A stretch of DNA of 64,000 nucleotides from an uncultured Anaerolineales bacterium. GTDB taxonomy: Bacteria > Chloroflexota > Anaerolineae > Anaerolineales > Villigracilaceae. The notes below the pieces were generated by a model. The model searched no databases and was not told the origin of the DNA. It was given only the letters and a program-made list of their open reading frames with translations. Shown in pieces: positions 1 to 64,000 of the stretch; position 1 is the stretch's first letter; each line of letters starts with the position of its first letter. The translations under genes were made by a program, and so were the position numbers. The stretch spans positions 18,375 through 82,374 of the forward strand of contig CALFXA010000051.1 of the NCBI GenBank assembly GCA_937928015.1, written 5' to 3'.

Positions 1-2
1 AC

Positions 3-398
3 GACGAGGTGGCGGCAGGCTTTATCTATCACGCCCTGCGTTTCTCGGCCCGCTACTCCAACAGCTACATCTGGCCTGCGCGGCATCTCACTAGCGGAAC
101 GGCAGGCACACTGACCTCCACGCCGCCCTTCGGAGCCCGGTTCCGCCTGAAGGCCTCGTACGATATTTCAGGTTTCCCGCCTGAGATGCAGGTCGTCTTA
201 CAGGCCATGAAGACCTATGGCATCATCCTGGCCGACACTCAAACCAGCGACACGCCGCGTTGGACAGTGCAGGGCACGCCCGACTTACGCTGGGACCAGC
301 TCATCGTCCACACTATGGACGTGTTGACGGGCAATGACTTCGAGGCGGTGGACGAATCCAGCCTGATGCTCGACGTCAACTCGGGCCGCACGCGCTAG
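3..398 (+). CDS. C-terminal part of an SLH-type surface protein (5' end outside window)
   Basis: Open at the left edge; the frame runs from base 3 to a TAG stop at 396-398. The 132 visible residues align almost without gaps with the C-terminus of the next gene: both carry YIWPARHLTSGTAG, GARFRLKASYDISGF, MKTYGIILAD and FEAVDESSLM. It is therefore a tandem paralog of that protein and probably also carried N-terminal SLH repeats, which are not visible here. The conserved C-terminal module has no function that I recognise; extracellular location is inferred from the neighbour's signal peptide and SLH domains. Confidence 0.85.
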   Translation, partial: DEVAAGFIYHALRFSARYSNSYIWPARHLTSGTAGTLTSTPPFGARFRLKASYDISGFPPEMQVVLQAMKTYGIILADTQTSDTPRWTVQGTPDLRWDQLIVHTMDVLTGNDFEAVDESSLMLDVNSGRTR

Positions 399-403
399 GC
401 GAA

Positions 404-474
404 TGTCATTGCGAGGGCTGGGAGTCAGGCAGCGTTCTTTGCACAACAAAACCCAGCCCGAAACAATCTCCAGA
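404..474 (-). repeat. Degenerate dispersed intergenic repeat, copy 1
   Basis: Read on the minus strand it contains GAGATTGTTTCGGGCTGG, then CAAAGAACGC and CCTCGCAATGACATT. Related, more degenerate copies occur at 10931-10970 and 50456-50498, all between genes. It fills the gap between the two SLH paralogs. No coding capacity or terminal target-site duplication is apparent. Confidence 0.5.
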
Positions 475-501
475 TTTTCCAGTTTTTTTCGGGAGGCATC
501 C

Positions 502-2067
502 ATGTTCAGGAAAATTCTCTTGCTCGGGTGGATGACCACCCTGGTTTTCGCCTGTTTCAGTCCCGCGCAGGCCGCTCCCGTCTCGCGGCCAAGCGCCGCG
601 CCCAATCTCTTTCTCGATGTATCGCAGCGGCATTGGGCCGCACCCTGGATCAACCAGCTCTATAACGAAGGCGTGACGGGCGGCTGCTCTACCAACCCAC
701 TCAAGTATTGCCCCGATGCCACCGTCAACCGCGCACAGATGGCCGTCTTCCTCGGGCGTGTGATCCACGGCAGCGCCCACACTCCTCCCACTCCTGCAAA
801 TGTCTTCGGCGACGTGCCCACCATGTACTGGGCCAATGCCTGGATCAATCTACTCTACACCGACGGCGTGACGGGCGGCTGCTCCACCAACCCGTTATTG
901 TTCTGCCCCGAGGCGGGAGTCAGCCGCGCGCAGATGGCCGTCTTCCTGTTGCGCGCCACACATGGGAAAGATTACACGCCGCCTGCTTCGGGGGATGTCT
1001 TCGCCGACGTTCCTGCCAGCCACTGGGCCCACGATTGGGTCAATCAGTTCTACACCGAGGGCTTCACGGGCGGATGCGGAACCGCTCCCCTGCGCTATTG
1101 CCCCGACACATTGCTCACTCGCGCGCAAATGGCCGTCTTCCTGCTGCGCGCCATCCACGGACCGACCTACTCTCCGCCCGCCATCGACCTGATCGGCCCG
1201 ACCATCGGCGGCTGTCCCATCTATCCGCTTGACAACATCTGGAATACCCCCGTGGACGGGCTGCCCGTCCATACCCGCTCGGCACAATGGATCAACTCCA
1301 TTGGCGCGGGCACAGGCTTCCACATGGACTTCGGCTCGGGCACCTGGGATGGCGGCAAGATCGGCATCCCATATAATGTGGTCTCGGGTGCGACGGTCAC
1401 GAAATATTCCCCTGTCTTCCTCTATGCGGGCGAGTCCGACGCGGGGCCCTATCCGCTCCCAGCCACTCCGCTACAAGAGTATGGCTCCGATCATCACATT
1501 CTCACCGTCGATACGGACAATTGTCATTTGTATGAACTGTACGCCGCAAGTTTTGTGAGCGGAAATTGGCACGCAGGTTCGGGCGCTATTTGGGACCTGA
1601 ACTCGAACGCCTTGCGCCCCAACGGCTGGACCTCCGCCGATGCAGCGGGCCTGCCCATTTTGCCTGGCTTGGTCCGTTATGATGAGATCGTGGACGGCGT
1701 CATCAACCATGCCCTGCGCTTCACCGCCAATTCCACCAACAGTTACATCTGGCCCGCGCGGCATCTCACCAGCGGCACGGCAGGCGTATTGACCTCCACG
1801 CCGCCAATGGGAGCGCGTTTCCGATTGAAGGCCTCCTACGACATTTCGGGGTTCGCGCCCGAGATGCAGATCATCCTGCAGGCCATGAAGACCTACGGCA
1901 TCATCCTGGCGGACAACGGCTCGGACTGGTACGTCAGCGGCGCGCCTGATGAACGCTGGGACAACGACATGCTGCACACCCTCGACGTGCTGACAGGCGC
2001 GGACTTCGAGGCCGTGGATGAATCCAGCCTGATGGTGGATTCCGACTCAGGGCAGGTCCATCCGTAA
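502..2067 (+). CDS. SLH-domain surface protein
   Basis: 521 residues from ATG 502, which follows GGGAGG at 491-496; the longer frame to 403 is rejected because it would bury the signal peptide. Residues 1-25 form a signal peptide (basic MFRK, hydrophobic stretch, AQA cleavage region). Three SLH repeats follow at about residues 36-90, 94-150 and 154-210, each with a HWAxxWIN-like helix, a VTGGC turn and the RAQMAVFL signature. SLH domains usually anchor proteins to secondary cell-wall polymer or the S-layer. Paired cysteines (GGC...YCP) occur in every repeat. The remaining ~290 residues are an unrecognised extracellular module shared with the upstream paralog. The stop overlaps the next start by one base. 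Confidence 0.85.
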   Translation: MFRKILLLGWMTTLVFACFSPAQAAPVSRPSAAPNLFLDVSQRHWAAPWINQLYNEGVTGGCSTNPLKYCPDATVNRAQMAVFLGRVIHGSAHTPPTPANVFGDVPTMYWANAWINLLYTDGVTGGCSTNPLLFCPEAGVSRAQMAVFLLRATHGKDYTPPASGDVFADVPASHWAHDWVNQFYTEGFTGGCGTAPLRYCPDTLLTRAQMAVFLLRAIHGPTYSPPAIDLIGPTIGGCPIYPLDNIWNTPVDGLPVHTRSAQWINSIGAGTGFHMDFGSGTWDGGKIGIPYNVVSGATVTKYSPVFLYAGESDAGPYPLPATPLQEYGSDHHILTVDTDNCHLYELYAASFVSGNWHAGSGAIWDLNSNALRPNGWTSADAAGLPILPGLVRYDEIVDGVINHALRFTANSTNSYIWPARHLTSGTAGVLTSTPPMGARFRLKASYDISGFAPEMQIILQAMKTYGIILADNGSDWYVSGAPDERWDNDMLHTLDVLTGADFEAVDESSLMVDSDSGQVHP

Positions 2068-2666
2068 TGGGGATGCTGATCGCGCTCGTCGGGCCGAGTG
2101 GCGTCGGCAAGACCACACTCTTGAATGCCCTCAATGCTGAGGGCATTTTTGCGGTCGGCCTTGAGAGCCACGCCGAGCGCCCCTTTCAGGCGTTGTTCAA
2201 GGAAGACGCGCGCTACGCCCTGGCCAATCAGCTCGATTATCTGATCTACCGCGCCGAACAGGAACGGGAACTGCGCGCCGATCCACGGCCCGCGCTGACC
2301 GACGGCGGCCTGGACATGGACTTTTACGGTTTCACGCGACTCTTCCACGCGAACGGCTGGCTGACCGACCCCGAACTGGATCTGTGCCGCCGTTTCCATG
2401 TGCTGACCCGCAGCCTGCTCCCGCCTCCCGATTTGATCGTGGCCCTGAGCGCCTCACCCGAAGCCATCCGCGCACGATTGGCCGCTCGAAACCGAATCAA
2501 CATCGCGTCCGAGAAAGATGCCGAGGCGTTGGAGCGTTTCGTCGCGGAGTGGCTGGCCTCGGTCTCAGCCGAAAAGGTTCTGCGGCTCGACGTCACAGAC
2601 GAGGATCCAGGCTATTCCCGCAGCGTGAGCCTCCTTCAAGTAAAATTGGCGGATATTAAGACCTGA
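2067..2666 (+). CDS. P-loop deoxynucleoside kinase-like protein
   Basis: 199 residues. A Walker A motif GPSGVGKTTL sits at residues 9-18. A helix with YLIYRAEQ and later LSASPEAIRARLAARNR resemble the nucleoside-binding and LID regions of the deoxynucleoside kinase/thymidylate kinase superfamily, which phosphorylate (deoxy)nucleosides in the cytoplasm. The exact substrate cannot be told from sequence. The start ATG overlaps the TAA of the SLH gene (TAATG), so translation is probably coupled to a gene with no obvious functional relation. A second possible start is ATG 2073. A general P-loop NTPase of other function remains possible. Confidence 0.7.
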   Translation: MGMLIALVGPSGVGKTTLLNALNAEGIFAVGLESHAERPFQALFKEDARYALANQLDYLIYRAEQERELRADPRPALTDGGLDMDFYGFTRLFHANGWLTDPELDLCRRFHVLTRSLLPPPDLIVALSASPEAIRARLAARNRINIASEKDAEALERFVAEWLASVSAEKVLRLDVTDEDPGYSRSVSLLQVKLADIKT

Positions 2667-2692
2667 TAGGTTTTCGAAACCTGTCAGGTCTT
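2658..2692 (+). terminator. Long hairpin at the end of the kinase gene
   Basis: Two 16-base arms, 2658-2673 and 2677-2692, pair with a single G-T wobble around a TCG loop. The left arm includes the kinase stop codon. There is no long T-run after it, so it may be a weak terminator or a repetitive palindrome. It also contains the TTG that begins the longest P450 frame, arguing against that start. Confidence 0.55.
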
Positions 2693-2714
2693 GAATCCAA
2701 CTTTAGAGGAAGCC

Positions 2715-3944
2715 ATGCCCCTACCTTCGCATCACCTTGACCTGAACCGCCCCGACTTTATCGCCGACCCCTATGCGGACCTCGCCCGCCTGCGCGAGGA
2801 AGCCCCCATCTTCTACGACGAAACTTGGAACAAGGTCTTCTTCACACGGCACGCCGACATCTCGGCGCTGCTGCGCGACAAGCGCCTGGGCCGCTCGATC
2901 CTGCACATCCTCTCGCGCGATGAGCTGGGCTGGCCGCCGCCGGACCCGCGCCTGAGGGAGTTCCAGCGCTTCCAGGATAACGTCTTCATGGACTGGGAGC
3001 CGCCCGCGCACACGCGCCTGCGCTTGCTGGTCTCGAAGGTCTTCACACCCAAACGCGTGGAAAGCCTGCGCGGCAAATTGGAGGCCACCGTCCACCAATT
3101 GATCGACGCGGTCGAAGCGGACGGCGGCTGCGACTTCGTGCGCGACATCGCCGAGCCGCTGCCCGTGGCGATGATCGCCGACCTGCTGGGCGTCCCCGAG
3201 GCGGACCGCCATCATCTGCGCCCGTGGTCGGCGGCCATCGTCAAGATGTACGAGTTAGGCTACACCGACGAACAGGTCGAGGAAGCCAACCGCGCCGCCA
3301 GTGAATTCATGGAATATATCGGCGGATTGGCGGCTGAGCGCCGCCTCCACCCGCAGGATGACTTAATCAGCGGATTGGTGCAGGTCGAGGAGGCGGGTCA
3401 GACCTTGAGCGAGGACGAGTTGCGCGCCACCTGCATCTTCCTGCTCAACGCGGGGCACGAGGCCACCGTCAACGGCTCGGCGCTGGGCCTGCGGGCGCTG
3501 CTGGGGCATCCCGAGCAGTTGGCCGCGCTGAAGGAGTCCGTGGCAGGCGGGGACGCGCCCTTGCTCAAGACGGGCGTGGATGAGATGCTGCGCTACGACA
3601 CGCCCTTGCCAATGTTCGAGCGTTATGTGTTGGAAGACCTGGAGATCGGCGGGGTCCGCCTCGAACGCGGCATGGAGGTGGCCTTGCTGTACATCTCGGG
3701 CAACCGCGACTCGCTGCGCTTCGAGCGCGCCGACCAGTTCGACCTGACCCGCCGCGACAATCCGCTGCTGACCTTCGGGCTGGGCACGCATTACTGTCTG
3801 GGCGCGCCGCTGGCCCGCCTGGAGATGCAGGTGCTGTTCGGAACCCTGCTGCGGCGTCTGCCAAACGTCCACCGGGCGGGAGAGGCCGAGTTCGCGCGCG
3901 GTTTCGTCATCCGTGGGCTGACATCCCTGCCAATCGGGTTTTAA
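2715..3944 (+). CDS. Cytochrome P450
   Basis: 409 residues from ATG 2715, preceded by AGAGGA at 2705-2710. The I-helix proton-relay motif NAGHEAT lies near residue 245, the K-helix ExxR is E290-R293, and the heme-binding loop FGLGTHYCLG contains the proximal ligand Cys361. It is a soluble bacterial class P450 of normal length with no membrane anchor. These enzymes hydroxylate small molecules using O2 and electrons from a ferredoxin or flavodoxin; no such partner is encoded nearby, and the substrate cannot be predicted. The proximal EANRAASEF and CLGAPLAR regions resemble CYP107/CYP109-like bacterial P450s. Confidence 0.95.
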   Translation: MPLPSHHLDLNRPDFIADPYADLARLREEAPIFYDETWNKVFFTRHADISALLRDKRLGRSILHILSRDELGWPPPDPRLREFQRFQDNVFMDWEPPAHTRLRLLVSKVFTPKRVESLRGKLEATVHQLIDAVEADGGCDFVRDIAEPLPVAMIADLLGVPEADRHHLRPWSAAIVKMYELGYTDEQVEEANRAASEFMEYIGGLAAERRLHPQDDLISGLVQVEEAGQTLSEDELRATCIFLLNAGHEATVNGSALGLRALLGHPEQLAALKESVAGGDAPLLKTGVDEMLRYDTPLPMFERYVLEDLEIGGVRLERGMEVALLYISGNRDSLRFERADQFDLTRRDNPLLTFGLGTHYCLGAPLARLEMQVLFGTLLRRLPNVHRAGEAEFARGFVIRGLTSLPIGF

Positions 3945-4013
3945 GCTTCTCTTGTGACCCCATCCCAAACCAGATATACTCACCCCACTTCATCGCCAAA
4001 AGAGGAGAGTATC

Positions 4014-4457
4014 ATGACAAACGATTTCTATCGGTCGAGCGCCGTCTTCGGTGCGGGGCTGGGGGCCTGGATGGGTGCCCTGCTGGGCGCGGCGGCGGGC
4101 GCCATCACCGTCACCTGGAATGGGGCATTGATCGGCACGGGCGTGGGTCTGGCGCTCGGGGTTTTGACGGGGGCGCTGACGGGGCTGACCACCGCCAAAA
4201 CGGCGGGAACCACAGGCGGGGTCAGCATCGGGGCCTATACGGGCATGGGGCTGGGCGCGGTGCTGGGCGCAATCCTGGGTGCGGCGGTTCCCGATGCCTG
4301 GCGGATGGGCGTCAACACCCAACACACGCCTGTGCTCGACGCGCTGACCCAGGGCCGTTTCGAGACGGCCGTGCTGATCTGCTTCGCCCTGGCGATCCTC
4401 GGGACGGCGGTCGGCGCCTGGGTGAGCGGCAGGAATTTCATCCCGCGCAAGGTCTGA
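4014..4457 (+). CDS. Glycine-rich small membrane protein
   Basis: 147 residues from ATG 4014 with AGAGGAG at 4001-4007. At least three hydrophobic segments (about residues 8-30, 33-58 and 66-90) are packed with G, A and GxxxG-type spacing, similar to glycine-zipper membrane proteins; a fourth segment (~120-142) precedes a basic tail. No catalytic motif is visible and I do not recognise a named family. It is the last typical high-GC gene before the AT-rich cassette island. Confidence 0.7.
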   Translation: MTNDFYRSSAVFGAGLGAWMGALLGAAAGAITVTWNGALIGTGVGLALGVLTGALTGLTTAKTAGTTGGVSIGAYTGMGLGAVLGAILGAAVPDAWRMGVNTQHTPVLDALTQGRFETAVLICFALAILGTAVGAWVSGRNFIPRKV

Positions 4458-4558
4458 GGCTTTGGGCAAAAAGGGGGGTGACGGCCAGTTCGCTCTATGG
4501 ATTTGGGAGATTAGACGGCGGGATATCCACTCGTTGGACTTTTGTGCATTTCCATTTG

Positions 4559-4587
4559 TTGTCCCGAATTGGCATTGATTGTATAAT
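4559..4587 (+). promoter_or_regulatory. Sigma-70-type promoter facing the cassette array (Pc-like)
   Basis: TTGTCC at 4559-4564 and a perfect TATAAT at 4582-4587 are separated by 17 bases. The predicted transcript starts near 4594, crosses the 26-bp palindrome and the core site at 4636, and runs into the array. Position and direction match the cassette promoter of integrons. No other such promoter was seen ahead of the cassette genes. Confidence 0.65.
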
Positions 4588-4606
4588 CAAAAGCGTCGTA
4601 CAAAGG

Positions 4607-4632
4607 GGTTTATACAGCATGCTGTATAAACC
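4607..4632. promoter_or_regulatory. Perfect 26-bp palindrome between promoter and first cassette
   Basis: Bases 4607-4619 are the exact reverse complement of 4620-4632, centred on GCATGC. It would form a 13-bp hairpin in the leader RNA or serve as an operator for a dimeric repressor. It lies about 13 bases after the predicted transcription start and 3 bases before the core recombination site. Confidence 0.6.
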
Positions 4633-4635
4633 ATA

Positions 4636-4642
4636 GTTGGGC
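4636..4642 (+). other. Core recombination site GTTGGGC at the left edge of the cassette array
   Basis: Matches the integron core consensus GTTRRRY and marks the first base of the first cassette. The ten bases to its left lack the TAAcGCAAaCC box found before the same core at the three attC sites, so this may be an attI-type boundary or a worn array edge. The 11 bases from 4636 are nearly the reverse complement of 5284-5294 (10 of 11). Confidence 0.55.
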
Positions 4643-4657
4643 CGCCACAGGATAGTC

Positions 4658-5275
4658 ATGAGACATTTTTTGCAGAAAATTTTCGGATGGTTGAAGCCAC
4701 AGTATCATGAGTTAGTAACTTATCAGTCAACGATTGCTTGCATTGTTTTACTGCTTGCCTACCCAGAACTGCGTCTTACTTATAAGCAAATCATTCACGA
4801 GAAGGTCATCGGTGATTGGATTGTCCTTATGAGTGTACTTGCGGTCTTGGGCATGTTTTTCTCAATCTGGCACGTTTTTACTGCAAGAAAAAAGTTGCTT
4901 TGGGAAAAGCAATGGATGGGCGCTTTTGCAATGAGTGCAAATGGTCTAGCAGGAATTGCTGCTGGTGTCGAGATTTTCCCAACACGATGGTCTTTCATGG
5001 CTTTGTTTCCAATTTGGAATATCCTAGTTGGCATGATTTTGTTGTATCAAATGGGTTTTGCAGAAAATGTGGTCACAGATGAAAACGCGTCATTATTGGA
5101 GGTAGGCATTGCAACTGTTTCATTACTTGTGATATTTGCCATCGCAAAGTATGGTTTTCATTTAACGTGGGCCGCAACTTTTTCTGTCTGTATGGTTTAT
5201 TCATCAATAATCACATTTGTTACATCTTGGTTTACCAATCAGTTTGGCTGGTATTCGGTTAGCAAGTCACAGTAA
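4658..5275 (+). CDS. Cassette 1: hypothetical polytopic membrane protein
   Basis: 205 residues from ATG 4658, which has only a weak AGGAT upstream; a TTG within the core site at 4637 is in frame but unlikely. Five to six hydrophobic helices (about 26-40, 53-76, 88-110, 112-135, 146-166, 170-195) follow a short basic amphipathic N-terminus. No conserved motif or family was recognised. Codon use is AT-rich, unlike the upstream glycine-rich and P450 genes. It is the first gene after the Pc-like promoter and ends eight bases before the attC region starts, typical of a cassette gene. Confidence 0.65.
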   Translation: MRHFLQKIFGWLKPQYHELVTYQSTIACIVLLLAYPELRLTYKQIIHEKVIGDWIVLMSVLAVLGMFFSIWHVFTARKKLLWEKQWMGAFAMSANGLAGIAAGVEIFPTRWSFMALFPIWNILVGMILLYQMGFAENVVTDENASLLEVGIATVSLLVIFAIAKYGFHLTWAATFSVCMVYSSIITFVTSWFTNQFGWYSVSKSQ

Positions 5276-5287
5276 TGACAAAAGGCG

Positions 5288-5418
5288 GTCCAACAAAGCG
5301 TGCAGCGGACGGCGGGGAGTCTCCCACCAAAATGGCAGATTTCTACACTTTGAATTTTTCCGCTTTCAGGCTTTTTTCCACTCTCGCCCGCGTCCGCCGC
5401 TAACGCAAACCGTTAGCC
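5288..5418 (+). repeat. attC-like recombination site 1
   Basis: R'' box GTCCAAC (5288-5294) is followed by AAAGCGTGCA. At the other end TAACGCAAACC (5401-5411) precedes the R' core GTTAGCC (5412-5418), which departs from GTTRRRY at one position. Inner arms GCGGACG and CGTCCGC pair imperfectly, giving a ~130-base imperfect hairpin of attC type. Confidence 0.7.
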
Positions 5419-5443
5419 CGCAAAGCAACACAAACCTCTCAAA

Positions 5444-6613
5444 ATGAAAATGCCCTTATTTAGATATATTATTGCACTAATATTGCTCATCATCCTTATG
5501 ATTGGGGTTCTAATGTTTCCAATCCCTATTCAACCTAACATTGGTTCTAGTGATTTCCGCCCATATTGGAGTTCCAGTTTTTTACTCAGAAACGGGCAAG
5601 ATTTTAGCAATTTATCTAATATGGATTCTATTGAAAGGTCGCAAACAAATTGGCGCGAATCATATACGATGTCTGCTTGGTTTTCACCCACTGGAAATTT
5701 GATTCTTTTACCTTATACATTTTTGCCATTCGCACACGCTGTTTATTACTGGTTTATAACCAATATATTAGTTGTTTTTTTAAGCGCAATACTGCTTTGG
5801 CAGCGGATTAAAATTCATATTTGGATTCCGCTTGGCGTTTCTTTGACATACTCAGCAACATTGGTGTCCTTGTATGTAGGACAGGTTAATACATTAGTAG
5901 TGCTAGGCTTATCATTATTTATTTTCTTTAGCGCAAAAAAGCATGATTTTCTTGCAGGTGCTTGCCTAGTCTTATTGACAATAAAACCCCATCTAGTTAT
6001 TTTAACTTTGCCATTATTGATACTCAATACGATTTGGCAAAGAAAACTGAAAATATTTGCAGGATTTATGAGCGCATTGGTTATATGTACGTTAGTTTTG
6101 TGGGGTATATATCCGCGCTGGCTAAATAGTTTTTGGCAGGTAATGACCTCTGGCATGAGCAGTTTTCGAGAAGCGCCTACAATCTCAGGACTTTTAGTTC
6201 ATGCAGGCTACGGATACGGAAAGTGGCTTTGGATAATTGTTTTGTCACTATCTATAATAATTTGGTGGAAATTAAGGAATAAAATTGATCAACGAATTCT
6301 AATAGATACTACTATTCTAATTGGAATGCTTGTTTCTCCCATTGGTTGGAGTTATGACCAAATAGTTTTGCTTATTCCTCTTTTGCACGTTTTTGAATGG
6401 GTGGTTAGTAGCACCTTGACCAAAGGTAATATAATGGTCATTGTTTTTATATTGGTGATTGCTAACTCATTATCTTTTTATCAGCGCACCTTTTCCGTAA
6501 GCGATGTTTGGTTATTTTGGATACCATTAGTTGCTTTAATCGTATATATTTTTTCATGGAAACAAAGACGCATGAAAATTTCAGATGCTGTTTTAGCGAT
6601 AGAAGCGGGCTAA
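5444..6613 (+). CDS. Cassette 2: GT87/DUF2029-like membrane glycosyltransferase
   Basis: 389 residues with about ten to eleven transmembrane helices spread over the whole length. A DFRPYW motif after the first helix, GQVNTLVVLGL near the middle, and TIKPHLVIL resemble the DUF2029/GT87 polyprenol-phosphate-sugar-dependent mannosyltransferases of the membrane; assignment is by motif resemblance only. ATG 5444 has no clear ribosome-binding site and a second ATG lies six bases on. The stop codon TAA (6611-6613) is part of the R'' box GGGCTAAC of the following attC site, so gene and recombination site are directly joined. The gene is strongly AT-rich. Confidence 0.6.
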   Translation: MKMPLFRYIIALILLIILMIGVLMFPIPIQPNIGSSDFRPYWSSSFLLRNGQDFSNLSNMDSIERSQTNWRESYTMSAWFSPTGNLILLPYTFLPFAHAVYYWFITNILVVFLSAILLWQRIKIHIWIPLGVSLTYSATLVSLYVGQVNTLVVLGLSLFIFFSAKKHDFLAGACLVLLTIKPHLVILTLPLLILNTIWQRKLKIFAGFMSALVICTLVLWGIYPRWLNSFWQVMTSGMSSFREAPTISGLLVHAGYGYGKWLWIIVLSLSIIIWWKLRNKIDQRILIDTTILIGMLVSPIGWSYDQIVLLIPLLHVFEWVVSSTLTKGNIMVIVFILVIANSLSFYQRTFSVSDVWLFWIPLVALIVYIFSWKQRRMKISDAVLAIEAG

Positions 6614-6735
6614 CAAGGCGCGCACTGGACGCTGGGAATCTCAGCAATCTCAAGCAGTTTCCTACGCCTTATCATTTTTCTGGCTGGACGGCTTCGCCGT
6701 CCCCGCCCCAGCGCAGGTAATGCAAACCGTTGGGC
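6608..6735 (+). repeat. attC-like recombination site 2
   Basis: R'' GGCTAAC (6608-6614) followed by AAGGCGCGCA; TAATGCAAACC directly before R' GTTGGGC (6729-6735). Inner arms GCTGGG (6651 region) and CCCAGC (6707 region) pair, and a separate short GGACGGC/GCCGTCC hairpin lies inside near 6686-6702. The same box order and spacing are found at sites 1 and 3. Confidence 0.72.
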
Positions 6736-6759
6736 GCACCCCGTATAATAATATTATCT

Positions 6760-7635
6760 ATGAAAGTTGAAATTGAACTATTAAGCCAACGTCTTGATGT
6801 GTCAGAAGATAAAGTCTGGCGTGTTTTTAGTTTGTATTGGGAGGCCACTCAACACGAATCTAACTTATCAGCTTTTGCCTTTAGAGAAAAGAATGTCACT
6901 GACATACGAAAAATTCAAAAATGGAATGGCAATTACGACGGGATAGAACTCGAAATCGAGTTTCATAAGACTGGCGACAAACTTCTTTGGCTCGGGGTAA
7001 CTCGTGTAGGCGGCAGACGTTATGAACACCTTATTGGCTATATCGAAGCTCGGCGTGCATTAATAGGTTCTGACACGCCTGTTGATGTCCAGATTGTTTG
7101 TACTTGGAAGCCTTTCTACCTTTTTTTCAAGGGAATGTCGGAAACTATATTATCCTATTTCACGCGCCAGCCAATAGACCATGCACTTTCAGAAACGCTA
7201 GAATTTAAGTCGCTCGTAGAAAGACAGATGTACAAAGACATTTTTGTTCGTGGACGAGCACAAGAAAATATAGCTCGGGCACTATTACAAACTTTTCTAA
7301 TCCGACGAAGTTATAGAGAAGTACCTGTCAGAGGTGGACAGTCAGACCTCTTGATATTTGATGGGCAGGGACGGTTTTTATATGAAACAAAAATCTTGAA
7401 AGGTCGTGAATATTTCTCGCAAGGTTTACGAGAGATAAATGAGTATATAATTGGAGAAGATAGTGACGGGCAATTAGCAGGTGTATTCTATATTCTCTTT
7501 GACCCTACAAAATCCGTTGCGGCACGCAGATATAGAGGTAGCGATATATCAACTGAAATCATAGGTAAGCGTACTATACACGTTATTATCATCAACATCA
7601 GCCCTCCAAAGCCAAGCAAGAAGAAAAGGGGGTAG
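6760..7635 (+). CDS. Cassette 3: PD-(D/E)XK nuclease-like protein
   Basis: 291 residues from ATG 6760 (the frame runs open back into the core site). The C-terminal half holds a probable PD-(D/E)XK core: E187 (YREVPVRGG), D196 in GGQSDLLIF, and E209-T-K211 in FLYETKIL, spaced as in restriction-endonuclease-fold domains that bind a metal ion and cut DNA. Residues 1-165 form a separate domain rich in aromatic and charged residues with no recognised family. A basic tail SKKKRG ends the protein. It has no methyltransferase partner, so a stand-alone defence or repair nuclease is an inference. Cassette location suggests lateral transfer. Confidence 0.6.
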   Translation: MKVEIELLSQRLDVSEDKVWRVFSLYWEATQHESNLSAFAFREKNVTDIRKIQKWNGNYDGIELEIEFHKTGDKLLWLGVTRVGGRRYEHLIGYIEARRALIGSDTPVDVQIVCTWKPFYLFFKGMSETILSYFTRQPIDHALSETLEFKSLVERQMYKDIFVRGRAQENIARALLQTFLIRRSYREVPVRGGQSDLLIFDGQGRFLYETKILKGREYFSQGLREINEYIIGEDSDGQLAGVFYILFDPTKSVAARRYRGSDISTEIIGKRTIHVIIINISPPKPSKKKRG

Positions 7636-7651
7636 TAATAGCCAGCAGTGC

Positions 7652-7818
7652 GCCCAACAAAGCGTGCAGTCTTGCGCAACAAAAAACGCCCAACAACGCG
7701 TGCACCCGACAGGTGGGATTCGTCCCGCTAAAAAGGAGTTGATTCTATGCTCGAAGGTTTTCCGTCAAATCAGCGTCATCTCATCCCGCCCACCTGCAGG
7801 TAACGCAAGCCGTTGGGC
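7652..7818 (+). repeat. attC-like recombination site 3 with a duplicated left half
   Basis: Two R'' boxes GCCCAAC occur, at 7652-7658 and 7688-7694, each followed by the left-box sequence (AAAGCGTGCA and AACGCGTGCA). Only one right half exists: TAACGCAAGCC then R' GTTGGGC (7812-7818). The second half-site pairs best with it through CAGGTGGG and CCCACCTG, so 7688-7818 is the intact site and 7652-7680 a leftover half of cassette 3's own site. Confidence 0.68.
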
Positions 7819-7833
7819 ATACAAAGGATAACC

Positions 7834-8370
7834 ATGAACTCATTTCCTCCAGACGTGAAAGATGCGATTCACAAATTGTCAGAATTCGCAAACCAGAATG
7901 GGTACGCCGAAGTGACCATTTCTCGTACTGGAAGTGCATCTTTCACCCAACACAGTTACGGAAAGAAAAAAGGAAATATCAGCGCAATAGGCATTCTCGC
8001 GCTCATTACGGCTGGAATATTGTTGATCAGCAGCCTCGTTGTTATTGCAATAGTTTTTTTCAAGCCTCTGCCTGAAATTTATGACCATAGGTGGATATTC
8101 ATTTTATTTGGTTCGTCGGTGCTCTCTGCAATGGTCACAATAGAGCCCGCCGTTGGAAACAAAGAAATACACGGCGCCAATACAATCATAGCAGCCTGCG
8201 CAACCTTCATATTCCTGGGTTTGGCATTGATCTCGACATCTTTTGTTCTATCAACGCTTTTCTGGGGTATGGCTTTTTCCAGTTTTGTGTTTGGACAAGG
8301 CTTTGATACCCTCCAAAAGGGTATGAAACGAATCCAACAGTTTATTCACCCAAAGAATAAAGTTATGTAG
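7834..8370 (+). CDS. Cassette 4: hypothetical membrane protein
   Basis: 178 residues from ATG 7834, 15 bases after the R' core and behind AAAGGAT. A soluble N-terminal ~45 residues ending in a Lys-rich turn (GKKKGN) is followed by about four transmembrane helices (48-70, 80-98, 110-130, 132-150) and a basic C-terminus. No family was recognised. No matching R'' box (GCCCAAC-like) was found downstream, so this is the array's last, open-ended gene. Confidence 0.6.
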   Translation: MNSFPPDVKDAIHKLSEFANQNGYAEVTISRTGSASFTQHSYGKKKGNISAIGILALITAGILLISSLVVIAIVFFKPLPEIYDHRWIFILFGSSVLSAMVTIEPAVGNKEIHGANTIIAACATFIFLGLALISTSFVLSTLFWGMAFSSFVFGQGFDTLQKGMKRIQQFIHPKNKVM

Positions 8371-8425
8371 CATTCGAGCATATAAAATCGGCCATCGGTC
8401 TTAATCAGGACTAAAGGAGAAAAAC

Positions 8426-8806
8426 ATGACAACCATTGCCTATGTAAAGTTCGGCCGAGGTTTTGCTGTTGTTCTTTCAATCCTGGCTTTTGTCTATCCA
8501 GTGGGATTCGCTTATATGATCTTGTCGTGGATGGGTCTCCAGAGTTACGATCCGCTTCTCTGGCCACAAGGTACGTTCCCTGCCTATGCCCTGGTTTTCC
8601 TTCTCGGTTGTGCTGGTTTGTATTGGATATGGAAGCGGAGAAAATTTGGGGTCTATATATTGACAGGAACGTGGTTCTTGACCGCGATTCTCAACCAAAC
8701 GATACGTCCATCTGTGCCAACACCCTATCTCAGCGTTACCCTGGCGTTCATATTGGTGGTTACGTTCTTTCTATTTCTAATCCCAGAATGGAAACACTTG
8801 GATTAG
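8426..8806 (+). CDS. Hypothetical small membrane protein
   Basis: 126 residues from ATG 8426 behind a good AAAGGAG (8413-8419). Four hydrophobic segments (about 12-32, 48-66, 74-90 and 100-119) with a WKRRKFG basic turn between the second and third define a small polytopic membrane protein. I do not recognise a family. Composition is intermediate between the cassette genes and the GC-rich backbone, and it lies between the last cassette gene and the Imm-5-like gene, so whether it belongs to the array is uncertain. Confidence 0.6.
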   Translation: MTTIAYVKFGRGFAVVLSILAFVYPVGFAYMILSWMGLQSYDPLLWPQGTFPAYALVFLLGCAGLYWIWKRRKFGVYILTGTWFLTAILNQTIRPSVPTPYLSVTLAFILVVTFFLFLIPEWKHLD

Positions 8807-8845
8807 CAGCACTAATGGTTTTAAAAAGATCGACTGAGGTGAATG

Positions 8846-9379
8846 ATGGCGCGTGAGGCCAAGTATTTTTCTCTCAACTTGGAATCCCTCAGGTCGCTGG
8901 GGAGTTGGGCTGCGGACTGCGCCGAGAGGGCGCTATCCGTTTACGAGAGTCAGGCGAATGCAGATTACCGCCCTCGCGCTGCCATTGAGGGCATTCGAGT
9001 GTTTGCTGATGGAGGAAAGCGAACCGCCCAGTTGCGGTCCCTCGCCCTAGCAGCGTTTTCCGCTGCCCATGACACGGAGAATCCGTCCGCCGCAGCGGCT
9101 GCCCGCGCCGCAGGCCTGGCGGCATCCAGCGCTTACACACATCCGCTGGTGGATGTGCAACAGACAAAACATATCGTGGGCCCCGCAGCCTATGCCTCGC
9201 TGGCGCTCGAACTAGACCAGGGCGGCGACCATTCCATTGGTGACAACGAAATTAATTGGGCCATAGAGCGTGTCACCCCAGAAGTCCGCGAGATTCTGTT
9301 GCATATGCCTCCTCGTGACGTAGGGAAAACAAGGCTGGAGAATCTAATGTATAAGTTAGATTCCAGTATACGGGGCTGA
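8846..9379 (+). CDS. Imm-5-like (putative immunity protein) domain protein
   Basis: 177 residues; ATG 8846 is preferred over ATG 8843 because GAGGT at 8836-8840 is then five bases away. CAERALSVYE, DYRPRAAIEGIRVFADGG and the Ala-rich helical repeats (AAAAARAAGLAASSAYTH) match the helical putative-immunity family annotated as Imm-5-like. Such proteins are listed as antidotes of polymorphic toxins, but most stand alone in genomes, as here; no toxin gene is adjacent. Soluble, alpha-helical and cytoplasmic by composition. Confidence 0.65.
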   Translation: MAREAKYFSLNLESLRSLGSWAADCAERALSVYESQANADYRPRAAIEGIRVFADGGKRTAQLRSLALAAFSAAHDTENPSAAAAARAAGLAASSAYTHPLVDVQQTKHIVGPAAYASLALELDQGGDHSIGDNEINWAIERVTPEVREILLHMPPRDVGKTRLENLMYKLDSSIRG

Positions 9380-9431
9380 AACAAGCCACAGTCCATTACA
9401 TTAACCGAAAGGCTTCTAATACACAATGAAA

Positions 9432-9465
9432 ACGCGGTTCGGATGAAGTTTCATCTAAACCGCGT
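9432..9465. terminator. Hairpin between convergent genes
   Basis: ACGCGGTT (9432-9439) pairs with AACCGCGT (9458-9465), with an inner GATGAA/TTCATC helix. It lies between the 3' ends of the Imm-5-like gene and the MATE gene and probably serves both. Confidence 0.55.
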
Positions 9466-9485
9466 CATGGCATATTCGGACCTAC

Positions 9486-10856
9486 TCACACCTCGGCGTT
9501 GACCAGGTCGTGGATCCACTTGCGCGAGTGGAAACGGAACTCGATGACGATGGCTTTGACGGCCTCCTCGGCCAGCACCATAACGTACACCCAATACACA
9601 GGCAGGTGGAAGACGAATCCACCGAGCAAGGCCATCGGCACGCCCACGGCCCAGATGGAGAAAATCTCCATGAACATGGCAAAGCGCGTATCCCCGCCCG
9701 CGCGCAGGGCACCGATGAACAACATGAAGTTATGGACGCGCAGCCACAGGCTGAGTGAGAAGACCAGCATCAGCATACGCAGGTTGTCCGCTGCGGTGGG
9801 AGAGATGTCATACCAGCCCAGGCCAATGAACGGCTCACGGATCAGGATGACCGCCGTCCCAGCCAGCAGCGCACCCAGAATGCCCAGCATCAGGAAGCGT
9901 TGACCGTATTCGTAGGATACGTCCTTATCTCCCGCGCCGATCTTGTTACCGACCATCACCGCGCAGGCATTGCCCAGCCCGATGAACAACACAAAGAACA
10001 GGTCCTCGATGGTGGCATTGATATTGACGGCGGCAATGGCGTCCGTGCCGATGCGGGCGTAGACGGCGTTGTAGACCGTGATGCCAAAGGACCAGAACAA
10101 CTCGTTGATAGCGGCGGGCATGGAGGTCTTGAGGACCCTAAACAGGAAGGCGCGGTCGAAGCGGAAGAAAGTCAGAGGGTTGGCAGCCAGGGGAGTCCGC
10201 TGGGTGTAGACCAGGATGAAGAGCAGAATCAACTGAAAGGTCCAGCCAAGGGTGGTTCCGATGGCGGCTCCACGCACGCCCAGGGCGGGCAGTCCCAATT
10301 TCCCGAAGATCAGCAAATAACTGATCACAGCCTTGAAGAGCAGCGCGGACACAGTCACGAATGCCGCCAGCTTGACCAGGGTCACGCTGCGCAGCACCGC
10401 CAGATAGGACGTGACGATGGGAACGATCAAATAACTGAAACCCACGATGCGCAGATAACTGGCACCCAGCCGAATCACATCCTGATCCTGGGTATAGAAC
10501 CCCATGATGGTCTCGGGCGCCAGCAAGGCCGCCAGACAGTAGATCCCGCCCACCAGCAGCGAGATCGAGAGCGAGATGCCCAGCACCAGGCGGATACTCT
10601 CCACGTCACCCTTGCCCCAATATTGGGCGGTGAAGATCGCCATGCCGCTGGTCACACCGAACAGGAACAGGATCAGCAAGAAGAAGACCTGGTTGGCGAG
10701 GCCGAGAGCGGCGATGGAGGTCTCGCCTAACTGCCCCACCATAAGCACATCCACCATATTCATGGAGGCGCTGATGAGCTGTTGAAAGGCCACGGGCACG
10801 GCAATCGCCAACATGGCGCGGAGGAATTTTGTATCGCGGAGAAAATTGAAATTCAT
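9486..10856 (-). CDS. MATE family multidrug/cation efflux transporter
   Basis: 456 residues from the ATG at 10856; a second in-frame ATG at 10874 overlaps a TACAAT -10-like box, so the inner start is preferred. Twelve hydrophobic helices in two homologous halves are visible, with the family start FLRAMLAIAVPVAFQQLI and the MVDVLMVGQLGE segment of helix 1-2 typical of MATE proteins. These exporters in the cytoplasmic membrane move drugs or organic cations out in exchange for Na+ or H+. No regulator is adjacent apart from the Crp/Fnr gene upstream, separated by a terminator. Confidence 0.92.
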   Translation of the reverse strand: MNFNFLRDTKFLRAMLAIAVPVAFQQLISASMNMVDVLMVGQLGETSIAALGLANQVFFLLILFLFGVTSGMAIFTAQYWGKGDVESIRLVLGISLSISLLVGGIYCLAALLAPETIMGFYTQDQDVIRLGASYLRIVGFSYLIVPIVTSYLAVLRSVTLVKLAAFVTVSALLFKAVISYLLIFGKLGLPALGVRGAAIGTTLGWTFQLILLFILVYTQRTPLAANPLTFFRFDRAFLFRVLKTSMPAAINELFWSFGITVYNAVYARIGTDAIAAVNINATIEDLFFVLFIGLGNACAVMVGNKIGAGDKDVSYEYGQRFLMLGILGALLAGTAVILIREPFIGLGWYDISPTAADNLRMLMLVFSLSLWLRVHNFMLFIGALRAGGDTRFAMFMEIFSIWAVGVPMALLGGFVFHLPVYWVYVMVLAEEAVKAIVIEFRFHSRKWIHDLVNAEV

Positions 10857-10876
10857 AGGAGAGAATTGTATCATTC

Positions 10877-10908
10877 AAAAAAAGTCCGCCGCCTAAAACG
10901 GCGGCGGA
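10877..10908 (-). terminator. Rho-independent terminator after the Crp/Fnr gene
   Basis: On the minus strand TCCGCCGCC/GGCGGCGGA arms (10885-10893 and 10900-10908) with a six-base loop are followed by seven T residues. It separates the Crp/Fnr operon from the MATE gene. Confidence 0.8.
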
Positions 10909-10930
10909 GGGACGGGCGCTAAAAGTATGG

Positions 10931-10970
10931 GGCTGCTTCGTCGCCGCTTTGCGGCTTCTCGCAACGACAT
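10931..10970 (+). repeat. Degenerate dispersed intergenic repeat, copy 2
   Basis: GGCTGCTTCGTCGCC followed by CTTCTCGCAACGACAT; related to the copies at 404-474 (opposite strand) and 50456-50498. It lies in the 3' flank of the Crp/Fnr gene. Confidence 0.5.
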
Positions 10971-10971
10971 A

Positions 10972-11670
10972 TTAATTATACGGATGCGTCCACTGCTCCA
11001 TTGCGGCAGAGTCGGCCACGTAGATGCGGCGGTCCTCGATGCGGATCGCGCCGCTACGCTCCAACTCCTTGAGCGAGCGCGCCACCACCTCGCGGACGGT
11101 GCCCAGTCGCGCCGCCAGTTGCTCCTGCGTCAGAGGCGGAGTCGGACGCCCCTGCGCGTCTTCCTGCGGCAACTCGTTGATCAGACGCGCCAGTCGATGC
11201 GTGACTTGATAGAAGGCCATCTCGCTGACCTTGTGCACCATGCCGCGCAACATCTGCCCGAAATTAGCCAGTACCTTCTGCGCAAATTGCGGATGCAACA
11301 ACACCAACTGCCGCAACAGGGCGCTATCGATGACCCACACACGGCAAGTCTCCAGCGCCTCTACATTGACGGGATGCGGGCCGCCGTCAAAGGCGGGCAC
11401 TTCGGCAAAGGTGTCGCCCTCCTGCAAGACGCGCACGATGTACTGGCGTCCCTGCGGCGAGAGGCGGTAGATCTTGGCGCTGCCCTGCTCGATGATGTGC
11501 AGGCCCGCGCAAGCATCACCCTCCCAAAAAAGCACCTCGCCGCGCTGAGCCTCGCACAGACGCATACGCGCCGCAATCTCCTTCAACATGGACTCGGGCA
11601 GGTCGTTGAAGTATTCGTTGGCGCGCAAGGCTTTGATTCTAGCGGCGGCGGTGACTTCGACGGAATTCAT
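10972..11670 (-). CDS. Crp/Fnr family transcriptional regulator
   Basis: 232 residues. Residues ~15-130 form the cyclic-nucleotide-binding jelly roll (GEVLFWEGDACAGLHIIEQGSAKIY). A long dimerisation helix follows, and a Crp-type winged HTH lies at about 170-225 with LTQEQLAARLGTVREVVARSLKELE as the recognition region. No FNR-type N-terminal cysteine cluster is present, so it is more Crp-like than FNR-like; the effector is unknown. It is the last gene of a three-gene run with the DUF6159-like and phosphoribosyltransferase genes. A perfect TGTGA-N6-TCACA site lies ahead of the hydrogenase operon and could be one of its targets (inference). Confidence 0.9.
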   Translation of the reverse strand: MNSVEVTAAARIKALRANEYFNDLPESMLKEIAARMRLCEAQRGEVLFWEGDACAGLHIIEQGSAKIYRLSPQGRQYIVRVLQEGDTFAEVPAFDGGPHPVNVEALETCRVWVIDSALLRQLVLLHPQFAQKVLANFGQMLRGMVHKVSEMAFYQVTHRLARLINELPQEDAQGRPTPPLTQEQLAARLGTVREVVARSLKELERSGAIRIEDRRIYVADSAAMEQWTHPYN

Positions 11671-11676
11671 ACGGGT

Positions 11677-12186
11677 TCAAATCTCGCCAAGCAACACCTG
11701 ATCTGTGCCGCGATTGATCTCCCACGGGTACACGATGAATGCATCCGTGACGGCCGCATAGTAATCGGGGCGGACTCCACCAAACAGGCTGCGGTACGGA
11801 TTGTAGTGCAGCACACAGGTCTCGGGGAATCCGCCCGCCGCCGAGACGCGATTCTTGACCGCGGTGATGGTGCGGCCTGAACCCCACACATCGTCCACGA
11901 TCAGGGTCGGGCGGCCGCGCAGCTTGTCGTCGGCTGGAAACTGGATGAACTCGGGCCAGGCCATCAACGCACTTTTCTGCTGCAACGACTCGGCGGGAAA
12001 ATCCACCGCGGCGGTCAGCACATGCGTGATGTCCATCGCCTCGGCCAACATCCCGCCTGGCACAATGCCGCCCCGCGTGATCATCACCATGGCGGTGAAC
12101 TCGCGCTTGAACTGCGGCAGGAGGTGGTCGATCAGGCGTTCCACCTCCTCCCAACTTACCAACTCACGACGGCGCTCGGGCTGCAT
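11677..12186 (-). CDS. Phosphoribosyltransferase domain protein
   Basis: 169 residues from ATG 12186 (MQPERRREL); the longer frame extends back over the 3' end of the neighbouring gene. The PRPP-binding loop LIVDDVWGSGRT at about residues 95-106 and the TRGGIVPGG loop near residue 40 mark a type I phosphoribosyltransferase, similar in size to xanthine/hypoxanthine salvage enzymes (Gpt-like). It would transfer phosphoribose from PRPP to a purine base; the actual base is not determined. It begins one base after the DUF6159-like stop and ends six bases before the Crp/Fnr start, so the three genes are probably one transcript. Confidence 0.82.
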   Translation of the reverse strand: MQPERRRELVSWEEVERLIDHLLPQFKREFTAMVMITRGGIVPGGMLAEAMDITHVLTAAVDFPAESLQQKSALMAWPEFIQFPADDKLRGRPTLIVDDVWGSGRTITAVKNRVSAAGGFPETCVLHYNPYRSLFGGVRPDYYAAVTDAFIVYPWEINRGTDQVLLGEI

Positions 12187-12187
12187 A

Positions 12188-13084
12188 TCAACCCAACACG
12201 GCCGCCAGCGGAGCGGGCGCAGCCACGGCGGAGGTCTGTCCCTGGGCACGGGCCTTCTCGGTCTCGCGGGCCCAGATGTACAGGCAGGTATGGTAGGCGG
12301 TGCCCGTGTAGGTGCTGATCACGCTGGCTATCATCACAAAGGCGAAGAAAATCAGCGCACCCAACACGATGCCGACGACGATGCCGAACGTGGCGGAACC
12401 TGTCGCCAGGATGATGCCGTAGCCCACGCCGAAACCGAGCACTGCACCGACCACGCCCAGCACGAAACCGATCAACCCCGTCACCCAGTTGACGCCCACC
12501 GCGCTGATACCCACCAGCAGCAGGTTCTCCCTGGTGATCTTGAGGATGCGCTCCAGACCATCCTTGAGGTTCAGGTCATCGATGACCATGGCGGGCAACA
12601 CCAGCAGGGCCGCCTCGGTCCACAGGGCTTCGAGCGCGCCCGCCGCAGCGCGAAGCACTCCCGCCAGAAGTCCCTTGCGGTTCTTTTGCGCAGACTGGCG
12701 CAGCAGATTGACCACAGTCGAGACCGCCGCCAGGGTCAGGATGTCGAAGAAGTCGCGGCGTACGATGGCCCAGGCCTTATCCATGCGGCCGTCGCCCTCG
12801 GCGAGATATCCGTAGATCAGGTACACGGTCATGGCCGAGAAGACATAACTGACCACGAACTGCACAAAGACCAGGATCGCGCCCAGCACGAAGAGGATCG
12901 CCTGACCCACCGTGCTGTCCGTGCCGAAGATGAAGGCCGACACCGCGATGGGAATGATGCCGATCACCGAGACGATCATGCCCACGATCAAGGCGTAGAT
13001 CGAGGGTTTGATCAAGTCCTTATCCTTGAATGCCATCGACCAGGCTTGTTGAAGAAAAGACCAACCACGGGTAAAACTCTGCAT
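12188..13084 (-). CDS. DUF6159-like membrane protein
   Basis: 298 residues behind a perfect AGGAGG. The N-terminal RGWSFLQQAWSMAFKDKDLI is followed by about six transmembrane helices (28-50, 60-88, 118-128, 150-165, 195-225, 232-258), with an amphipathic region RMDKAWAIVRRDFFD between them. It resembles the DUF6159 family of bacterial membrane proteins of unknown function. The C-terminal ~30 residues are Ala/Pro-rich and cytoplasmic. First gene of the run with the phosphoribosyltransferase and Crp/Fnr genes. Confidence 0.65.
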   Translation of the reverse strand: MQSFTRGWSFLQQAWSMAFKDKDLIKPSIYALIVGMIVSVIGIIPIAVSAFIFGTDSTVGQAILFVLGAILVFVQFVVSYVFSAMTVYLIYGYLAEGDGRMDKAWAIVRRDFFDILTLAAVSTVVNLLRQSAQKNRKGLLAGVLRAAAGALEALWTEAALLVLPAMVIDDLNLKDGLERILKITRENLLLVGISAVGVNWVTGLIGFVLGVVGAVLGFGVGYGIILATGSATFGIVVGIVLGALIFFAFVMIASVISTYTGTAYHTCLYIWARETEKARAQGQTSAVAAPAPLAAVLG

Positions 13085-13113
13085 AACTGCCTCCTGAGCG
13101 AATATTGCACCTG

Positions 13114-13119
13114 ATTATA
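13114..13119 (-). promoter_or_regulatory. -10 box for the DUF6159-like gene
   Basis: TATAAT on the minus strand, about 30 bases ahead of the start codon and inside the last codons of priA. A good -35 box was not identified, so the three-gene run probably has its own promoter but this is a moderate call. Confidence 0.45.
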
Positions 13120-15550
13120 GCAAACTTATCGGGTCCACTTCAACCCGCCAGCCGCTGGGAATGCGCCCACGCAGGAAAGCGACGGGGTCGGGTCCGCGCA
13201 CGATGAGTTGCCAGCGGTGGATGCCGTCCACCTTGGAGAAGAAGGCGGGCGCGGGACCGATCAGCCCCGTCTCGACCCGCCGCTCGGATCGAATCCACGC
13301 GGAGAGTTGATCGGCCAGTTTGCGCGCCTCCGCCTCCGCCCGGCCCTCATCCTGGTCCCGGATCTCGAGCCGCACCAGCCGCCCAAAGGGTGGATAGCCC
13401 AGCCGCTCGCGCTGAGTCAACTCTGTGCGATAGTTGCCTTCGAAGTCGTGCCGCGCCGCCGCTTGGATGACCGCGCTCTCGGGCTGGAAGGTTTGCAGCA
13501 CCACCTGTCCGCCGCGCGAACTGCGGCCCGCACGCCCCGCCACCTGCGTCAGCACCTGGAAGACACGCTCGCTTGCGAACGGATCGGGCAGGTTGAGTCC
13601 CACATCGGCCAGAACGATGCCTACCAACGTGACCAGCGGCAGGTCCAGACCCTTGGCCAGCATCTGTGTGCCCACCAAAATATCCGCCTGATGGTTGGCG
13701 AAGTGGGTCAGGATCATCTCGTGCGCGTCCTTCTGACGGGTGGTCTCCCAATCCCAGCGCAGCGTGCGCGCCTTGGGGAAGAGGGCCTGCATCTCGGCCT
13801 CGACCTTCTCGCTGCCCAGCCCATACTCGCGGATTTGCGTTCCGCCGCATTGCGGACATTTGTGCGGCTTGCCGCGCTCGTAGTTGCAGCGATGACAACG
13901 CAAGGTCTCGCGCGCTTCGAGGTGCAAGGTTAACGGCGTGTCGCAATTCGGACATTTGAGTGCATACCCACAGTCGCGGCAGAAGACATACGTCGCTGTG
14001 CCGCGGCGGTTGAGGAACAGGATGGCCTGCTCGCCGTTGGAGAGAGTCTGGGCCAGCGCCTCCAGCAGCACGCGACTGAAGATGCCACGCTGACCCTGCT
14101 TGAGCTCCTCGCGCATGTCCACCACCTGCACAGGCGGAAGTCCCGCCGCGTTGAGGATGCGGTTGGGTAATTCCAGGCGAGTCAGCGCGCCATGCTCCGA
14201 CTGATACCGCTGGATAATGGAAGGCGTGGCGCTGCCCAAGATGCAAACCGAACCCGTCAGGCGCGCGTAGGTCTGGGCCGCCTCCACCGCATGATAAAAG
14301 GGCGGATCGGCCTGATAGTATGAACCGTCGTGACACTCGTCCGCGACGATCAATCCCAGGTTCGGCAATGGCGCGAAGAGCGCCGAGCGCGCACCGATGA
14401 CCAGCTTGAGCAGTCCCGCACGGGCGCGCCGCCAGGTATCGTAGCGTTCGCCATCCGACAACTTCGAATGGATCAGCCCCACCTGCCCGGGGAAGCGTGC
14501 CAGGAAGCGCCGCACGGCCTGCGGGGTCAGCGCGATCTCGGGCACGAGGATGATGGCCTGTTTGCCGCGCCGCACGGTCTCTTCCACCGCGCGCAGGTAG
14601 ATCTCGGTCTTGCCCGAACCCGTCACGCCTTGCAACAGAAAAGGCGGGATAACCTGCCCCGCCGCAAGTGACTCGAAGCCCGCTCGAATCGGCTCCCAGG
14701 CCTGGGCCTGGTCGGCGGTCAACTCGGGCTTGCGCTCCGCCTCGGCGATCTGAATCTTCTCCAGCGGGTCGCGCCATATCTCACTCTCGCGCAAGAGGAT
14801 CAACTCGCGTTCGGCCAGTTCCTGCAGGTCCGCCAGGTTGCAACCGCTCTCGGCATACACCCACGCGACATTGACCGCGTCGGGGACGCGCATCAGGAAG
14901 CGCAGGGCCGCCTGACGGCGCTGAAGCGTGGCAGGTCGCTGACCAAGGCTGGGCATGGCCGCCTCGGCGACCTCGGGCGCAACGGCCAATTCCGCCACGC
15001 GGATGAACTTCGGGCGCACCGTCGGCGCGGGCAACACAGATTGACTCGTCAGCACGCCGCGTCGAACCAGCATCTGCGCGGTCTTGCGCCAATCCACCTG
15101 GGCGAAATGACGGTCGATCTGCCGTCCACGCAGGGGACCTTTTTCTTGCAGCAATTTGAGCAGACGGGAAGCCGTTTGGGATACGTCGGAGGGTTGGAGA
15201 TTGGGGTCGCGCAGAGTGAACAACGTGTCGGCCTGCTGGCTGAGGCCAGGCGGCAACATCAGGTCGACGAAGGCAGCCAACGGCGCGAGGGTGGAATCCG
15301 CCAGGGCGCGGGCCAGGGCAATCTGCGCGGAAGTCAGCACAGGCAGCGGGTCGAGCGTCGAGAGGATCGGGCGCACCTCCGCCACGGACGGAGTCTCCAC
15401 GAATTCGAGGATCACGCCTTGCACGGTCTGCCGCCCGAACGGCACCGTGACCAACTGTCCGAGCGTCACCTGCCCCGCCAATTCAGGCGGGATGGCGTAA
15501 TCGAAACTCCCGCTCACGGCGGACAGGTTGACCGAAATGCGCGCAAACAT
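13115..15550 (-). CDS. priA: Primosomal protein N' (replication restart helicase PriA)
   Basis: 811 residues from ATG 15550 (MFARISVNLSAVSGSFDY, the usual PriA start region). The N-terminal DNA-binding domain covers ~1-220. The helicase core has Walker A GVTGSGKTE near residue 307 and the DExH-type box DECHD near 403. A cysteine-rich insertion at ~520-565 (CRDCGYALKCPNCD, CHRCNYE, CPQCGG) binds two zinc ions. PriA loads the replisome at stalled forks. The canonical DEEHD is DECHD here. A TATAAT lies six bases before the start, so the mRNA may be leaderless. Confidence 0.97.
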   Translation of the reverse strand: MFARISVNLSAVSGSFDYAIPPELAGQVTLGQLVTVPFGRQTVQGVILEFVETPSVAEVRPILSTLDPLPVLTSAQIALARALADSTLAPLAAFVDLMLPPGLSQQADTLFTLRDPNLQPSDVSQTASRLLKLLQEKGPLRGRQIDRHFAQVDWRKTAQMLVRRGVLTSQSVLPAPTVRPKFIRVAELAVAPEVAEAAMPSLGQRPATLQRRQAALRFLMRVPDAVNVAWVYAESGCNLADLQELAERELILLRESEIWRDPLEKIQIAEAERKPELTADQAQAWEPIRAGFESLAAGQVIPPFLLQGVTGSGKTEIYLRAVEETVRRGKQAIILVPEIALTPQAVRRFLARFPGQVGLIHSKLSDGERYDTWRRARAGLLKLVIGARSALFAPLPNLGLIVADECHDGSYYQADPPFYHAVEAAQTYARLTGSVCILGSATPSIIQRYQSEHGALTRLELPNRILNAAGLPPVQVVDMREELKQGQRGIFSRVLLEALAQTLSNGEQAILFLNRRGTATYVFCRDCGYALKCPNCDTPLTLHLEARETLRCHRCNYERGKPHKCPQCGGTQIREYGLGSEKVEAEMQALFPKARTLRWDWETTRQKDAHEMILTHFANHQADILVGTQMLAKGLDLPLVTLVGIVLADVGLNLPDPFASERVFQVLTQVAGRAGRSSRGGQVVLQTFQPESAVIQAAARHDFEGNYRTELTQRERLGYPPFGRLVRLEIRDQDEGRAEAEARKLADQLSAWIRSERRVETGLIGPAPAFFSKVDGIHRWQLIVRGPDPVAFLRGRIPSGWRVEVDPISLL

Positions 15551-15556
15551 AGCAGG

Positions 15557-15562
15557 ATTATA
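15557..15562 (-). promoter_or_regulatory. -10 box of priA, six bases before the start codon
   Basis: A perfect TATAAT on the minus strand leaves room for transcription to begin at or next to the ATG at 15550. No Shine-Dalgarno sequence is seen. A matching -35 box is weak. Confidence 0.5.
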
Positions 15563-15613
15563 ACCTTCCCGCACACGGAATAATCCAGATCAAAGATGGC
15601 ACGAGGGGGTCGT

Positions 15614-15642
15614 TTGCTTCCGTCTTCTGATTGATATATAAT
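15614..15642 (+). promoter_or_regulatory. Promoter of the lipoprotein gene at 15749
   Basis: TTGCTT (15614-15619) and TATAAT (15637-15642) with 17-base spacing. The transcript would have a leader of about 100 bases before the ATG at 15749; no clear structure was recognised in it. Confidence 0.6.
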
Positions 15643-15748
15643 TTTCATAAGAGTGTAAGAGGGAATATCTCGCAAGAGATGCGGAACGTGGTTGTTTTCT
15701 TCACACCATCCAACACGCCGAAAAATTTAATACATACATGGAGATTTC

Positions 15749-16501
15749 ATGCACAATCGAAAGTCCGTCCCCATCCATCTCCTTTCCTGGAGCGCGGTTC
15801 TCCTGCTAATGGCGTGCAGCCTGGCGGGGCAAATTCCCTTCCTCGCAACACCCACCCCGCTCCCCACGCCAACCCCCATCCCCACTGCGACGCCTGTACC
15901 ACATCCACCTGAAATCACAAAACTCGATCTGAAGGAAAAGATCGAGAATGGAGAACAGCTTTTCGACATCCTCATCTCCTTCCGCGACCTGGATGGGGAT
16001 GCCGTTAAGATCCATTACGAGATTCTCAAAAGCACTGCTTCGGGTCTAAACGTGGAAGATGGTTACCTAAACAACACGAAACAATCACAAAAAGCTGGGA
16101 CGACCGCCACGGGCAATTGGGGGTGTGGCAATGACACCTACGATGTCACCCTGGGAATCACAATCATCGACGCCAAGAGACTCGAAAGCGAACAAAAATC
16201 CATCACAATCCCCTGCGATGTATCCCGCGTGATTCCCACCTACTCGCAAGTGGTGGCCGCTTATCCACCAGGGACCGAAACATGCAATTCGGTGGTGGAC
16301 ATCACCGGTATGAATGGAGACAAATTGAACGTCACCATCCACACCCTGAGTATCTACAAAGGCCAGATCTCCATCCGTTGCCCGGGGACAAAGGTTACTC
16401 TGCTAGCGGATGTCACCCTGGACGGCGTCAATTATGAATCGGGAACATTGTTGACGGTGGATGAAAACAACGACTGGATTGTGGTTTCCAGTTGGGATTG
16501 A
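15749..16501 (+). CDS. Lipoprotein with Pro/Thr linker, unknown function
   Basis: 250 residues from ATG 15749 behind GGAGA. The signal peptide ends in a lipobox LLMAC (Cys23), followed by a proline/threonine-rich linker (residues 33-52) typical of Chloroflexota surface lipoproteins. Residues ~55-150 look like an Ig/cadherin-like beta domain (FRDLDGDAVKIHYEI). The C-terminal ~75 residues, with VDITGMNGDKLNV and GTLLTVDENNDWIVV, resemble an SH3-like module. It would sit on the outer face of the cytoplasmic membrane. Substrate or partner unknown. Confidence 0.65.
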   Translation: MHNRKSVPIHLLSWSAVLLLMACSLAGQIPFLATPTPLPTPTPIPTATPVPHPPEITKLDLKEKIENGEQLFDILISFRDLDGDAVKIHYEILKSTASGLNVEDGYLNNTKQSQKAGTTATGNWGCGNDTYDVTLGITIIDAKRLESEQKSITIPCDVSRVIPTYSQVVAAYPPGTETCNSVVDITGMNGDKLNVTIHTLSIYKGQISIRCPGTKVTLLADVTLDGVNYESGTLLTVDENNDWIVVSSWD

Positions 16502-16576
16502 AATACCCAAAGATCCTTCTGAAAATCGGGGTGCGGATTTCGGTGCATATTTTCGGACGGAGACATAGAGAAACAG

Positions 16577-16608
16577 AATGGGCTGGCAGCTATGATTACC
16601 AGCCCATT
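16577..16608. terminator. Hairpin between convergent lipoprotein and Memo-like genes
   Basis: AATGGGCTGG (16577-16586) pairs perfectly with CCAGCCCATT (16599-16608). T-runs are short on both sides, so strength is uncertain. Confidence 0.5.
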
Positions 16609-16647
16609 TATAACCATCTCAGTAACGCAGCAAACGGCAAATCCGTC

Positions 16648-17493
16648 TTATACGGCGCTCTTCAAAATCGCCGCCGCGCCGTAGCCCACCACGGACGAGA
16701 GATCGCCCGTGACGTCGCCCGAGGTGGCATGATGCAGTATCTGGACCTTGTCCGCGCCGAGGCCGCGCGCCGCCCACAGGACCGAGGCCACCGCGCCCAG
16801 TCCGCAGGCAAAGCCCCTGCCCGCCTCCTCGGTCTCGAAGAGGCTCTCGGGAGTGAAAGCCTCGAACTGACGGAGCATCTCCGCATCGAAGCGCTCGGCC
16901 TGCTTCTGGGTATAGAAATGCGACAGGTCTGTGCTGGCCACCAACAGGAAGTTCCGTCCGCGCAACAGGTCGGCCAGGGCCCGACCCAATCCCTCGGCCA
17001 GGTGTGGATCGATGACCCGCACCATGATAGGCAACAGATGAAATGGTCTCGACAATGCGCGTTGCAGGAAGGGCAACTCGATCTCCAACGAATGCTCACG
17101 GTCACGGGCGACACGCGTCAGTCCGACGCCCAGGCTGTGATGCAGACGGTCGTCCAGATCGTCGAGCAGACCCTGCGCGACAGGGATTTCTCCCAACGGC
17201 GTGACGTAGGCGCCGTGCGAACTGGTCAGGAATGGGCTGGTGTGGAAGTTGTGATAGGGCGAGAGTACGGCGACCACGTCGGGGGTCCGCCCGCGCAGGG
17301 CGGCAAAGGCATAGCCCGCCACAGGTCCCGAGTAGATATGTCCCGCATGGGGAGCGATGACACCCAACACATCCCCGCTCCATTCGGGCAGTACAGCCTG
17401 AGCAAGGTACTCGTCCACGCTGCGGGCCAGGGCATCGGGGTCGGCGGGATACCAGGTCCCCGCCAGGGGAGAGGGACGCAAGTTGGTGGTCAT
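16648..17493 (-). CDS. Memo-like protein (AmmeMemoRadiSam system protein B)
   Basis: 281 residues from ATG 17493 (MTTNLRPSPLAGTWYPADP). IAPHAGHIYSGPVAGYAF near residues 45-62, REHSLEIELPFLQ near 140, TDLSHF near 190 and the final VGYGAA are signature segments of the MEMO1/AmmeMemoRadiSam-B family, related to class III extradiol dioxygenases with a mononuclear metal site. In many prokaryotes the family is encoded with an AMMECR1 protein and a radical SAM enzyme; neither is beside it here. Its biochemical role is not established. A TACAAT eight bases before the ATG makes leaderless initiation possible. Confidence 0.9.
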   Translation of the reverse strand: MTTNLRPSPLAGTWYPADPDALARSVDEYLAQAVLPEWSGDVLGVIAPHAGHIYSGPVAGYAFAALRGRTPDVVAVLSPYHNFHTSPFLTSSHGAYVTPLGEIPVAQGLLDDLDDRLHHSLGVGLTRVARDREHSLEIELPFLQRALSRPFHLLPIMVRVIDPHLAEGLGRALADLLRGRNFLLVASTDLSHFYTQKQAERFDAEMLRQFEAFTPESLFETEEAGRGFACGLGAVASVLWAARGLGADKVQILHHATSGDVTGDLSSVVGYGAAAILKSAV

Positions 17494-17560
17494 CAAAATG
17501 ATTGTAGCACAGATGAATTCCTCCCTCACCCTGCCCCTATCGCAATGGGAGAGGAAAGTA

Positions 17561-17592
17561 AAAAAAGAGGCGGATGGAAATCCATCCGCCTC
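17561..17592 (-). terminator. Rho-independent terminator of the lipoprotein gene at 17608
   Basis: On the minus strand an 11-bp stem (GAGGCGGATGG with CCATCCGCCTC, positions 17567-17577 and 17582-17592) is followed by six T residues. It lies just after the stop at 17608. Confidence 0.8.
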
Positions 17593-17607
17593 GTGGGTCG
17601 ATTCCGC

Positions 17608-18273
17608 TTACGGGACGCGATAACTGCCAATGACGTCGTTGAGCGTAGACTTGTACTGGTCCTCGGCGCTGTTCACCCATTCGACGGTGAAGAGCAGGAA
17701 GGTGTCGGTGCCGCGAGTCTCAAGGAACGAGATACCCGAGTAACCGCCCGCCTTCGAAGTCCAGGTCAGGCGTTCGCTGCCATCCTGCATGATGCGGTCA
17801 TCGCTGACACGGATGTCGCCTTCCTTGCCCGTCTTGCTATAGAAGGTATTGATCAAATAGAGGGCGAACTTGCCCTTATCACTGCCCGAGAAAGGCTTCC
17901 CATCATCGTACACAATGTTCTCCACCAGGGCCATCTGGTCGGGTGAGGAGAAGGTATCGATATAATAATAGTTATTCTCGGAGTCCACCGTCTGGCTGTA
18001 GGTCCAGTCACTGGGGACATCGATGGCAAAATATTTCTTCTGATCCGTGAAGGTGGTCAAGCCGCCCGTGCTCTGCTGTTCAGGAGTCGGCTGGACATCC
18101 TGCTGGGGCACAGGGGTAGGCTGTTGGGGGACGGGGGTGGGCTGGCTCTGCTGCTGTTGTTGTTGCTGCTGGACGGGCGCAGGCGTAGGCGTCCCGCCAC
18201 CATAGCAGGCCAGGCTGACGAACACGAACACGAACATCAATGCAAACAAACGATACGAACCTTGCTTCTTCAT
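17608..18273 (-). CDS. Lipoprotein with poly-Gln/Pro linker, unknown function
   Basis: 221 residues from ATG 18273 with AAGGAG eight bases upstream. The lipobox VSLAC is at residues 19-23. It is followed by a low-complexity linker holding a run of eight glutamines and TPVPQQ repeats (to ~residue 70). The globular C-terminal ~150 residues (YFAIDVPSDWTYSQ, VENIVYDDGKPFSG, FLLFTVEW) resemble the alpha/beta PsbP/Mog1-like fold seen in many lipoproteins, but this is a weak resemblance. Monocistronic, ended by a strong terminator. Confidence 0.65.
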   Translation of the reverse strand: MKKQGSYRLFALMFVFVFVSLACYGGGTPTPAPVQQQQQQQQSQPTPVPQQPTPVPQQDVQPTPEQQSTGGLTTFTDQKKYFAIDVPSDWTYSQTVDSENNYYYIDTFSSPDQMALVENIVYDDGKPFSGSDKGKFALYLINTFYSKTGKEGDIRVSDDRIMQDGSERLTWTSKAGGYSGISFLETRGTDTFLLFTVEWVNSAEDQYKSTLNDVIGSYRVP

Positions 18274-18395
18274 TCATTCTCCTTCTTTGGCTATAAAAAA
18301 GTTTCAGGCATTATATAAAGCACTTGCCCATTTGACAACCATACTTTTGGTCTATTTTTTTTGGAATACTGTCTCAAACCGAGACTGAGACGCCG

Positions 18396-18887
18396 TTATT
18401 CCTGCCCCAAAACCACGCGGGTGGCGCGGAAAGCCAACGGTGGCAACGCATCGCGGGGAAACCAATCGACGGCATCGGCATCGTCGGCGGCGACCAGGCT
18501 CCCGTCCACGATTTCGGCGGCATAGACGAGGATGAAGTCCGCGCCACGTGGATGCTCACGTCCAGGCACGACATCCACGATCCCTGTCACACGGACCCTC
18601 AGGCCTGTCTCCTCCAAACATTCGCGGGCAGCCGCCTCGGCAGGATCCTCGCCCGCATCCACAAAACCCGCAGGCAGGGTCCACAAGCCGCGATAGGGCT
18701 CATTGGCACGCCGCACCAAAAGCACACGGCCGTCCCGTTCGACCAGGACAGCCGCGGCCACCTTCGGGTCTGCAAAATGGATCCACTTGCACTGCGGGCA
18801 GACCGCGCGGACTTTGCCAAAGCGTTCGGCGTGATCCACGGGCGCGCCACAGCGCGGACAAAACCTTATTTCACTTTCTTGCGCCAT
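18396..18887 (-). CDS. Nudix hydrolase with N-terminal zinc ribbon
   Basis: 163 residues. CPRCG (10-14) and CPQCKW (30-35) form a zinc ribbon. The Nudix box GX5EX7REUXEEXGU is complete (GFVDAGEDPAEAAARECLEE, then TGL) near residues 73-95. The arrangement resembles NudC-type and ADP-ribose pyrophosphatase-like enzymes that hydrolyse nucleoside-diphosphate derivatives; the substrate is not defined. Its start overlaps the 3' end of the anti-sigma gene by 22 bases, so it is likely the third gene of the sigma operon. Confidence 0.9.
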   Translation of the reverse strand: MAQESEIRFCPRCGAPVDHAERFGKVRAVCPQCKWIHFADPKVAAAVLVERDGRVLLVRRANEPYRGLWTLPAGFVDAGEDPAEAAARECLEETGLRVRVTGIVDVVPGREHPRGADFILVYAAEIVDGSLVAADDADAVDWFPRDALPPLAFRATRVVLGQE

Positions 18888-19636
18888 GACTGGTTGGCAA
18901 GCTCGGCCAGGATGTAAGCCAGGCCACCCGTGGCGAGCGCCACCACGAGCAGGGCGATCTGCCAGCCAGGCGGCACAGGCGTGCCGACAGGCTCAGGGGC
19001 TGGCGGCTCACCCGGTTCGACGGTGCGCGCCTCCCCAGTAGACATGGCCTTCATGGCCGAATCGGGCACGGGAGCGGCCTCGGTGGGCGAGACCATGGAC
19101 TGATCATTATAAAAGGCAGGGGTTTCCGTAGGGGCAACAGACAGGAGCAGGTTGGGCGGCTCGGTGGCGGCAGGAGCCTCGGTGGCAGCCGCCGCAAAGG
19201 CGGGCGCTTCAGTAGCGGGAGCCTCCGTCGCAGCGGGCATGGACTCCATCATCGGCGCCTCATCTCCACCGCCCCCTCCGCCACCCACGCCATACGCCAT
19301 CTGCCGTTCGGCAAAGGAAGGCGCGAGGGCGTTGGCGGCCATCGAGAGGAACAGTAAGAAGGTGGCCAGGGAGGTGGCCCAACGCAAGGCAGGGACAGCG
19401 CGCGGCAGGGGGGCCTTGACGCCTGCCATCCTGGGCGTGAGGGTGAAGTTATGAGGAGCACGGCGCTGGGGCAGTTTACGGAGTAAAGTGCGGGACTGGG
19501 ACAGATCGTCCATGACGGCGCGCAGATCGGGGTCCGCTTTGAGGCGGGACTCGAGACGCGCAGAATCGGCCTGGGACAGTTGTCCATCCAAATAGGCCGA
19601 AAGTAGTTCAACGTCGCGGAAGGTAGGAGTTTTCAT
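18866..19636 (-). CDS. Anti-sigma factor, two-TM type with low-complexity outer region
   Basis: 256 residues from ATG 19636 behind AAGGAG. The cytoplasmic N-terminus (VELLSAYLDGQLSQADSARL) resembles anti-sigma zinc-finger (zf-HC2) domains but lacks their HxxxCxxC cysteines. A transmembrane helix at ~84-103 is followed by a long external region with seven consecutive glycines and many ATEAPA-type repeats. A second helix lies near residue 230 with a basic end (WRKKVK). It should hold the ECF sigma factor encoded upstream at the membrane. ATG overlaps the sigma stop (ATGA), implying coupled translation. Confidence 0.78.
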   Translation of the reverse strand: MKTPTFRDVELLSAYLDGQLSQADSARLESRLKADPDLRAVMDDLSQSRTLLRKLPQRRAPHNFTLTPRMAGVKAPLPRAVPALRWATSLATFLLFLSMAANALAPSFAERQMAYGVGGGGGGGDEAPMMESMPAATEAPATEAPAFAAAATEAPAATEPPNLLLSVAPTETPAFYNDQSMVSPTEAAPVPDSAMKAMSTGEARTVEPGEPPAPEPVGTPVPPGWQIALLVVALATGGLAYILAELANQSWRKKVK

Positions 19637-20238
19637 GCGTTTTCTCCTTCCAGACGATAAGACGCGGGCAAAAGTTCCGCAAAGCCTTGCAGGCACTCCC
19701 GCAGACGCAGACGGGCGCGGGCCAGGCGGCTCTTGATGGTGCCGAGCGGAACGCGGACGGAGGCGGCCACCTCGGTATAGTCCATGCCCTGGATATCGGC
19801 CAGCACCACCACGGCGCGAAACTCGACGGGCAGGGCCTCCAGACAATGCTGAATGGCGTGCTCCACCTCGTCGGCCTCGGCGACCTGCTCGGGCGTGAAG
19901 TTGGGGTCGGCCAGCCAGCGCGGGGAATCCATCTCGTCGCCGTCATCCATCTCGGGTTCGAGCGGCGTGGTGGGACGGCGCTTCTTGCGGCGCAACTCGT
20001 CATAGCAGGCGTTGGTGACGGTGCGCATCAACCAGGCCTTGAAGGAGCCGCCGCGAAAAGAGGTGATACTGCGGAAAGCGGAGATGAAGGCTTCCTGGGC
20101 AGCGTCGGCGGCCTGGTCCTCATCGCCAAGGATGCGCAGGGCGGTATTGAAAACCGTGTCCTGGTAGTGCAATACCAAGGTGTTGAAGGCGTCGAGGCTG
20201 CCGCGTTGGGCGTCGTGGATCAGGGCAGGTTCGTCCAT
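19633..20238 (-). CDS. ECF-family RNA polymerase sigma factor
   Basis: 201 residues. Region 2 is visible at ~20-90 (FNTLVLHYQDTVFNTALRIL, DAAQEAFISAFRSI, RGGSFKAWLMRTVTNACYDELRR). An acidic linker follows, and region 4 at ~130-185 holds LPVEFRAVVVLADIQGMDYTEVA and the recognition helix VPLGTIKSRLARARLRLRE. It resembles the SigE/RpoE-like ECF factors. It heads an operon with its presumed anti-sigma factor and a Nudix hydrolase; the inducing signal is not apparent, but the membrane anti-sigma factor points to envelope stress. Confidence 0.93.
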   Translation of the reverse strand: MDEPALIHDAQRGSLDAFNTLVLHYQDTVFNTALRILGDEDQAADAAQEAFISAFRSITSFRGGSFKAWLMRTVTNACYDELRRKKRRPTTPLEPEMDDGDEMDSPRWLADPNFTPEQVAEADEVEHAIQHCLEALPVEFRAVVVLADIQGMDYTEVAASVRVPLGTIKSRLARARLRLRECLQGFAELLPASYRLEGENA

Positions 20239-20346
20239 AAGGGTATTTTATCATTGGGGAGGGGGAATTTGGGGAGGGTAGAAGTTGGAAGGTGGGGCCT
20301 TTGACAGAAAGTCGCTTTTCCTGTATGCTTGCGCCATCAACTATAG

Positions 20347-20472
20347 ATAACCTCATGTCCACTAAAGTACCAGATACAGCATTTAAAGGTTGACCGCATC
20401 AAGAAAACAGAGGACACAAAGAACGTTTGGTGGGTCAGGTCGTCGTTTCCAGAAGTCTTCAAGCTAGGATAA
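20347..20472 (+). pseudogene. Remnant of a small gene
   Basis: A frame without a start codon encodes ~41 residues ending in VWWVRSSFPEVFKLG and a TAA at 20470-20472. The composition looks like the C-terminus of a real protein. An ATG at 20355 is in another frame and stops after 12 codons. This may be the 3' end of a gene lost by deletion, next to the AT-rich orphan at 20482. No family was recognised. Confidence 0.3.
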
Positions 20473-20481
20473 GCAATCAAT

Positions 20482-21030
20482 ATGAATATTGCCGAGTCAA
20501 ATCTCAAAGAACTATATGGGGTCATCTGCTGGAATTGCAAATGGGACTATAACCTGAATTTATCCATAAATTTTGGGCAGCCATCACTATCAATTGTTGA
20601 ACCTAGAGGAGTCAAAACAGATAACGAAAAAATTCGGAAATTTCGCCAATACAGGCATGTAACATTGCGAGGAGAATGGTTTTTGTGGATATTGGGAGCA
20701 TATTGGAAACTATCCATCAAGGATTTTGGTGAAGTAACAAGTGCGAGTCAATATAAGAAGATGGCGATGGCCTTAGCCCGTCTGGATGGGCAAAAAATAA
20801 TCGACGCAAGTGTAAATCCATTAACATCAGCAACACAGTTAATATTTGACCTTGGAGCCCAAATCTCCATTCGACGCACTAGAATTTCCAGTCGTGAAGA
20901 TATTTGGTCCTTATACAAGCCAAATGAATATGTATTTTCCGTACGGGCCGATGGGAAATATAAAGATGTCCCTGGGAAGCATGCTGATAATGAAAAGGAT
21001 TGGGCCCCTATTTCCCAACCATATAAGTGA
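20482..21030 (+). CDS. Hypothetical protein, AT-rich orphan
   Basis: 182 residues, soluble, with no signal peptide or membrane helix. Early CWNCKWD could be a half zinc site, but no second CxxC is seen. Charged C-terminus. Codon composition is much more AT-rich than the sigma operon before it and the GC-rich genes after it, which suggests recent acquisition together with the remnant at 20347-20472. No family was recognised. Ribosome-binding site is weak (AGGA at about 20466). Confidence 0.55.
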   Translation: MNIAESNLKELYGVICWNCKWDYNLNLSINFGQPSLSIVEPRGVKTDNEKIRKFRQYRHVTLRGEWFLWILGAYWKLSIKDFGEVTSASQYKKMAMALARLDGQKIIDASVNPLTSATQLIFDLGAQISIRRTRISSREDIWSLYKPNEYVFSVRADGKYKDVPGKHADNEKDWAPISQPYK

Positions 21031-21049
21031 ACGCGAATAGGGAATAATC

Positions 21050-21634
21050 ATGGGATACACCGTTACCTGCCCGCAATGCCAGGAAATCAACTCGGGAAGC
21101 CAATTGTATTGCACGAAGTGCCAGGCCAGTCTGGTTGGGGTTCCGCGCGAACAAACGTCCGTCGCTGAAGAGGTGGCTGCCCCTGCCCCATCCTTGCCCA
21201 AGGCTCAAGGCTTGAGCGATACCGCGCGGCTCCTGCTGATTGGCGCAGGAGTCGGCGTGATCGCGTTTGGCGCGGCTTTTTCTATTTCCTTTGGAAATGT
21301 CTTTTGTTGCGGCGGTTTCCTTGTCTCCGTCATCGCAGGCAGCGCGGCAGGATTCTTGACCGCGCGTTACACCAACGTCGCCACCCGCGAGAACGCCATC
21401 CGCGTTGGCTCGATGGCGGGCGGGATCGCAGGTATCTTCATCCTGCTTGGGCAGGTCGCTGGCGGCATCCTACCCGCGCTGATGATCAGCCTTCTCCCCG
21501 CCAGCGGAGCCAACTCCGCACAACTCGCCAATCACATGTTCAATGCCGTTTTTAATTCCAGCCTGTGTTTTGGGTTGATTAACCTGCTCGTGTCCGCTGC
21601 GGCGGGATCCGCCGTGGCAAGCAAGAGCATGTGA
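21050..21634 (+). CDS. Zinc-ribbon membrane protein
   Basis: 194 residues from ATG 21050 with AGGGAA upstream. An N-terminal zinc ribbon (CPQCQ at 7-11, YCTKC at 23-27) and a Pro/Ala linker lead to four transmembrane helices (about 58-80, 84-103, 118-148, 168-190) rich in small residues. Zinc ribbon plus small membrane domain is a common layout in bacterial proteins of unknown function. Two extra cysteines (FCCGG) lie in the membrane region. Confidence 0.65.
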   Translation: MGYTVTCPQCQEINSGSQLYCTKCQASLVGVPREQTSVAEEVAAPAPSLPKAQGLSDTARLLLIGAGVGVIAFGAAFSISFGNVFCCGGFLVSVIAGSAAGFLTARYTNVATRENAIRVGSMAGGIAGIFILLGQVAGGILPALMISLLPASGANSAQLANHMFNAVFNSSLCFGLINLLVSAAAGSAVASKSM

Positions 21635-21740
21635 CCATCGATAGTACTTCAAGGGGTTCGCGGGGAGGCTCGCTTTGTGTTATAAGAATCAGAGTCATCC
21701 ACTAAGATGACGATAAAACATTCAACCAGAGGAGTTCCCT

Positions 21741-21983
21741 ATGAATTTCATTGTTTGGATCATCGCAGGTATCGTAGCGGGCTGGCTGGCTGGCCTGGTG
21801 GTGCGCGGACGCGGCTTCGGCCTGATCGGCGACCTGGTCATCGGTCTGCTGGGCGGCCTGATCGGCGGCTGGATCGCGGGATTGGTCGGCTTGCAAGCCA
21901 CTAGCTTCCTCGGCCAGATCCTCGTGGCGGCCCTGGGAGGCGTGGTCCTCGTCGCCATCGTCCGCTTCCTGAAACGAGCCTAG
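21741..21983 (+). CDS. GlsB/YeaQ/YmgE-family stress-response membrane protein
   Basis: 80 residues behind AGAGGAG (21728-21734). Three hydrophobic segments with the family pattern IIAGIVAGWLAGLVVRGRGFG, LIGDLVIGLLGGLIGGWIAG and a C-terminal helix ending FLKRA. The family (formerly transglycosylase-associated) comprises small inner-membrane proteins often induced by stress; their molecular role is unknown. Monocistronic and followed by a strong terminator. Confidence 0.9.
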   Translation: MNFIVWIIAGIVAGWLAGLVVRGRGFGLIGDLVIGLLGGLIGGWIAGLVGLQATSFLGQILVAALGGVVLVAIVRFLKRA

Positions 21984-21988
21984 TGTGA

Positions 21989-22025
21989 AAAAAGGAATGG
22001 ATGCAACTGCATCCATTCCTTTTTG
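21989..22025 (+). terminator. Bidirectional rho-independent terminator
   Basis: Arms 21989-22005 and 22008-22024 pair perfectly over 17 bases, beginning with A5 and ending with T5. It ends the GlsB-like transcript. Confidence 0.85.
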
Positions 22026-22058
22026 TAAGGTGATTTCCGCTGAATTCTCCCCCATGAA

Positions 22059-22087
22059 TTTACAAAGAAAAATAAAGTCACTATAAT
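22059..22087 (+). promoter_or_regulatory. Promoter of the S-component-like gene, predicted leaderless
   Basis: TTTACA (22059-22064) and TATAAT (22082-22087) with 17-base spacing. The expected transcription start coincides with the A of the ATG at 22094, and no ribosome-binding site exists. Confidence 0.65.
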
Positions 22088-22093
22088 ACACTC

Positions 22094-22594
22094 ATGGAAA
22101 ACAGCAGGCGCGGGCATCTTGGGCTGGTCATCCTCACGTTGGCATACCCGCTGACGCATTTCATCGTCCAGTACATCCCCAATCCGTTCGTCCCTTCGGC
22201 GGACATCGCGCTGAACATGATCTTCCCCATCCTGGCGGGATATTTCTACGGCCCCATGAGCGGAGCCATGGCAGGCGCCCTCGGCACAGGACTCTCCGCC
22301 TGGCTGGGAGCCGACCTGTACGACCTTGCAGCCATCCTTCCGCACACGCTGATGGGCGCAGTCGCGGGCCTGGCAGGGGAATCGCGCGCGCAATTTCCCG
22401 CCGCATTCAGCATTCTCATCGGCCACCTGCTCAACATCCTGTCCTACTGGCGCTTCGGCCTGATCGCTTTCGAGCATCTCAACACCCTGCTGCTGGGCCT
22501 GCTGACCGAGACCACCATCGACGTGGTCGCCACCGTCCTGTTGATCGTCCTCCTGCAGCGATGGCTCTATCAAGAAAAGGAACTCCGCTGGTGA
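22094..22594 (+). CDS. ECF-transporter S-component-like membrane protein
   Basis: 166 residues, about five transmembrane helices. The segment IFPILAGYFYGPMSGAMAGALG resembles the substrate-binding S components of ECF vitamin transporters and related membrane sensor modules. No ATPase (EcfA) or EcfT gene is near, so transport cannot be concluded. It overlaps the following HD-GYP gene, whose own N-terminal membrane region has the same kind of motif (IPILVGAFYFGQAGGLLVALV). A shared sensory role feeding c-di-GMP control is an inference. Confidence 0.6.
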   Translation: MENSRRGHLGLVILTLAYPLTHFIVQYIPNPFVPSADIALNMIFPILAGYFYGPMSGAMAGALGTGLSAWLGADLYDLAAILPHTLMGAVAGLAGESRAQFPAAFSILIGHLLNILSYWRFGLIAFEHLNTLLLGLLTETTIDVVATVLLIVLLQRWLYQEKELRW

Positions 22595-24054
22595 GGCCGC
22601 GTATCACGGTCTCGAACACCGTGGCTACCATCGTGATCGCCGCGTGGATCAGCGTCGCCGCCCTCGGGACCTTCCTGCTGCCTGCTCCCACCAGTGAACT
22701 GCGCGAGATGTTCGCCTTCTCGCAAATCATCCCTATCCTCGTGGGGGCTTTTTATTTCGGGCAGGCAGGCGGATTGCTGGTCGCCCTTGTCGCCAGCCTG
22801 GTCAGCGGCTCGCTGGTCATCCTCAACATGGACGAGGTCGACACCCTTTTTGTCCAGCGCGTCATGTTCCAGATCATCTCCTTCAACAGCGTGGCCCTGC
22901 TCACCAGCTTCCTCTCCGACCAGGAGAAGCTGCACAGGCATCAGGTCACCCAGCAATTGGAACGCATCACCGCCCTGCGCGCTATCGACAAGGCTATCAC
23001 CTCGAATGCCGACCTGAGTTCCACGCTTTACATCCTGCTCGAAAGCCTGTCGCACCTGCTGGAAGTGGAAGCCGCCGCCATCCTCCTGCGCGATCCCCGC
23101 ACCGATCAACTGGACCTCAAGGCCAGCCTCGGTTTCTTTGGCGCCTACCCATCCCAGCCTGGCGGCCTGGTGAAGGATGGCGCGACCCGGGCTGCGCGTG
23201 AGAAACAGACGGTCCACTACCCCGACCTGGCCGCCCGCGATCCCGCCATCTCGGACCTGGTCCGCGGCAAGGGCGCCATCGCCTATTACGCCGTCCCGTT
23301 GATGGCACACGACGAACTCAAGGGAGTGTTGGAGGTCTTCGACCGCGCCTCCCATCCCGACGAAGACTGGCGGAACTACCTCGAAACCCTGGCGGGGCAG
23401 GCCGCCATTGCCATCGACCATTCGAAACTGTTGGAGAATCTGCAAACCGCCAACACAGAAATGTCCCAAGCCTACGAAGCCACCCTGCGGGGTTGGTCCC
23501 GCGCCCTCGACCTGCGCGACAAGGAGACCGAAGGTCACACCCAGCGCGTGGTGGCGGTCTCGATGCAACTGGCTACGCGCATGGGGATTCAGGGGGAGCA
23601 ATTGACCGACTTCCAGCGTGGCGCGATCCTGCATGACATCGGCAAAATGGGCGTGCCCGACGAGATCCTGCTCAAGCCTGGTCCGCTCAACGAACAGGAA
23701 TGGACCGTAATGCACAAGCATCCCATTTACGCCCAGATGCTGCTCTCCCCCATTCAATACCTCGAAAAGGCCCTGCTCATCCCCTACTTCCACCATGAAC
23801 GCTGGGACGGCAGCGGCTATCCGCTCGGCCTACGCGGAATCGACATCCCGCTCGAAGCCCGTATCTTCGCTGTGGTGGATGTGTGGGACGCACTGCGCTC
23901 CGACCGCCCCTACCGCAAGGCCCTCACCGACGAGGAGACTCAGGCCTACCTCCGCGAGCAATCAGGGAAGCAATTCGACCCCGACGTGGTAGACAATTTC
24001 CTGAACATGCTCGACGAGCTGCGGAGTCCCGTCAGCTTGATTTCCCCCGAGTAA
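22591..24054 (+). CDS. Membrane GAF/HD-GYP c-di-GMP phosphodiesterase
   Basis: 487 residues from GTG 22591 (GTGA overlap with the previous stop, AAGG upstream); ATG 22561 is an alternative giving 497. The N-terminal ~95 residues hold three to four membrane helices. A coiled coil, a GAF domain (~135-275) and an HD-GYP domain (~300-470) follow. The HD pair is in HDIGKMGVPDEIL, and HHERWDGSGYPLGLRG carries the GYP motif, all typical of active enzymes that hydrolyse c-di-GMP. Together with the PilZ (27549), GGDEF (61404) and other signalling genes it belongs to a c-di-GMP network. Confidence 0.9.
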   Translation: MRPRITVSNTVATIVIAAWISVAALGTFLLPAPTSELREMFAFSQIIPILVGAFYFGQAGGLLVALVASLVSGSLVILNMDEVDTLFVQRVMFQIISFNSVALLTSFLSDQEKLHRHQVTQQLERITALRAIDKAITSNADLSSTLYILLESLSHLLEVEAAAILLRDPRTDQLDLKASLGFFGAYPSQPGGLVKDGATRAAREKQTVHYPDLAARDPAISDLVRGKGAIAYYAVPLMAHDELKGVLEVFDRASHPDEDWRNYLETLAGQAAIAIDHSKLLENLQTANTEMSQAYEATLRGWSRALDLRDKETEGHTQRVVAVSMQLATRMGIQGEQLTDFQRGAILHDIGKMGVPDEILLKPGPLNEQEWTVMHKHPIYAQMLLSPIQYLEKALLIPYFHHERWDGSGYPLGLRGIDIPLEARIFAVVDVWDALRSDRPYRKALTDEETQAYLREQSGKQFDPDVVDNFLNMLDELRSPVSLISPE

Positions 24055-24415
24055 ACCACAAATAGAACGCGCGCCAGACCAGCATTCCAAATGCGGATGT
24101 GGACGACAGCACCACCGCAAAGATCGGGATGATCGGTGCGTTGAGAATCAGTCCGCGCAAGACGGCGGCCAGCGGCGCGGCAAAGAGCATCCCCAGCACG
24201 GGACGCCAGAGCTGCTTCGGCTCCGACACATTTTCCACGCGGAAGAGTCCCAGCGCGGGCGCCAACACGAACCACGTCAACGAAACGGGAAAGAACGCGG
24301 CCGCCATGCGCGGCAGAAAGGATAATCCCGCTTCGCCGTGCGTGGCAAACCCAATCACGGTCACGAGGGCAATGGCGAGCAGGTCGCCAAGAATCAACAG
24401 GGTGGTTTTCTTCAT
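24032..24415 (-). CDS. DUF3054 family membrane protein
   Basis: 127 residues from ATG 24415. Four transmembrane helices; GDLLAIALVTVIGFATHGE near the start and RPVLGMLFAAPLAAVLRG near residue 72 fit the DUF3054 family of small actinobacterial/Chloroflexota membrane proteins of unknown function. Its 3' end overlaps the convergent HD-GYP gene by 23 bases. Confidence 0.75.
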   Translation of the reverse strand: MKKTTLLILGDLLAIALVTVIGFATHGEAGLSFLPRMAAAFFPVSLTWFVLAPALGLFRVENVSEPKQLWRPVLGMLFAAPLAAVLRGLILNAPIIPIFAVVLSSTSAFGMLVWRAFYLWFTRGKSS

Positions 24416-24431
24416 GGTTTTATTTTCCAAA

Positions 24432-24458
24432 TAAAAAGGGCGGACAACCGTCCGCCCT
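24432..24458 (-). terminator. Terminator of lysS
   Basis: On the minus strand AGGGCGGAC/GTCCGCCCT arms (24437-24445, 24450-24458) with a four-base loop, followed by T5. It lies directly after the lysS stop at 24466. Confidence 0.82.
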
Positions 24459-24465
24459 GACAAAA

Positions 24466-26007
24466 TCATTCGCCGAATTCTTCCTTGCGCAAGGCGGGGA
24501 ATAACAACACCTCGCGGATGGAATGTTTGTTCGTCAGCAGCATTACCAGGCGGTCCACGCCCATGCCAAAGCCGCCGTTGGGCGGCATGCCGTAGCGCAT
24601 GGCACGCAGATAATCCTCGTCCAGCGGATTCTTCTCTTCCTCATCGTCGGTGTAGTCGCGGCCCATATCAAGGAAGCGCTGCTCCTGGTCGAGCGGGTCG
24701 TTCAACTCGGTGAAGGCATTGCACAGCTCGAAACCTGCCGCATAGCCCTCGAACCGCTCCACCGTCAGCGGGTCGCCAGGCATGGATTTGGCCAGCGGCG
24801 AAATGTCGCGCGGATAGTTATAGAGGAAGGTCGGCTGGATCAGGGTTGGTTCGAGGAACTCACCCAGCAGGAAGTCGATCATCTTGCCGCGCGTCACCTT
24901 CGGATCGGGAGTCTTGTTCGGGTGTTTGGCGCGGATGGCCTGAAACAGGTCATCGGCAGTCTTGTGCTCGGCGATGTCGATGCCGCTGGTATCGAGGATA
25001 CCCTGACGCATCTCCACGCGCCGCCACGGCGGCTTGAAGTCCAGTTCGTATTTGCCGTACGTGACCTTTGTGGTGCCATTGACCTTCTCGGCCACGAAGG
25101 CCACCATCCGCTCGGTCAACTCCATGACCTTGAGATAATCTGCGTAAGCCCAATAAAATTCGAGCTGCGTGAACTCGGGGTTGTGCTTGAACGACACGCC
25201 CTCATTGCGGAAGTCGCGGCCGATCTCGTAGACGCGCTCCAGGTTGCCGACCAGCAGGCGCTTGAGGTACAACTCGAACGAGATGCGCAGGTACATATCC
25301 TGCTCCAACTCGTTGTGATGCGTGATGAACGGACGCGCCGCCGCTCCGCCGTATAGCGGCTGGAGGATGGGCGTTTCCACTTCGAGGAAGTCGTGGCTAT
25401 CCAGGAATTCGCGCAGCGCCTTGACGATGGTCGCGCGTTTGCGGAAGGTATCGCGCACCTCGGGGTTGACGGCCAGGTCGGCGTAGCGCTGACGGGCACG
25501 CAGTTCGGGGTCTTCGAGCGCGGCATAGCGGATCACCGTGCCGTCATCCTGCTTCACGTCCTTGTCGGCAGGCAGCGGGCTGACGGATTTGGCGAGCAGC
25601 TTGAAGTCCAGGACCTGCAGGGTGGCTTCGCCCGTCTTGGTGCGCATCATCACACCCGTCGCCTGGATGAAGTCGCCGATGTCGAACATCTTGTCGAAGA
25701 AGGCCAGACGCTCCTTGCCAACCTCATTGACACGCAGGAACAACTGTATCTTGCCGCTACCATCTTCGATGTGGGCAAAGGATAGCTTGCCCATCGAGCG
25801 CATGGCGCGGATACGTCCCGCCAGCGTGGCCCTGACCTCACGCGCCGAACCCGTCGAAGCGTCTTTCTCGGCAGCCTCGAACTCGGCAATCGCCTGGGCC
25901 GAGGTGTGCGTACGTTCGGCGCGGGTCGGATATGCCTCCACACCTTCGGTGCGCAATTCTTCCAATTTCTGCAAGCGGATTTTTTCGAGCGAATTATAGT
26001 CTGGCAT
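24466..26007 (-). CDS. lysS: Lysyl-tRNA synthetase, class II
   Basis: 513 residues behind AAAGG. An N-terminal OB-fold anticodon-binding domain (~60-160) is followed by the class II catalytic core: motif 1 near HDFLEVETPILQP, motif 2 FRNEGVSFKHNPEFTQLEFYWAY, and motif 3 GFGMGVDRLVMLLT near the C-terminus. Length and order match bacterial LysS. It charges tRNA-Lys with lysine using ATP. Encoded after greA on the same strand, as in several Chloroflexota; a greA terminator lies between. Confidence 0.97.
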   Translation of the reverse strand: MPDYNSLEKIRLQKLEELRTEGVEAYPTRAERTHTSAQAIAEFEAAEKDASTGSAREVRATLAGRIRAMRSMGKLSFAHIEDGSGKIQLFLRVNEVGKERLAFFDKMFDIGDFIQATGVMMRTKTGEATLQVLDFKLLAKSVSPLPADKDVKQDDGTVIRYAALEDPELRARQRYADLAVNPEVRDTFRKRATIVKALREFLDSHDFLEVETPILQPLYGGAAARPFITHHNELEQDMYLRISFELYLKRLLVGNLERVYEIGRDFRNEGVSFKHNPEFTQLEFYWAYADYLKVMELTERMVAFVAEKVNGTTKVTYGKYELDFKPPWRRVEMRQGILDTSGIDIAEHKTADDLFQAIRAKHPNKTPDPKVTRGKMIDFLLGEFLEPTLIQPTFLYNYPRDISPLAKSMPGDPLTVERFEGYAAGFELCNAFTELNDPLDQEQRFLDMGRDYTDDEEEKNPLDEDYLRAMRYGMPPNGGFGMGVDRLVMLLTNKHSIREVLLFPALRKEEFGE

Positions 26008-26043
26008 GAATGAGAACCTTTCTACCCCTTCCCGCTTTCGGCT

Positions 26044-26076
26044 CCCTCCCTCAAAATCTTTGATTTTGGGGGAGGG
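26044..26076. repeat. Short G/C-run inverted repeat
   Basis: 15-bp arms (26044-26058 and 26062-26076, one G-T pair) around a TTT loop, followed by GGTTGGGGTGGGG. The GGGGGAGG edge is shared with the inverted repeat at 44225-44291 next to the DUF559 gene. It lies between greA and lysS. Confidence 0.55.
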
Positions 26077-26100
26077 TTGGGGTGGGGCCGTCGTCGATAT

Positions 26101-26134
26101 AAAAAAACCTCGCGCCCTAAACAGGTGCGCGAGG
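26101..26134 (-). terminator. Terminator of greA
   Basis: On the minus strand CCTCGCGC (26134-26127) pairs with GCGCGAGG (26115-26108), followed by T7 (26107-26101). Confidence 0.82.
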
Positions 26135-26153
26135 CAAGACAGGCGCGCGCCTG

Positions 26154-26621
26154 TTAGCTGACCTTGACGATCTTCACCTTATACGTGCCGCTGGGCGTCT
26201 CGACAGCCACTTCTTCCCCGTGGCGGCGTCCCAGGATGGCCTTGCCAATGGGCGACTCGTTCGAGATTTTGCCTTCGCGCGGGTTGGCCTCGGCCGCGCC
26301 CACGATGATGTAGGTTTCGGAGTCGAAACCCTGTTCCTTGATGGTCACCTTGGAACCGATCTGCACCACGCCCGATTTATCCTTGCCGTTCTCCTCGATG
26401 ACACGAGCGGTGGCAAGAAGCGTCTCCAATTCCTGAATGCGGCCTTCGACAAAGGCCTGTTCATTCTTGGCAGCCTCATACTCGGCGTTTTCGATCAATT
26501 CCCCGCCTTCCATGGCCTCATGGAGGCGGCTGGCCACTTCCTGGCGCTTGACGTTGCGCAGGTAGTCCAGTTCATCCTGGAGCTTCTGATAGCCTTCTTT
26601 GGTCAGGAAATTGGTTGGCAT
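26154..26621 (-). CDS. greA: Transcription elongation factor GreA
   Basis: 155 residues. The N-terminal antiparallel coiled coil (~1-75) has the acidic tip segment GGELIENAEYEAAKNEQ, where the usual Asp of the tip is Glu. The C-terminal FKBP-like domain ends with GKAILGRRHGEEVAV and a final IVKVS. GreA stimulates RNA cleavage in backtracked RNA polymerase. Start ATG 26621 with AGGAT upstream. Confidence 0.96.
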   Translation of the reverse strand: MPTNFLTKEGYQKLQDELDYLRNVKRQEVASRLHEAMEGGELIENAEYEAAKNEQAFVEGRIQELETLLATARVIEENGKDKSGVVQIGSKVTIKEQGFDSETYIIVGAAEANPREGKISNESPIGKAILGRRHGEEVAVETPSGTYKVKIVKVS

Positions 26622-26746
26622 GCTGACATCCTGCTAAATAGAATTTTGCATCTCTTCTCAGAGATGCAAAGGGTCAACGATTATTTGGTTTCCCAGCGAG
26701 CGGGCATACTATATCATGATTCAAAGGCAGAGGCAAGGCTAAACGG

Positions 26747-27475
26747 CTACTCATGCCTCCACAAGCCGATCCCACCTTTGTCCCGCCAGGAGACGCGGAT
26801 TGCCTCCAATAGGCCCTCGGGACTCTCGAAAATGGACGAAAGTTGCGATTTATAGGCCTGAATCGCCTCCAGCCACGCCCTGAAGCCTGTTTCCGTGACC
26901 GCCTGGAGCGATTCCTTCATCCCAGCCGTGTTCGGGGCCACCTCTTCGGGGTGGTTGAAGGCGTATGGCAGGTCCACGTCATACCAAAGCGGACGCCCCA
27001 GTCGCTCCACGGCCCGCCGCACGGTGACGTGGTCCACGTGGCGGCCGACCGAGAACTGGCAGACCACCTGGTCGTCAGGCTGGAGGCGGGCAGAGAGGGC
27101 GGCAGCGATCTGGTCAGGCAGGCCCGCCTCCTCGTCGACGGGCGGGTCGAAGACGCCCATCGCGTAGAGCCAGCTTCCGTCGGCGCTGCGGCGGTAGATG
27201 CAATCCAAAAAGTCGAGGTGAACGGTTTTGGCGCCCACAATGGCGGCCGCCGCTTCATCTTCGGCGCGGCGCCCGCGGATGGCCTCCTCGGCGGTCGGGA
27301 AACCCCACTGATAGTGGAGTACCTGCGCCAGGGGCGAGATGGCCTCCTCGGGCGGGAAGCCGCTCATCATGGTCCAAATCTCCACAGGCTGGCCCGCCTG
27401 GGTCTGCTCGTAGATCAAACCGCCGGCCGAAAGCACGGCGTCATCCAAATGAGGGGAAACATAGATCCAACGCAT
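26747..27475 (-). CDS. PIG-L/LmbE family deacetylase
   Basis: 242 residues from ATG 27475 (MRWIYVSPHLDD). The zinc-binding motif SPHLDDAVLSAGG near residues 7-19 and the later GRHVDHVTVRRA supplying a further ligand are those of the PIG-L superfamily, which removes acetyl groups from N-acetylglucosamine conjugates (GlcNAc-PI, mycothiol and bacillithiol precursors, glycan parts). The specific substrate is not evident. Cytoplasmic, no signal peptide. Confidence 0.88.
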   Translation of the reverse strand: MRWIYVSPHLDDAVLSAGGLIYEQTQAGQPVEIWTMMSGFPPEEAISPLAQVLHYQWGFPTAEEAIRGRRAEDEAAAAIVGAKTVHLDFLDCIYRRSADGSWLYAMGVFDPPVDEEAGLPDQIAAALSARLQPDDQVVCQFSVGRHVDHVTVRRAVERLGRPLWYDVDLPYAFNHPEEVAPNTAGMKESLQAVTETGFRAWLEAIQAYKSQLSSIFESPEGLLEAIRVSWRDKGGIGLWRHE

Positions 27476-27548
27476 GTCCACATTTTTACCATAAAAATGC
27501 AATTCTCCCGCGCCCGACTGCTAGTACACTAAATGAAAGAGGTGTGTT

Positions 27549-27935
27549 ATGCAGGAACGACGGAAACAAGACCGAAAGAATCTGATCGCCTATTCGCAAG
27601 TCTTCGACCTGTATGGCGGTATGATGCTAGGCTACCTGGGAGACCTGACCATCTCGGGCGCGATGGTGATCGGTGAGAAGCCCGTGGACGTGGGCACGGA
27701 GTTGACCCTGCAACTGGTGGTGCCAGCCCTGGAGCAAGAGACGGTGCGCCGCATCTCCATCCCTGCACGCGTGGCCTGGTGCGAACCCGACGTCAGCCCA
27801 AACTTTCATGATATCGGCTTCGAGTTCAAGCAGGTGACCGAGGAGCAAAAAAAGGTCATTGAGGCCATCATGGCCGCCTACGAATTCAGCCACGAAGTGC
27901 CGAAATATCCTTATCGGCCCGCAACAAGAAGATAA
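27549..27935 (+). CDS. PilZ domain c-di-GMP-binding protein
   Basis: 128 residues from ATG 27549 behind GAGGTG. The N-terminal arginine motif ERRKQDRKNL and the beta-barrel motif DLTISGAMV (D/NxSxxG) form the c-di-GMP site. It is a single PilZ domain plus a short C-terminal helix, probably an adaptor that changes partner activity when c-di-GMP is bound. The partner is unknown; the output pathway (motility, exopolysaccharide) is not indicated by the neighbours. Confidence 0.85.
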   Translation: MQERRKQDRKNLIAYSQVFDLYGGMMLGYLGDLTISGAMVIGEKPVDVGTELTLQLVVPALEQETVRRISIPARVAWCEPDVSPNFHDIGFEFKQVTEEQKKVIEAIMAAYEFSHEVPKYPYRPATRR

Positions 27936-27969
27936 AAAAGCAGCCCGACGAATGTCGGGCTGCTTTTTT
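27934..27969. terminator. Bidirectional terminator between pilZ and GH13 genes
   Basis: Perfect 16-bp arms (27934-27949, 27954-27969) starting with A6 and ending with T6, loop GAAT. It overlaps the pilZ stop codon and serves both convergent genes. Confidence 0.9.
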
Positions 27970-27986
27970 ATGCAATCAGTGTTTTT

Positions 27987-30863
27987 TTATTTCTCTGACT
28001 TTGCAGGCTTTTTGCTCGCGGGCTTTTTCGGTGTGGAAGTCTTTGTGGTCGCAGGCTTCTTTGCCACAGACTTTTTCGGCGTCGTTGCCGTTTTCTTTGC
28101 AACAGGTTTCTTGGTGGTCACAGACTTTTCGGCTACGGCAGGTTTCTTCGTTGCTTCTGTCTTTTTCACCGTCTCAGCCTTCTTTGACTTGGTTGCTACA
28201 CTGGTCTTCTCGGCCTTCTTCGGGGCAGCCTTCTTGCGCGGCTTCTTGACTTTCACTTCTTCGACCACTTCCATTTTGCCAGCGAACAATTCATCATACT
28301 TGGCCTGGACCGAGTCCACGCCTGCGCCGTTGAGCGTCTGATGTACCTCGGCCCATTGTTCCCCATCCACGAACCACCAATCCATGAAGACGTGGCAGTG
28401 ATAGGCGGCCAGTTCGGCGTAGATGCCGCGTTCCCAGACCTCGGCGCACGGGCGGATGAATTCCAGGTGCGAGGAGTAATCACGGAAGATGGCGTAACCT
28501 TCGCGCGGCAGGCCGAGCGCTTCACCAAGGGTCTTCTGCACCAGTTGGCCCGAGTTCTTGTCCAGCGCGGCGGCAGAGACTTTGATCCAGCCGCGAGTAT
28601 CGGCGTAGCGATTATGGTAGATGACCAGTCCACGTTCGTCGCCGTGGCGGTTGGAGTAGGCGAAGACGTTCTCGTCCACGCCGCCGTCGGTGGTGTAGAA
28701 ATCGTAAAGCTGGAAGGCCTCCACTTCGGCGAATAGATAGCGGCGATGCAGCAACGGGAAGATCTTCCACTCGTGGCCGCGGATCAGGCCATCGTCGGGA
28801 GTCTCCTCCCATTTCGGCTTGCGGAATTCCATGCCGTACTTCTCGTGGAAGCCTTCGATCTGTCCGTGGCCGAACATGGGTAGGCCAGGCAGCGTGGATA
28901 GCACGGTGGCAATGCCGAAGTATTTATCGCCGTTGCCGAACTGCTCGACGGCGGTTTTCTCGTCTGGGTTGTTCATGAAGTTGACATAACGCTTGAGAAT
29001 CTGCGGATCGAACTCCAGCGTGTTCTTGATGGCCGAGCGGTACTTGGCGTTGTCCTCATCGCGCAGCATGTGCATGAAGGCGGAGTTATAGACGCGGTGC
29101 ATGCCCAGCGTGCGGACGAAGTAACCTTCCATCAACCAAAAAGCTTCGGCCAGGAGCAGCGTGTCGGGGACTTCGGCGGCGACACGGTCCACGACCTCGC
29201 GCCAGAATTCCTCGGGGATGGCGGCGTCAAAGTCGGCTTTGGTCATGCCGTGCTCGGCCCGTGAGGGGATGGCTCCGCCCGCACCTGGTTCGGGAAACCA
29301 CAGGCGCTGGATGTGTTTCTTGGCCAGCGTCATGGCCGCGTCGAAGCGGATGACGGGGAAGTTGCGCGCCACATGCAGGATGGTCTGGATGACCGCCTCG
29401 CGCACCTGGGCTTTGGAATAATCCAATTGGGCGGTGTCATTCCACGGGAAGGACGTGCCGTCGTTGCCGTGATAAATGTAGCGCGTCTCGCCTGAAGAAC
29501 GGTCATAGCGCTTGAAAACCACAGCAGCGTCCGAATGATTGTAATAATGATCTTCGAGGATGATGCCCGCGCGACCGTCATCGGACAGGTCTTCGGAGTT
29601 GAAGGTGTAGCCAGGATAAGGCGGGTTTGGCAGCGACAGGAACCAATCGGGATGCGACATGACCCACTCCGAGTCGATACCCATGTGGTTGGGGACCATG
29701 TCCGCAGACAGGCGCAGGCCGCGCTGCCAGGCGCGCGAGCGCAGGTTGTTGAGCGCGTTCCAGCCGCCGAGGTCCTCGGCGATATCATAGCTATGCAGGG
29801 AATAGGCCGAGGCCACGGCATCGTGCTGTCCCATGCGCTGTTTGATGCGCTGACTGGCGCGGCTGCGCTCCCACAAGCCGATCAACCACAGGCCCGTGAA
29901 TCCGCGCTGGGCCAGCAGGTCGAGCTCTTCGTCGGGGACCTGGTCGAGGGTCTGGATCCAGCGTTCGTATTTACGCGAAAGCTGTTCGAGCCAGACGTAG
30001 GTATTCTTGGCCATCAACACCAGGCGCGGCATCCAATCGCGGTCGGGGCTGAAGCGTTCGTACTCGGCGTAGTCCGCGCCGCCGTAGGTGGGGACGGGTG
30101 CTTCGGGCTTGAAATGACCTGGTCCCGCGTGACGGATGACGTCCTCGCGGATGAAGTCCATACTGCGCAGGATGCGCAAGATAAAACTTTCACCGAGCAG
30201 GAAGCCCCAACGGTCGAGGACGAATTGCAATTGACCTTCGAGTGAATAGGGCGAGGCCTTGGCGGGCGCGGTAAGCAGATCGAGCAAGGTCTCACCGCCC
30301 CGTTGTGCCGATCCGCTGAAGGGCGGTTGGTGCGAAAGGAAGCGCCCCAGCAGAGTCAGCGCCTTGTCGTATGCGGGGGATTTAAGGGACGAATCGTCGA
30401 ACAGATCACGATAGGGATGAATGGCGGGATTCTGGTTATTGACGTGGATGAGCAACCATTCCTCGACGGCGATCTGACGGTGCGGACGGCCGTCCGTGAC
30501 GTCTTCGAGGTACTGGGGCGCGCTGACAACCCCGCCTGCAACGGCCAGGGGCGGGAACTCTTCGATAAAGCGGATTAGGGTCGTGTCAAGCGGCTCGCCC
30601 AGACCCGCCTGGATATAACCCAAGGCGCGGGTGAGCAAGCCGGGATTCTGCAACTCATACTGGCGCAGGAGGATGCGCAGAACCTCGTCGAGCAGGGCCA
30701 TGGCCTGGATATCGGAAGCAGGCACGGGGTCCGCACGATGAGCTGACATCTGCTCTGCAAAACGGCGGGCAGCGGAATAATCCTTGAAGGCGGCGCGACC
30801 ATCAGGTCTGAAGAAGTCCAGGTCGAATTGATATTTTTGGCGCGCAAAGCGGGAAATGAGCAT
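27987..30863 (-). CDS. GH13 alpha-amylase-family protein with histone-H1-like tail
   Basis: 958 residues, no signal peptide. A ~300-residue alpha-helical N-terminal region precedes a GH13 (beta/alpha)8 barrel: substrate loop DMVPNHMG, nucleophile Asp in VIRFDAAMTLAKKH, and acid/base Glu in LLLAEAFW. A C-terminal region follows to ~880. The last ~75 residues are built almost only of Lys, Ala, Pro, Thr and Glu (KKPA-, KKTA-type repeats), like histone H1 or HU tails. The enzyme probably acts on alpha-glucans or maltooligosyl compounds in the cytoplasm. The tail suggests binding to nucleic acid, polyphosphate or cell wall, which is unproven. Distinct from GlgB and GlgX by length and order. Confidence 0.85.
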   Translation of the reverse strand: MLISRFARQKYQFDLDFFRPDGRAAFKDYSAARRFAEQMSAHRADPVPASDIQAMALLDEVLRILLRQYELQNPGLLTRALGYIQAGLGEPLDTTLIRFIEEFPPLAVAGGVVSAPQYLEDVTDGRPHRQIAVEEWLLIHVNNQNPAIHPYRDLFDDSSLKSPAYDKALTLLGRFLSHQPPFSGSAQRGGETLLDLLTAPAKASPYSLEGQLQFVLDRWGFLLGESFILRILRSMDFIREDVIRHAGPGHFKPEAPVPTYGGADYAEYERFSPDRDWMPRLVLMAKNTYVWLEQLSRKYERWIQTLDQVPDEELDLLAQRGFTGLWLIGLWERSRASQRIKQRMGQHDAVASAYSLHSYDIAEDLGGWNALNNLRSRAWQRGLRLSADMVPNHMGIDSEWVMSHPDWFLSLPNPPYPGYTFNSEDLSDDGRAGIILEDHYYNHSDAAVVFKRYDRSSGETRYIYHGNDGTSFPWNDTAQLDYSKAQVREAVIQTILHVARNFPVIRFDAAMTLAKKHIQRLWFPEPGAGGAIPSRAEHGMTKADFDAAIPEEFWREVVDRVAAEVPDTLLLAEAFWLMEGYFVRTLGMHRVYNSAFMHMLRDEDNAKYRSAIKNTLEFDPQILKRYVNFMNNPDEKTAVEQFGNGDKYFGIATVLSTLPGLPMFGHGQIEGFHEKYGMEFRKPKWEETPDDGLIRGHEWKIFPLLHRRYLFAEVEAFQLYDFYTTDGGVDENVFAYSNRHGDERGLVIYHNRYADTRGWIKVSAAALDKNSGQLVQKTLGEALGLPREGYAIFRDYSSHLEFIRPCAEVWERGIYAELAAYHCHVFMDWWFVDGEQWAEVHQTLNGAGVDSVQAKYDELFAGKMEVVEEVKVKKPRKKAAPKKAEKTSVATKSKKAETVKKTEATKKPAVAEKSVTTKKPVAKKTATTPKKSVAKKPATTKTSTPKKPASKKPAKSEK

Positions 30864-30956
30864 GGGAACCTCAACGGTTGAATTTCGGCGTCGAACTGGA
30901 GGGCCTTACAATCTTAATGATACCCCATTCGTCGAATTCGAGTATACTTTTGGGCA

Positions 30957-33239
30957 ATGCCCGCACTTGACCCACAACTGCTCACATTGACCGGGTTGAT
31001 CCTCCTGGCGCTGCTCTACCTGCCCGTGCTGATCTTCGCCTTCCAACGCAGCGAAGGACAGGAAGCCAGCGGCGGGTTAGTGGCCGCGTACACATTGATC
31101 TCACTCGTGCTGACGGCGGGGGAAGGTTTCTGGCGCAGCGGCCGCCTGCCTAACTTGACCGAACCCATCGTACAAGAGATTCAACTGTACTCGGCCCTTG
31201 CGCTGGCCTTCGTGACCATGCTGACCATCCACAGCTTCATGCGCCGCACCAACTGGTGGACCTGGGCGGTAGCGGGAGGGGTCTGGGTTGCGGGCCTGAC
31301 GGCCCTGCTCGTCAGTATGCCAGGCTTGCCCGAGGTCGTATGGGCCAATGGACAGTGGACGCTTCCACGCGAACGGATGGGGGCGGCTTGGGCGCTGGTG
31401 GGCTGGCTGGTGTTCGTGCTGGGGGGCATCATCACGGTGGTGCGGGCCCAACAGCAGACGCGCCAACCTTTGCTTCGCAACCGCCTATCCTACTGGATCA
31501 TCCTGTATGTTTTTGTCCTGATCAACGATATATTCGTGATCGGCGGGCGGGCCTTGCCTGGCAACCCGCTGCGACTGGGCGCTGCCATCATCCTCGTTTA
31601 TGTGGCACTGACCCACGACCTGCCCGATGTGCGTCAGATCGTGCGGCGCGTGCTGATTTATCTCATCACGACGCTGTTGATCGTCGCCATTTACATCGCA
31701 GGCTTCCTCTTCACACAGACCGCTTTCCGCGCAGTCTCGTACAATCCGCTGTTGATCGGCGCAGGCATCGCACTGGTGTTGTCGCTGGCCTTCACGCCCC
31801 TGCTGAGCGCCGTCCGCCGCATGGTGGATCACTGGCTGCGGGCCGACCAGTATGACCCAGGTCACGCCCTGCACGAGTACAGCGAAAGCATCAGCAACAT
31901 CCTCGAAATGGACCGTCTGGCCACGGTGGCAGTCGGCATCATCATGGAGACCATGCGGGTGGAACGCGGCTTCCTCTTTTTGGTGGACAGCGGCACCACC
32001 GACGAAGGCAAGACGCTCTACCGTCTGCGTTCGGCCCGCAGCCAGGCCGAACGCCAGATCATGACCCTGCAAATGGACGATACGGGTCCCATCGCCGCCT
32101 ACTTCATGCGCGAACAACGTCCCCTGCTCCAATACGACCTGGACCTGCTCCCGGCATATCGGTCGGTGCCTCCGCTCGAACGGGAGTGGTTCCGCCGCCT
32201 TGAGACCGAAGTCTACGTGCCGATCTTTGCCAAACGCAAATGGATCGGCCTGCTGGCTTTCGGCGCAAAACTCAGCGGCAACCGCTACACCAACGAGGAC
32301 CTGGTCACGCTCAGCGCCCTGGCCAACCAGACCGCCGTGGCGCTCGAAAACGCCCGTCTGGTGGACAACCTGATGCGCCTCAACACCGAGCTGCGTCAGG
32401 CCCGCCGCGCCCTGGAAAAATCCAACCGCGACCTAGAACGCCTCGACCAGACCAAATCTGATTTCATCAGCATCGCCTCGCACGAACTCCGCACCCCGCT
32501 GACGGTCATCAAGGGTTACACCGAGATGCTGATGGAAGATACCAACCTCGACTCGAACTATAAGCCCATTATCAAGGGCATGCACGAGGGCACCCTGCGT
32601 CTGCATCAGATCATGGACTCGATGTTCGACATCGCCCAGATCGACTCGCGCGCCATGCAGTTGAACCTGCAAACCGCCAGTCTGTCCACGATGCTGACCG
32701 AGGTTTGCACCGAGCAAAACAAGATACTCAAGGAGCGCCAGCAGTCCATCACCATCGACCTGCCCGTGTTGCCCAACGTCAAGGTGGACCCGAATAGCAT
32801 TCGCAAGGTGTTCCAGCACCTGATCGCCAACGCCGTCAAATTCACGCCCAACCAGGGCAGGATCATCATCACGGCGCACACCGTCAGCCCGAATGCGGGT
32901 GAACTGCCCAACGGCGGCGTGGAGATCGTGGTCACCGATACGGGCGTGGGCGTGGACCCGAACATGCGCGAGATCATCTTCACCAAGTTCTACCAACCCG
33001 GGCAGCTCACCAAACATTCCACCAGCAAGACGCGCTTCAAAGGCGGCGGCTCGGGGCTGGGATTGGCGCTCTCGAAAGGCATCGTCGAGGCGCACGGCGG
33101 ACGCATCTGGGTGGAAAGCCCGGGCTACGACGAGATCAACTTCCCAGGCAGCCACTTCCACGTGCTGCTTCCGCTGACCAAGCGTGAGGAAAGTTCCACG
33201 ATCCCGATGGCCCGCGCCGTAAAAGTCAAGATCGAATAG
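30957..33239 (+). CDS. Membrane sensor histidine kinase with GAF domain
   Basis: 760 residues. About eight transmembrane helices over residues 1-270 form a 7TM-type sensor. A GAF domain (~310-460), a coiled coil, HisKA with the phospho-acceptor His509 in SIASHELRTPLTV, and HATPase_c with N-box HLIANAVKFTPNQ, DTGVGV and GSGLGLALSKG follow. It autophosphorylates and passes phosphate to a response regulator that is not encoded nearby (orphan kinase). TATACT at 30943-30948 lies eight bases before the ATG with no ribosome-binding site, suggesting a leaderless mRNA. Confidence 0.93.
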   Translation: MPALDPQLLTLTGLILLALLYLPVLIFAFQRSEGQEASGGLVAAYTLISLVLTAGEGFWRSGRLPNLTEPIVQEIQLYSALALAFVTMLTIHSFMRRTNWWTWAVAGGVWVAGLTALLVSMPGLPEVVWANGQWTLPRERMGAAWALVGWLVFVLGGIITVVRAQQQTRQPLLRNRLSYWIILYVFVLINDIFVIGGRALPGNPLRLGAAIILVYVALTHDLPDVRQIVRRVLIYLITTLLIVAIYIAGFLFTQTAFRAVSYNPLLIGAGIALVLSLAFTPLLSAVRRMVDHWLRADQYDPGHALHEYSESISNILEMDRLATVAVGIIMETMRVERGFLFLVDSGTTDEGKTLYRLRSARSQAERQIMTLQMDDTGPIAAYFMREQRPLLQYDLDLLPAYRSVPPLEREWFRRLETEVYVPIFAKRKWIGLLAFGAKLSGNRYTNEDLVTLSALANQTAVALENARLVDNLMRLNTELRQARRALEKSNRDLERLDQTKSDFISIASHELRTPLTVIKGYTEMLMEDTNLDSNYKPIIKGMHEGTLRLHQIMDSMFDIAQIDSRAMQLNLQTASLSTMLTEVCTEQNKILKERQQSITIDLPVLPNVKVDPNSIRKVFQHLIANAVKFTPNQGRIIITAHTVSPNAGELPNGGVEIVVTDTGVGVDPNMREIIFTKFYQPGQLTKHSTSKTRFKGGGSGLGLALSKGIVEAHGGRIWVESPGYDEINFPGSHFHVLLPLTKREESSTIPMARAVKVKIE

Positions 33240-33240
33240 C

Positions 33241-33271
33241 AAAAAACCGCCAGTTGCGCTGGCGGTTTTTT
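33241..33271. terminator. Terminator between the histidine kinase gene and the hydrogenase operon
   Basis: CCGCCAG (33247-33253) pairs with CTGGCGG (33259-33265), flanked by A6 and T6. It works in both directions for the convergent transcripts. Confidence 0.88.
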
Positions 33272-33299
33272 CTTCGAAAGATATATCCTATTAGCCTAC

Positions 33300-33833
33300 T
33301 CAGGATGATGTCACAGGCGTAAACGCCTCCACGATCTCATCCACGGCGCGGCGAACAGGTTCACTCAACGTCTCGCCCACCTCGTTTTGCGCAGGCTGGA
33401 TTCCCAGCACCTGCACGGTGCAGCCCAGGTCCAGTTCGACGAACTCCGCCAGGATCGAGAGCGGAAGGCTGTGACTGGACGCGCTCATGCCATCGATGGT
33501 GTTCAACTCGATCCAGCGAATCGAGCCAGGCGGCTCATCCATGTGGGCGGCGTCGAGGAAGATGACCACCTCGGGCTGGAATTTGCGCAGGGCCGCGGTG
33601 ACATTCTCGGGGGCGGGTCCGCCTTCGAGCGCGAGGAAGTGATCGGAGGTCAGTCCGCGCGCGATGATCTCACGCACGGCCACCAGCCCCGCCGAGTCAT
33701 CTCCGCGCAGATCGTTGCCCACACCCACCAGGCAGGTGCGGGGCGGAATGAAACGATTACTCTGGTTTGGCGGGCTCGGCTTTATTTCCAGAAAACTTTG
33801 CCAGGAGGGTATCGATGTCTTCGTCGCGTCCAT
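33300..33833 (-). CDS. Hydrogenase maturation protease (HycI-like)
   Basis: 177 residues if started at ATG 33833; this overlaps the upstream ferredoxin-like gene by 77 bases, and no other standard codon lies before the core TCLVGVGNDLRGDDSAGL, so the true start could be a rare codon near 33750. That core and EGGPAPENV, FLDAAHMD and SSHSLPL match the M52 endopeptidases that trim the C-terminus of [NiFe] large subunits after nickel insertion. Last gene of the hydrogenase operon. The large subunit ends in DPCFSCNDR then M, matching the Arg-Met cleavage reported for E. coli HycE. Confidence 0.88.
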   Translation of the reverse strand: MDATKTSIPSWQSFLEIKPSPPNQSNRFIPPRTCLVGVGNDLRGDDSAGLVAVREIIARGLTSDHFLALEGGPAPENVTAALRKFQPEVVIFLDAAHMDEPPGSIRWIELNTIDGMSASSHSLPLSILAEFVELDLGCTVQVLGIQPAQNEVGETLSEPVRRAVDEIVEAFTPVTSS

Positions 33834-34182
33834 ACAACACCTCAAAGGCCTCTTTGTTCAAGGCAGCCAGTTCCCAGTCCTCGTTGGACATGCCCATGCA
33901 TTTGAACTTGCAGGACTGGATACACTGGCCGCAGTAAGTGCAACGGTCCACGTGATAACGGGCTACAAACTTCTTAGCGGCACGGTCGAGAATGACGATC
34001 TCCAGCGCGTCGGAGGGGCAATCCTTGGAGCACAGGTTGCAACCCGTGCACTTGGCGGGATCGTAGAATAGCTTCCCACGGAAGCGCTCCGCCACTTCGG
34101 GCCGCTCGAACGGATACTGCTCCGTGACGGGCTTGGAGAAAAACGAGGTCAGCAGGTCTTTGAACATCGAGCCGATTTTCAT
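33757..34182 (-). CDS. Group 4 hydrogenase ferredoxin-like subunit (NuoI/MbhN-like)
   Basis: 141 residues with two [4Fe-4S] motifs: CTGCNLCSKDCP and CTYCGQCIQSCKFKC. The N-terminal MFKDLLTSFFSKPVTEQYP resembles the amphipathic start of NuoI/HycF/MbhN proteins that bind at the cytoplasmic face of the membrane arm. It would relay electrons between the outside donor and the small subunit. The C-terminal ~40 residues are charged. Spaced nine bases from the NuoH-like gene. Confidence 0.92.
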   Translation of the reverse strand: MKIGSMFKDLLTSFFSKPVTEQYPFERPEVAERFRGKLFYDPAKCTGCNLCSKDCPSDALEIVILDRAAKKFVARYHVDRCTYCGQCIQSCKFKCMGMSNEDWELAALNKEAFEVLYGRDEDIDTLLAKFSGNKAEPAKPE

Positions 34183-34191
34183 GACGGCCTC

Positions 34192-35103
34192 CTATTTCAA
34201 CACGATCAGCGCCAGGATTTGCAGGAGAGCCAGGATGGCGCCCGCGCGCCACCACATGCCCACGGTCTGGTCGATGCGCAATCGGACCAACACTGATTGC
34301 AGGAAAGCCATCACCAGCAACAGGCCGAGGGTCTTGGCGAGGAAGATCAGCGGATTGCCGAGTCCGCCCAGGTAGAAGGCCGTGACCAGGGTTACACCAA
34401 CCACCATCTCGACCGACTTGCCAATGTGGAAAAGGGCCAGGCCGCGCCCCGAATACTCGGTCAGCGCGCCCGCCACGATTTCGGTCTCCGCCTCGGGGGC
34501 ATCGAAGGGAGGCAACTCCAACTTGCCCATCAGACCGATCAGGGCGATGACAAAACCCACGGGCTGCAGGACGATCATCCAATGAGTCTCGGTGTAGGCC
34601 ACGATCTTGCTTATCTGCCAGGAGTCGGCTGCCATGGCGGGACCAAGCAGGGCCAGCAGGAAGGGCGCTTCGTAGGCGAAGAGCTGCGTGAGGGTGCGCG
34701 TCGCACCGACGATGGAGAAGCGGCTGTCGGAGTTCCAGCCCGCCAGGCCCGTACACATGGTCAACAGCGAGAGCAGGTAAAGGGTGACGATCAGGTCGCC
34801 TGGGAAGGAATGCGCGGGCTGCAGGCCGAAGATCGGCACGTACAGGGCGGCCGTCAGCGCGCCCGCCAGGGCTACGACGGGCAGGCCAAAGAACAGGGCC
34901 CGGTTGACGCCCAACGGCTGAATCTCTTCCTTGGAGATCAATTTGATCGTGTCAGCCAGCGGCTGGAACCAGCGCGGTCCGATGCGGTTCTGGAAGCGCG
35001 CCACCAGTTTGCGGTCGGCCCACTCGTACAGCATCCCGCCCAAGATCAGGCTGATGCCCGCAGGGAAGAACATGATGGAGGTAATCGCGAGGACAGTTTC
35101 CAT
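34192..35103 (-). CDS. Group 4 hydrogenase membrane subunit (NuoH/HycD/MbhM-like)
   Basis: 303 residues, about eight transmembrane helices. Conserved cytoplasmic loops are clear: RKLVARFQNRIGPRWFQPLADTIKLISKEE after helix 1 and GKLELPPFDAPEAETEIVAGALTEYSG between helices 5 and 6, which in complex I and Mbh form the contact with the catalytic arm and hold charged residues for proton coupling. It anchors the hydrogenase module in the membrane. Two bases downstream of the large-subunit gene. Confidence 0.94.
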   Translation of the reverse strand: METVLAITSIMFFPAGISLILGGMLYEWADRKLVARFQNRIGPRWFQPLADTIKLISKEEIQPLGVNRALFFGLPVVALAGALTAALYVPIFGLQPAHSFPGDLIVTLYLLSLLTMCTGLAGWNSDSRFSIVGATRTLTQLFAYEAPFLLALLGPAMAADSWQISKIVAYTETHWMIVLQPVGFVIALIGLMGKLELPPFDAPEAETEIVAGALTEYSGRGLALFHIGKSVEMVVGVTLVTAFYLGGLGNPLIFLAKTLGLLLVMAFLQSVLVRLRIDQTVGMWWRAGAILALLQILALIVLK

Positions 35104-35105
35104 GT

Positions 35106-36776
35106 TTATCGGCTCTTATATTTCTCGATTCCATACGCGCGCAACTGCGCCCAGGTCATCGTCTGACTGTCATCCTTGCGGCGGACGGTGACCATGCGGT
35201 CGTTGCACGAGAAGCACGGATCCATGCCCGCGATCATCATCGGCACGTCGGCCAGTTGATGACCGACCGCCTTATTCAGCACAGACGTCCAGTTGCACAG
35301 GCTGGGGGTGCGGATCTTGAGGCGCGTGGGACTTTCACCGCCTTCGCTCTTGATGAAATAGAAGGCCTCTCCACGCGGTGCCTCCACGCGGCTGACAGTC
35401 TCACCCGCAGGGACCTTGCGCGGGAAACGGACGGCCAACTCGCCCGCGGGCAGGTTATCCACGATGGTGCGGATGGTGAAGCACGAGACCAGCAATTCCT
35501 TCAAGCGGACCACGAACTTGGCTTCCAGGTCGCCGCGCTCGTCGGTGATCAGGCTGACGGGGTATTTGCTATAGGCGCCGTAGGGCGCATCCACGCGGAC
35601 ATCGCGTTCGAGGCCCGAGGCGCGGGCGGTCGGTCCCAAAGCGCCGTACAGGATGGCTTCGTCGCGGCTCATGGTGCCGATGCCGCGCGTGCGCTGCAGG
35701 AACATCGCGTCCGAGGTGACCACGTCGAGGTAATAGCGGATGCGTTCTTCGAGGTAATCCATCGCCTTGCGAACCGACTTGGATTGCTCCAGACCAACAT
35801 CCTGCTTCACGCCGCCCAGGATGCTGATCGAGTAATTGACGCGGTTGCCCGTCAGTTCTTCGAGCAGACTCATGACGGTCTCGCGGTCGCGCCACGAGTA
35901 CATGAACAGCGTGTCGAAGCCCGCTTCGTGCGCCGCGACTCCCAGCCACAACAAGTGACTGTGGATGCGCTCCAGCCCCGCCACCAGTTCGCGGATGGCC
36001 AGCGCGCGCATGGGCACTTCGACCTGCGCCAGTTTCTCCGCGCCCTGGGCATAGGCGCTGGTATGCGTGTGCGAGCAGATGCCGCAGATGCGTTCGAGCA
36101 GGTACAGGTTCTGAATCCAGTTGCGCTGCTCGGTGGCCTTTTCGATTCCGCGATGGACGTAACCCAGGCGCATGCGCGCACCTGTGATGATCTCACCGTC
36201 CACGGCAAACTCGAAGTGACCAGGCTCCTTGAGGGCGGGATGCTGCGGGCCAATCGGGACGATGAACTTGTTTCCCATCCGTCCCTGATCGGGAACCTTG
36301 GGGATATCCCGCTCGACAGGCGCGGCGTCTTCGATCTTGAAATCCCTGCGATTGGGAAAGACACCTTCGGGCCAGTCATCGGGCAGGAAGAGATGGGTCG
36401 GGTCGGGGGTGCCGACCACGATCACACCGAGCATCTCGCTCAACTCGCGCTCGTAAAACGAGGCCACAGGGACCTGATCAGCCACAGAGTCGATCTCGGG
36501 CTGACCCTCGCGCGGCAGACGCACGCGCAGGGACGTCACCGCCGCGGCATCGCAGAAGTGATAGAGCGCTTCGAGTTGACCCGCATCAGGCCCGAGGTCC
36601 ATGCCCGTGATGGCGGAGAGGTATCCCCAGTTCGCGGACTTCATGGCGGCGGTGGCCTTGGTCAGGTCCGCGGCGTCGATGACGACATCCACACGATTGG
36701 CTTCGGGGGTGAGGGTCTCCTTGGCAAAAGGCGCCAAAATCTCCTTGGCGCGTTGGAGGCGTGCTTCGGTGTTCAT
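35106..36776 (-). CDS. Group 4 [NiFe] hydrogenase large subunit, NuoC-NuoD fusion (HycE-like)
   Basis: 556 residues from ATG 36776. Residues ~1-160 are the NuoC (30-kDa) domain with ASFYERELSEMLGV and FPNRRDFKI. Residues ~175-556 are the NuoD-like catalytic domain. Unlike complex I, both Ni-binding pairs are present: C231/C234 in ERICGICSHTH and C521/C524 in DPCFSCNDR. The protein should therefore carry a NiFe(CN)2CO site and catalyse H2 production or uptake. A C-terminal extension begins MVTV after Arg527 and would be removed by the operon's protease. The fusion is like E. coli HycE. ATGA overlap with the small-subunit gene. Confidence 0.95.
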   Translation of the reverse strand: MNTEARLQRAKEILAPFAKETLTPEANRVDVVIDAADLTKATAAMKSANWGYLSAITGMDLGPDAGQLEALYHFCDAAAVTSLRVRLPREGQPEIDSVADQVPVASFYERELSEMLGVIVVGTPDPTHLFLPDDWPEGVFPNRRDFKIEDAAPVERDIPKVPDQGRMGNKFIVPIGPQHPALKEPGHFEFAVDGEIITGARMRLGYVHRGIEKATEQRNWIQNLYLLERICGICSHTHTSAYAQGAEKLAQVEVPMRALAIRELVAGLERIHSHLLWLGVAAHEAGFDTLFMYSWRDRETVMSLLEELTGNRVNYSISILGGVKQDVGLEQSKSVRKAMDYLEERIRYYLDVVTSDAMFLQRTRGIGTMSRDEAILYGALGPTARASGLERDVRVDAPYGAYSKYPVSLITDERGDLEAKFVVRLKELLVSCFTIRTIVDNLPAGELAVRFPRKVPAGETVSRVEAPRGEAFYFIKSEGGESPTRLKIRTPSLCNWTSVLNKAVGHQLADVPMMIAGMDPCFSCNDRMVTVRRKDDSQTMTWAQLRAYGIEKYKSR

Positions 36777-37273
36777 GCTTGCTCTCCCAGTTGGGGTTTG
36801 ATCGGTTCGGGGCGGGTGCCGTTCTTGAGATGAGTCAACAGTTTGACGACGCCGTCGATGATGGCTTCGGGGCGCGGCGGACAGCCAGGGATGTAGGCGT
36901 CCACGGGCAGGACTTCGTCGATGTGGCCGACGATGTTGTAGCAGCCCGCGAAGGTGCCGCCCGAGATGCCGCATGAGCCGACGGCCACTACGAACTTGGG
37001 CTCGGGCATCTGCTCGTAGATGCGCAGCAGGCGACTGCGCGCCTGACGCGTGACGGGTCCCGTACAGATGAGCACGTCCGCGTGGCGAGGACTGCCCTTA
37101 AGCTTGATGCCGAAGCGCTCGATGTCGTAATACGGCGTGAGCGTAGCCAGGATCTCGATGTCGCAGCCGTTACAGGAACCGCTGTTGAAGTGGATGATCC
37201 ACGGCGAGTTGACCCGCGCCCAGGTGGTGATACCCGACACGACTTTGTTGATCAGGTTTGGAGTTGCGATCAT
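36773..37273 (-). CDS. Group 4 [NiFe] hydrogenase small subunit (NuoB/MbhJ-like)
   Basis: 166 residues. Ligands of the proximal [4Fe-4S] cluster are visible: SGSCNGCDIE (two Cys), VGSCGISGG and IPGCPPRPE. The SGSCNGCDIE form and short length fit Ech/Mbh/Hyc-type small subunits, not the longer small subunits of uptake hydrogenases. It passes electrons between the NiFe site of the large subunit and the ferredoxin-like subunit. ATG 37273 with the stop overlapping the large-subunit start. Confidence 0.94.
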   Translation of the reverse strand: MIATPNLINKVVSGITTWARVNSPWIIHFNSGSCNGCDIEILATLTPYYDIERFGIKLKGSPRHADVLICTGPVTRQARSRLLRIYEQMPEPKFVVAVGSCGISGGTFAGCYNIVGHIDEVLPVDAYIPGCPPRPEAIIDGVVKLLTHLKNGTRPEPIKPQLGEQA

Positions 37274-37296
37274 GATTACATCTCATTTCTGGTGGT

Positions 37297-37330
37297 TTCG
37301 ATACGCCCTTCGCTCCGCTCAGGGCTACTC
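37297..37330. repeat. Dispersed CG-rich repeat inside the hydrogenase operon
   Basis: GGTTTCGATACGCCC, then TTCGCTCCGCTCAGGGC and TACTCAACC. It is of the same type as the TTCGACTGCGCTCAGG elements at 45795, 45905 and 55853. It occupies the 73-base gap before the small-subunit gene, the widest in the operon. Confidence 0.55.
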
Positions 37331-37346
37331 AACCAACCATTCAACC

Positions 37347-37661
37347 TTATCCAAGGATCAAGGCGATCAGCGCCAGGATCAACCCGCCGATATACACACC
37401 TGTAAACGGCGAGAAACCACTGGTACCAATCATCAGCACGCCCAGGTGCAGCACGGCAAAGAACAGGGCCACCTTGAAAAACGGACGGTAGCCAGGCGCG
37501 GCGGGCTGGGCGTCATGTTCCTCGCCGCCCGCGTAGCGCTCGCGTTTGCCTGCGGCCGCCTTGCCGCGTACCGCCACCGCGCGCCCGACCAGCGAAAGGA
37601 TCGCGACCAGCGCCATATAAAAGGTGAAGGCGATGACAGGAGAGAGAATTAAATCAGACAT
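37347..37661 (-). CDS. Small membrane subunit of the hydrogenase complex (MbhI position)
   Basis: 104 residues, three transmembrane helices (about 5-28, 60-82 and 84-103). A basic cytoplasmic loop KRERYAGGEEHD resembles the RYACGE-like loop of NuoA-type and small Mbh-type subunits. It lies between the NuoN-like and small-subunit genes, exactly where MbhI sits in archaeal mbh operons, but sequence similarity to MbhI or NuoA is only suggestive. Part of the membrane arm. Confidence 0.7.
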   Translation of the reverse strand: MSDLILSPVIAFTFYMALVAILSLVGRAVAVRGKAAAGKRERYAGGEEHDAQPAAPGYRPFFKVALFFAVLHLGVLMIGTSGFSPFTGVYIGGLILALIALILG

Positions 37662-37673
37662 GTCTTCACCATC

Positions 37674-39197
37674 CTATTGGAAGATACTCATCAGCGCGGC
37701 GCCCGCAGGCTCGGTCAGCCAGTTCATCAGCGACGGGAACAGGCCGATTACCACCACGGCCAGCGCCATCAGCAACAACGGCAACTGCATGGTCCAATGG
37801 ATGGTATCCGAGCCTTTCTTCACCGAAGTGGCGGTCACACGTCGATACATGCGGTTGACCAGCGGCGCATAGTAGGCCAGCGAGATTACGCTGTTCACGG
37901 CCGCAAAGATCACAAAGCCCATCAACCAGCCGTTTCCGCTCTGGAAGCCTGCCACGAAGATCTGCCACTTGGACATGAAGCCCGCCAGCGGAGGAAGTCC
38001 ACCGAGGGCCAACAGTGCGATGCTCAACGAAAGCGCCACCCACGGATAACGGGTGGAGATGCCGTTCAGGTCATGCGCCACCAGCGGACGGTGGATGCCC
38101 TGCTCGTGGAACAGCGCGTACATCACCGCGCCCACCGCAAGGAAGGCCAGTCCCTTCATCAGCATGTGCGTGAAGAGATGGAAGGCCGCGCCCTGCGCGC
38201 CAGCAGGTTGTCCGCTGACCAGGGCAATGCCCAGGCCCATCAGGATGTAACCGATGTGGCTCAGGCTGGAGAAGGCCAGCATGCGCTTGACCTGCGACTG
38301 TTGCAGCGCCAGCAGGTTGCCGTACAACATGTTCAAGGCGCCGAAGGCCAGCAGCAGCCAGCCCCAGGAAAGCGCGAAACCCGTCAGCGTGGAGAGGGCG
38401 CGCAGCATGGCTACCAGGCCCGCTTCGATGACCACGCCCGAGAGCATGGCGCTGATTCCGCTCGGGGCCTGCGAATGGGCGTCGGGCAGCCAGGTGTGCA
38501 GCGGTACCATCGCCACCTTCACACCGAAGCCGATGAAGAACAGCGCGCCCGCGGCCAGCAATCCCAGCTTGTTGAGTTCCATCGTGCCGACCATCAAGCG
38601 GATCTGGTCCATGTCGAGGGTGCCTGTCTGCGCCAGCACCAGCGCGATGCCCAGCAAAGCCAGCGCGGATCCGACCGCGCTCTGCACCACGTACTTCATG
38701 CCCGCTTCGAGCGAACCAGGCTGTTCGCGATAGAAGGCCACCAACAGGTACGACGAAACCGCCATCGCTTCGAACCAGACCCACAGGTTGAACAGGTCGT
38801 TGGCGCAGCCCAGGCCGATCATCAGGCCGATCATGGCCAGCAGCATGGCGTAATATTTTTCTTCGCCGAAATCGCCCGCCATATAGCGACCTGAGAACAG
38901 GATCGCCAGCGTGCCAAGCGTCAGCACCATCGCGGCCAGCAGGAAGCTGATACCATCCAGTTGCAGCCAGATGCTCTCGATATTGAAGAACATGCGGTTG
39001 CCACGCGCCTGGAATTCCAGCCACAAATTGATGAACGGGAACCAGGTCGCCGCCACGGCCAGCAGAGCCAGCAGGCGCACGATCCAACCCTGACGGGTCA
39101 ACACCTGGGCGCGCGTGGTCAGTCGCCCAAAGAGATACACCACAGGCGACGACACCAGCGGGATCCCGACCAACAAAGTAAACATGGGAACGTTCAT
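37674..39197 (-). CDS. Antiporter-like membrane subunit (NuoN/NuoM/MbhH-like)
   Basis: 507 residues from ATG 39197 (overlaps the NuoL-like stop by four bases). About 14 transmembrane helices; the Proton_antipo_M core is visible with LFNLWVWFEAMAVSSYLLVAF, then GVKVAMVPLHTWLPDAHSQAPSGISAMLSG and QSQVKRMLAFSSLSHIGYILMG, including the TM5 Glu and TM7/8 Lys residues used for ion translocation. It should move H+ or Na+ across the membrane in step with hydrogen turnover. Confidence 0.93.
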   Translation of the reverse strand: MNVPMFTLLVGIPLVSSPVVYLFGRLTTRAQVLTRQGWIVRLLALLAVAATWFPFINLWLEFQARGNRMFFNIESIWLQLDGISFLLAAMVLTLGTLAILFSGRYMAGDFGEEKYYAMLLAMIGLMIGLGCANDLFNLWVWFEAMAVSSYLLVAFYREQPGSLEAGMKYVVQSAVGSALALLGIALVLAQTGTLDMDQIRLMVGTMELNKLGLLAAGALFFIGFGVKVAMVPLHTWLPDAHSQAPSGISAMLSGVVIEAGLVAMLRALSTLTGFALSWGWLLLAFGALNMLYGNLLALQQSQVKRMLAFSSLSHIGYILMGLGIALVSGQPAGAQGAAFHLFTHMLMKGLAFLAVGAVMYALFHEQGIHRPLVAHDLNGISTRYPWVALSLSIALLALGGLPPLAGFMSKWQIFVAGFQSGNGWLMGFVIFAAVNSVISLAYYAPLVNRMYRRVTATSVKKGSDTIHWTMQLPLLLMALAVVVIGLFPSLMNWLTEPAGAALMSIFQ

Positions 39198-40942
39198 GAC
39201 GCACTCCACAATAAAATTCCCAGCACCACCACCAAAGCGCCGATGATGCCGACCACGTTCCAGTTCATCTCGCCCGTCTGGGTCTTCTGCATCGCCGAGG
39301 CGGATTGGGACATGAGTTTGACGACCTGCTGATTCAACCAATCCAGGCCAAAGCTCTCGCGGCTGAGTGCTTCCAGCGCCGCGGGTACGGGACCCGTCGC
39401 CTGCTTCCTGACCATCCAACTGATCGCCAGCCCCAGCGCCACTACGCCCAACGCGATGTAGGTGGCGGGCGCAAGGAAGATTTCCTCGGCCAGCGTGTCC
39501 AGTGTCAACACGTGGAATTCATGGAACGGCAGGGTCCGTTCGAGCAGCGAGGAGAAAGGACCCGCCAGCAGCCAGGTGGTCAGCGAACCAACCGCCAGAA
39601 TGCCGAGTGAGACCTTCATGGCCGTGCCCGCGTCATGCGCGTGCAGGGCCTCGCGCGGCTCGCCGAAGAAGACCATCCAGGTCATGCGCAGGGTGTAGAA
39701 AGCCGTCAGGCCCGCGCCGATCAACATGCCGATGTGGGCCCACAGCGGCGTGTGCAGCAAACCCTCTTCGAGGATAAGTTCCTTGCTCCAGAAGCCGTTC
39801 ATGATGGGCAGGCCCGCCAGCGCCAGCGCGCCGAGAATGAAGACATTGCGCACGAAGGGCATCTGCTTGCCGAGGCCGCCCATGCGGCGCATGTCACGCG
39901 TGCCCGCGCTGTGGATGACCGAGCCCGCCGCCAGGAACAGCAAGGCCTTGAAGACCGCGTGGCTCAGGAGATGGAACTGGCTGGCGAAGATTCCGCCCGC
40001 GCCGATGGCGTAGACCATGTAGCCCAACTGGCTGACGGTCGAGTAGGCCAGCGCACGCTTGAGGTCCATGGCAGTCAGCGCCATAACGGCTGTAATAAGC
40101 GCCGAGATCATGCCCACCAGCATCACCGCGAAGGTCCAGCCAGGGACGTGTTCGAAGACAGGGTAAAAACGAGCGAGAAGATACACGCCCGCGTTGACCA
40201 TCGTGGCCGCGTGGATCAGGGCGCTGATGGGCGTCGGCGCTTCCATCGCGTCGGGCAGCCAGGTGTGGAACGGGAACTGCGCCGACTTAGCCGCCGCCGC
40301 CAGCAGGAAACCAAAACCCATCACGGCCAGCAGGTTCGGGGTCAGCTCGGAGAAGCGGGCCAACAGGTCGGGGATCTGATAGGTGCCCAAAGTCCCAAAC
40401 ACGGTCAGGGCACCCGCCAGGAGTCCCACGCCGCCAAACTGGGTGATGATGAGCGCCTTCATGCCGCCCGCCACCGCCTTGGGGTCGTCGTTGTAGAACG
40501 AGATCAGCGCGTACGAGCACAGCGCCGTAATTTCCCAGAAGAAGAACAGGAAGAGCAAATTGCTGGTCAACACCAGGCCCGTCATCGCGCCGATGAAGAG
40601 CAGCACAAAAGTGTAGAAGCGGCCCAGTTGATGCTCGCCGTGCATGTAATCGACGGCGAAGAGCACAGCCAGCGAACCGACCACACAGGCGATGGCCGCC
40701 AGCGCCACGGACAGGCCGTCGGCAATGAAAGTCAGCTCGCCGAAGAGCTTGCCCATCGGCAGGGAAAACGCCACGTCGCTGGAGGCCTGCGGGATGAGGA
40801 TCAGCGAAACGATGCCAGCCAGCACAGAAAAAGAGACAGCCAGCCCGTGTTGCCATTTCGGACGGCTGTCCCCGACGCGCCAGACTACGAGCGCGCCCAA
40901 CCAGGGGACGAGGATCAAAGAAGGAACAAGAAGGCCAGTCAT
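39194..40942 (-). CDS. Antiporter-like membrane subunit (NuoL/HyfB-like)
   Basis: 582 residues from ATG 40942 (the longer frame back to 41098 runs over the NuoK-like gene). Around 15-16 transmembrane helices. Proton_antipo_N (FIADGLSVALAAIACVVGSLAVLFA) and the M core (FFFWEITALCSYALISFY, FHTWLPDAMEAPTPISALIHAATMVNAG, DLKRALAYSTVSQLGYM) are intact. The C-terminal region ends in FGLDWLNQQVV and an extra helix, as in NuoL. Second antiporter-like subunit of the complex, giving it more pumping modules than a minimal Ech-type enzyme. Confidence 0.94.
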   Translation of the reverse strand: MTGLLVPSLILVPWLGALVVWRVGDSRPKWQHGLAVSFSVLAGIVSLILIPQASSDVAFSLPMGKLFGELTFIADGLSVALAAIACVVGSLAVLFAVDYMHGEHQLGRFYTFVLLFIGAMTGLVLTSNLLFLFFFWEITALCSYALISFYNDDPKAVAGGMKALIITQFGGVGLLAGALTVFGTLGTYQIPDLLARFSELTPNLLAVMGFGFLLAAAAKSAQFPFHTWLPDAMEAPTPISALIHAATMVNAGVYLLARFYPVFEHVPGWTFAVMLVGMISALITAVMALTAMDLKRALAYSTVSQLGYMVYAIGAGGIFASQFHLLSHAVFKALLFLAAGSVIHSAGTRDMRRMGGLGKQMPFVRNVFILGALALAGLPIMNGFWSKELILEEGLLHTPLWAHIGMLIGAGLTAFYTLRMTWMVFFGEPREALHAHDAGTAMKVSLGILAVGSLTTWLLAGPFSSLLERTLPFHEFHVLTLDTLAEEIFLAPATYIALGVVALGLAISWMVRKQATGPVPAALEALSRESFGLDWLNQQVVKLMSQSASAMQKTQTGEMNWNVVGIIGALVVVLGILLWSAS

Positions 40943-40943
40943 C

Positions 40944-41249
40944 CTAACCTCGCAGGGAAGAGATCTTCGGGATGTCGAGCGTACCGAAGCGGATGCGTAC
41001 CTGCACTGCCAGCGCCAGCGCCACCACGGCCACGATTGTGTCGGCCACGATAATCGTCGCCGCCACGCTCTCGCCGATGCCAGGATGTCCGCTGACATTA
41101 CCCGCCACCACGAAGGCCAGCACCACCGATTTGACCAGCAGTTGCAGCACCACCACGATCTTGATCAGGTTGCGGGTGATGAGCAGACCGTACAGCCCAA
41201 CACCGAGCAGGCAGGCCACAGTGACAATCAACACATTGAACAAAGTCAT
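40944..41249 (-). CDS. NuoK/MrpC/MbhG-like membrane subunit
   Basis: 101 residues from ATG 41249. Three transmembrane helices with the family pattern GVGLYGLLITRNLIKIVVVLQLLVKSVVLAFV and VADTIVAVVALALAVQVRIRFGT. NuoK/MrpC proteins carry helix glutamates in complex I; the form here resembles the MrpC/MbhG side of the family. Separated from the DUF4040 gene by two bases. Confidence 0.85.
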   Translation of the reverse strand: MTLFNVLIVTVACLLGVGLYGLLITRNLIKIVVVLQLLVKSVVLAFVVAGNVSGHPGIGESVAATIIVADTIVAVVALALAVQVRIRFGTLDIPKISSLRG

Positions 41250-41251
41250 GA

Positions 41252-41830
41252 TTAGACCTCCGACTTGGGGGCCAGTTCGGGCTTGTGCAGACCCGCTTCC
41301 TGGTGAGCGATCACCGCGCTGACAGATTCCAGCACCTCGGGTTCGATCTCGTCCTCGGTGACGGTCTGGCTCTCGGTCAACAGACCGAGGATGCCCAGCA
41401 CGCCCGAGAAGATCAACACGATCTGAATCCACACGTCGAGGGCGCGCTGTTTCCAGAGCACGTCCACCAGCAACAGGTCACGCGTGGCCTGCGGGAGCGG
41501 CAGCATCGGCAGCGTCATCCAGCCGACCAGCCCCGCCGCCGCAACCACCAGCACGAAGGCCAACGGCTTGGGAATGTACGAGGGCGGGTCCTGCGTGTCC
41601 TCGCCCACCATGCTCAGGGCGTAGACCAGCAGCACGGTCACCAAGCCCGCGCCCACGCTCAACTCGATCACGGCCACTTCGGTCGCGCCGAGCAGGAACA
41701 ACATCACCGAGACCAGCGCGCTGACCACGGCCAGGTACAGCGCGGAAGCCAGCAAACGCGGCGACCGCACTGCCTTGTATGCGCAAAATACCGCGCCCAA
41801 ACTTAGAAGTACGTACGGGACGATTTCCAT
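41252..41830 (-). CDS. DUF4040/MbhD-like membrane subunit, first gene of the hydrogenase operon
   Basis: 192 residues. The N-terminal ~70 residues match the MbhD/DUF4040 pattern (ALYLAVVSALVSVMLFLLGATEVAVIELSVGAGLVTVLLVYAL). Two further helices (~90-107, 130-150) may equal the MbhE part. The C-terminal ~40 residues are acidic and cytoplasmic. Present in Mrp antiporters and Mbh hydrogenases, not in complex I, so it supports an Mbh-type assignment. GGAGAG lies 9 bases ahead of the ATG. A CRP/FNR-type palindrome lies 59-74 bases upstream. Confidence 0.85.
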   Translation of the reverse strand: MEIVPYVLLSLGAVFCAYKAVRSPRLLASALYLAVVSALVSVMLFLLGATEVAVIELSVGAGLVTVLLVYALSMVGEDTQDPPSYIPKPLAFVLVVAAAGLVGWMTLPMLPLPQATRDLLLVDVLWKQRALDVWIQIVLIFSGVLGILGLLTESQTVTEDEIEPEVLESVSAVIAHQEAGLHKPELAPKSEV

Positions 41831-41888
41831 TTGTATAGACTCTCCATCATTCCACTGATAAGTCTAGTCGTGTTATTCCCCCTTGTTA

Positions 41889-41904
41889 TGTGAAAATAAT
41901 CACA
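41889..41904 (-). promoter_or_regulatory. CRP/FNR-type operator upstream of the hydrogenase operon
   Basis: A perfect TGTGA-N6-TCACA palindrome, the consensus half-sites of CRP-family regulators. It lies 59 bases before the first hydrogenase ATG on the minus strand. Nothing as good as a consensus -10 was seen downstream (TAGACT near 41866 is the best). The Crp/Fnr protein encoded at 10972-11670 is a candidate binder. Confidence 0.65.
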
Positions 41905-42044
41905 AAATGTCATGCTGTCCTTCCTGATATTTGTTACATCAATGGTCGTCAATAAGTCGAGATAATGGAAGGGATGCCTGACTATTAGGAGGAACAAAAA
42001 AGCCAGAGAATGGCCTCTCTGGCTTCAAGGTCATGCCCAGCCCG

Positions 42045-42554
42045 TTATTTTCGTCGCGGGATCAACCCACCCAGAAGCGCAACCAAAATCCCCGCGAAAA
42101 ACAGGAAAAACTTGGCCGAGGCACAGCCCGCCGCCACCCCAGGCCAGGGATCGGAGGGCCCGTTCGAGAGGATTTTCCACAGTGCGACGTTTTCCACCGC
42201 GTCGAAGGCGGCCGCAGCAAACGCCCCCCAGCCTGCCACCGCGCCCAGGGATTTCAGCCAGCCCGCGTGACGTCCTGCCGCGAGCAGGGACGCGAGTGCA
42301 ATCGCCATCGCGTAGACGGGCATGAACAGGTAGTCGAAGCCCAGGCCGAAGGCGGCCTTCAGGCGCGCGGCCTCATCCCAGGTTTTCAGGATGTCGGCCG
42401 CGTTCTTCGTGCTGCCCGCCAACTCGTAGGCGACGATTCCGCCTGGCACGTCGATGAAGCGGAAGATCACGAAAATCAATACCGTCGCCGCCAGGAAAAA
42501 TATAAAGAGCGGCTTTCGCAGCGAACCGGGAACAAACTCGAGCGGATGTCTCAT
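42045..42554 (-). CDS. Hypothetical membrane protein
   Basis: 169 residues from ATG 42554, preceded by AGGA on the minus strand; the ATG at 42569 lacks one. Four transmembrane helices (about 15-35, 75-95, 105-128, 147-164) with an exposed loop of ~40 residues after the first. The family was not recognised. It is next to, and on the same strand as, the GNAT-like gene upstream (24 bases apart), so the two are likely co-transcribed. Confidence 0.6.
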   Translation of the reverse strand: MRHPLEFVPGSLRKPLFIFFLAATVLIFVIFRFIDVPGGIVAYELAGSTKNAADILKTWDEAARLKAAFGLGFDYLFMPVYAMAIALASLLAAGRHAGWLKSLGAVAGWGAFAAAAFDAVENVALWKILSNGPSDPWPGVAAGCASAKFFLFFAGILVALLGGLIPRRK

Positions 42555-42578
42555 GGCAATTCCTGACAAACGCAGGGG

Positions 42579-43715
42579 CTATCCTTCCAGCGTCTTCCGA
42601 AACACGCGATAATTCTTGTATTCCACGCCGTTCAGGTTCCTCAGGTCGGCGCGCATCTGCTCCGCGGACTCGGCCACCTGGGTCATCTCCACGTGACTGA
42701 ACTGGCGGAATTCCAGCAGGGTGCGCCCCATCTCGGAGTACAGCAGCGCGTTGCCGCCCTTGCCGTGATACTCGGGCAGGATGCCCATGCCATTGACCGC
42801 CACGGTGCGGGTACGGCGCATCTCCAGCAGCAGGTCCGCCAGCGTGAACGGATTCAGCTTGCCCCTGGCGCGCTGCAGGGCCGCCGACACGTCGTGGAAG
42901 GCGAACAGGAAGCCGACCGCTTCGTCGCCGTGGGTGACGATCTTGATCAGGCGGTGGTCGGCCACGGTCAGGATGTTCTCGACCACAAAGTCGATCTCGC
43001 GCTTGGTGAACGGGAAATATTCCCAGTTGTTGACGAAGGCTTTGTTATAGGCTTCCCCAATCTTGTCCGCCCAGCCGACCAATTCCTTTTTACTCTTGAA
43101 CTTCTTGACCGCCAGCCCGCTGCGCTCGGCGGCACGGCGCGCGATGCGCTCCACCCGCTCGGGGATCTGGAACTTATCGGCGGGCAGGTAGCAGGAGACG
43201 AAGTCTACTTCCTTGACGAAGCCCTGCGCCTCGATCAGCTCCTGATAATAGGGATAGTTATAGGCGAGCATGGTCATGGTCTGGCGATGCTCGAAGCCGA
43301 GCACCTGGATGCCGTACCCATCCAGCGGACCCATGCCCTTCGGCCCGACGGCGCAATCCAGCCCGCGCGTTTTGGCCCACTCGAAGACGGTGTTGAACAA
43401 AGCCGCGGCGGCCTCGGGGTCGTTCTCGCACTCGAAGAAGTAGAAGTTGGCTTCCTTCGCGTGATGATACTGATTGAAGGGACGATTCTCGATGGCGGCG
43501 ATGCGGCCCACATCGCGACCGTCACGCACGGCCAGGAAGAACTCCACGTCGGAATGCTCGTAAAAGGGATGCTTCTGCGGGTTGAGCTGGTTGTACGCGT
43601 CCAGGTTGAGCGGCGGCACCCACTGCGGACAGTCTCGATACAGGCGATGCGGAAGTTCCACAAAACGGCGCACCTGGGCTTTATTGGCGGTATCTACCTT
43701 TTCGATGCTAAGCAT
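42579..43715 (-). CDS. GNAT-like N-acetyltransferase family protein
   Basis: 378 residues from ATG 43715 (MLSIEKVDT); the longer frame to 43955 runs over the DUF559 gene region. The opening FVELPHRLYRDCPQWVPPL, HPFYEHSDVEFFLAVRDG, VGRIAAIENRPFN and FFECENDPEAA, and GILPEYHGKGGNALLY near residue 315, fit a widespread family annotated as GNAT acetyltransferase with an N-terminal and a C-terminal GNAT-like half. Substrate is unknown. Cytoplasmic. Confidence 0.75.
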   Translation of the reverse strand: MLSIEKVDTANKAQVRRFVELPHRLYRDCPQWVPPLNLDAYNQLNPQKHPFYEHSDVEFFLAVRDGRDVGRIAAIENRPFNQYHHAKEANFYFFECENDPEAAAALFNTVFEWAKTRGLDCAVGPKGMGPLDGYGIQVLGFEHRQTMTMLAYNYPYYQELIEAQGFVKEVDFVSCYLPADKFQIPERVERIARRAAERSGLAVKKFKSKKELVGWADKIGEAYNKAFVNNWEYFPFTKREIDFVVENILTVADHRLIKIVTHGDEAVGFLFAFHDVSAALQRARGKLNPFTLADLLLEMRRTRTVAVNGMGILPEYHGKGGNALLYSEMGRTLLEFRQFSHVEMTQVAESAEQMRADLRNLNGVEYKNYRVFRKTLEG

Positions 43716-43864
43716 GAGACGACTCCCTGGAGCAAAGATAAGTTCGGGTTTAAGTATATAACAGAAACCGCGCGAAGAGGTCGCCTTATTATCTATTCGG
43801 AAAGACCGTGTACCGCAACGCCCGCCAACATCTATGACCGAAGACAGTGGAGTAAAATCCTTGC

Positions 43865-44248
43865 ATGCCTTCACGAAGAACAACGCCCAAGGGGTATCAA
43901 CTTGCTCACGAACTTCGCAAGGAACCCACGCCCGCAGAATCAAAATTGTGGGCATACCTTCGCGGAGACCAGTTGGGCGTAAATTTTAGAAGGCAACATG
44001 CCATTGGCAAGTATGTCCCCGATTTCTGCTGCATTAAGAGGAAACTCATCATCGAATTGGACGGCAGCCAGCACCTGGAGCAGGAAACGTATGACGCCGA
44101 AAGAACTGAATATTTTAGATCTTTGGGTTACAGGGTCATCCGTTTCTGGAATCATGAGGTGATGAACGATATCAACGGGGTCATTCGAGCAATCCAAATG
44201 GCGCTGGAAGATCACCCCCACCCTCCTCCCCCAAATGCGACAAGTTAA
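43865..44248 (+). CDS. DUF559 endonuclease domain protein (Vsr-like)
   Basis: 127 residues. RKEPTPAESKLWAYLR, GVNFRRQHAIGKYVPDFCC and KLIIELDGSQHLEQETYDAERTEYFRSLGYRVIRFWNHEV are the DUF559 signature, a PD-(D/E)XK-type fold related to very-short-patch repair endonucleases. Asp of PDF and Glu-x-Asp of IELDG are the metal ligands. Function in vivo is unknown. The C-terminal HPHPPPPNATS is encoded by the left arm of an inverted repeat, as if the gene end has been captured by, or evolved with, that repeat. Confidence 0.85.
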   Translation: MPSRRTTPKGYQLAHELRKEPTPAESKLWAYLRGDQLGVNFRRQHAIGKYVPDFCCIKRKLIIELDGSQHLEQETYDAERTEYFRSLGYRVIRFWNHEVMNDINGVIRAIQMALEDHPHPPPPNATS

Positions 44249-44322
44249 CTATTCTTGTCAACAGAAGTAGTCAAGTCGCATTTGGGGGAGGTGCCCCGCC
44301 GAAGGCAGGGGCGGAGGGGGTT
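44225..44322. repeat. Inverted repeat element joined to the DUF559 gene
   Basis: 17-bp perfect arms 44225-44241 and 44275-44291 (CCTCCCCCAAATGCGAC and its complement) flank 33 bases. To the right, GCCCCGCC/GGCAGGGGC forms a second hairpin and GCGGAGGGGG ends the element. The left arm codes for the nuclease's last residues. A shorter related element lies at 26044-26076. This looks like a REP- or MITE-like dispersed palindrome. Confidence 0.65.
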
Positions 44323-44531
44323 GCTCACCTGTTGGCGCAGGAAGGATTCATGTATTGCCTTTCAAACTCATAAGCACTCAGATATTCTTCACCAGCATCG
44401 CCTTACTCTCTCCTTTTGCCTACACGACGCACAATTCATGCAACTTGTCACCCAAATCCCCTCACGCCTGTAATGATGAAGAAAACCTCGTCCATGCTAT
44501 ACTTGCCGCATCTCTCTTAAAAGGATACCCG

Positions 44532-45788
44532 ATGTCCTCTTTTGACGAACTCCTGAACCAGTACGCCAAGTTGATCATCCATGTGGGCCTGAACCTGCGC
44601 CAGGGTCAGCGTCTGGTCATCAACAACGCCTCCACGCGCGGGGTGCCGCTGTACGCCGCCCCGTTGGTCCGCGCGGTGGCGCGCGAGGCCTATCAGGCGG
44701 GCGCCCGCTATGTGGACGTGATCTGGAACGACGAGGAGTTGATCCGCACCCGTGTGCAGTACGCGCCCCAAGGCACCTTCGGCGAGTACTCCGATTCGCA
44801 CGTCAGCGCCCTGATGGACGTGGTCGAAAAGGGCGACGCCATGTTGACCATCCGCTCGAACAACCCCGACCTGTTGAGCGACCTGGACCCTGAGCGGGTC
44901 GGCGCGATGCAGAAGACCCACCTCGAAAAATTCGCCCCCGTGGGGATGGGCGTGACGAGCAACAAGATCAACTGGCTGGTGGTGACCGCCTCCTCGCCCG
45001 AGTGGGCCGTCAAGGTCTTCCCCGACCTGCCGCGCGAGCAGGCCTTCGACAAATTGTGGGACGCCATCTTCCAGATCACCCGCTCCGACCGTCCCGACCC
45101 CGTGGCGGCATGGGAGGAACACGTCCAGAACCTGCTCAAGCACGCCAATTATCTGACCGCCAAAAGCTACCGCGCCCTGCACTACAAAGCCCCAGGCACC
45201 GATCTGACCGTCGGCCTGCCACGCGGACATCGCTGGATCAGCGCCCGCGAGCACGCCCAGAACGGCATCGAGTTCATCGCCAACCTGCCGACCGAGGAGG
45301 TCTTCACCCTGCCCCACCGCGACCAGGTGGACGGCGTGGTCAGCGCCTCGATTCCGCTCAGCTACAGCGGCACCCTGCTGGAAGATTTCAGCCTGACCTT
45401 CGAGAAGGGCCGCGTGACCAAGGTCAGCGCGAAGAAGGGCGAGGCCACGCTCAAGAAGCTGGTCGAGACCGACGAGGGCGCGTCGCACCTCGGCGAGGTG
45501 GCGCTGGTGCCATTCTCGTCGCCCATCTCCCAGCGCGGACACCTCTTCTACGACCCGCTCATCGACGAGAATGCCTCCTGTCACCTGGCGGTGGGACGCG
45601 CCTACCGCATCAACCTGGACGGTGCGCAGGACATCACCGACGAGGAGTTCATGCAGCGCGGCGGCAACGTCAGCCTGACGCACGTCGACTTCATGATCGG
45701 CTCGAACCAAATGGACATCGACGGCATCCAGGAAGACGGCTCGCGCGAACCCGTCATGCGCAAAGGCGAGTGGGCCTTCGAGGTATAA
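44532..45788 (+). CDS. M29 family aminopeptidase
   Basis: 418 residues from ATG 44532 with AAAAGGA upstream; the longer frame to 44355 has low-quality sequence. The metal-binding residues expected for the AmpS/PepS/AmpT family are present: E256 in TEEVFTLP, E322 in GEVALVPF, H351 and Y358 in ENASCHLAVGRAY, H384 and D386 in THVDFMIG. Two metal ions activate water to remove N-terminal residues from peptides in the cytoplasm. It is followed by a second M29 gene in the same direction, separated by a terminator and a separate promoter. Confidence 0.95.
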   Translation: MSSFDELLNQYAKLIIHVGLNLRQGQRLVINNASTRGVPLYAAPLVRAVAREAYQAGARYVDVIWNDEELIRTRVQYAPQGTFGEYSDSHVSALMDVVEKGDAMLTIRSNNPDLLSDLDPERVGAMQKTHLEKFAPVGMGVTSNKINWLVVTASSPEWAVKVFPDLPREQAFDKLWDAIFQITRSDRPDPVAAWEEHVQNLLKHANYLTAKSYRALHYKAPGTDLTVGLPRGHRWISAREHAQNGIEFIANLPTEEVFTLPHRDQVDGVVSASIPLSYSGTLLEDFSLTFEKGRVTKVSAKKGEATLKKLVETDEGASHLGEVALVPFSSPISQRGHLFYDPLIDENASCHLAVGRAYRINLDGAQDITDEEFMQRGGNVSLTHVDFMIGSNQMDIDGIQEDGSREPVMRKGEWAFEV

Positions 45789-45794
45789 AACCAA

Positions 45795-45820
45795 TCGCCC
45801 TTCGACTGCGCTCAGGGCGA
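45795..45820. repeat. Dispersed TTCGACTGCGCTCAGG repeat
   Basis: TCGCCC ... GGGCGA ends flank TTCGACTGCGCTCA. The same core, in reverse orientation, is found at 45905-45952 and 55853-55877. Confidence 0.6.
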
Positions 45821-45838
45821 AGAGATATTGATTGAATG

Positions 45839-45871
45839 ACGGTCTCCAGAACTTCTGGAGACCGTTTTTTT
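45839..45871 (+). terminator. Terminator of the first M29 gene
   Basis: 12-bp perfect arms (45839-45850, 45854-45865; ACGGTCTCCAGA and its complement), loop ACT, then T7. Confidence 0.9.
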
Positions 45872-45904
45872 ATGTCGTTGCGAACCGCCGTTTTCCCTGG
45901 TACC

Positions 45905-45952
45905 GTCCTGAGCGGAGCGACGAGTGTAAGTCGAGGAGCGCAGTCGAAGGAC
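45905..45952. repeat. Dispersed GAGCGCAGTCGAAGG repeat
   Basis: GTCCTGAGCGGAGCGACGAG ... GAGCGCAGTCGAAGGAC, with GTCC/GGAC ends. It is the complement of the element at 45795 and lies between the terminator and the promoter of the second M29 gene. Confidence 0.6.
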
Positions 45953-45991
45953 ATGGAAGACCATCCAAGCTGTGTAACATCGGTCAATAAA

Positions 45992-46020
45992 TTGAATAAA
46001 ACAATCGATGATGCTATACT
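45992..46020 (+). promoter_or_regulatory. Promoter of the second M29 gene
   Basis: TTGAAT (45992-45997) and TATACT (46015-46020) with 17-base spacing, about 38 bases before the ATG at 46059. Confidence 0.7.
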
Positions 46021-46058
46021 AAACTCGTATTTCATTCCAACTTCTGTCAGGAGACAGC

Positions 46059-47303
46059 ATGAAATCCTCCGAGTTCCAGCAGTCGCTCGAAAAGTACGCG
46101 GACGTGATCGTCAAGGTCGGCCTGAACCTGCGCGAGGGCCAGCGCCTGATCATCAATGCGGGCATCACCGATTATCCGCTGGTGCGCGCCGTGACCAAGA
46201 GTGCCTACCAGGCGGGCGCACGCGTGGTCACCGTGATGTACGGGGATGAAGAGATCGGCCACATCCGTCTGAAGATGAGTTCACGCGAGGCGCTGAAGGA
46301 AGTCCCCAATTGGCTGCTCCAGGCCTACCTGGACCACGCCAAAAAAGGCGACGCCTACCTGGCCATCAGCTCCGATAACCCCGACCTGCTCGGGGACGTG
46401 GACCCCGAAGCCATCGCCATCCAGCGCAAGGCGGCAGGCAAGAAGATGATGAAGGTCGCCGAGTACATCATGCGCGACGCGATCAACTGGTGCGTGATCT
46501 CGTATCCCGCCGAGGACTGGGCCAAGAAGGTCTTCCCGGGCGTCTCGGGCAAACAGGCCCAGGAGAAATTGTGGGAGGCCATCTTCCAGACCTGCCGCAT
46601 CGACCAACCCGACCCTGTGGCGGCCTGGCAGGAACACATCGTCAACCTGAAGAAGCGCAGCGAATACCTGAATAACAAACGCTACACTGCCCTGCATTAC
46701 TCCGCCCCGGGCACCGACCTGACCGTCGGCCTGCCGCGCGGATACCAGTGGCTGGCCGCCCAGAGTCATGCCGAGAACGGAATCAATTTCACCGCCAACC
46801 TGCCCACCGAGGAAGTCTTCACCATGCCGCACAAGGACAAGGTGGAGGGCACGGTCAGCTCGTCAAGGCCCTTGGTCATCATGGGCACCACGGTGGAGGA
46901 TTTCACCCTGACCTTCAAGAAGGGCAAGGTGGTGGACGTCAAAGCCAGGAAGAACGAGGAAACCCTGCGCAAGTTGATCGAAACCGACGAGGGCGGCTCA
47001 CGCATCGGCGAGGTAGCGCTGGTGCCCGTCAGTTCGCCCATCTCCAAACGCGGGCACCTCTTCTACAACACGCTCTTCGACGAGAACGCCGCCAGCCACA
47101 TCGCGCTGGGACGCGCCTACCGCTTCACGATGAAGGGCGGCCCGAAGATGAGCGAGGAGGAATTCAATAAGCGCGGCGGCAACTACAGCCTGATCCACAC
47201 CGACTTCATGGTCGGCTCGGACAAGATGAACATCGACGGCATCCTGTCCGATGGATCGAGCGAACCCATCATGCGCAAGGGCGAGTGGGCCTTCAAGGCC
47301 TAG
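46059..47303 (+). CDS. M29 family aminopeptidase, tandem paralog
   Basis: 414 residues from ATG 46059 behind AGGAGA. It is closely related to the previous gene: GLNLREGQRLIIN, SAPGTDLTVGLPRG, NLPTEEVFTMPH, IETDEGGSRIGEVALVP and FDENAASHIALGRAYRF are shared. Metal ligands are conserved (the His-x-Asp motif is HTDFMVG). The two copies probably arose by duplication and may differ in peptide preference. It has its own promoter and terminator, so the paralogs can be expressed separately. Confidence 0.95.
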   Translation: MKSSEFQQSLEKYADVIVKVGLNLREGQRLIINAGITDYPLVRAVTKSAYQAGARVVTVMYGDEEIGHIRLKMSSREALKEVPNWLLQAYLDHAKKGDAYLAISSDNPDLLGDVDPEAIAIQRKAAGKKMMKVAEYIMRDAINWCVISYPAEDWAKKVFPGVSGKQAQEKLWEAIFQTCRIDQPDPVAAWQEHIVNLKKRSEYLNNKRYTALHYSAPGTDLTVGLPRGYQWLAAQSHAENGINFTANLPTEEVFTMPHKDKVEGTVSSSRPLVIMGTTVEDFTLTFKKGKVVDVKARKNEETLRKLIETDEGGSRIGEVALVPVSSPISKRGHLFYNTLFDENAASHIALGRAYRFTMKGGPKMSEEEFNKRGGNYSLIHTDFMVGSDKMNIDGILSDGSSEPIMRKGEWAFKA

Positions 47304-47328
47304 GGGCGACTCACAAACGGAAACAGAC

Positions 47329-47358
47329 AAAAGGTCCCGCCCTAGCGCGGGGCCTTTT
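47329..47358 (+). terminator. Terminator of the second M29 gene
   Basis: AAAAGGTCCCGC (47329-47340) and GCGGGGCCTTTT (47347-47358) pair over 12 bases with one G-T pair; loop CCTAGC. Confidence 0.8.
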
Positions 47359-47407
47359 CGATGAAGTTGTGCGATAATTATCGTAATCCAACCGAGGAGA
47401 ACACCTC

Positions 47408-47986
47408 ATGACTCTAAAACCGAAGATGAATCCCGAAGACCTGTTGAAGGCGGAATACGAGTACATCGCCCAGACGGCCTATCAAGCCAACGAGGACCGC
47501 GCCCGAGGGGCGTCGTTCTACTTTGTCTCGGTCGGCTCGATCGTGGCCGCCATCCTGGGCACGCAACTCACCGAGGACAATCTACAAGGTGTGGCGCTGG
47601 CGTTCTTCTTCCTGTTCATCGTGATGACGGGCCTGGGCGCGCTGACCCTGGCGCAACTGGCACGCCTGCGCGCCGCCTGGCACGAGTCGATACAGGCCAT
47701 GAACGTGGTGAAGGACTTTTATCTTGAGCACTACCCCGAGTTCGAACCCGCCTTCAAGTGGCGCGTGAAGTCCATCCCGCCGACCGACAAGCCCTACAGC
47801 ATCGCCAACCTGACCGCCGTGGAAGTGACCCTGCTCGGCGGGCTGACGGCGGGCGCGGCGGTGTATTTTCTGCTGCTCTGGATCGGCGCGGTGAACTGGC
47901 TGGGGTTCATCGCGGTGGCAGCGGCTGCGGCCATCGGCTCAGCCAGCCTGTGGGCCTTCTACAAGAAATTGCTGGTGGACGACTAA
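47408..47986 (+). CDS. Hypothetical four-TM protein
   Basis: 192 residues from ATG 47408 with GAGGAGA upstream. A ~30-residue helical N-terminus (AEYEYIAQTAYQANEDRAR) leads to two transmembrane helices (35-52, 60-83), a ~55-residue cytoplasmic segment, and two more helices (140-160, 163-183). The layout with a helical N-terminal segment then paired helices resembles the SLATT-like group of membrane proteins, but this is only a shape similarity. The next gene starts two bases after the stop. Confidence 0.55.
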   Translation: MTLKPKMNPEDLLKAEYEYIAQTAYQANEDRARGASFYFVSVGSIVAAILGTQLTEDNLQGVALAFFFLFIVMTGLGALTLAQLARLRAAWHESIQAMNVVKDFYLEHYPEFEPAFKWRVKSIPPTDKPYSIANLTAVEVTLLGGLTAGAAVYFLLLWIGAVNWLGFIAVAAAAAIGSASLWAFYKKLLVDD

Positions 47987-47987
47987 C

Positions 47988-48359
47988 ATGAAAGACACCC
48001 TGTTTCACATCCTGCGCGTCATTGCGGCGGGCCTCGTGGCGGGACTTGCCATCGGCGTGGTCGTCGGCCTGTTTGGCTGGGTCTCGGGCTGGAGGTCGGC
48101 CCTGGAGTTCAGCAACGGACTCTTCGTGGCGGGCAGCGCCATCATCATCTTCGGCATGCTCAGCGCCTGGGGCGGATTCACCTCCCGCGGCAACTTCGCC
48201 CTGACCTATACCCAAACCGCCAGCGACATGTCCCTGGCCGAGCGCGCCAAATGGACGGCCATCGAGGTCATGCGTGGCTATAACGTGGTCGGCACGGGCA
48301 CGGTAGTCGGCCTGGTGCTGATCGGCCTCTCGGTCCTCGCCTATACTCTTTTTGGATAA
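47988..48359 (+). CDS. Hypothetical small membrane protein
   Basis: 123 residues from ATG 47988. Three transmembrane helices (about 10-32, 42-60, 100-121) and a cytoplasmic segment ending ERAKWTAIEVMRGYN. The pattern FSNGLFVAGSAIIIFGMLS resembles several small DUF membrane proteins of Chloroflexota and Firmicutes. No catalytic motif. It lies between the preceding membrane protein and the flavin-binding protein, all closely spaced, so the three probably form one transcript. Confidence 0.55.
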   Translation: MKDTLFHILRVIAAGLVAGLAIGVVVGLFGWVSGWRSALEFSNGLFVAGSAIIIFGMLSAWGGFTSRGNFALTYTQTASDMSLAERAKWTAIEVMRGYNVVGTGTVVGLVLIGLSVLAYTLFG

Positions 48360-48363
48360 GCCC

Positions 48364-48936
48364 ATGCCCCGCGAATATATCGGACAACCGCCCACTGCCT
48401 TTCAACGCCGCCCGCATCTGACCCGCGACGAGACCTGGATCCGCGCCTTTTTGAAGGAGGCGCAGGTCGGGCACATCGCCACCTCGGACGGCGGCCAGCC
48501 CTTCGTCACGCCCAGCACCTTCTGGTTCGACGAACAGCATCACCAGATCGTCTTTCACTCTAACATCGCAGGCCGCATCCGCTCAAACATCGAGGCCAAT
48601 CCCAAAGTCTGCCTGGAAGCCAGCGAATTGGGGAAACTCCTGCCCTCCAACGTGGCGATGGAGTTCTCGCTCCAGTATCGCAGCGTGATGGTCTACGGGA
48701 CCGCGCGTCTCGTGGCTGATCCCGTCGAGGCCAAGCATCTGCTGCATAGCCTGATTACCAAATACTTTCCCACGATGCAGGCGGGGCGGGAATATCGCGA
48801 GATCACCGACAAGGAATTGCGCGCCACCTCGGTCTACGTCATCGACATCGAGTCGTGGAGCGGCAAGGAAAACTGGGACGAACGCGCCGAGCAATCGGAC
48901 GAGTGGCCCGCGCTGAACGAAAAGTGGTTCGAGTAG
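48364..48936 (+). CDS. Pyridoxamine 5'-phosphate oxidase-like FMN-binding protein
   Basis: 190 residues from ATG 48364 (TTG 48352 also in frame). The split-barrel flavin-binding pattern is clear: VGHIATSDGGQPFVTPSTFWFDEQ, IVFHSNIAGRIRSNIEANPKVCLEA, and FSLQYRSVMVYGTARLV. The family covers flavin reductases, heme-degrading enzymes and nitroimidazole-resistance-type proteins; it is not necessarily a true PNPOx. Soluble and cytoplasmic. The substrate cannot be inferred. Confidence 0.85.
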   Translation: MPREYIGQPPTAFQRRPHLTRDETWIRAFLKEAQVGHIATSDGGQPFVTPSTFWFDEQHHQIVFHSNIAGRIRSNIEANPKVCLEASELGKLLPSNVAMEFSLQYRSVMVYGTARLVADPVEAKHLLHSLITKYFPTMQAGREYREITDKELRATSVYVIDIESWSGKENWDERAEQSDEWPALNEKWFE

Positions 48937-48960
48937 GACAATTCATCAAGGAGCAGCATC

Positions 48961-50409
48961 ATGGAAGAAAAAGCAGGCGCACAGATCGGTCAACGGGCGT
49001 TCATCCAGTCACTGGTCATTTTGTTCGTGTTGATGATGGCAGCGGGCATCCTCACTCGCGTCGTCCCGGCGGGAAGTTACGTCCATATGAATATGGCTGG
49101 CCGCCCAGGCATTGATCCTGATTCCTTCCGTTTCATGGATCCGCCCGATTACCCGATCTGGCGTTGGTTCGTCGCGCCGCTCGAGGTCCTCTTCAGCCCC
49201 AGCGGGCCGACGGTGGCGATCATCATCATCGTGCTGTTCTTCGCGGGCGGCGCCTTCGCCGTCATGGACAAGACGGGCACCCTGCGCGCCTTCATCGGCC
49301 GCATCGTGCGGCGTTTCCGCGACCGCAAGTACCTGCTGTTATGGATGGTCTCGCTGGCCTTCATGTTCCTTGGCGCGACGCTCGGCACCTTCGAGGAAGT
49401 AGTGCTACTAGTGCCCGTGATGATCGCGCTCGCCTACTCGCTCGGCTGGGATGCCCTGGTCGGGCTGGGCATGTCGATCCTGGCTACTAACATGGGCTTT
49501 TCAGCCGCCATCTCCAACCCGTACACGCTCGGGGTGGCGCAGCAACTGGCGGGACTTCCACTCTTCTCGGGCGCATGGTTCCGCATCTTCATCTTTGCAG
49601 CCATCTACCTGATCTTCATGCTGTTCCTCTATGGCTATGCGCGCAAGATCGACAAGGACCCCAAGACGTCACTCGTCCACGGCGAAGACCAATCCGAACG
49701 CGCGAAATACAAGAAGGCCGATTCCGCCTTCACCGCCGACAACCCGAAGCAGAACCGCGCCATGACCTTCTTCGGCGTCTTCCTGCTGTTCATCTTCGCC
49801 GTCATGTTGATGGGACCCTTCGTCTCGTTCATTTCGGATTACGCCCTGCCGCTGGTCGGCATCCTGTTCCTGATCGGCGGGTTGGGGGCGGGCTTCCTCT
49901 CGGGCGCAGGCAGCAAGACCGTCTGGCAGGGTTTATATGAAGGCGTGACCGGCTTGCTCCCCTCCGTGCCGCTGATCCTGATGGCCGCCAGCATCCGCTA
50001 CATCATCGACAGTGGCGGCGTCACCGACACCATCCTGCATGCCGCTGCCGAGCAGTTCAAGAATCTGGGTGCCTTCCCCGCCGCGCTGGTGGTCTACGGC
50101 CTGGCGTTGGGCATCGAGTTCTTCATCGCCTCGGGCTCGGCCAAGGCCTTCCTGATGATGCCCATCGTCCTGCCGCTCGGCGACCTGATCGGCGTCACCC
50201 GTCAGACCGCGGTGCTGGCCTACATCTTCGGAGATGGCTTCTCGAACCTGGCTTACCCCACCAACCCCGTGCTGCTCATCAGTCTCGGCCTGACCGTGGT
50301 CAGCTATCCAAAGTGGATTCGCTGGACCGCCAAATTATGGCTGTGGGTCATTCTGGCCACCATCGCCTTCCTGGGAATCGCCGTCGCCATCCACTTCGGA
50401 CCGTTCTAG
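48961..50409 (+). CDS. YfcC/DcuC-family membrane carrier
   Basis: 482 residues, about 12 transmembrane helices. The DcuC-superfamily sequence IASGSAKAFLMMPIVLPLGDLIGVTRQTAV and FGDGFSNLAYPTNPVLL near the C-terminus, and LGATLGTFEEVVLLVPVMIALAYSLGWDAL in the first half, are those of the YfcC/ArcD-like group of carriers moving basic amino acids, short peptides or dicarboxylates. It is near three peptidase genes, so uptake or export of amino acids is a reasonable guess. Confidence 0.88.
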   Translation: MEEKAGAQIGQRAFIQSLVILFVLMMAAGILTRVVPAGSYVHMNMAGRPGIDPDSFRFMDPPDYPIWRWFVAPLEVLFSPSGPTVAIIIIVLFFAGGAFAVMDKTGTLRAFIGRIVRRFRDRKYLLLWMVSLAFMFLGATLGTFEEVVLLVPVMIALAYSLGWDALVGLGMSILATNMGFSAAISNPYTLGVAQQLAGLPLFSGAWFRIFIFAAIYLIFMLFLYGYARKIDKDPKTSLVHGEDQSERAKYKKADSAFTADNPKQNRAMTFFGVFLLFIFAVMLMGPFVSFISDYALPLVGILFLIGGLGAGFLSGAGSKTVWQGLYEGVTGLLPSVPLILMAASIRYIIDSGGVTDTILHAAAEQFKNLGAFPAALVVYGLALGIEFFIASGSAKAFLMMPIVLPLGDLIGVTRQTAVLAYIFGDGFSNLAYPTNPVLLISLGLTVVSYPKWIRWTAKLWLWVILATIAFLGIAVAIHFGPF

Positions 50410-50455
50410 ATTTCTGCATCGGAGTGGGCCTACGGAAGCGACTTCTGCGGAAATA

Positions 50456-50498
50456 AGAAGATTGCTTCGAGTGAAAGAACATCGCCCTCACAATGACG
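50456..50498 (+). repeat. Degenerate dispersed intergenic repeat, copy 3
   Basis: AGAAGATTGCTTCGAGTG, then AAAGAACATCGCCCTCACA and ATGACG. It resembles the reverse complement of 404-474 and the copy at 10931-10970. It precedes the DUF2817 gene; its end carries ATG 50493, which makes that start unlikely. Confidence 0.5.
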
Positions 50499-50510
50499 AA
50501 AAGGAACCTC

Positions 50511-51632
50511 ATGGAATTTCTCTTTCCCTCCACCTATGAAGATTCCCGCGCGCGCTTCCGCGTGGACTTCGAGCGGATTCGACCACAATGGACGGATTCC
50601 CGCCTCGAGTCGCATCCGCTACAAGCCGACCCCACCCTAAGCATCGACTACGCCTGGGCCGAGCCGTCCAAAAAGCAGAATCTCATCATCGTCTCCACAG
50701 GATTACATGGCATCGAAGGCTACGTCGGCTCGGCCATGCTCAAACTCTTCATGGATGAATTCGTGCCGCGCCTCGACCCCGAGAACACGGGCCTGCTGCT
50801 GGTGCATGCCATCAATGCGTACGGCATGAAGCATCACCGCCGCTACAACGAAAACAACGTGGACCTGAACCGCAACTTCATCTGGGATGAAGTCTTCGAC
50901 CCGCAGGTCAATCTCGATTACGAGCCGCTCCGCCCGATGCTAAATCCCGAACGGCCCATCGCCAACCTGTTCGCCAGCGATGCAGCATTCGTCTCCCGCC
51001 TGGTTGGGAGCATCGTCAGGCTGGGCATTCTGCGCATCCGCCAGGGCATGTTGAGCGGACAGTACCGCCATCCACGCGGGGTGCAATTCGGCGGACAGGC
51101 CACCCAGGAGGGCACGCGGCTGATGCGCGAATTGTTCGATCAGGCCTTCGAGCGGTACGAGCAGATCATCCACCTCGACATGCACACGGGCTACGGTCCG
51201 CGCTACCAGATGAGCATGGTCAACTCGTCGCGGGAACCAGCCTCGGGTCCAGAATTGGTGCAGCGATTCCAGTATCCGCTCGTCATGGCGGCCACCCCGT
51301 CCGACTTCTACACCACGACAGGCGACATTACCGAGTATCTCTATCAACTGCGCGACGAGAAATACCCCGCGAAGAAACTCTTCGGCACCTGTTTCGAATT
51401 CGGGACCTTTGGCGATTCGCTGCCCGCCCAAATCCGCAGTATGCGCATCACCATCCTCGAAAACCGCCTCTGCCAGCACGGCGCGAAATCGGACGGGCTG
51501 CGCCAGGCGGTGCGGAAAGAATACGAGGAATTGTTCTATCCCGCCGAGGATAAGTGGCGTGAAAAAACCGTGGCCGATTGCAGACAGGCAACCGAAGGCA
51601 TCCTGCGCGCGTATACCCTGTTGAAACCGTAA
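50511..51632 (+). CDS. DUF2817/M14-like zinc carboxypeptidase family protein
   Basis: 373 residues from ATG 50511 with AAGGA at 50500-50504; ATG 50493 gives six more residues. HGIEGYVG (H and E ligands), then ENNVDLNRNF and the third ligand in HLDMHTGYG form the M14-like zinc site. A proximal active-site Glu is expected in CFEFGTFGD. DUF2817 proteins are carboxypeptidase-like enzymes of unknown substrate, without a signal peptide here. It fits the peptide-degradation theme of this region. Confidence 0.85.
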   Translation: MEFLFPSTYEDSRARFRVDFERIRPQWTDSRLESHPLQADPTLSIDYAWAEPSKKQNLIIVSTGLHGIEGYVGSAMLKLFMDEFVPRLDPENTGLLLVHAINAYGMKHHRRYNENNVDLNRNFIWDEVFDPQVNLDYEPLRPMLNPERPIANLFASDAAFVSRLVGSIVRLGILRIRQGMLSGQYRHPRGVQFGGQATQEGTRLMRELFDQAFERYEQIIHLDMHTGYGPRYQMSMVNSSREPASGPELVQRFQYPLVMAATPSDFYTTTGDITEYLYQLRDEKYPAKKLFGTCFEFGTFGDSLPAQIRSMRITILENRLCQHGAKSDGLRQAVRKEYEELFYPAEDKWREKTVADCRQATEGILRAYTLLKP

Positions 51633-51665
51633 TCCCGCCCCGTTCGTGCGGGCAAAAGGACGAAT

Positions 51666-52247
51666 ATGAAAAGCCTGTTTGTCGCAATCTACTTTCTGAC
51701 GATGGTGGTGCAAATCCTCATTCGCGCGCCAATCAGCCAGAGACGCAAGTCGGAAAAGATAAACATACGCCGCATCACCTCGCAGGAGAATCTTCTGCTT
51801 GGGCTGCTGTTTGCAGGCATGTTGCTGCTGCCGCTGATCTACAGCGTCACCAACTGGCTGGACTTTGCCAATTACACGCTGCCTGCCTGGGCGGGTTGGC
51901 TGGGCGTGGTTGTCATGCTCGGCGCGCTGTTCGTCTTCTGGCGCTCCCACGCCGACCTGGGCCTCAACTGGTCGCCTTCGCTCGAGATCCGTGAGAAGCA
52001 CACGCTCATCACGAACGGCATCTATGGCGCGATCCGCCACCCGATGTACGCCAGTCAGTGGTTGTGGAGCATTGCTCAGATCCTGCTCATCCAAAACTGG
52101 ATCGCTGGCCTGATCGGGTTGGCGATTTTTGCCCCGTTCTATCTGCTGCGCGTCCAGGCCGAGGAGCGGCTGATGCTCGATTCCTTCGGTGAGGAATATC
52201 AGGCCTACATGCAGCGGACAGGCAGGGTGTTGCCCAAGATTCGATAA
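51666..52247 (+). CDS. Isoprenylcysteine carboxyl methyltransferase/phospholipid methyltransferase-like protein
   Basis: 193 residues from ATG 51666 behind AAGGA. About five transmembrane helices. The AdoMet-binding end LITNGIYGAIRHPMYASQW and VQAEERLMLDSFGEEYQAYMQRTGRVLP are the ICMT/PEMT signature. These integral-membrane enzymes methylate lipids or prenyl-cysteine; in bacteria the substrate is usually unknown. Confidence 0.88.
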   Translation: MKSLFVAIYFLTMVVQILIRAPISQRRKSEKINIRRITSQENLLLGLLFAGMLLLPLIYSVTNWLDFANYTLPAWAGWLGVVVMLGALFVFWRSHADLGLNWSPSLEIREKHTLITNGIYGAIRHPMYASQWLWSIAQILLIQNWIAGLIGLAIFAPFYLLRVQAEERLMLDSFGEEYQAYMQRTGRVLPKIR

Positions 52248-52258
52248 AGGAGAATGTC

Positions 52259-52507
52259 ATGTCTGAAAAAATCCACACCGAGGAATTCCGCGTCAACGGC
52301 GAGGAACTGCTCGCCAAGGTCAAACAATTGCTGCACGAAGGCAAGATCCGCCGCATTATCATCAAAGACAAGGAAGGCAAGATTGTGATGGAAATCCCGA
52401 TGACGCTGGGCGTGGTCGGGGCGCTGATCGCACCCCAACTGGCGGCCATCGGCGCCATCGCCGCGCTGGTGACCGAAGCCACCATAGTGGTCGAAAAGGC
52501 GGAGTAA
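52259..52507 (+). CDS. DUF4342 family protein
   Basis: 82 residues from ATG 52259 behind AAAGGAG. The first ~48 residues (EEFRVNGEELLAKVKQLLHEGKIRRIIIKDKEGK) are a small basic/amphipathic domain. A hydrophobic segment (GVVGALIAPQLAAIGAIAALV) follows. This fits the DUF4342 family, small proteins sometimes fused to UBA-like domains; their function is unknown. It directly follows the methyltransferase gene and is ended by a terminator. Confidence 0.8.
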   Translation: MSEKIHTEEFRVNGEELLAKVKQLLHEGKIRRIIIKDKEGKIVMEIPMTLGVVGALIAPQLAAIGAIAALVTEATIVVEKAE

Positions 52508-52525
52508 TTTTCGTCACGCAAGTTC

Positions 52526-52558
52526 AACAGACCCAGCCTATGGCTGGGTCTGTTTTTT
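52526..52558 (+). terminator. Terminator of the DUF4342 gene
   Basis: AACAGACCCAGCC (52526-52538) and GGCTGGGTCTGTT (52542-52554) pair perfectly over 13 bases, then a T-run to 52558. Confidence 0.9.
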
Positions 52559-52660
52559 GGCGGCATCAGGCAGAGGGTCCGCACAAAGGATGGTAAGGAT
52601 ATTCATGAAAGGGAAGTGATGTTTTTCCCTGTGCAAAATTCGGGGATTCTGGAATAATAA

Positions 52661-52668
52661 GGTTAACC
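52661..52668. promoter_or_regulatory. Candidate DtxR-type operator
   Basis: AATAAGGTTAACCATAAC, centred on the perfect palindrome GGTTAACC. It resembles the operators of DtxR/MntR-family regulators and lies about 25 bases before the DtxR-family gene, consistent with iron- or manganese-dependent autoregulation of the feo operon. The class of metal is not determined. Confidence 0.45.
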
Positions 52669-52693
52669 ATAACATTTTGCAAAGGCAAGCCTT

Positions 52694-53353
52694 ATGTCTC
52701 TCCCACAACTGAGTGAAAGCACGGAAATGTATCTCAAGGCGATGGTTGAACTCGGCCTGAGCAACGTCGTATCCATCGGCCGCCTGGCAGAGCGCCTGAA
52801 CGTGACGCCCGTCTCGGCCAACGAGATGGTGCGACGGCTCGGCGATCAGGGTCTGCTGACCCACACACCCTACAAGGGCGTCTCGCTGACCGACAGGGGT
52901 CGCGAGGCGGCCTGCGACGTGGTGCGCCGCCAACGTCTGTGGGAGGTCTTCCTGTACGAGCATTTGCACATCGAGTGGGCTAAGCTATACGAACTGGCCT
53001 GTTCCCTGGAACATGCCACCGCCCCCGAAGTGACCGAGGCCCTGGCGGCCTTCCTCGGCGACCCCAAGTTTTGCCCGCGCGGGAATCCCATCCCCGCCGC
53101 GGACGGGAGCTTCCAGCCGCTGGACGGACGTCCGCTCAGCACAGCCTCAGTCGGCGAGACTGTGGAGGTGCTGGCCATCAATGCCACGACCACGGATGTG
53201 CTCAAGTATTTGCAGGAGCGCGGAATCCTGCCTGGGCAGACGATCCGCGTGCTCGAGGCCGCCCCGCTTCAGGGTCCGCTGACGCTCAAGGTCGGCGAAA
53301 AGGAAGTGGCGCTGGGCCTGTCGCTGGCTGAATTTGTGATCGTGAAAAAATAA
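52694..53353 (+). CDS. DtxR-family metal-dependent regulator with FeoA-like C-terminal domain
   Basis: 219 residues from ATG 52694. The winged HTH (SESTEMYLKAMVELG, RLAERLNVTPVSANEMVRRLGDQGLLTH), the dimerisation/metal domain with EVFLYEHLHIEW and LACSLEHATAPEVTEAL, and a C-terminal SH3-like FeoA domain (GETVEVLAINATTT to GLSLAEFVIV) are in the normal DtxR/IdeR/MntR order. Such regulators repress iron or manganese uptake when the metal is bound. As first gene of a feo operon it is most likely an iron sensor. Confidence 0.93.
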   Translation: MSLPQLSESTEMYLKAMVELGLSNVVSIGRLAERLNVTPVSANEMVRRLGDQGLLTHTPYKGVSLTDRGREAACDVVRRQRLWEVFLYEHLHIEWAKLYELACSLEHATAPEVTEALAAFLGDPKFCPRGNPIPAADGSFQPLDGRPLSTASVGETVEVLAINATTTDVLKYLQERGILPGQTIRVLEAAPLQGPLTLKVGEKEVALGLSLAEFVIVKK

Positions 53354-53414
53354 CTAATCAACGCGGTGGTCTCGATTGCGTGCACTCGACCACCGTATCA
53401 ATCAAGGACTCATC

Positions 53415-53669
53415 ATGACCGAACCCACCCAACTCCATCTGCTCCGCCCGGGCCAGAAGGCCACCATCACGCGTATCGGCGGGAACACCGCCCTGCGCCG
53501 CCGTTTCGCCGAAATGGGCATCGTGCGTGGCGAGACCATTTTGATCGAGCGCCACGCGCCGCTGGGCGACCCCGTGGAATATTTCATCAAGGGTTATCAC
53601 CTGGCCCTGCGCAAAGAGGAAGCCGCGCAGATCGAAGTGCTGCTGCTCGGAGTGGACCATCATGGCTGA
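53415..53669 (+). CDS. feoA: Ferrous iron transport protein A
   Basis: 84 residues from ATG 53415; the frame back to 53376 is not needed. An SH3-like fold: [33 protein letters not shown], then [22 protein letters not shown]. FeoA is a small cytoplasmic accessory protein of the Feo ferrous-iron transporter. It overlaps the start of the FeoB G-domain gene by eight bases, so the two are translationally coupled. Confidence 0.93.
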
Positions 53670-54165
53670 CCTTACCATCGCGCTGGCGGGCAATCCCAAC
53701 GCGGGCAAGACCACCATCTTCAACGCGCTGACAGGCTTGCATCAGCACACGGGCAACTGGCCTGGCAAGACGGTCGAGAAGAAAGAAGGCGAGATCGAAC
53801 TGGGCGACCTGACCATCAACGTCGTGGACCTGCCTGGAACCTACAGCCTCACCGCCTACTCGCCCGAGGAGATCATCGCCCGCGATTACATCATCGAGGA
53901 ACGGCCCGACGTGGTCATCAACGTGCTGGACGCCACCAACCTTGAACGCAATCTGTACCTGACCGTGCAGATTCTCGAACTGGACGTGCCCGTGGTGCTG
54001 GCCCTCAACATGACCGACGACTTGCACAAGGACGGCGCCCGCATCGACTCGGGCGAACTCTCGCGCCTGCTGGGCGGCATCCCCATCGTTTCCACCACCG
54101 CCAACCAGGGCAAGGGCATCGACGAATTGATCAACACCGCCATCAAAGCCGCAGGAAAGAATTGA
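53662..54165 (+). CDS. feoB: FeoB G-domain as a separate protein
   Basis: 167 residues. All G motifs of FeoB are present: G1 GNPNAGKTT, the G2 region with the [12 protein letters not shown] segment, G3 DLPGTYSL, G4 NMTD and G5 near STTANQGKG. The protein ends just after the G domain, while usual FeoB proteins continue into the helical and membrane parts. The stop (TGA 54163-54165) is one base before the ATG of the membrane gene, and the two frames differ. Either a true two-gene FeoB or a single-base frameshift in this assembly. GTP hydrolysis here would drive the membrane part. Confidence 0.93.
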
Positions 54166-54166
54166 C

Positions 54167-55852
54167 ATGACCGTTGCTTCCCGTGAAATTTTCCGCCTCG
54201 ATTATGGAGGCAAACTTGAACGTCAAATCGCCAGCCTCATGGCGGCCTTCGAGGAAATCCAGTTCGACACAGGCCGTTATCCCAAACGCTGGCTGGCCAT
54301 CAAACTGCTCGAAGCCGACCCCGACATCCTGGCGCGCGTCCATGCCATGCCCAACGGAGAGCAGGTCATCGCGCGCGCGCAGCAGGGCGCGGAGCATATC
54401 AAATCCATGCTCGGCGACGAAGTAGACCTCATCACCGCCGACCATCGCTACGGTTTCATCAACGGCGTGGTGCGTCAGTCGCTGCACCGTCCGCTCATCG
54501 ACCGCATCACCCTCACCGACCGTATCGACAATATTGTCACGCACAAATGGCTGGGACTGCCCGTCTTCTTCGCCGTGATGTATGTCATCTTCCGTCTGGT
54601 GATCGACGTCTCCTCACCCTTCCTGGATTGGACCGACGCCCTCATCACGGGTCCCGTCTCACGCTGGCTCTCGACGCTTCTGGACCTGGCGCTGGCTCCG
54701 TTATGGTTGCGTTCCCTGCTCGTCGACGGGATCGTGGCAGGCGTAGGCGGTGTGCTGGTCTTTGTGCCTGGGCTGCTGATCCTGTACTTCTTCCTGGCCC
54801 TGCTCGAAGACTCGGGCTACATGTCGCGCGCCGCCTTCGTCATGGACCGTTTCATGCGTGTGGTCGGCCTGCACGGCAAATCCTTCATCCCGATGATTCT
54901 CGGTTTCGGCTGCGCCGTGCCTGCGGTGTACGCCACGCGCACCATCGCCTCGCGCCGTGACCGCATCCTGACCGCGCTGCTGGTGCCGCTCATGTCCTGC
55001 TCGGCGCGCCTGCCCGTGTACGTGGTCTTCGGGCTGGCCTTCTTCGGTTCGCGCGCGGGGACGGTCATCTGGGCTATGTATGCGCTGGGCATCGTGGTCG
55101 CCATGCTGGCGGGCATGGTCTTCACCCGCACCATCCTCAAGCCCGACGTCTCATCCGCGTTCGTGCTGGAGCTGCCGCCCTACCGTCAGCCCGCGCTCAA
55201 AAGCGTGCTGATCCATATGTGGGAGAACACGCGCGAATTCGTCCGCAAGGCAGGGACCACCATCCTGTTCGCATCCATCATCATGTGGATTTTGCTCAAC
55301 CTGCCCTGGGGCGTGACCAATCAGCGCGACTCGTACTTTGGCCGTTTCAGCGCCTCGCTTTCACCCATCTTTGCCCCGCTCGGATTCGGCAACTGGGAGA
55401 CGGGCGGCGCGCTGGTCTCGGGCTTCATGGCCAAGGAAATCGTGGTCAGCACCATGAGCCAGATCTACGTCGGCGGGGGAAACGCCGCGGCAACGGAATC
55501 CGCCACGATCACGGAAGACCTGGTCGGCATTGGCAAAGGCTTCGTCGACGCGTTGGTCCAATCCGCGAAGATTGCCGCAGACATCATCCCAGGCGTGCAC
55601 CTCGTGGACGAGAACGCCGCCAGCGAGGATACCGCCTTGAGCACGGAACTCCGCGATCATTTCACGCCGCTCAGCGCCGCATCGCTGCTGGTCTTTGTGC
55701 TGCTCTATGTGCCGTGTGTCGCCACTCTGGGCGCGATCAAACAGGAATTCGGAACCTCCTGGGCCGTGACCTCGGCTGTGTATCAAACCGTCGTGGCCTG
55801 GATCGCCGCCTTCCTCGTCTATCAGGGCGGCCATCTGCTGGGGCTGGGATAA
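54167..55852 (+). CDS. feoB: FeoB helical and membrane domain as a separate protein
   Basis: 561 residues from ATG 54167. Residues ~1-115 hold the helical GDI/spacer part (LDYGGKLERQIASLMAAFEE, RYPKRWLAIKLLEADP). The membrane part carries the two Gate motifs: GFGCAVPAVYATRTI near residue 245 (FeoB usually has GFGCNVPA) and LLYVPCVATLGAIKQEFG near 525. About ten to twelve helices. It is the Fe2+ channel of the Feo system in the cytoplasmic membrane, coupled to the preceding G protein. Gate cysteines are conserved. Confidence 0.93.
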   Translation: MTVASREIFRLDYGGKLERQIASLMAAFEEIQFDTGRYPKRWLAIKLLEADPDILARVHAMPNGEQVIARAQQGAEHIKSMLGDEVDLITADHRYGFINGVVRQSLHRPLIDRITLTDRIDNIVTHKWLGLPVFFAVMYVIFRLVIDVSSPFLDWTDALITGPVSRWLSTLLDLALAPLWLRSLLVDGIVAGVGGVLVFVPGLLILYFFLALLEDSGYMSRAAFVMDRFMRVVGLHGKSFIPMILGFGCAVPAVYATRTIASRRDRILTALLVPLMSCSARLPVYVVFGLAFFGSRAGTVIWAMYALGIVVAMLAGMVFTRTILKPDVSSAFVLELPPYRQPALKSVLIHMWENTREFVRKAGTTILFASIIMWILLNLPWGVTNQRDSYFGRFSASLSPIFAPLGFGNWETGGALVSGFMAKEIVVSTMSQIYVGGGNAAATESATITEDLVGIGKGFVDALVQSAKIAADIIPGVHLVDENAASEDTALSTELRDHFTPLSAASLLVFVLLYVPCVATLGAIKQEFGTSWAVTSAVYQTVVAWIAAFLVYQGGHLLGLG

Positions 55853-55877
55853 TTCGCCCCGAGCGCAGTCGAAGAGC
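55853..55877. repeat. Dispersed GAGCGCAGTCGAAG repeat in the feo operon
   Basis: TTCGCCCC then GAGCGCAGTCGAAGAGC, the same core as at 45905-45952. It fills most of the 43 bases between the FeoB membrane gene and the FeoC-like gene. Confidence 0.55.
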
Positions 55878-55895
55878 AAACCAGGATTCTTGAAA

Positions 55896-56177
55896 ATGCT
55901 GACGCAACTCACTGAACTATTGGCCTCCAAGGAAAGCGGCCTGAGCCTGGCCGAGATCAGCCGCACGTTGAACGCCCAGCCGTCGGCGGTGATGTCGATG
56001 TTGAACCTGCTCGTGCAAAAAGGCCGCCTGATCGAGATCGGCCCCGACGGCGGCTACTGCGCGGGCTGCGGCTCCCAATCGGACTGCAATCTGCTGGCTG
56101 CACGCGGAAAACGATATGCGCTGGCGGCACAACCGCAAAACGACCGCTCTACCTGCTACGTAGAAACGGCAAATTAG
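55896..56177 (+). CDS. FeoC-like winged-helix protein with Cys motif
   Basis: 93 residues from ATG 55896 (a TTG at 55890 is in frame). The N-terminal ~55 residues form a small winged helix (LTELLASKESGLSLAEISRTLNAQPSAVMSMLNLLVQKGRL). The middle has CAGCGSQSDC, resembling the Fe-S-binding Cys cluster of FeoC proteins; a further Cys lies near the end (STCYVET). FeoC proteins modulate FeoB stability or feo expression. Its place as last gene of the feo operon supports the assignment. Confidence 0.82.
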   Translation: MLTQLTELLASKESGLSLAEISRTLNAQPSAVMSMLNLLVQKGRLIEIGPDGGYCAGCGSQSDCNLLAARGKRYALAAQPQNDRSTCYVETAN

Positions 56178-56195
56178 CATCCCAAAAATTTCACC

Positions 56196-56270
56196 ACGGA
56201 GCCGCAGAGAACGCCGAGAAAAAACAAAAAAGCTCTGCGCACTCTGTGCCTCTGCGGTTCGTTTTTTCGT
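56196..56270. repeat. Dispersed repeat between feo operon and RNase J gene
   Basis: CACCACGGAGCCGCAGAG and, after a spacer, CTCTGTGCCTCTGCGG followed by CGTGTTCCTTCGTGG: an imperfect inverted repeat of the CACGGAG-ACACAGAG type found between genes in many bacteria. No coding sequence is evident. Confidence 0.55.
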
Positions 56271-56320
56271 GTTCCTTCGTGGATTTCCATTAACATTGTC
56301 TAAACATCTGTCTTTTGGCT

Positions 56321-56349
56321 TTGACAAATCTCCGCCGCTCTGCTATACT
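56321..56349 (+). promoter_or_regulatory. Strong sigma-70-type promoter of the RNase J leader
   Basis: A perfect TTGACA (56321-56326) and TATACT (56344-56349) with 17-base spacing, the best promoter in the window. Transcription would begin near 56356. Confidence 0.8.
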
Positions 56350-56355
56350 CACGGC

Positions 56356-56448
56356 GTTTAAGTTGACTTTCACTGCCGTTCGGCAGTTTGTTCGAAACAA
56401 TCGCATGTGGAGTGGCCCCTCGCGAGTTAGTCGGTAGGGGCTTTTTTT
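56356..56448 (+). ncRNA. Structured leader RNA upstream of the RNase J gene
   Basis: From the predicted start to the T7 run is about 93 bases with three hairpins: ACTGCC/GGCAGT (56372-56387), TTGTT/AACAA (56388-56400), and the terminator hairpin GCCCCT/AGGGGC. No ORF and no known riboswitch class were recognised. It could be a stand-alone small RNA or a leader that controls read-through into the RNase J gene, whose start is 71 bases after the T-run. Confidence 0.5.
56414..56448 (+). terminator. Terminator or attenuator in the RNase J leader
   Basis: GCCCCT (56415-56420) pairs with AGGGGC (56436-56441), 15-base loop, then T7 (56442-56448). Between it and the gene lies another small hairpin, CCGCCA/TGGCGG (about 56470-56485). 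Confidence 0.65.
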
Positions 56449-56518
56449 ATGTAACGATACTTGAACCTATCCGCCATTTGGCGGTTATTATCCTTTTTAA
56501 TTGAGGTTAGAAAAACAA

Positions 56519-58162
56519 ATGAGCAAGAAAGAAAAACTGAAGATCATTCCCCTGGGCGGACTTGGGGAAGTGGGCAAGAACATGATGGCCTACGAGTACG
56601 GCCGCGACATCATCGTGGTCGACGCGGGCATCATGTTTCCGCACAACGACATGCTGGGCGTGGACTACATCATCCCAGACTACGGCTATTTGATGGACAA
56701 GATCGACCGTGTTCGGGCCCTGGTCATTACCCACGGCCACGAAGACCACATCGGCGCCATTCAACACTTCCTCGAAGATGTGCCTGCCCCCGTCTATGCC
56801 ACGCCTCTCACGCGCGGCCTGATCGAGGGCAAACTGGCCCGCAACGGCGCCAGCAGCAAAGCCGTCATCCACACCATGCAGGCGGGTGACACGCTCCAAT
56901 TCGGCCCGTTCAAGGTCGAGACCTTCCACGTCTGCCACTCCATCCCCGACGCGGTCGGGCTGGGGATCACTACGCCTGCGGGCCTGGTCGTCCACATGAG
57001 CGACTTCAAGTTCGACCACACCCCCGTGGATGGCTGGCCGACTGACTACGCGAAACTGGCAGATTTCGCCAGCCGCGGCGTGGACCTGCTCCTCTCTGAC
57101 TCAACCAATGCCGAACGCCCGGGCTGGACCCCGTCCGAGATGGTGATCGGCCCCGCCTTCGACAAGGTTATCAACGAGGCACAGGGACGAGTCATCGTGG
57201 CGACCTTCGCCTCACTCATCTCGCGCGTCCAACAGGTGGCCGACTCGGCCAAGAAGTTCGGGCGCAAGATGACGCTGGCGGGTCCCAGCATGGTGGACAA
57301 TGTCAAGATTGCCCGCAAGCTCGGTTATCTCGACATCCCTGACGAGCTGATCGTACCCATCGACCAGGCCCTGCAAATGCAGGACCACAAAGTCGTTATC
57401 ATGTGCACGGGCTCGCAGGGTGAACCCTCGTCCATCGTGGGACGCCTCTCAGCGGGCACCAATCGCCAGTTCGACCTGAAGACAGGCGACACGGTGGTGC
57501 TGTCCTCGCACCCCATCCCTGGCAACGAAGAGACCATCAGCAAGACCATCAACCGCCTGCTGCGCCGTGGCGCGAAGGTGGTATACGACTCCATCGCCCC
57601 CGTGCACGTCTCGGGCCACGCCAGCCAAGAGGAGCAGAAATTGCTGCTCAACCTGGTGCGCCCCAAACACTTCATGCCGATCCACGGCGAACTGCGTCAA
57701 CTGATGCGCCACGCCGAACTAGCCAAGATGGTCGGCGTCGAAGCCGAAAACATCATCGTGACCGAGAACGGTCAGGTGGTGGAACTTTTGGGCGGCAGCA
57801 TCAAGCTCGGGCAGCGCATCCCTGGCGGATACGTCTTCGTGGACGGCGAGTCCATCGGCGACGTGGACCACGGTGTGATGCGCGAGCGTGAACAACTGGC
57901 CCGCGCAGGCATCCTGCTGATCGACCTGAATGTGGACAAATATTCGGGCCGCCTGCTGCATGACCCCGAGGTCATCACGCGCGGCTTCCTCTCCCCCGAG
58001 GATGCAGGGCACCTGATCCCCGAGGTGCGCCAGCGGGTGATGGGCATCGTCAATCACAACGGCCTCGACAGCGAGAAGGACATCGCCAGCGCGGTCAAAT
58101 CGTACCTGCACGAGCAGACAGGCCGCAAGCCGATGGTGTTCGTGACGTTGAGCAAATCGTAA
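56519..58162 (+). CDS. rnj: Ribonuclease J
   Basis: 547 residues from ATG 56519 with GAGGTTAG upstream. A metallo-beta-lactamase domain with HGHEDHIG near residue 75 is followed by the beta-CASP insertion (SDSTNAERPGWT, ATFASLISRVQQVAD, GSQGEPSSI, HVSGHASQEE) and a C-terminal domain for dimerisation. RNase J is a 5'-3' exo- and endoribonuclease of mRNA decay and rRNA maturation. It lies behind a strong promoter and an internal terminator-like hairpin, so it may be regulated by attenuation. Confidence 0.95.
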   Translation: MSKKEKLKIIPLGGLGEVGKNMMAYEYGRDIIVVDAGIMFPHNDMLGVDYIIPDYGYLMDKIDRVRALVITHGHEDHIGAIQHFLEDVPAPVYATPLTRGLIEGKLARNGASSKAVIHTMQAGDTLQFGPFKVETFHVCHSIPDAVGLGITTPAGLVVHMSDFKFDHTPVDGWPTDYAKLADFASRGVDLLLSDSTNAERPGWTPSEMVIGPAFDKVINEAQGRVIVATFASLISRVQQVADSAKKFGRKMTLAGPSMVDNVKIARKLGYLDIPDELIVPIDQALQMQDHKVVIMCTGSQGEPSSIVGRLSAGTNRQFDLKTGDTVVLSSHPIPGNEETISKTINRLLRRGAKVVYDSIAPVHVSGHASQEEQKLLLNLVRPKHFMPIHGELRQLMRHAELAKMVGVEAENIIVTENGQVVELLGGSIKLGQRIPGGYVFVDGESIGDVDHGVMREREQLARAGILLIDLNVDKYSGRLLHDPEVITRGFLSPEDAGHLIPEVRQRVMGIVNHNGLDSEKDIASAVKSYLHEQTGRKPMVFVTLSKS

Positions 58163-58166
58163 CATG

Positions 58167-58200
58167 TTGTAGGGGCGAGCGGCCGCTCGCCCCTACAATT
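58167..58200. terminator. 32-bp perfect palindrome between rnj and mutY
   Basis: Bases 58167-58182 are the exact reverse complement of 58183-58198 (GTAGGGGCGAGCGG arm). It is followed by TTTT within the mutY 3' end and can end both convergent transcripts. The GTAGGGGCGA...CGCCCCTAC type is a common dispersed palindrome. Confidence 0.75.
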
Positions 58201-59227
58201 TTCTGGCAATCTGCCGATCCACCTTGCCCATCGGATAATTTTCCAGTTCGGGGATCGGAACCCATTTTAGGTTGGGACGACGGGGAACGTGGACCGCTTC
58301 CGCGCGAACGGCGTGGACCGTGACCTTGAAGTGGGTGTACGCATGTTGGACGACGCCCAGCCCCTCCCCCGCCTGGACCTGGAGCCCGTATCCCGTTTCG
58401 ACGGCCTGTGCCAACCCCTCTACGGGATCGCCCTCCACAGGCCCGTTGGGAAATTCCCACATCCCGCCCAGCAGCCCTTCGGATGGACGCTGCGCCAGCA
58501 AGACTTTCCCATCCCTGACGATCACCGCCGCCGCATGGACCTCATGCGGCGTTTCCTTTTTCGGCTTGAGCACGGGACGCAGTTCCTGCGTGCCTGCCTC
58601 ACGCGCCGCACATAGCTCCGTCAGCGGGCAGAGCAGGCAGCGCGGATTCTTCGGCAGGCAAATGGTCGCGCCCAGGTCCATGAGCGCCTGGTTATAATCG
58701 CCCGCCCGGCCCCTGGGCAGATGCTCCGCCGCCAGGCCCCACAGGATTTTTTCTCCCGCAGGCGAGTCGGCGGGCTCGGTCAGGTCGAAGAGACGCGAAA
58801 AGACGCGCCGCAGGTTGCCATCCAGGGTCGGCTCGTCCATGCCGAACGCGATGGACGCAATCGCACCGACGGTGTAGCGCCCGATGCCAGGCAGGCTCCG
58901 CAGAGCGTCCAGGTCACGCGGCAATTCGCCGTGGAATTTCTCGGCCACGATCCTGGCCGCCTTGTGCAAGTTGCGGGCGCGGCTGTAATACCCCAATCCT
59001 TCCCATTGATTCAAAACCTCCTGCTCCGAGGCTTCGGCCAATGCAATGACCGTCGGGAAACGCGCCATCCACTTCTCGAAATACGGGATGACCGTCTCGA
59101 CGCGGGTCTGCTGGAGCATAATCTCTGAGATCCACACGGCGTACGGGTCAGAATGTTCGCGCCAGGGCATGGAGCGGGCATTCAAACGGTACCAGGCTAA
59201 AAGTCGGGAGGAGAGGTTATCCGTCAT
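58193..59227 (-). CDS. mutY: A/G-specific adenine glycosylase MutY
   Basis: 344 residues. The catalytic Glu in SEIMLQQTRV, helix-hairpin-helix LPGIGRYTVGAIASIAFG and catalytic Asp in LDGNLRRV are present. The [4Fe-4S] cluster site CLPKNPRCLLCPLTELC (C-X6-C-X2-C-X5-C) and a C-terminal Nudix-like domain for 8-oxoguanine recognition (VLLAQRPSEGLLGGMWEFPNG) follow. MutY removes A opposite 8-oxoG. Complete and of normal length. Confidence 0.96.
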   Translation of the reverse strand: MTDNLSSRLLAWYRLNARSMPWREHSDPYAVWISEIMLQQTRVETVIPYFEKWMARFPTVIALAEASEQEVLNQWEGLGYYSRARNLHKAARIVAEKFHGELPRDLDALRSLPGIGRYTVGAIASIAFGMDEPTLDGNLRRVFSRLFDLTEPADSPAGEKILWGLAAEHLPRGRAGDYNQALMDLGATICLPKNPRCLLCPLTELCAAREAGTQELRPVLKPKKETPHEVHAAAVIVRDGKVLLAQRPSEGLLGGMWEFPNGPVEGDPVEGLAQAVETGYGLQVQAGEGLGVVQHAYTHFKVTVHAVRAEAVHVPRRPNLKWVPIPELENYPMGKVDRQIARKL

Positions 59228-59285
59228 CGGTCATAAAACAAACATCCCGCCTCGCGACGGGATGAGAAACAGGCTGGGTCGGGCG

Positions 59286-59588
59286 TCAGAATTGAAATCC
59301 ACCGCGGGCAGGGACAACTTTGCAGGTGTAGTTCTTGATGTAGGTGAAGAGCCGATCCTGCAACTGGATCCAATCATTGGAGTCCAGCATGCGGTGGGCA
59401 TGTGCGACACTCTCGGCCAGCAGGACCACCTGAATCTGCGGATAGGTCCCGTACAGCGTGGCCCAGGCTTCGGTGGGTTGAAAGCCCAGTCGTTGCACAC
59501 CTGGCACGAACTCCCCGATCACGAACTCGAAATATTCCTGTTCGTGTTCGGGTGCGATATCCCAGGTCATCAGCACTTTGACAGGCAT
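59286..59588 (-). CDS. Small hypothetical protein, possible dimeric alpha/beta-barrel
   Basis: 100 residues from ATG 59588 (MPVKVLMTWDIAPEHEQEYFE); the longer frame to 59690 overlaps the MBL-fold gene. The pattern (beta strand, helix with HEQEYFEFVIGEF, strand WATLYGTYPQIQVVLLAES, helix, final strands) resembles dimeric ferredoxin-like alpha/beta-barrels (NIPSNAP/ABM-like). No catalytic residues recognised. It starts seven bases after the MBL-fold gene's stop, so the two are likely one operon. Confidence 0.6.
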   Translation of the reverse strand: MPVKVLMTWDIAPEHEQEYFEFVIGEFVPGVQRLGFQPTEAWATLYGTYPQIQVVLLAESVAHAHRMLDSNDWIQLQDRLFTYIKNYTCKVVPARGGFQF

Positions 59589-59595
59589 GAAAACA

Positions 59596-60252
59596 TCAAC
59601 TCTTCTGGTAGTCGAGTGCGACCACATGAGTCTCGCTGGGCAGGCCCGTGCGCGTGACTTTGAGCGAAGGTTGGGCATCGACCTTGCCAAGGCCCATTTC
59701 CTTGAGGAACTTGTTGAGCGAGTCGAGCGAGACCTTCACATCGGGCGTGGAATAGTGCATCGGGATGACGATATTCGGTTCGAGCAGGCTGACGACTTCC
59801 GCCGCCTTGGCCGCATTCAAACCGCCGCCGCCGCCCACAGGGACGAGTGCCACGTTGACCGTGCCAAGCGCCTCGATCTCGGCCTGCGTGGGGACCTGTT
59901 GCAGGTCGCCAAGGTGCGCCACCGTGATGCCGTCATAATCGAAGACGTACAGGGTGTTGCGCGCACCGTTGGAATTCTTCTTCTTGGTCGAAGCGCCGCC
60001 GTCGGTCTGGACGCCCGTGATGAACACGCCGCCGATCTCGAACTCGCCCGGTCCCGTGATGGTGTGCGTAATACCCTTGACCGCGTCGATGTTGTTGTGG
60101 CCAGGTGCGGCGTGACTGACCGTGACGATCTCCGCCTTGAGTTTGAGCGGTTCGTAGCCAATGGTCTTGCTGTCGAATGGATCGGTCACCAACGTAGCAA
60201 AATTGCGCTCAGTGAGCCGAAAGCAGGAATGTCCGTACCAGGTAATTTCCAT
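59596..60252 (-). CDS. MBL-fold protein (UlaG/UPF0173-like) with altered metal motif
   Basis: 218 residues from ATG 60252 with GGAGG upstream. The start MEITWYGHSCFRLTERN, then GDLQQVPTQAE and the final IPMHYSTPDV are characteristic. The usual metal-binding motif SHxHxDHN reads SHAAPGHNN, losing the second His and the Asp. Metal binding may therefore be reduced or at one site only. The role is unknown; the product may be a hydrolase of the UlaG type or a non-catalytic homolog. Upstream of the small alpha/beta-barrel gene. Confidence 0.82.
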   Translation of the reverse strand: MEITWYGHSCFRLTERNFATLVTDPFDSKTIGYEPLKLKAEIVTVSHAAPGHNNIDAVKGITHTITGPGEFEIGGVFITGVQTDGGASTKKKNSNGARNTLYVFDYDGITVAHLGDLQQVPTQAEIEALGTVNVALVPVGGGGGLNAAKAAEVVSLLEPNIVIPMHYSTPDVKVSLDSLNKFLKEMGLGKVDAQPSLKVTRTGLPSETHVVALDYQKS

Positions 60253-60367
60253 GAAAGAGCCTCCGAAGGGCATATTATACCCGATGGAGATTGAGAGGCG
60301 GGGAACGGAGATTGGGGATTCGAGGGGAGTGGCGTATAATCAGCCAAATTTTTCCAAGGAAACCACA

Positions 60368-61252
60368 ATGCCCAAATCGCGCCTTGTCTCCTACCTGGAA
60401 GCCCTTTTCGCCGTCGTCGTGTGGGGCGGATCGTTCATCGCCACCAAGATCGCCGTGGGACAGATGTCCCCGGTAGCCGTGGTCTGGCTCCGTTTCGCCA
60501 TGGGAATCCCCATCCTGGGCGCGGCCGTATTCCTGCGCAAACAATTCGCCTGGCCCAAGCCCGCCGAGTGGGGGTATTTCGCCCTGTTGGGCTTCCTTGG
60601 CATCTCGTTCCATCAGTGGCTGCAATCGAACGGATTGCAGACCGCACAGGCTACCACCACCGCATGGATTGTCTCGACCGCGCCCGTGTTCATCGCCCTG
60701 CTGGCCTGGATGATCTTGAAGGAAAGAATCACCCTGGTGCAGGGACTCGGAGTGGGTGTGGCGCTGCTCGGCGTGATCGTGGTGGTCAGCAAGGGCAGCC
60801 TGGGGAATTTCTTCGCGGGCCAGTTCGGCGTGATCGGCGATTTCCTGATCTTCATCAGCGCCATCAACTGGGCGGTCTTCTCGATCCTCTCGCGGCGCGG
60901 GTTGAAGGAACACCCCTCCACGCGGATGACGTTCTGGGTGATGACCCTCGGCTGGCTGATCACGTCGGTCGCATTCTTCACCCAGGGCGGACCCGCCCAA
61001 ATTCCGCACCTCGACTCGCGTGGCTGGGTCGCAATGATCTTTTTGGGAATCTTCACCACGGGCCTGGCCTACATCGCCTGGTTCGACGCGCTGGCCACCC
61101 TGCCCGCCACACAGACGGGCGCTTTCCTCTACATCGAGCCGCTGACCAGCATGGTCGTGGCCGCGCTCATTCTAGGCGAACAGGTCACCTGGGCTTCGCT
61201 GCTGGGTGGAGCGGTCATCCTGCTGGGCGTCTGGCTGGTCAACCAAGAGTAG
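60368..61252 (+). CDS. DMT/EamA-family transporter
   Basis: 294 residues from ATG 60368 with AAGGA upstream; the longer frame back to 60161 runs over the MBL gene. Ten transmembrane helices in two EamA repeats. ALFAVVVWGGSFIATKIAV opens the protein, and FLYIEPLTSMVVAALILGE closes the second repeat, both classical for the drug/metabolite exporter family. Probably an exporter of amino acids or other metabolites; substrate unknown. Confidence 0.93.
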   Translation: MPKSRLVSYLEALFAVVVWGGSFIATKIAVGQMSPVAVVWLRFAMGIPILGAAVFLRKQFAWPKPAEWGYFALLGFLGISFHQWLQSNGLQTAQATTTAWIVSTAPVFIALLAWMILKERITLVQGLGVGVALLGVIVVVSKGSLGNFFAGQFGVIGDFLIFISAINWAVFSILSRRGLKEHPSTRMTFWVMTLGWLITSVAFFTQGGPAQIPHLDSRGWVAMIFLGIFTTGLAYIAWFDALATLPATQTGAFLYIEPLTSMVVAALILGEQVTWASLLGGAVILLGVWLVNQE

Positions 61253-61270
61253 CGCAGCCATCCGTCACCA

Positions 61271-61295
61271 ACAGACCTCGATTGAGGTCTGTTTT
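61271..61295 (+). terminator. Terminator of the EamA gene
   Basis: ACAGACCTC (61271-61279) pairs with GAGGTCTGT (61284-61292), loop GATT, then TTTT. Confidence 0.82.
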
Positions 61296-61403
61296 GTTAT
61301 CAGGCCAGGCGGATTCCATAAGATTTATTTATAACCAAATTTCGAAATAATGCTACACTTGGCTTGGGAACGTCCATCGGCATCTATTCATGCATGAGAA
61401 AAA

Positions 61404-63365
61404 ATGACGGAATCTGGACAAAATAGAAAACACCCATCCCAACTCAACGCACAACGCATGGCGGTGGTTGTGGTGACGTGTGCGGCAATGCTATTTCTGT
61501 TCGGACTCAATTTGGTTTCCGCCTCTGCGGCGGACCCGTCTGTTCTGATTCTCACCGAAGACGTGCATGTCTATTTGCTGGGGACTTATCTCGAATATCT
61601 GGAAGATTCGCAAGGGACTCTCAGCCTGGAACAGGTCCGCTCGGCGGAATATGAGAAAAAATTCAAACGGGGGACACAAGACGTCCTGAACTTCGGGATG
61701 ACCGACTCGGTCTACTGGCTGCGGCTGCGCGTCCGCAACGATGCGCCCGTCACGACCAAATGGCGGCTCGAACTGAACCGCCCCTCGATGAACACCGTGG
61801 TCTTGTATCTTCCCGCAGGGGACCATTCCCAGTACAGCGAAAAGAAAACGGGGTATATCTATCCGTTCTCCACGCGGGATGTGCAAGAGGAATCCTTCGT
61901 GTTCAGGCTCCCGCTGCCGCCTCATTCCGAACAGGTCATTTATCTGCAAGTCCGCGACCAGGTCATGGAGCTGCCGCTCCGCATCTGGGAAACGGAGGCC
62001 ATGGAACAATATGACCAGACCAGCCGCATGCTGATCGGGCTGTCCTTCGGCGCATTGATCATCATGCTCGTCTACAACCTGGTGCTGACCATAATGGTCA
62101 AGGACAGGAGTTTCGTCCTCTACTCGTTCTTCCAGATCTCGGTCCTGCTTTTCCTGGCGAACGTCCAATCGTATGCCCAGCATTATCTGTGGCCTGGACA
62201 AACCTACTTCAATACCTTCAGCATTCCGTTATTCGTGGAATTAAGTATGATCAGCACGCTTTTATTTGGCGCCGCTTTCCTCAAGATCGAGGAGGCGCCG
62301 AAGGTCTGGAAACTTCCCTACTTCATCTTATTGGGAACCCTAACACTGTGCATCCTCCCCACCCCGTTCATCGGGGCGAAGATCCTGGAGGTGATCCTGC
62401 CCATCGGGTTGGTCGTGCTGATATACATTCCCATCATGGCGGTCCGCGCCTGGCTGCAGGGATTCAAGCCCGCCCGCTTCTACCTGCTCTCGTGGACCGT
62501 CTTCTTTGTGGCAGGGTTCGTCGTCATCCTGGAGCGGATGGGCGCTTTCACCATCGGGCAGCTCATCCCCGAACAGACCCTGCAATTGGGAGCCATCTAC
62601 ATCGTGGCATTCCAATCCATAGCCCTGGCGGACCGCTTCAACCTGTACAAGCAGGAGACCATCAACGCCCAGGCTGCGCTGATGGAAAAACAGCAGGAGA
62701 CACTGAAGCTGCAAAACGCCCTGACCGAGACGCTCGAATCCGCCCGTGCGGAATTGGAGCAGAAGGTTCAGGAGCGCACCCAGGCCGTCACGGATGTCAA
62801 CAAGAAACTGGAACTGGAAATCCGAGAGCGCAAGCGCGCCCAACACGCGGCGGAATTACTGGCGCGCATCGACCCGCTGACGGGACTGTTCAACCGTCGG
62901 CATTTTTCGCAACTGGCGGAGATGGAGTTCAAGAAGGCGGTCCGCTACAACCTGCCGCTGTCGATCCTGATCTTCGACATCGACCACTTCAAGAACGTCA
63001 ACGATACCTTCGGGCACCAGATCGGCGACAAGGCGCTCATCCACGTGTCGCATCTCTTCGAACAGAACGCCCGCAAATCGGACGTACTCGCCCGCTACGG
63101 CGGCGAGGAGTTCATCGCCCTGCTGCCCAACACGGACTTCCATGAAGCGGAGCGTACCGCCGAACGCCTGCGCCAGACGATCGAGGACGCGGTCATGCTC
63201 ATCGACGGCCAAAGCGTGTGCCTGACCATCTCCATCGGCGTGGCCAGCAACGTGATCTCGGGCGAGGTCGAGGACCTGGGCCTGCTGCTCAAACAGGCGG
63301 ACGCGGCCCTGTACGAGGCCAAGAATCACGGGCGGAATCGGGTCATCGCGTTCGAAAGCAAGTAG
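61404..63365 (+). CDS. 7TMR-DISM sensor diguanylate cyclase (GGDEF)
   Basis: 653 residues from ATG 61404. An N-terminal signal/anchor helix (~19-40) precedes a 7TMR-DISMED2-like extracellular domain (~45-190: FGMTDSVYWLRLRVRN). A seven-helix DISM membrane domain (~205-415), a long coiled coil (~415-490) and a GGDEF domain (~495-650) with RIDPLTGLFNRRHF, FDIDHFKNVNDTFGH and RYGGEEF follow. The signature residues for making c-di-GMP are intact. The sensor probably reads a carbohydrate or other small ligand outside the cell. Confidence 0.94.
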   Translation: MTESGQNRKHPSQLNAQRMAVVVVTCAAMLFLFGLNLVSASAADPSVLILTEDVHVYLLGTYLEYLEDSQGTLSLEQVRSAEYEKKFKRGTQDVLNFGMTDSVYWLRLRVRNDAPVTTKWRLELNRPSMNTVVLYLPAGDHSQYSEKKTGYIYPFSTRDVQEESFVFRLPLPPHSEQVIYLQVRDQVMELPLRIWETEAMEQYDQTSRMLIGLSFGALIIMLVYNLVLTIMVKDRSFVLYSFFQISVLLFLANVQSYAQHYLWPGQTYFNTFSIPLFVELSMISTLLFGAAFLKIEEAPKVWKLPYFILLGTLTLCILPTPFIGAKILEVILPIGLVVLIYIPIMAVRAWLQGFKPARFYLLSWTVFFVAGFVVILERMGAFTIGQLIPEQTLQLGAIYIVAFQSIALADRFNLYKQETINAQAALMEKQQETLKLQNALTETLESARAELEQKVQERTQAVTDVNKKLELEIRERKRAQHAAELLARIDPLTGLFNRRHFSQLAEMEFKKAVRYNLPLSILIFDIDHFKNVNDTFGHQIGDKALIHVSHLFEQNARKSDVLARYGGEEFIALLPNTDFHEAERTAERLRQTIEDAVMLIDGQSVCLTISIGVASNVISGEVEDLGLLLKQADAALYEAKNHGRNRVIAFESK

Positions 63366-63449
63366 GATTTTCCGCGTTTCGTTGTAGAATTAATCCAAAA
63401 CTGTCGTTGTGCGCGAAGCGAAGCAACCTCCACCAGTATAGGGAACTCC

Positions 63450-64000
63450 ATGAAAGTCTTTCTCAGTTCCACTTACATTGACTTGATTGAATATCGAAAA
63501 GCAGCCAAAGACGCTTTGGAGAGACTTGGACAGCAAGTCGGCGGCATGGAAATTTTCGGCGCGCGCGACGAAGAGCCAAAAAAAGTTGCATTGAAAGAAA
63601 TCGAGAAATGCCAATTGGTCATCGGGATTTACGCCCATCGCTACGGCAGCATTTTAGACGGCGACGAACTATCCATTACCGAACAGGAATTTTTGCACGC
63701 CAAAGAAAAAGAAATTCCCGTCTTTTGTTTTCTCGTAGACGAAGACCAACTTTGGCCGCCGAAGATGATAGAAAAAGATTCTGCCAAGATCAAAAAGTTG
63801 GAAGAATTCAAAGCAAAAGTGCTAAAGAAAAAAACGGTCGAATTTTTCACCACGCCAGATAATTTGGCAAAAAAAGTTGTCACGGCGGTTCACAACCATT
63901 TCGAAGAACTCAAAGCCGCAGAAGAGGCGCGGCAGGCCGAAATCAATGTTCATATCGGTGGCAATGTGGTGGGCGGCAACATTGTTATTGGAAATCAAAA
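63450..64000 (+). CDS. DUF4062 protein, N-terminus of a probable STAND-type NTPase (3' end outside window)
   Basis: The frame is open from ATG 63450 to the window end (183 complete codons, no stop). MKVFLSSTYIDLIEYRKAAKDAL, GMEIFGARDEEPKKVALKEIEKC and VIGIYAHRYGSI are the DUF4062 signature, often the N-terminal domain of STAND NTPases (NACHT/NB-ARC) and TPR proteins. A Lys/Glu-rich helix follows, then INVHIGGNVVGGNIVIGNQ, a linker seen between effector domains and NTPase domains in Chloroflexota and cyanobacteria. Composition is AT-rich compared with the GGDEF gene, suggesting transfer. The rest is not visible. Confidence 0.7.
   Translation, partial: MKVFLSSTYIDLIEYRKAAKDALERLGQQVGGMEIFGARDEEPKKVALKEIEKCQLVIGIYAHRYGSILDGDELSITEQEFLHAKEKEIPVFCFLVDEDQLWPPKMIEKDSAKIKKLEEFKAKVLKKKTVEFFTTPDNLAKKVVTAVHNHFEELKAAEEARQAEINVHIGGNVVGGNIVIGNQ

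Follow-up and report, generated by a model that had tools for sequence, protein, structure and literature searches.

An attI-headed gene cassette array without a nearby integrase gene in the chromosome of an uncultured Anaerolineales bacterium

The stretch of 64 kb analysed here (the window) is part of the chromosome of an uncultured Anaerolineales bacterium (phylum Chloroflexota) and is very probably home to an integron platform whose integrase gene has been lost. Three cassettes, each made up of one gene and one attC, are preceded by an attI site and a promoter-like sequence (together 4559-4642), and this arrangement amounts to a platform minus its enzyme. A first-pass annotation, made from the sequence alone, had described an integron cassette array with no integrase gene nearby, and the present analysis supports that description. 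The best tblastn hit for IntI in the 64-kb window had an E-value of 0.17, HMM searches of it gave no match, and no intI remnant was found at 4440-4700. The window's own intI would have been lost by deletion, as in a sister species, and transcription of the array presumably starts from the promoter beside attI.

The attC sites and the cassette borders

The three sites in the window are attCs. A covariance model recognised attC1 (5288..5418; 77.7 bits, E 8.1e-21), attC2 (6608..6735; 89.4 bits, E 2.9e-24) and attC3 (7688..7818; 95.9 bits, E 3.8e-26), all on the plus strand, so that the model check proposed in the first-pass annotation came out strongly for every site (E 8e-21 to 4e-26). The model was our own for the clade, built from 17 attCs of relatives and none of the window, and a general model based on class 1 integrons was left out. 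It gave no further match in the 64 kb up to E=10, and control DNA (666,748 bases from 32 non-Chloroflexota loci) produced none up to E=1. Pattern scans of both strands of the 64 kb yielded three plus-strand matches for the strict R''+L'' pattern (5288, 7652 and 7688), three for the L'+R' pattern (5401, 6718 and 7801), and none other; the left half of attC2 (AAGGCGCGCA) was not captured by the strict pattern. The match at 7652 is an extra R''/L'' half-site (7652..7668, plus strand) upstream of attC3, for which no separate partner half was found. The first two sites keep the positions originally assigned to them, and the third is better placed at 7688-7818 than with a start at 7652.

The close likeness that had been claimed for the three sites holds for their boxes but not for the sites as a whole, which have a mean identity of 54% versus 60-79% within each of five arrays from relatives. 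The bottom-strand folding that had been suggested as a check gave a mixed picture: attC1 (z -2.1 against shuffles) and the trimmed attC3 (z -2.0) surpassed most shuffles, but attC2 (z -0.2) folded no better than shuffles or its own top strand. The poor fold of attC2 alone, together with the lack of an Rfam match at both thresholds, would suit a reading in which the sites are not integron-derived and represent another family of intergenic hairpin repeats. We regard this as exceedingly improbable in view of the R''/R' pattern described below, the covariation, and the fact that in relatives IntI genes adjoin attCs recognised by the same covariance model. More specifically, over 90 distinct attCs, in an alignment that is model-fitted and includes the 17 training rows, 96.2% of the cells were paired versus 84.5% in shuffles, and 13 of the 22 pairs show changes on both sides.

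The borders of the cassettes, all on the plus strand, follow from the attI and attC sites. Cassette 1 (4637..5412) carries an ORF (4658-5275) for a hydrophobic protein without a Pfam match. Cassette 2 (5413..6729) encodes a GT87 glycosyltransferase (ORF 5444-6613; PF09594, E 1.1e-17), and cassette 3 (6730..7812) a protein of 291 aa without a Pfam match (ORF 6760-7635), which, counted with itself, has 55 matching proteins at E<=0.001, called hypothetical where named at all. The terminal segment (7813..8370, plus strand; ORF 7834-8370) begins with a cassette-type TTGGGC junction and has no attC behind it, as judged by the absence of a model match downstream; it would be a fourth member of the array whose attC is gone. 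At the position of this segment the closest relative has a different ORF. The cassette genes are AT-rich, as had been pointed out, with GC contents of 0.405, 0.355 and 0.405 versus 0.585 for the window.

The array has the R''/R' pattern that is predicted by integron recombination at G/TT. The R'' of cassette 2 (GGCTAAC) is the exact complement of the GTTAGCC at its own start and not of the R' of its own attC, and that of cassette 3 (GCCCAAC) is the exact complement of the GTTGGGC at its start; since the latter also complements its own R', cassette 3 does not discriminate. The R'' of cassette 1 (GTCCAAC) is one base off the complement of the GTTGGGC at 4636. We compared the R'' boxes of 22 inner attCs from 5 arrays, retaining those sites that had both AAC and GTT at the expected positions; mismatches numbered 8 against the R' at the cassette start and 28 against the attC's own R'. 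In one array of a relative (G002 C28) all 10 of 10 matches were exact, the attI-proximal one included.

The attI site and the flanks of the locus

The head of the array, which the first-pass annotation had missed, is formed by an attI site (4605..4642, plus strand) that consists of a 26-bp perfect palindrome (4607-4632), equalled in 0 of 100 shuffles, followed by GTTGGGC at 4636 with the crossover G/TT at 4636/4637. It is 92% identical over 38 nt to the intI-linked attIs of two members of the family (G147 and G149; E 1e-10), also matches that of a third (G004; E 2.8e-7), and is identical at 37 of 37 positions to a sequence in a fourth (G059 C65). Among the routes to integrase-less clusters listed in PMC8618304 is one in which an IntI encoded far away inserts cassettes at a GTT of ordinary genomic DNA that was never an attI. 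Such an origin is nevertheless very unlikely here, as it is at odds with a structured attI at the array start whose relatives adjoin intI genes.

Upstream of attI lies a candidate Pc promoter (TTGTCC-17-TATAAT; 4559..4587, plus strand) with 10 of 12 consensus matches, which places it among the four best promoter-like matches of the region 4400-9500; that region contains 14 such matches versus a mean of 9.7 (sd 3.3), a number not clearly above chance. Stretches of 11-15 nt that include TATAAT are also present upstream of three linked attIs; taken singly, each of these matches is weak (E 0.8-2.7). Positions 4497..4518 (plus strand) may represent a piece of a different type of attI, with 20 of 22 positions identical to the intI-linked attI of G103 (E 0.001). 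Control of the attI palindrome by a LexA-type regulator was considered and rejected. The exact version found in the relatives G001 and G002, TACCGAACNGTTCGG, occurs at two places in the former and one in the latter, all at attIs, and this distribution of exact copies makes a genome-wide SOS operator unlikely. Nor could the palindrome be upheld as a general feature of attIs, since the best palindrome of many linked attIs is not better than those of shuffles.

The left flank of the array, on the plus strand, comprises a cytochrome P450 gene (2691..3944; PF00067, E 8e-26) and a small glycine-zipper-like gene (4014..4457; its Pfam Gly-zipper matches are weak and do not reach the cut-off). The P450 gene is common to the window, its closest relative G001 (also L001; PriA 95% identical over the best segment) and G002, with DNA identities of 91% in G001 (contig C13) and 84% in G002 (C27). 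The glycine-zipper-like gene is the last common gene before the array, and the alignment with G001 stops at 4459. The right flank (8426..9379, plus strand) contains an ORF at 8426-8806 and an Imm5-like ORF at 8843-9379 (PF21805, E 5e-22), which are 81.5% and 87.5% identical to G001 at the DNA level. The left flank of G002 is separated from attI by about 1 kb that holds a further ORF, and the counterpart of the right flank is placed elsewhere on the contig.

G001 thus has the same flanking genes with different cassettes, in line with the variable cassette content that had been proposed as a check. Apart from the attCs, the window cassettes had no DNA match at E<=1e-3 in the compared stretches of G001 and G002, the array of G001 being incomplete in the assembly, with its parts on two contigs. 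At the orthologous locus on C13, G001 retains an intI remnant beside attI with pieces of the two ends of intI (E 2e-9 and 1e-6), and 164 nt covering attI and the start of intI are 90% identical to its complete integron on C15. A point against the proposed history of the locus is that the attI type found here differs in each of the three species, a pattern that does not follow from simple descent; the attI of G002 was assigned from palindromes together with an R''/R' match that is exact, rather than by likeness to linked attIs.

Integrases and integrase-less arrays in the family

IntI scored above its cut-off in 84 of the 152 genomes of the family, and IntI or attC was present in 134 of the 152. 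With the window attI as query and at most 5 candidates scored per genome, at least 19 places in the family matched at E<=1e-6 up to the crossover. Among the matches listed, two (G147 C68 and G149 C443) adjoin a TIGR02249 match, and 15 of the other 17, which include G112 C53 (L250), were free of IntI pieces over the 2 kb upstream; G014 C61 has a weak piece upstream (E 1.6e-4), and G146 C317 is uninformative with only 368 bases upstream of attI. Integrase-less, attI-led arrays therefore recur across the family.

A number of qualifications apply to the individual calls. Our attI finder placed an attI in 62 of 95 intI-linked regions, the remaining 33 being left out, and the intI places L212-L217 duplicate L131-L135 and L137. 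Two of the 16 candidate attIs examined as lacking intI (G015_B and G138) have intI pieces upstream. The first attC is imprecisely placed in G103_D, G015_A, G019_C18a, G019_C18b and G002_C2, so that their R'' mismatch values are meaningless; no GTT was located in G019_C18a and that of G019_C18b is doubtful. The calls for G001 C3, G001 C7 and G002 C2 are based on BLAST matches of 75-81%, and the first of these has only 1.4 kb upstream.

The same survey provides support for the usual view of integrase-less clusters, namely that intI was deleted, that the array is inert and that the differences between species predate the loss. Pieces of intI lie beside attI in G001 C13, G103 B and G015 A and B. 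Several integrases are damaged: that of G002 has a long in-frame insertion, the single one detected in G103 is divided between two reading frames, and that of G145 is in pieces. No IntI at E<=1e-60 was found in G019, G106, G111 and G112, all with attI-led arrays, and some platforms may thus be dead. In the window itself, the attCs that diverge more among themselves than those within relatives' arrays and the one-base mismatch at the R'' of cassette 1 fit the same picture. We consider a static relic of this kind a realistic possibility, although it does not sit well with evidence from G103, not from the window. In that genome one cassette is present in two arrays without intI, in one of them immediately next to attI; the two copies agree at 1741 of 1742 positions, and the junction lies exactly at G/TT. 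The attIs of the two arrays match at 105 of 115 positions, and hence the cassette seems to have moved long after the platforms diverged. In array A of G103 the left borders of the common cassettes X and Y are tentative, as they adjoin a masked IS copy.

The near-identical cassettes with exact G/TT borders on the platforms of G103 suggest that an IntI encoded at another place could continue to move cassettes between platforms lacking intI, and the combination of several docking sites with few integrases in relatives hints at a single enzyme that may act on many arrays. In a tentative reading, for which our doubt slightly outweighs our belief, the integron of this family would be a distributed system: one or a few intI genes would coexist with several attI platforms around the chromosome, most of them without integrase, and a common IntI would supply these in trans. 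The integrase itself could also move, as a cassette, to an array with a dead resident intI (as in G001 C13). The window would then represent one such platform.

Relation to known integrons and significance

A cluster of attC sites that lacks an integron integrase is known as a CALIN (PMC8618304, PMC9668308, PMC9024848). Like the window, a CALIN contains two or more attC sites spaced by less than 4 kb and has no intI nearby, but the array described here is additionally headed by an attI and a promoter-like sequence. The integrons at ilvD in Xanthomonas, with an inactive or missing intI (PMC12444791), resemble the window in their ancestral chromosomal locus with different cassettes, and are alike in the decay of intI and in further CALINs elsewhere in the genome. 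They belong to another phylum, however, and the relevant sections of that report do not mention several attI copies per genome. In the integron remnant of Treponema phagedenis (PMC3607928), attC sites and cassettes were similarly retained while intI was lost; the pertinent part of that account reports no attI, and its authors called the remnant static. Within the Chloroflexota, IntI is known, and sul4, the module of which has been linked to integron integrases, occurs in one Anaerolineae MAG (PMC2426708, PMC8618304, PMC12772301). The first-pass annotation had overlooked that Chloroflexota integrons are already in print (PMC8618304, PMC2426708); the passages on the phylum in the three reports give no account of resident arrays, an attC family or attI in Anaerolineae.

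Integrase-less arrays are usually counted as degraded integrons, of which standard software detects only the attCs. For this family of uncultured Anaerolineales, the present analysis provides both attI sequences and a covariance model of attC. With attIs that head such arrays, in several copies per genome, and with fresh cassette moves in one genome, these arrays would be candidate working docking stations; if this is true, the way in which gene-capture capacity is counted would change.

Recombination sites of the window

The first-pass annotation had claimed three attC-like sites in the window, and these are genuine: pattern scans and a covariance model both recover attC1 (5288-5418), attC2 (6608-6735) and attC3 (7688-7818). 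The third had been drawn at 7652-7818; its part at 7688-7818 stands as an attC, whereas 7652-7668 is a separate, additional left half of an attC, recovered by pattern scan. The model was trained on 17 attCs that two relatives carry in their arrays; these align on a common stem in which 7 of the 22 pairs show compensatory changes. The annotation had proposed such a model as a check, and all three sites match it; they are its only matches in the window (E 8.1e-21 to 3.8e-26), and 32 non-Chloroflexota loci (666,748 bases) gave none. Over 94 attCs from 27 sources (90 distinct rows, the training rows among them) 96.2% of the paired cells can pair, versus 84.5% in shuffles, and sliding the structure along the alignment lowers the pairing to 28-38%. 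The stem has the layout of an attC, with R''/R', an unpaired spacer, L''/L' and additional unpaired bases on the 5' side. The folding of the individual window sites is less clear-cut, attC2 being no better than shuffles.

Integron integrases (IntI) cut between the G and the TT of the R' box, and the R'' that ends a cassette should therefore be complementary to the R' that opens it. Cassette 2 of the window starts with GTTAGCC and ends with GGCTAAC, the downstream R' of its own attC being GTTGGGC. Cassette 3 (start GTTGGGC, end GCCCAAC) is uninformative between the two R' boxes because the downstream one is identical to its start, and cassette 1 has one mismatch between R'' and the R' at its start. 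The 22 inner attCs compared in five arrays gave 8 mismatches to the cassette's own start versus 28 to the attC's own R', and in a ten-attC array of a further relative (G002, contig C28) the R'' was exact to the cassette start in 10 of 10 cases. In the IntI of that array (L119 7731-8822), about 30 extra residues are inserted in frame between SFAT and GYDIR, near the catalytic residues.

The attI separates the left flank from cassette 1 and contains a perfect 26-bp palindrome at 4607-4632 (GGTTTATACAGCATGCTGTATAAACC) that ends three bases ahead of GTTGGGC at 4636; none of 100 shuffles gave a palindrome as good. It matches an attI directly adjoining intI in G004 (E 2.8e-7) and the intI-adjoining attIs of G147 and G149 (92% over 38 nt, E 1e-10). 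A candidate promoter-like sequence is found nearby at 4559-4587.

The shared locus and its missing integrase

The window's PriA shares 95% identity (best segment) with the PriA of the closest relative, a groundwater Chloroflexi MAG (G001, locus L001), and 86% with that of G002, another MAG (L002). Synteny with G001, gaps included, extends from the right edge of the array (8383) to at least 27393. The left flank (1-4459) recurs on C13 of G001 and C27 of G002, and a cassette array follows it in both, with about 1 kb that holds another ORF intervening in G002; the right flank of G002 lies elsewhere on the same contig. In G001 the flanks are on separate contigs, both of which end in array sequence. 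Two G001 contig ends (L116 17768-17908 and L120 1-141) are alike at 141 of 141 bases, beginning with an attC left half; the assembly probably broke here at a repeat. A short way right of the array is a gene for an Imm5-like putative immunity protein (8843-9379), retained in G001. A comparison of cassette content in relatives, also proposed earlier, gave flanks common to the window and G001 and cassettes that, except for the attCs, have no DNA match in the G001 and G002 loci.

The window was said to lack an IntI, and none was found in the 64 kb, nor any IntI piece at 4440-4700. At the same locus of G001 an attI lies beside pieces of both intI ends: the C-terminal pieces match at E 2e-9 and 1e-6, and the intI start with the attI is 90% identical over 164 nt to the complete integron on C15 of that genome. 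The G002 copy has no intI, and its attI was recognised by palindromes and an exact R''/R' match, not by likeness to linked attIs. Both genomes have intI elsewhere. The palindromes at this one locus differ between the three species (window 4636, TACAGCATGCTGTA; L116 12630, CCGAACNGTTCGG; L118 8573, TTACTACATGTAGTAA), and a single ancestral platform does not account for the three attI types. The window type occurs in G001 at another place (C8:493038).

The G001 array on C13 also holds a full-length, reversed IntI inside a cassette (L116 16077-17774; 324 aa, TIGR02249 409 bits, PDB 2a3v match at E 5e-80), with a complete attC (15954-16083) on one side and the R''/L'' of the following attC on the other. 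No attI was seen in front of it. Among 88 distinct intI places, of which those where no attC was detected are uninformative, it is the sole case with an array-oriented attC behind the C-terminus.

Platforms without integrase and cassette movement

A search of the family genomes with the window attI (4556-4645; E<=1e-6, the match reaching the crossover) yielded at least 19 places in 14 genomes, two of them adjoining an intI (TIGR02249 match). Among the other 17 are the place on C8 of G001 and a place in G059 that agrees with the window attI at every position over 37 nt. No IntI piece was found within 2 kb upstream at 15 of the 17; at G014 C61 there is a weak piece (E 1.6e-4), and the sequence at G146 C317 is too short for this check. 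A correctly oriented attC follows at 14, none being found downstream at G014 C247, G125 C41 and G105 C125. The intI-less attI on G119 C12 as query gave at least 16 places at E<=3.5e-9, two adjoining an IntI, counts that are skewed to the kin of this query. Three attIs and one intact IntI occur in G015, a genome nearly whole on one 3.97-Mb contig. The attI linked to this IntI is matched at 120/120 and 117/120 positions by the two intI-less ones, with about 30 N-terminal intI residues remaining in front of one of these (A) and broken pieces from the first 120-170 residues in front of the other (B).

In G103, where one IntI was found, another attI type has at least five matches on one 3.1-Mb contig. 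A cassette (P) directly at the intI-less attI of array B recurs in the middle of intI-less array A, 344 kb apart, with 1741 of 1742 aligned positions identical; at its border the identity falls from 60/60 to 14/60 exactly at the G of GTTGGCT. Cassette Q adjoins P in B and is apart from it in A (2136/2138), and cassettes X and Y are adjacent in the intI-linked array and apart in A (99.7% and 99.8%). Homologous recombination as the source would not yield a left border that is an attI in one copy and an attC in the other. The attIs of A and B are only 105/115 alike, so that the cassette movement looks far more recent than the divergence of these platforms. We infer that the IntI of G103 moved them in trans, an interpretation weakened by a frame break in this IntI, whether genuine or an artefact of sequencing, and by the fact that movement was shown in a single genome. 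The G103 arrays also carry an IS110/IS116-family insertion sequence (L218 10965-12660, Pfam Transposase_20 at E 2.6e-24) and eight further copies. The L218 copy sits inside an attC, reminiscent of the IS1111-attC group.

Integrons in the family and in the literature

TIGR02249 exceeds its cut-off in 84 of the 152 genomes of G001's family, in at least 98 of 396 drawn evenly from the class and in 0 of 14 controls. The attC model matches at E<=1e-6 in at least 119 family genomes. With IntI counted at E<=1e-60 (86 genomes), 71 of the 152 have both and 134 have either; 44 have at least two attCs and no IntI, an absence that is weak in such fragmented genomes. Seven intI genes (L189, L190, L202, L203, L205, L206 and L207) are co-oriented with the attCs behind them, an arrangement that PMC3607928 describes for Treponema; the usual divergent type occurs beside it in the same family.

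The papers PMC8618304, PMC2426708, PMC9024848, PMC12444791 and PMC3607928 cover integrons in Chloroflexota, clusters of attC sites lacking an integron integrase (CALINs) and chromosomal integrons that lost intI. PMC8352920 offers taxon-specific attC models for 11 taxa, and neither Chloroflexi nor Chloroflexota is named in its main text. Among open-licence titles and abstracts none matched cassette-encoded integrases, orphan attIs or several platforms with one integrase. On this literature, the window is therefore filed as an integron array of CALIN type, in a variant led by an attI at the head of the array.
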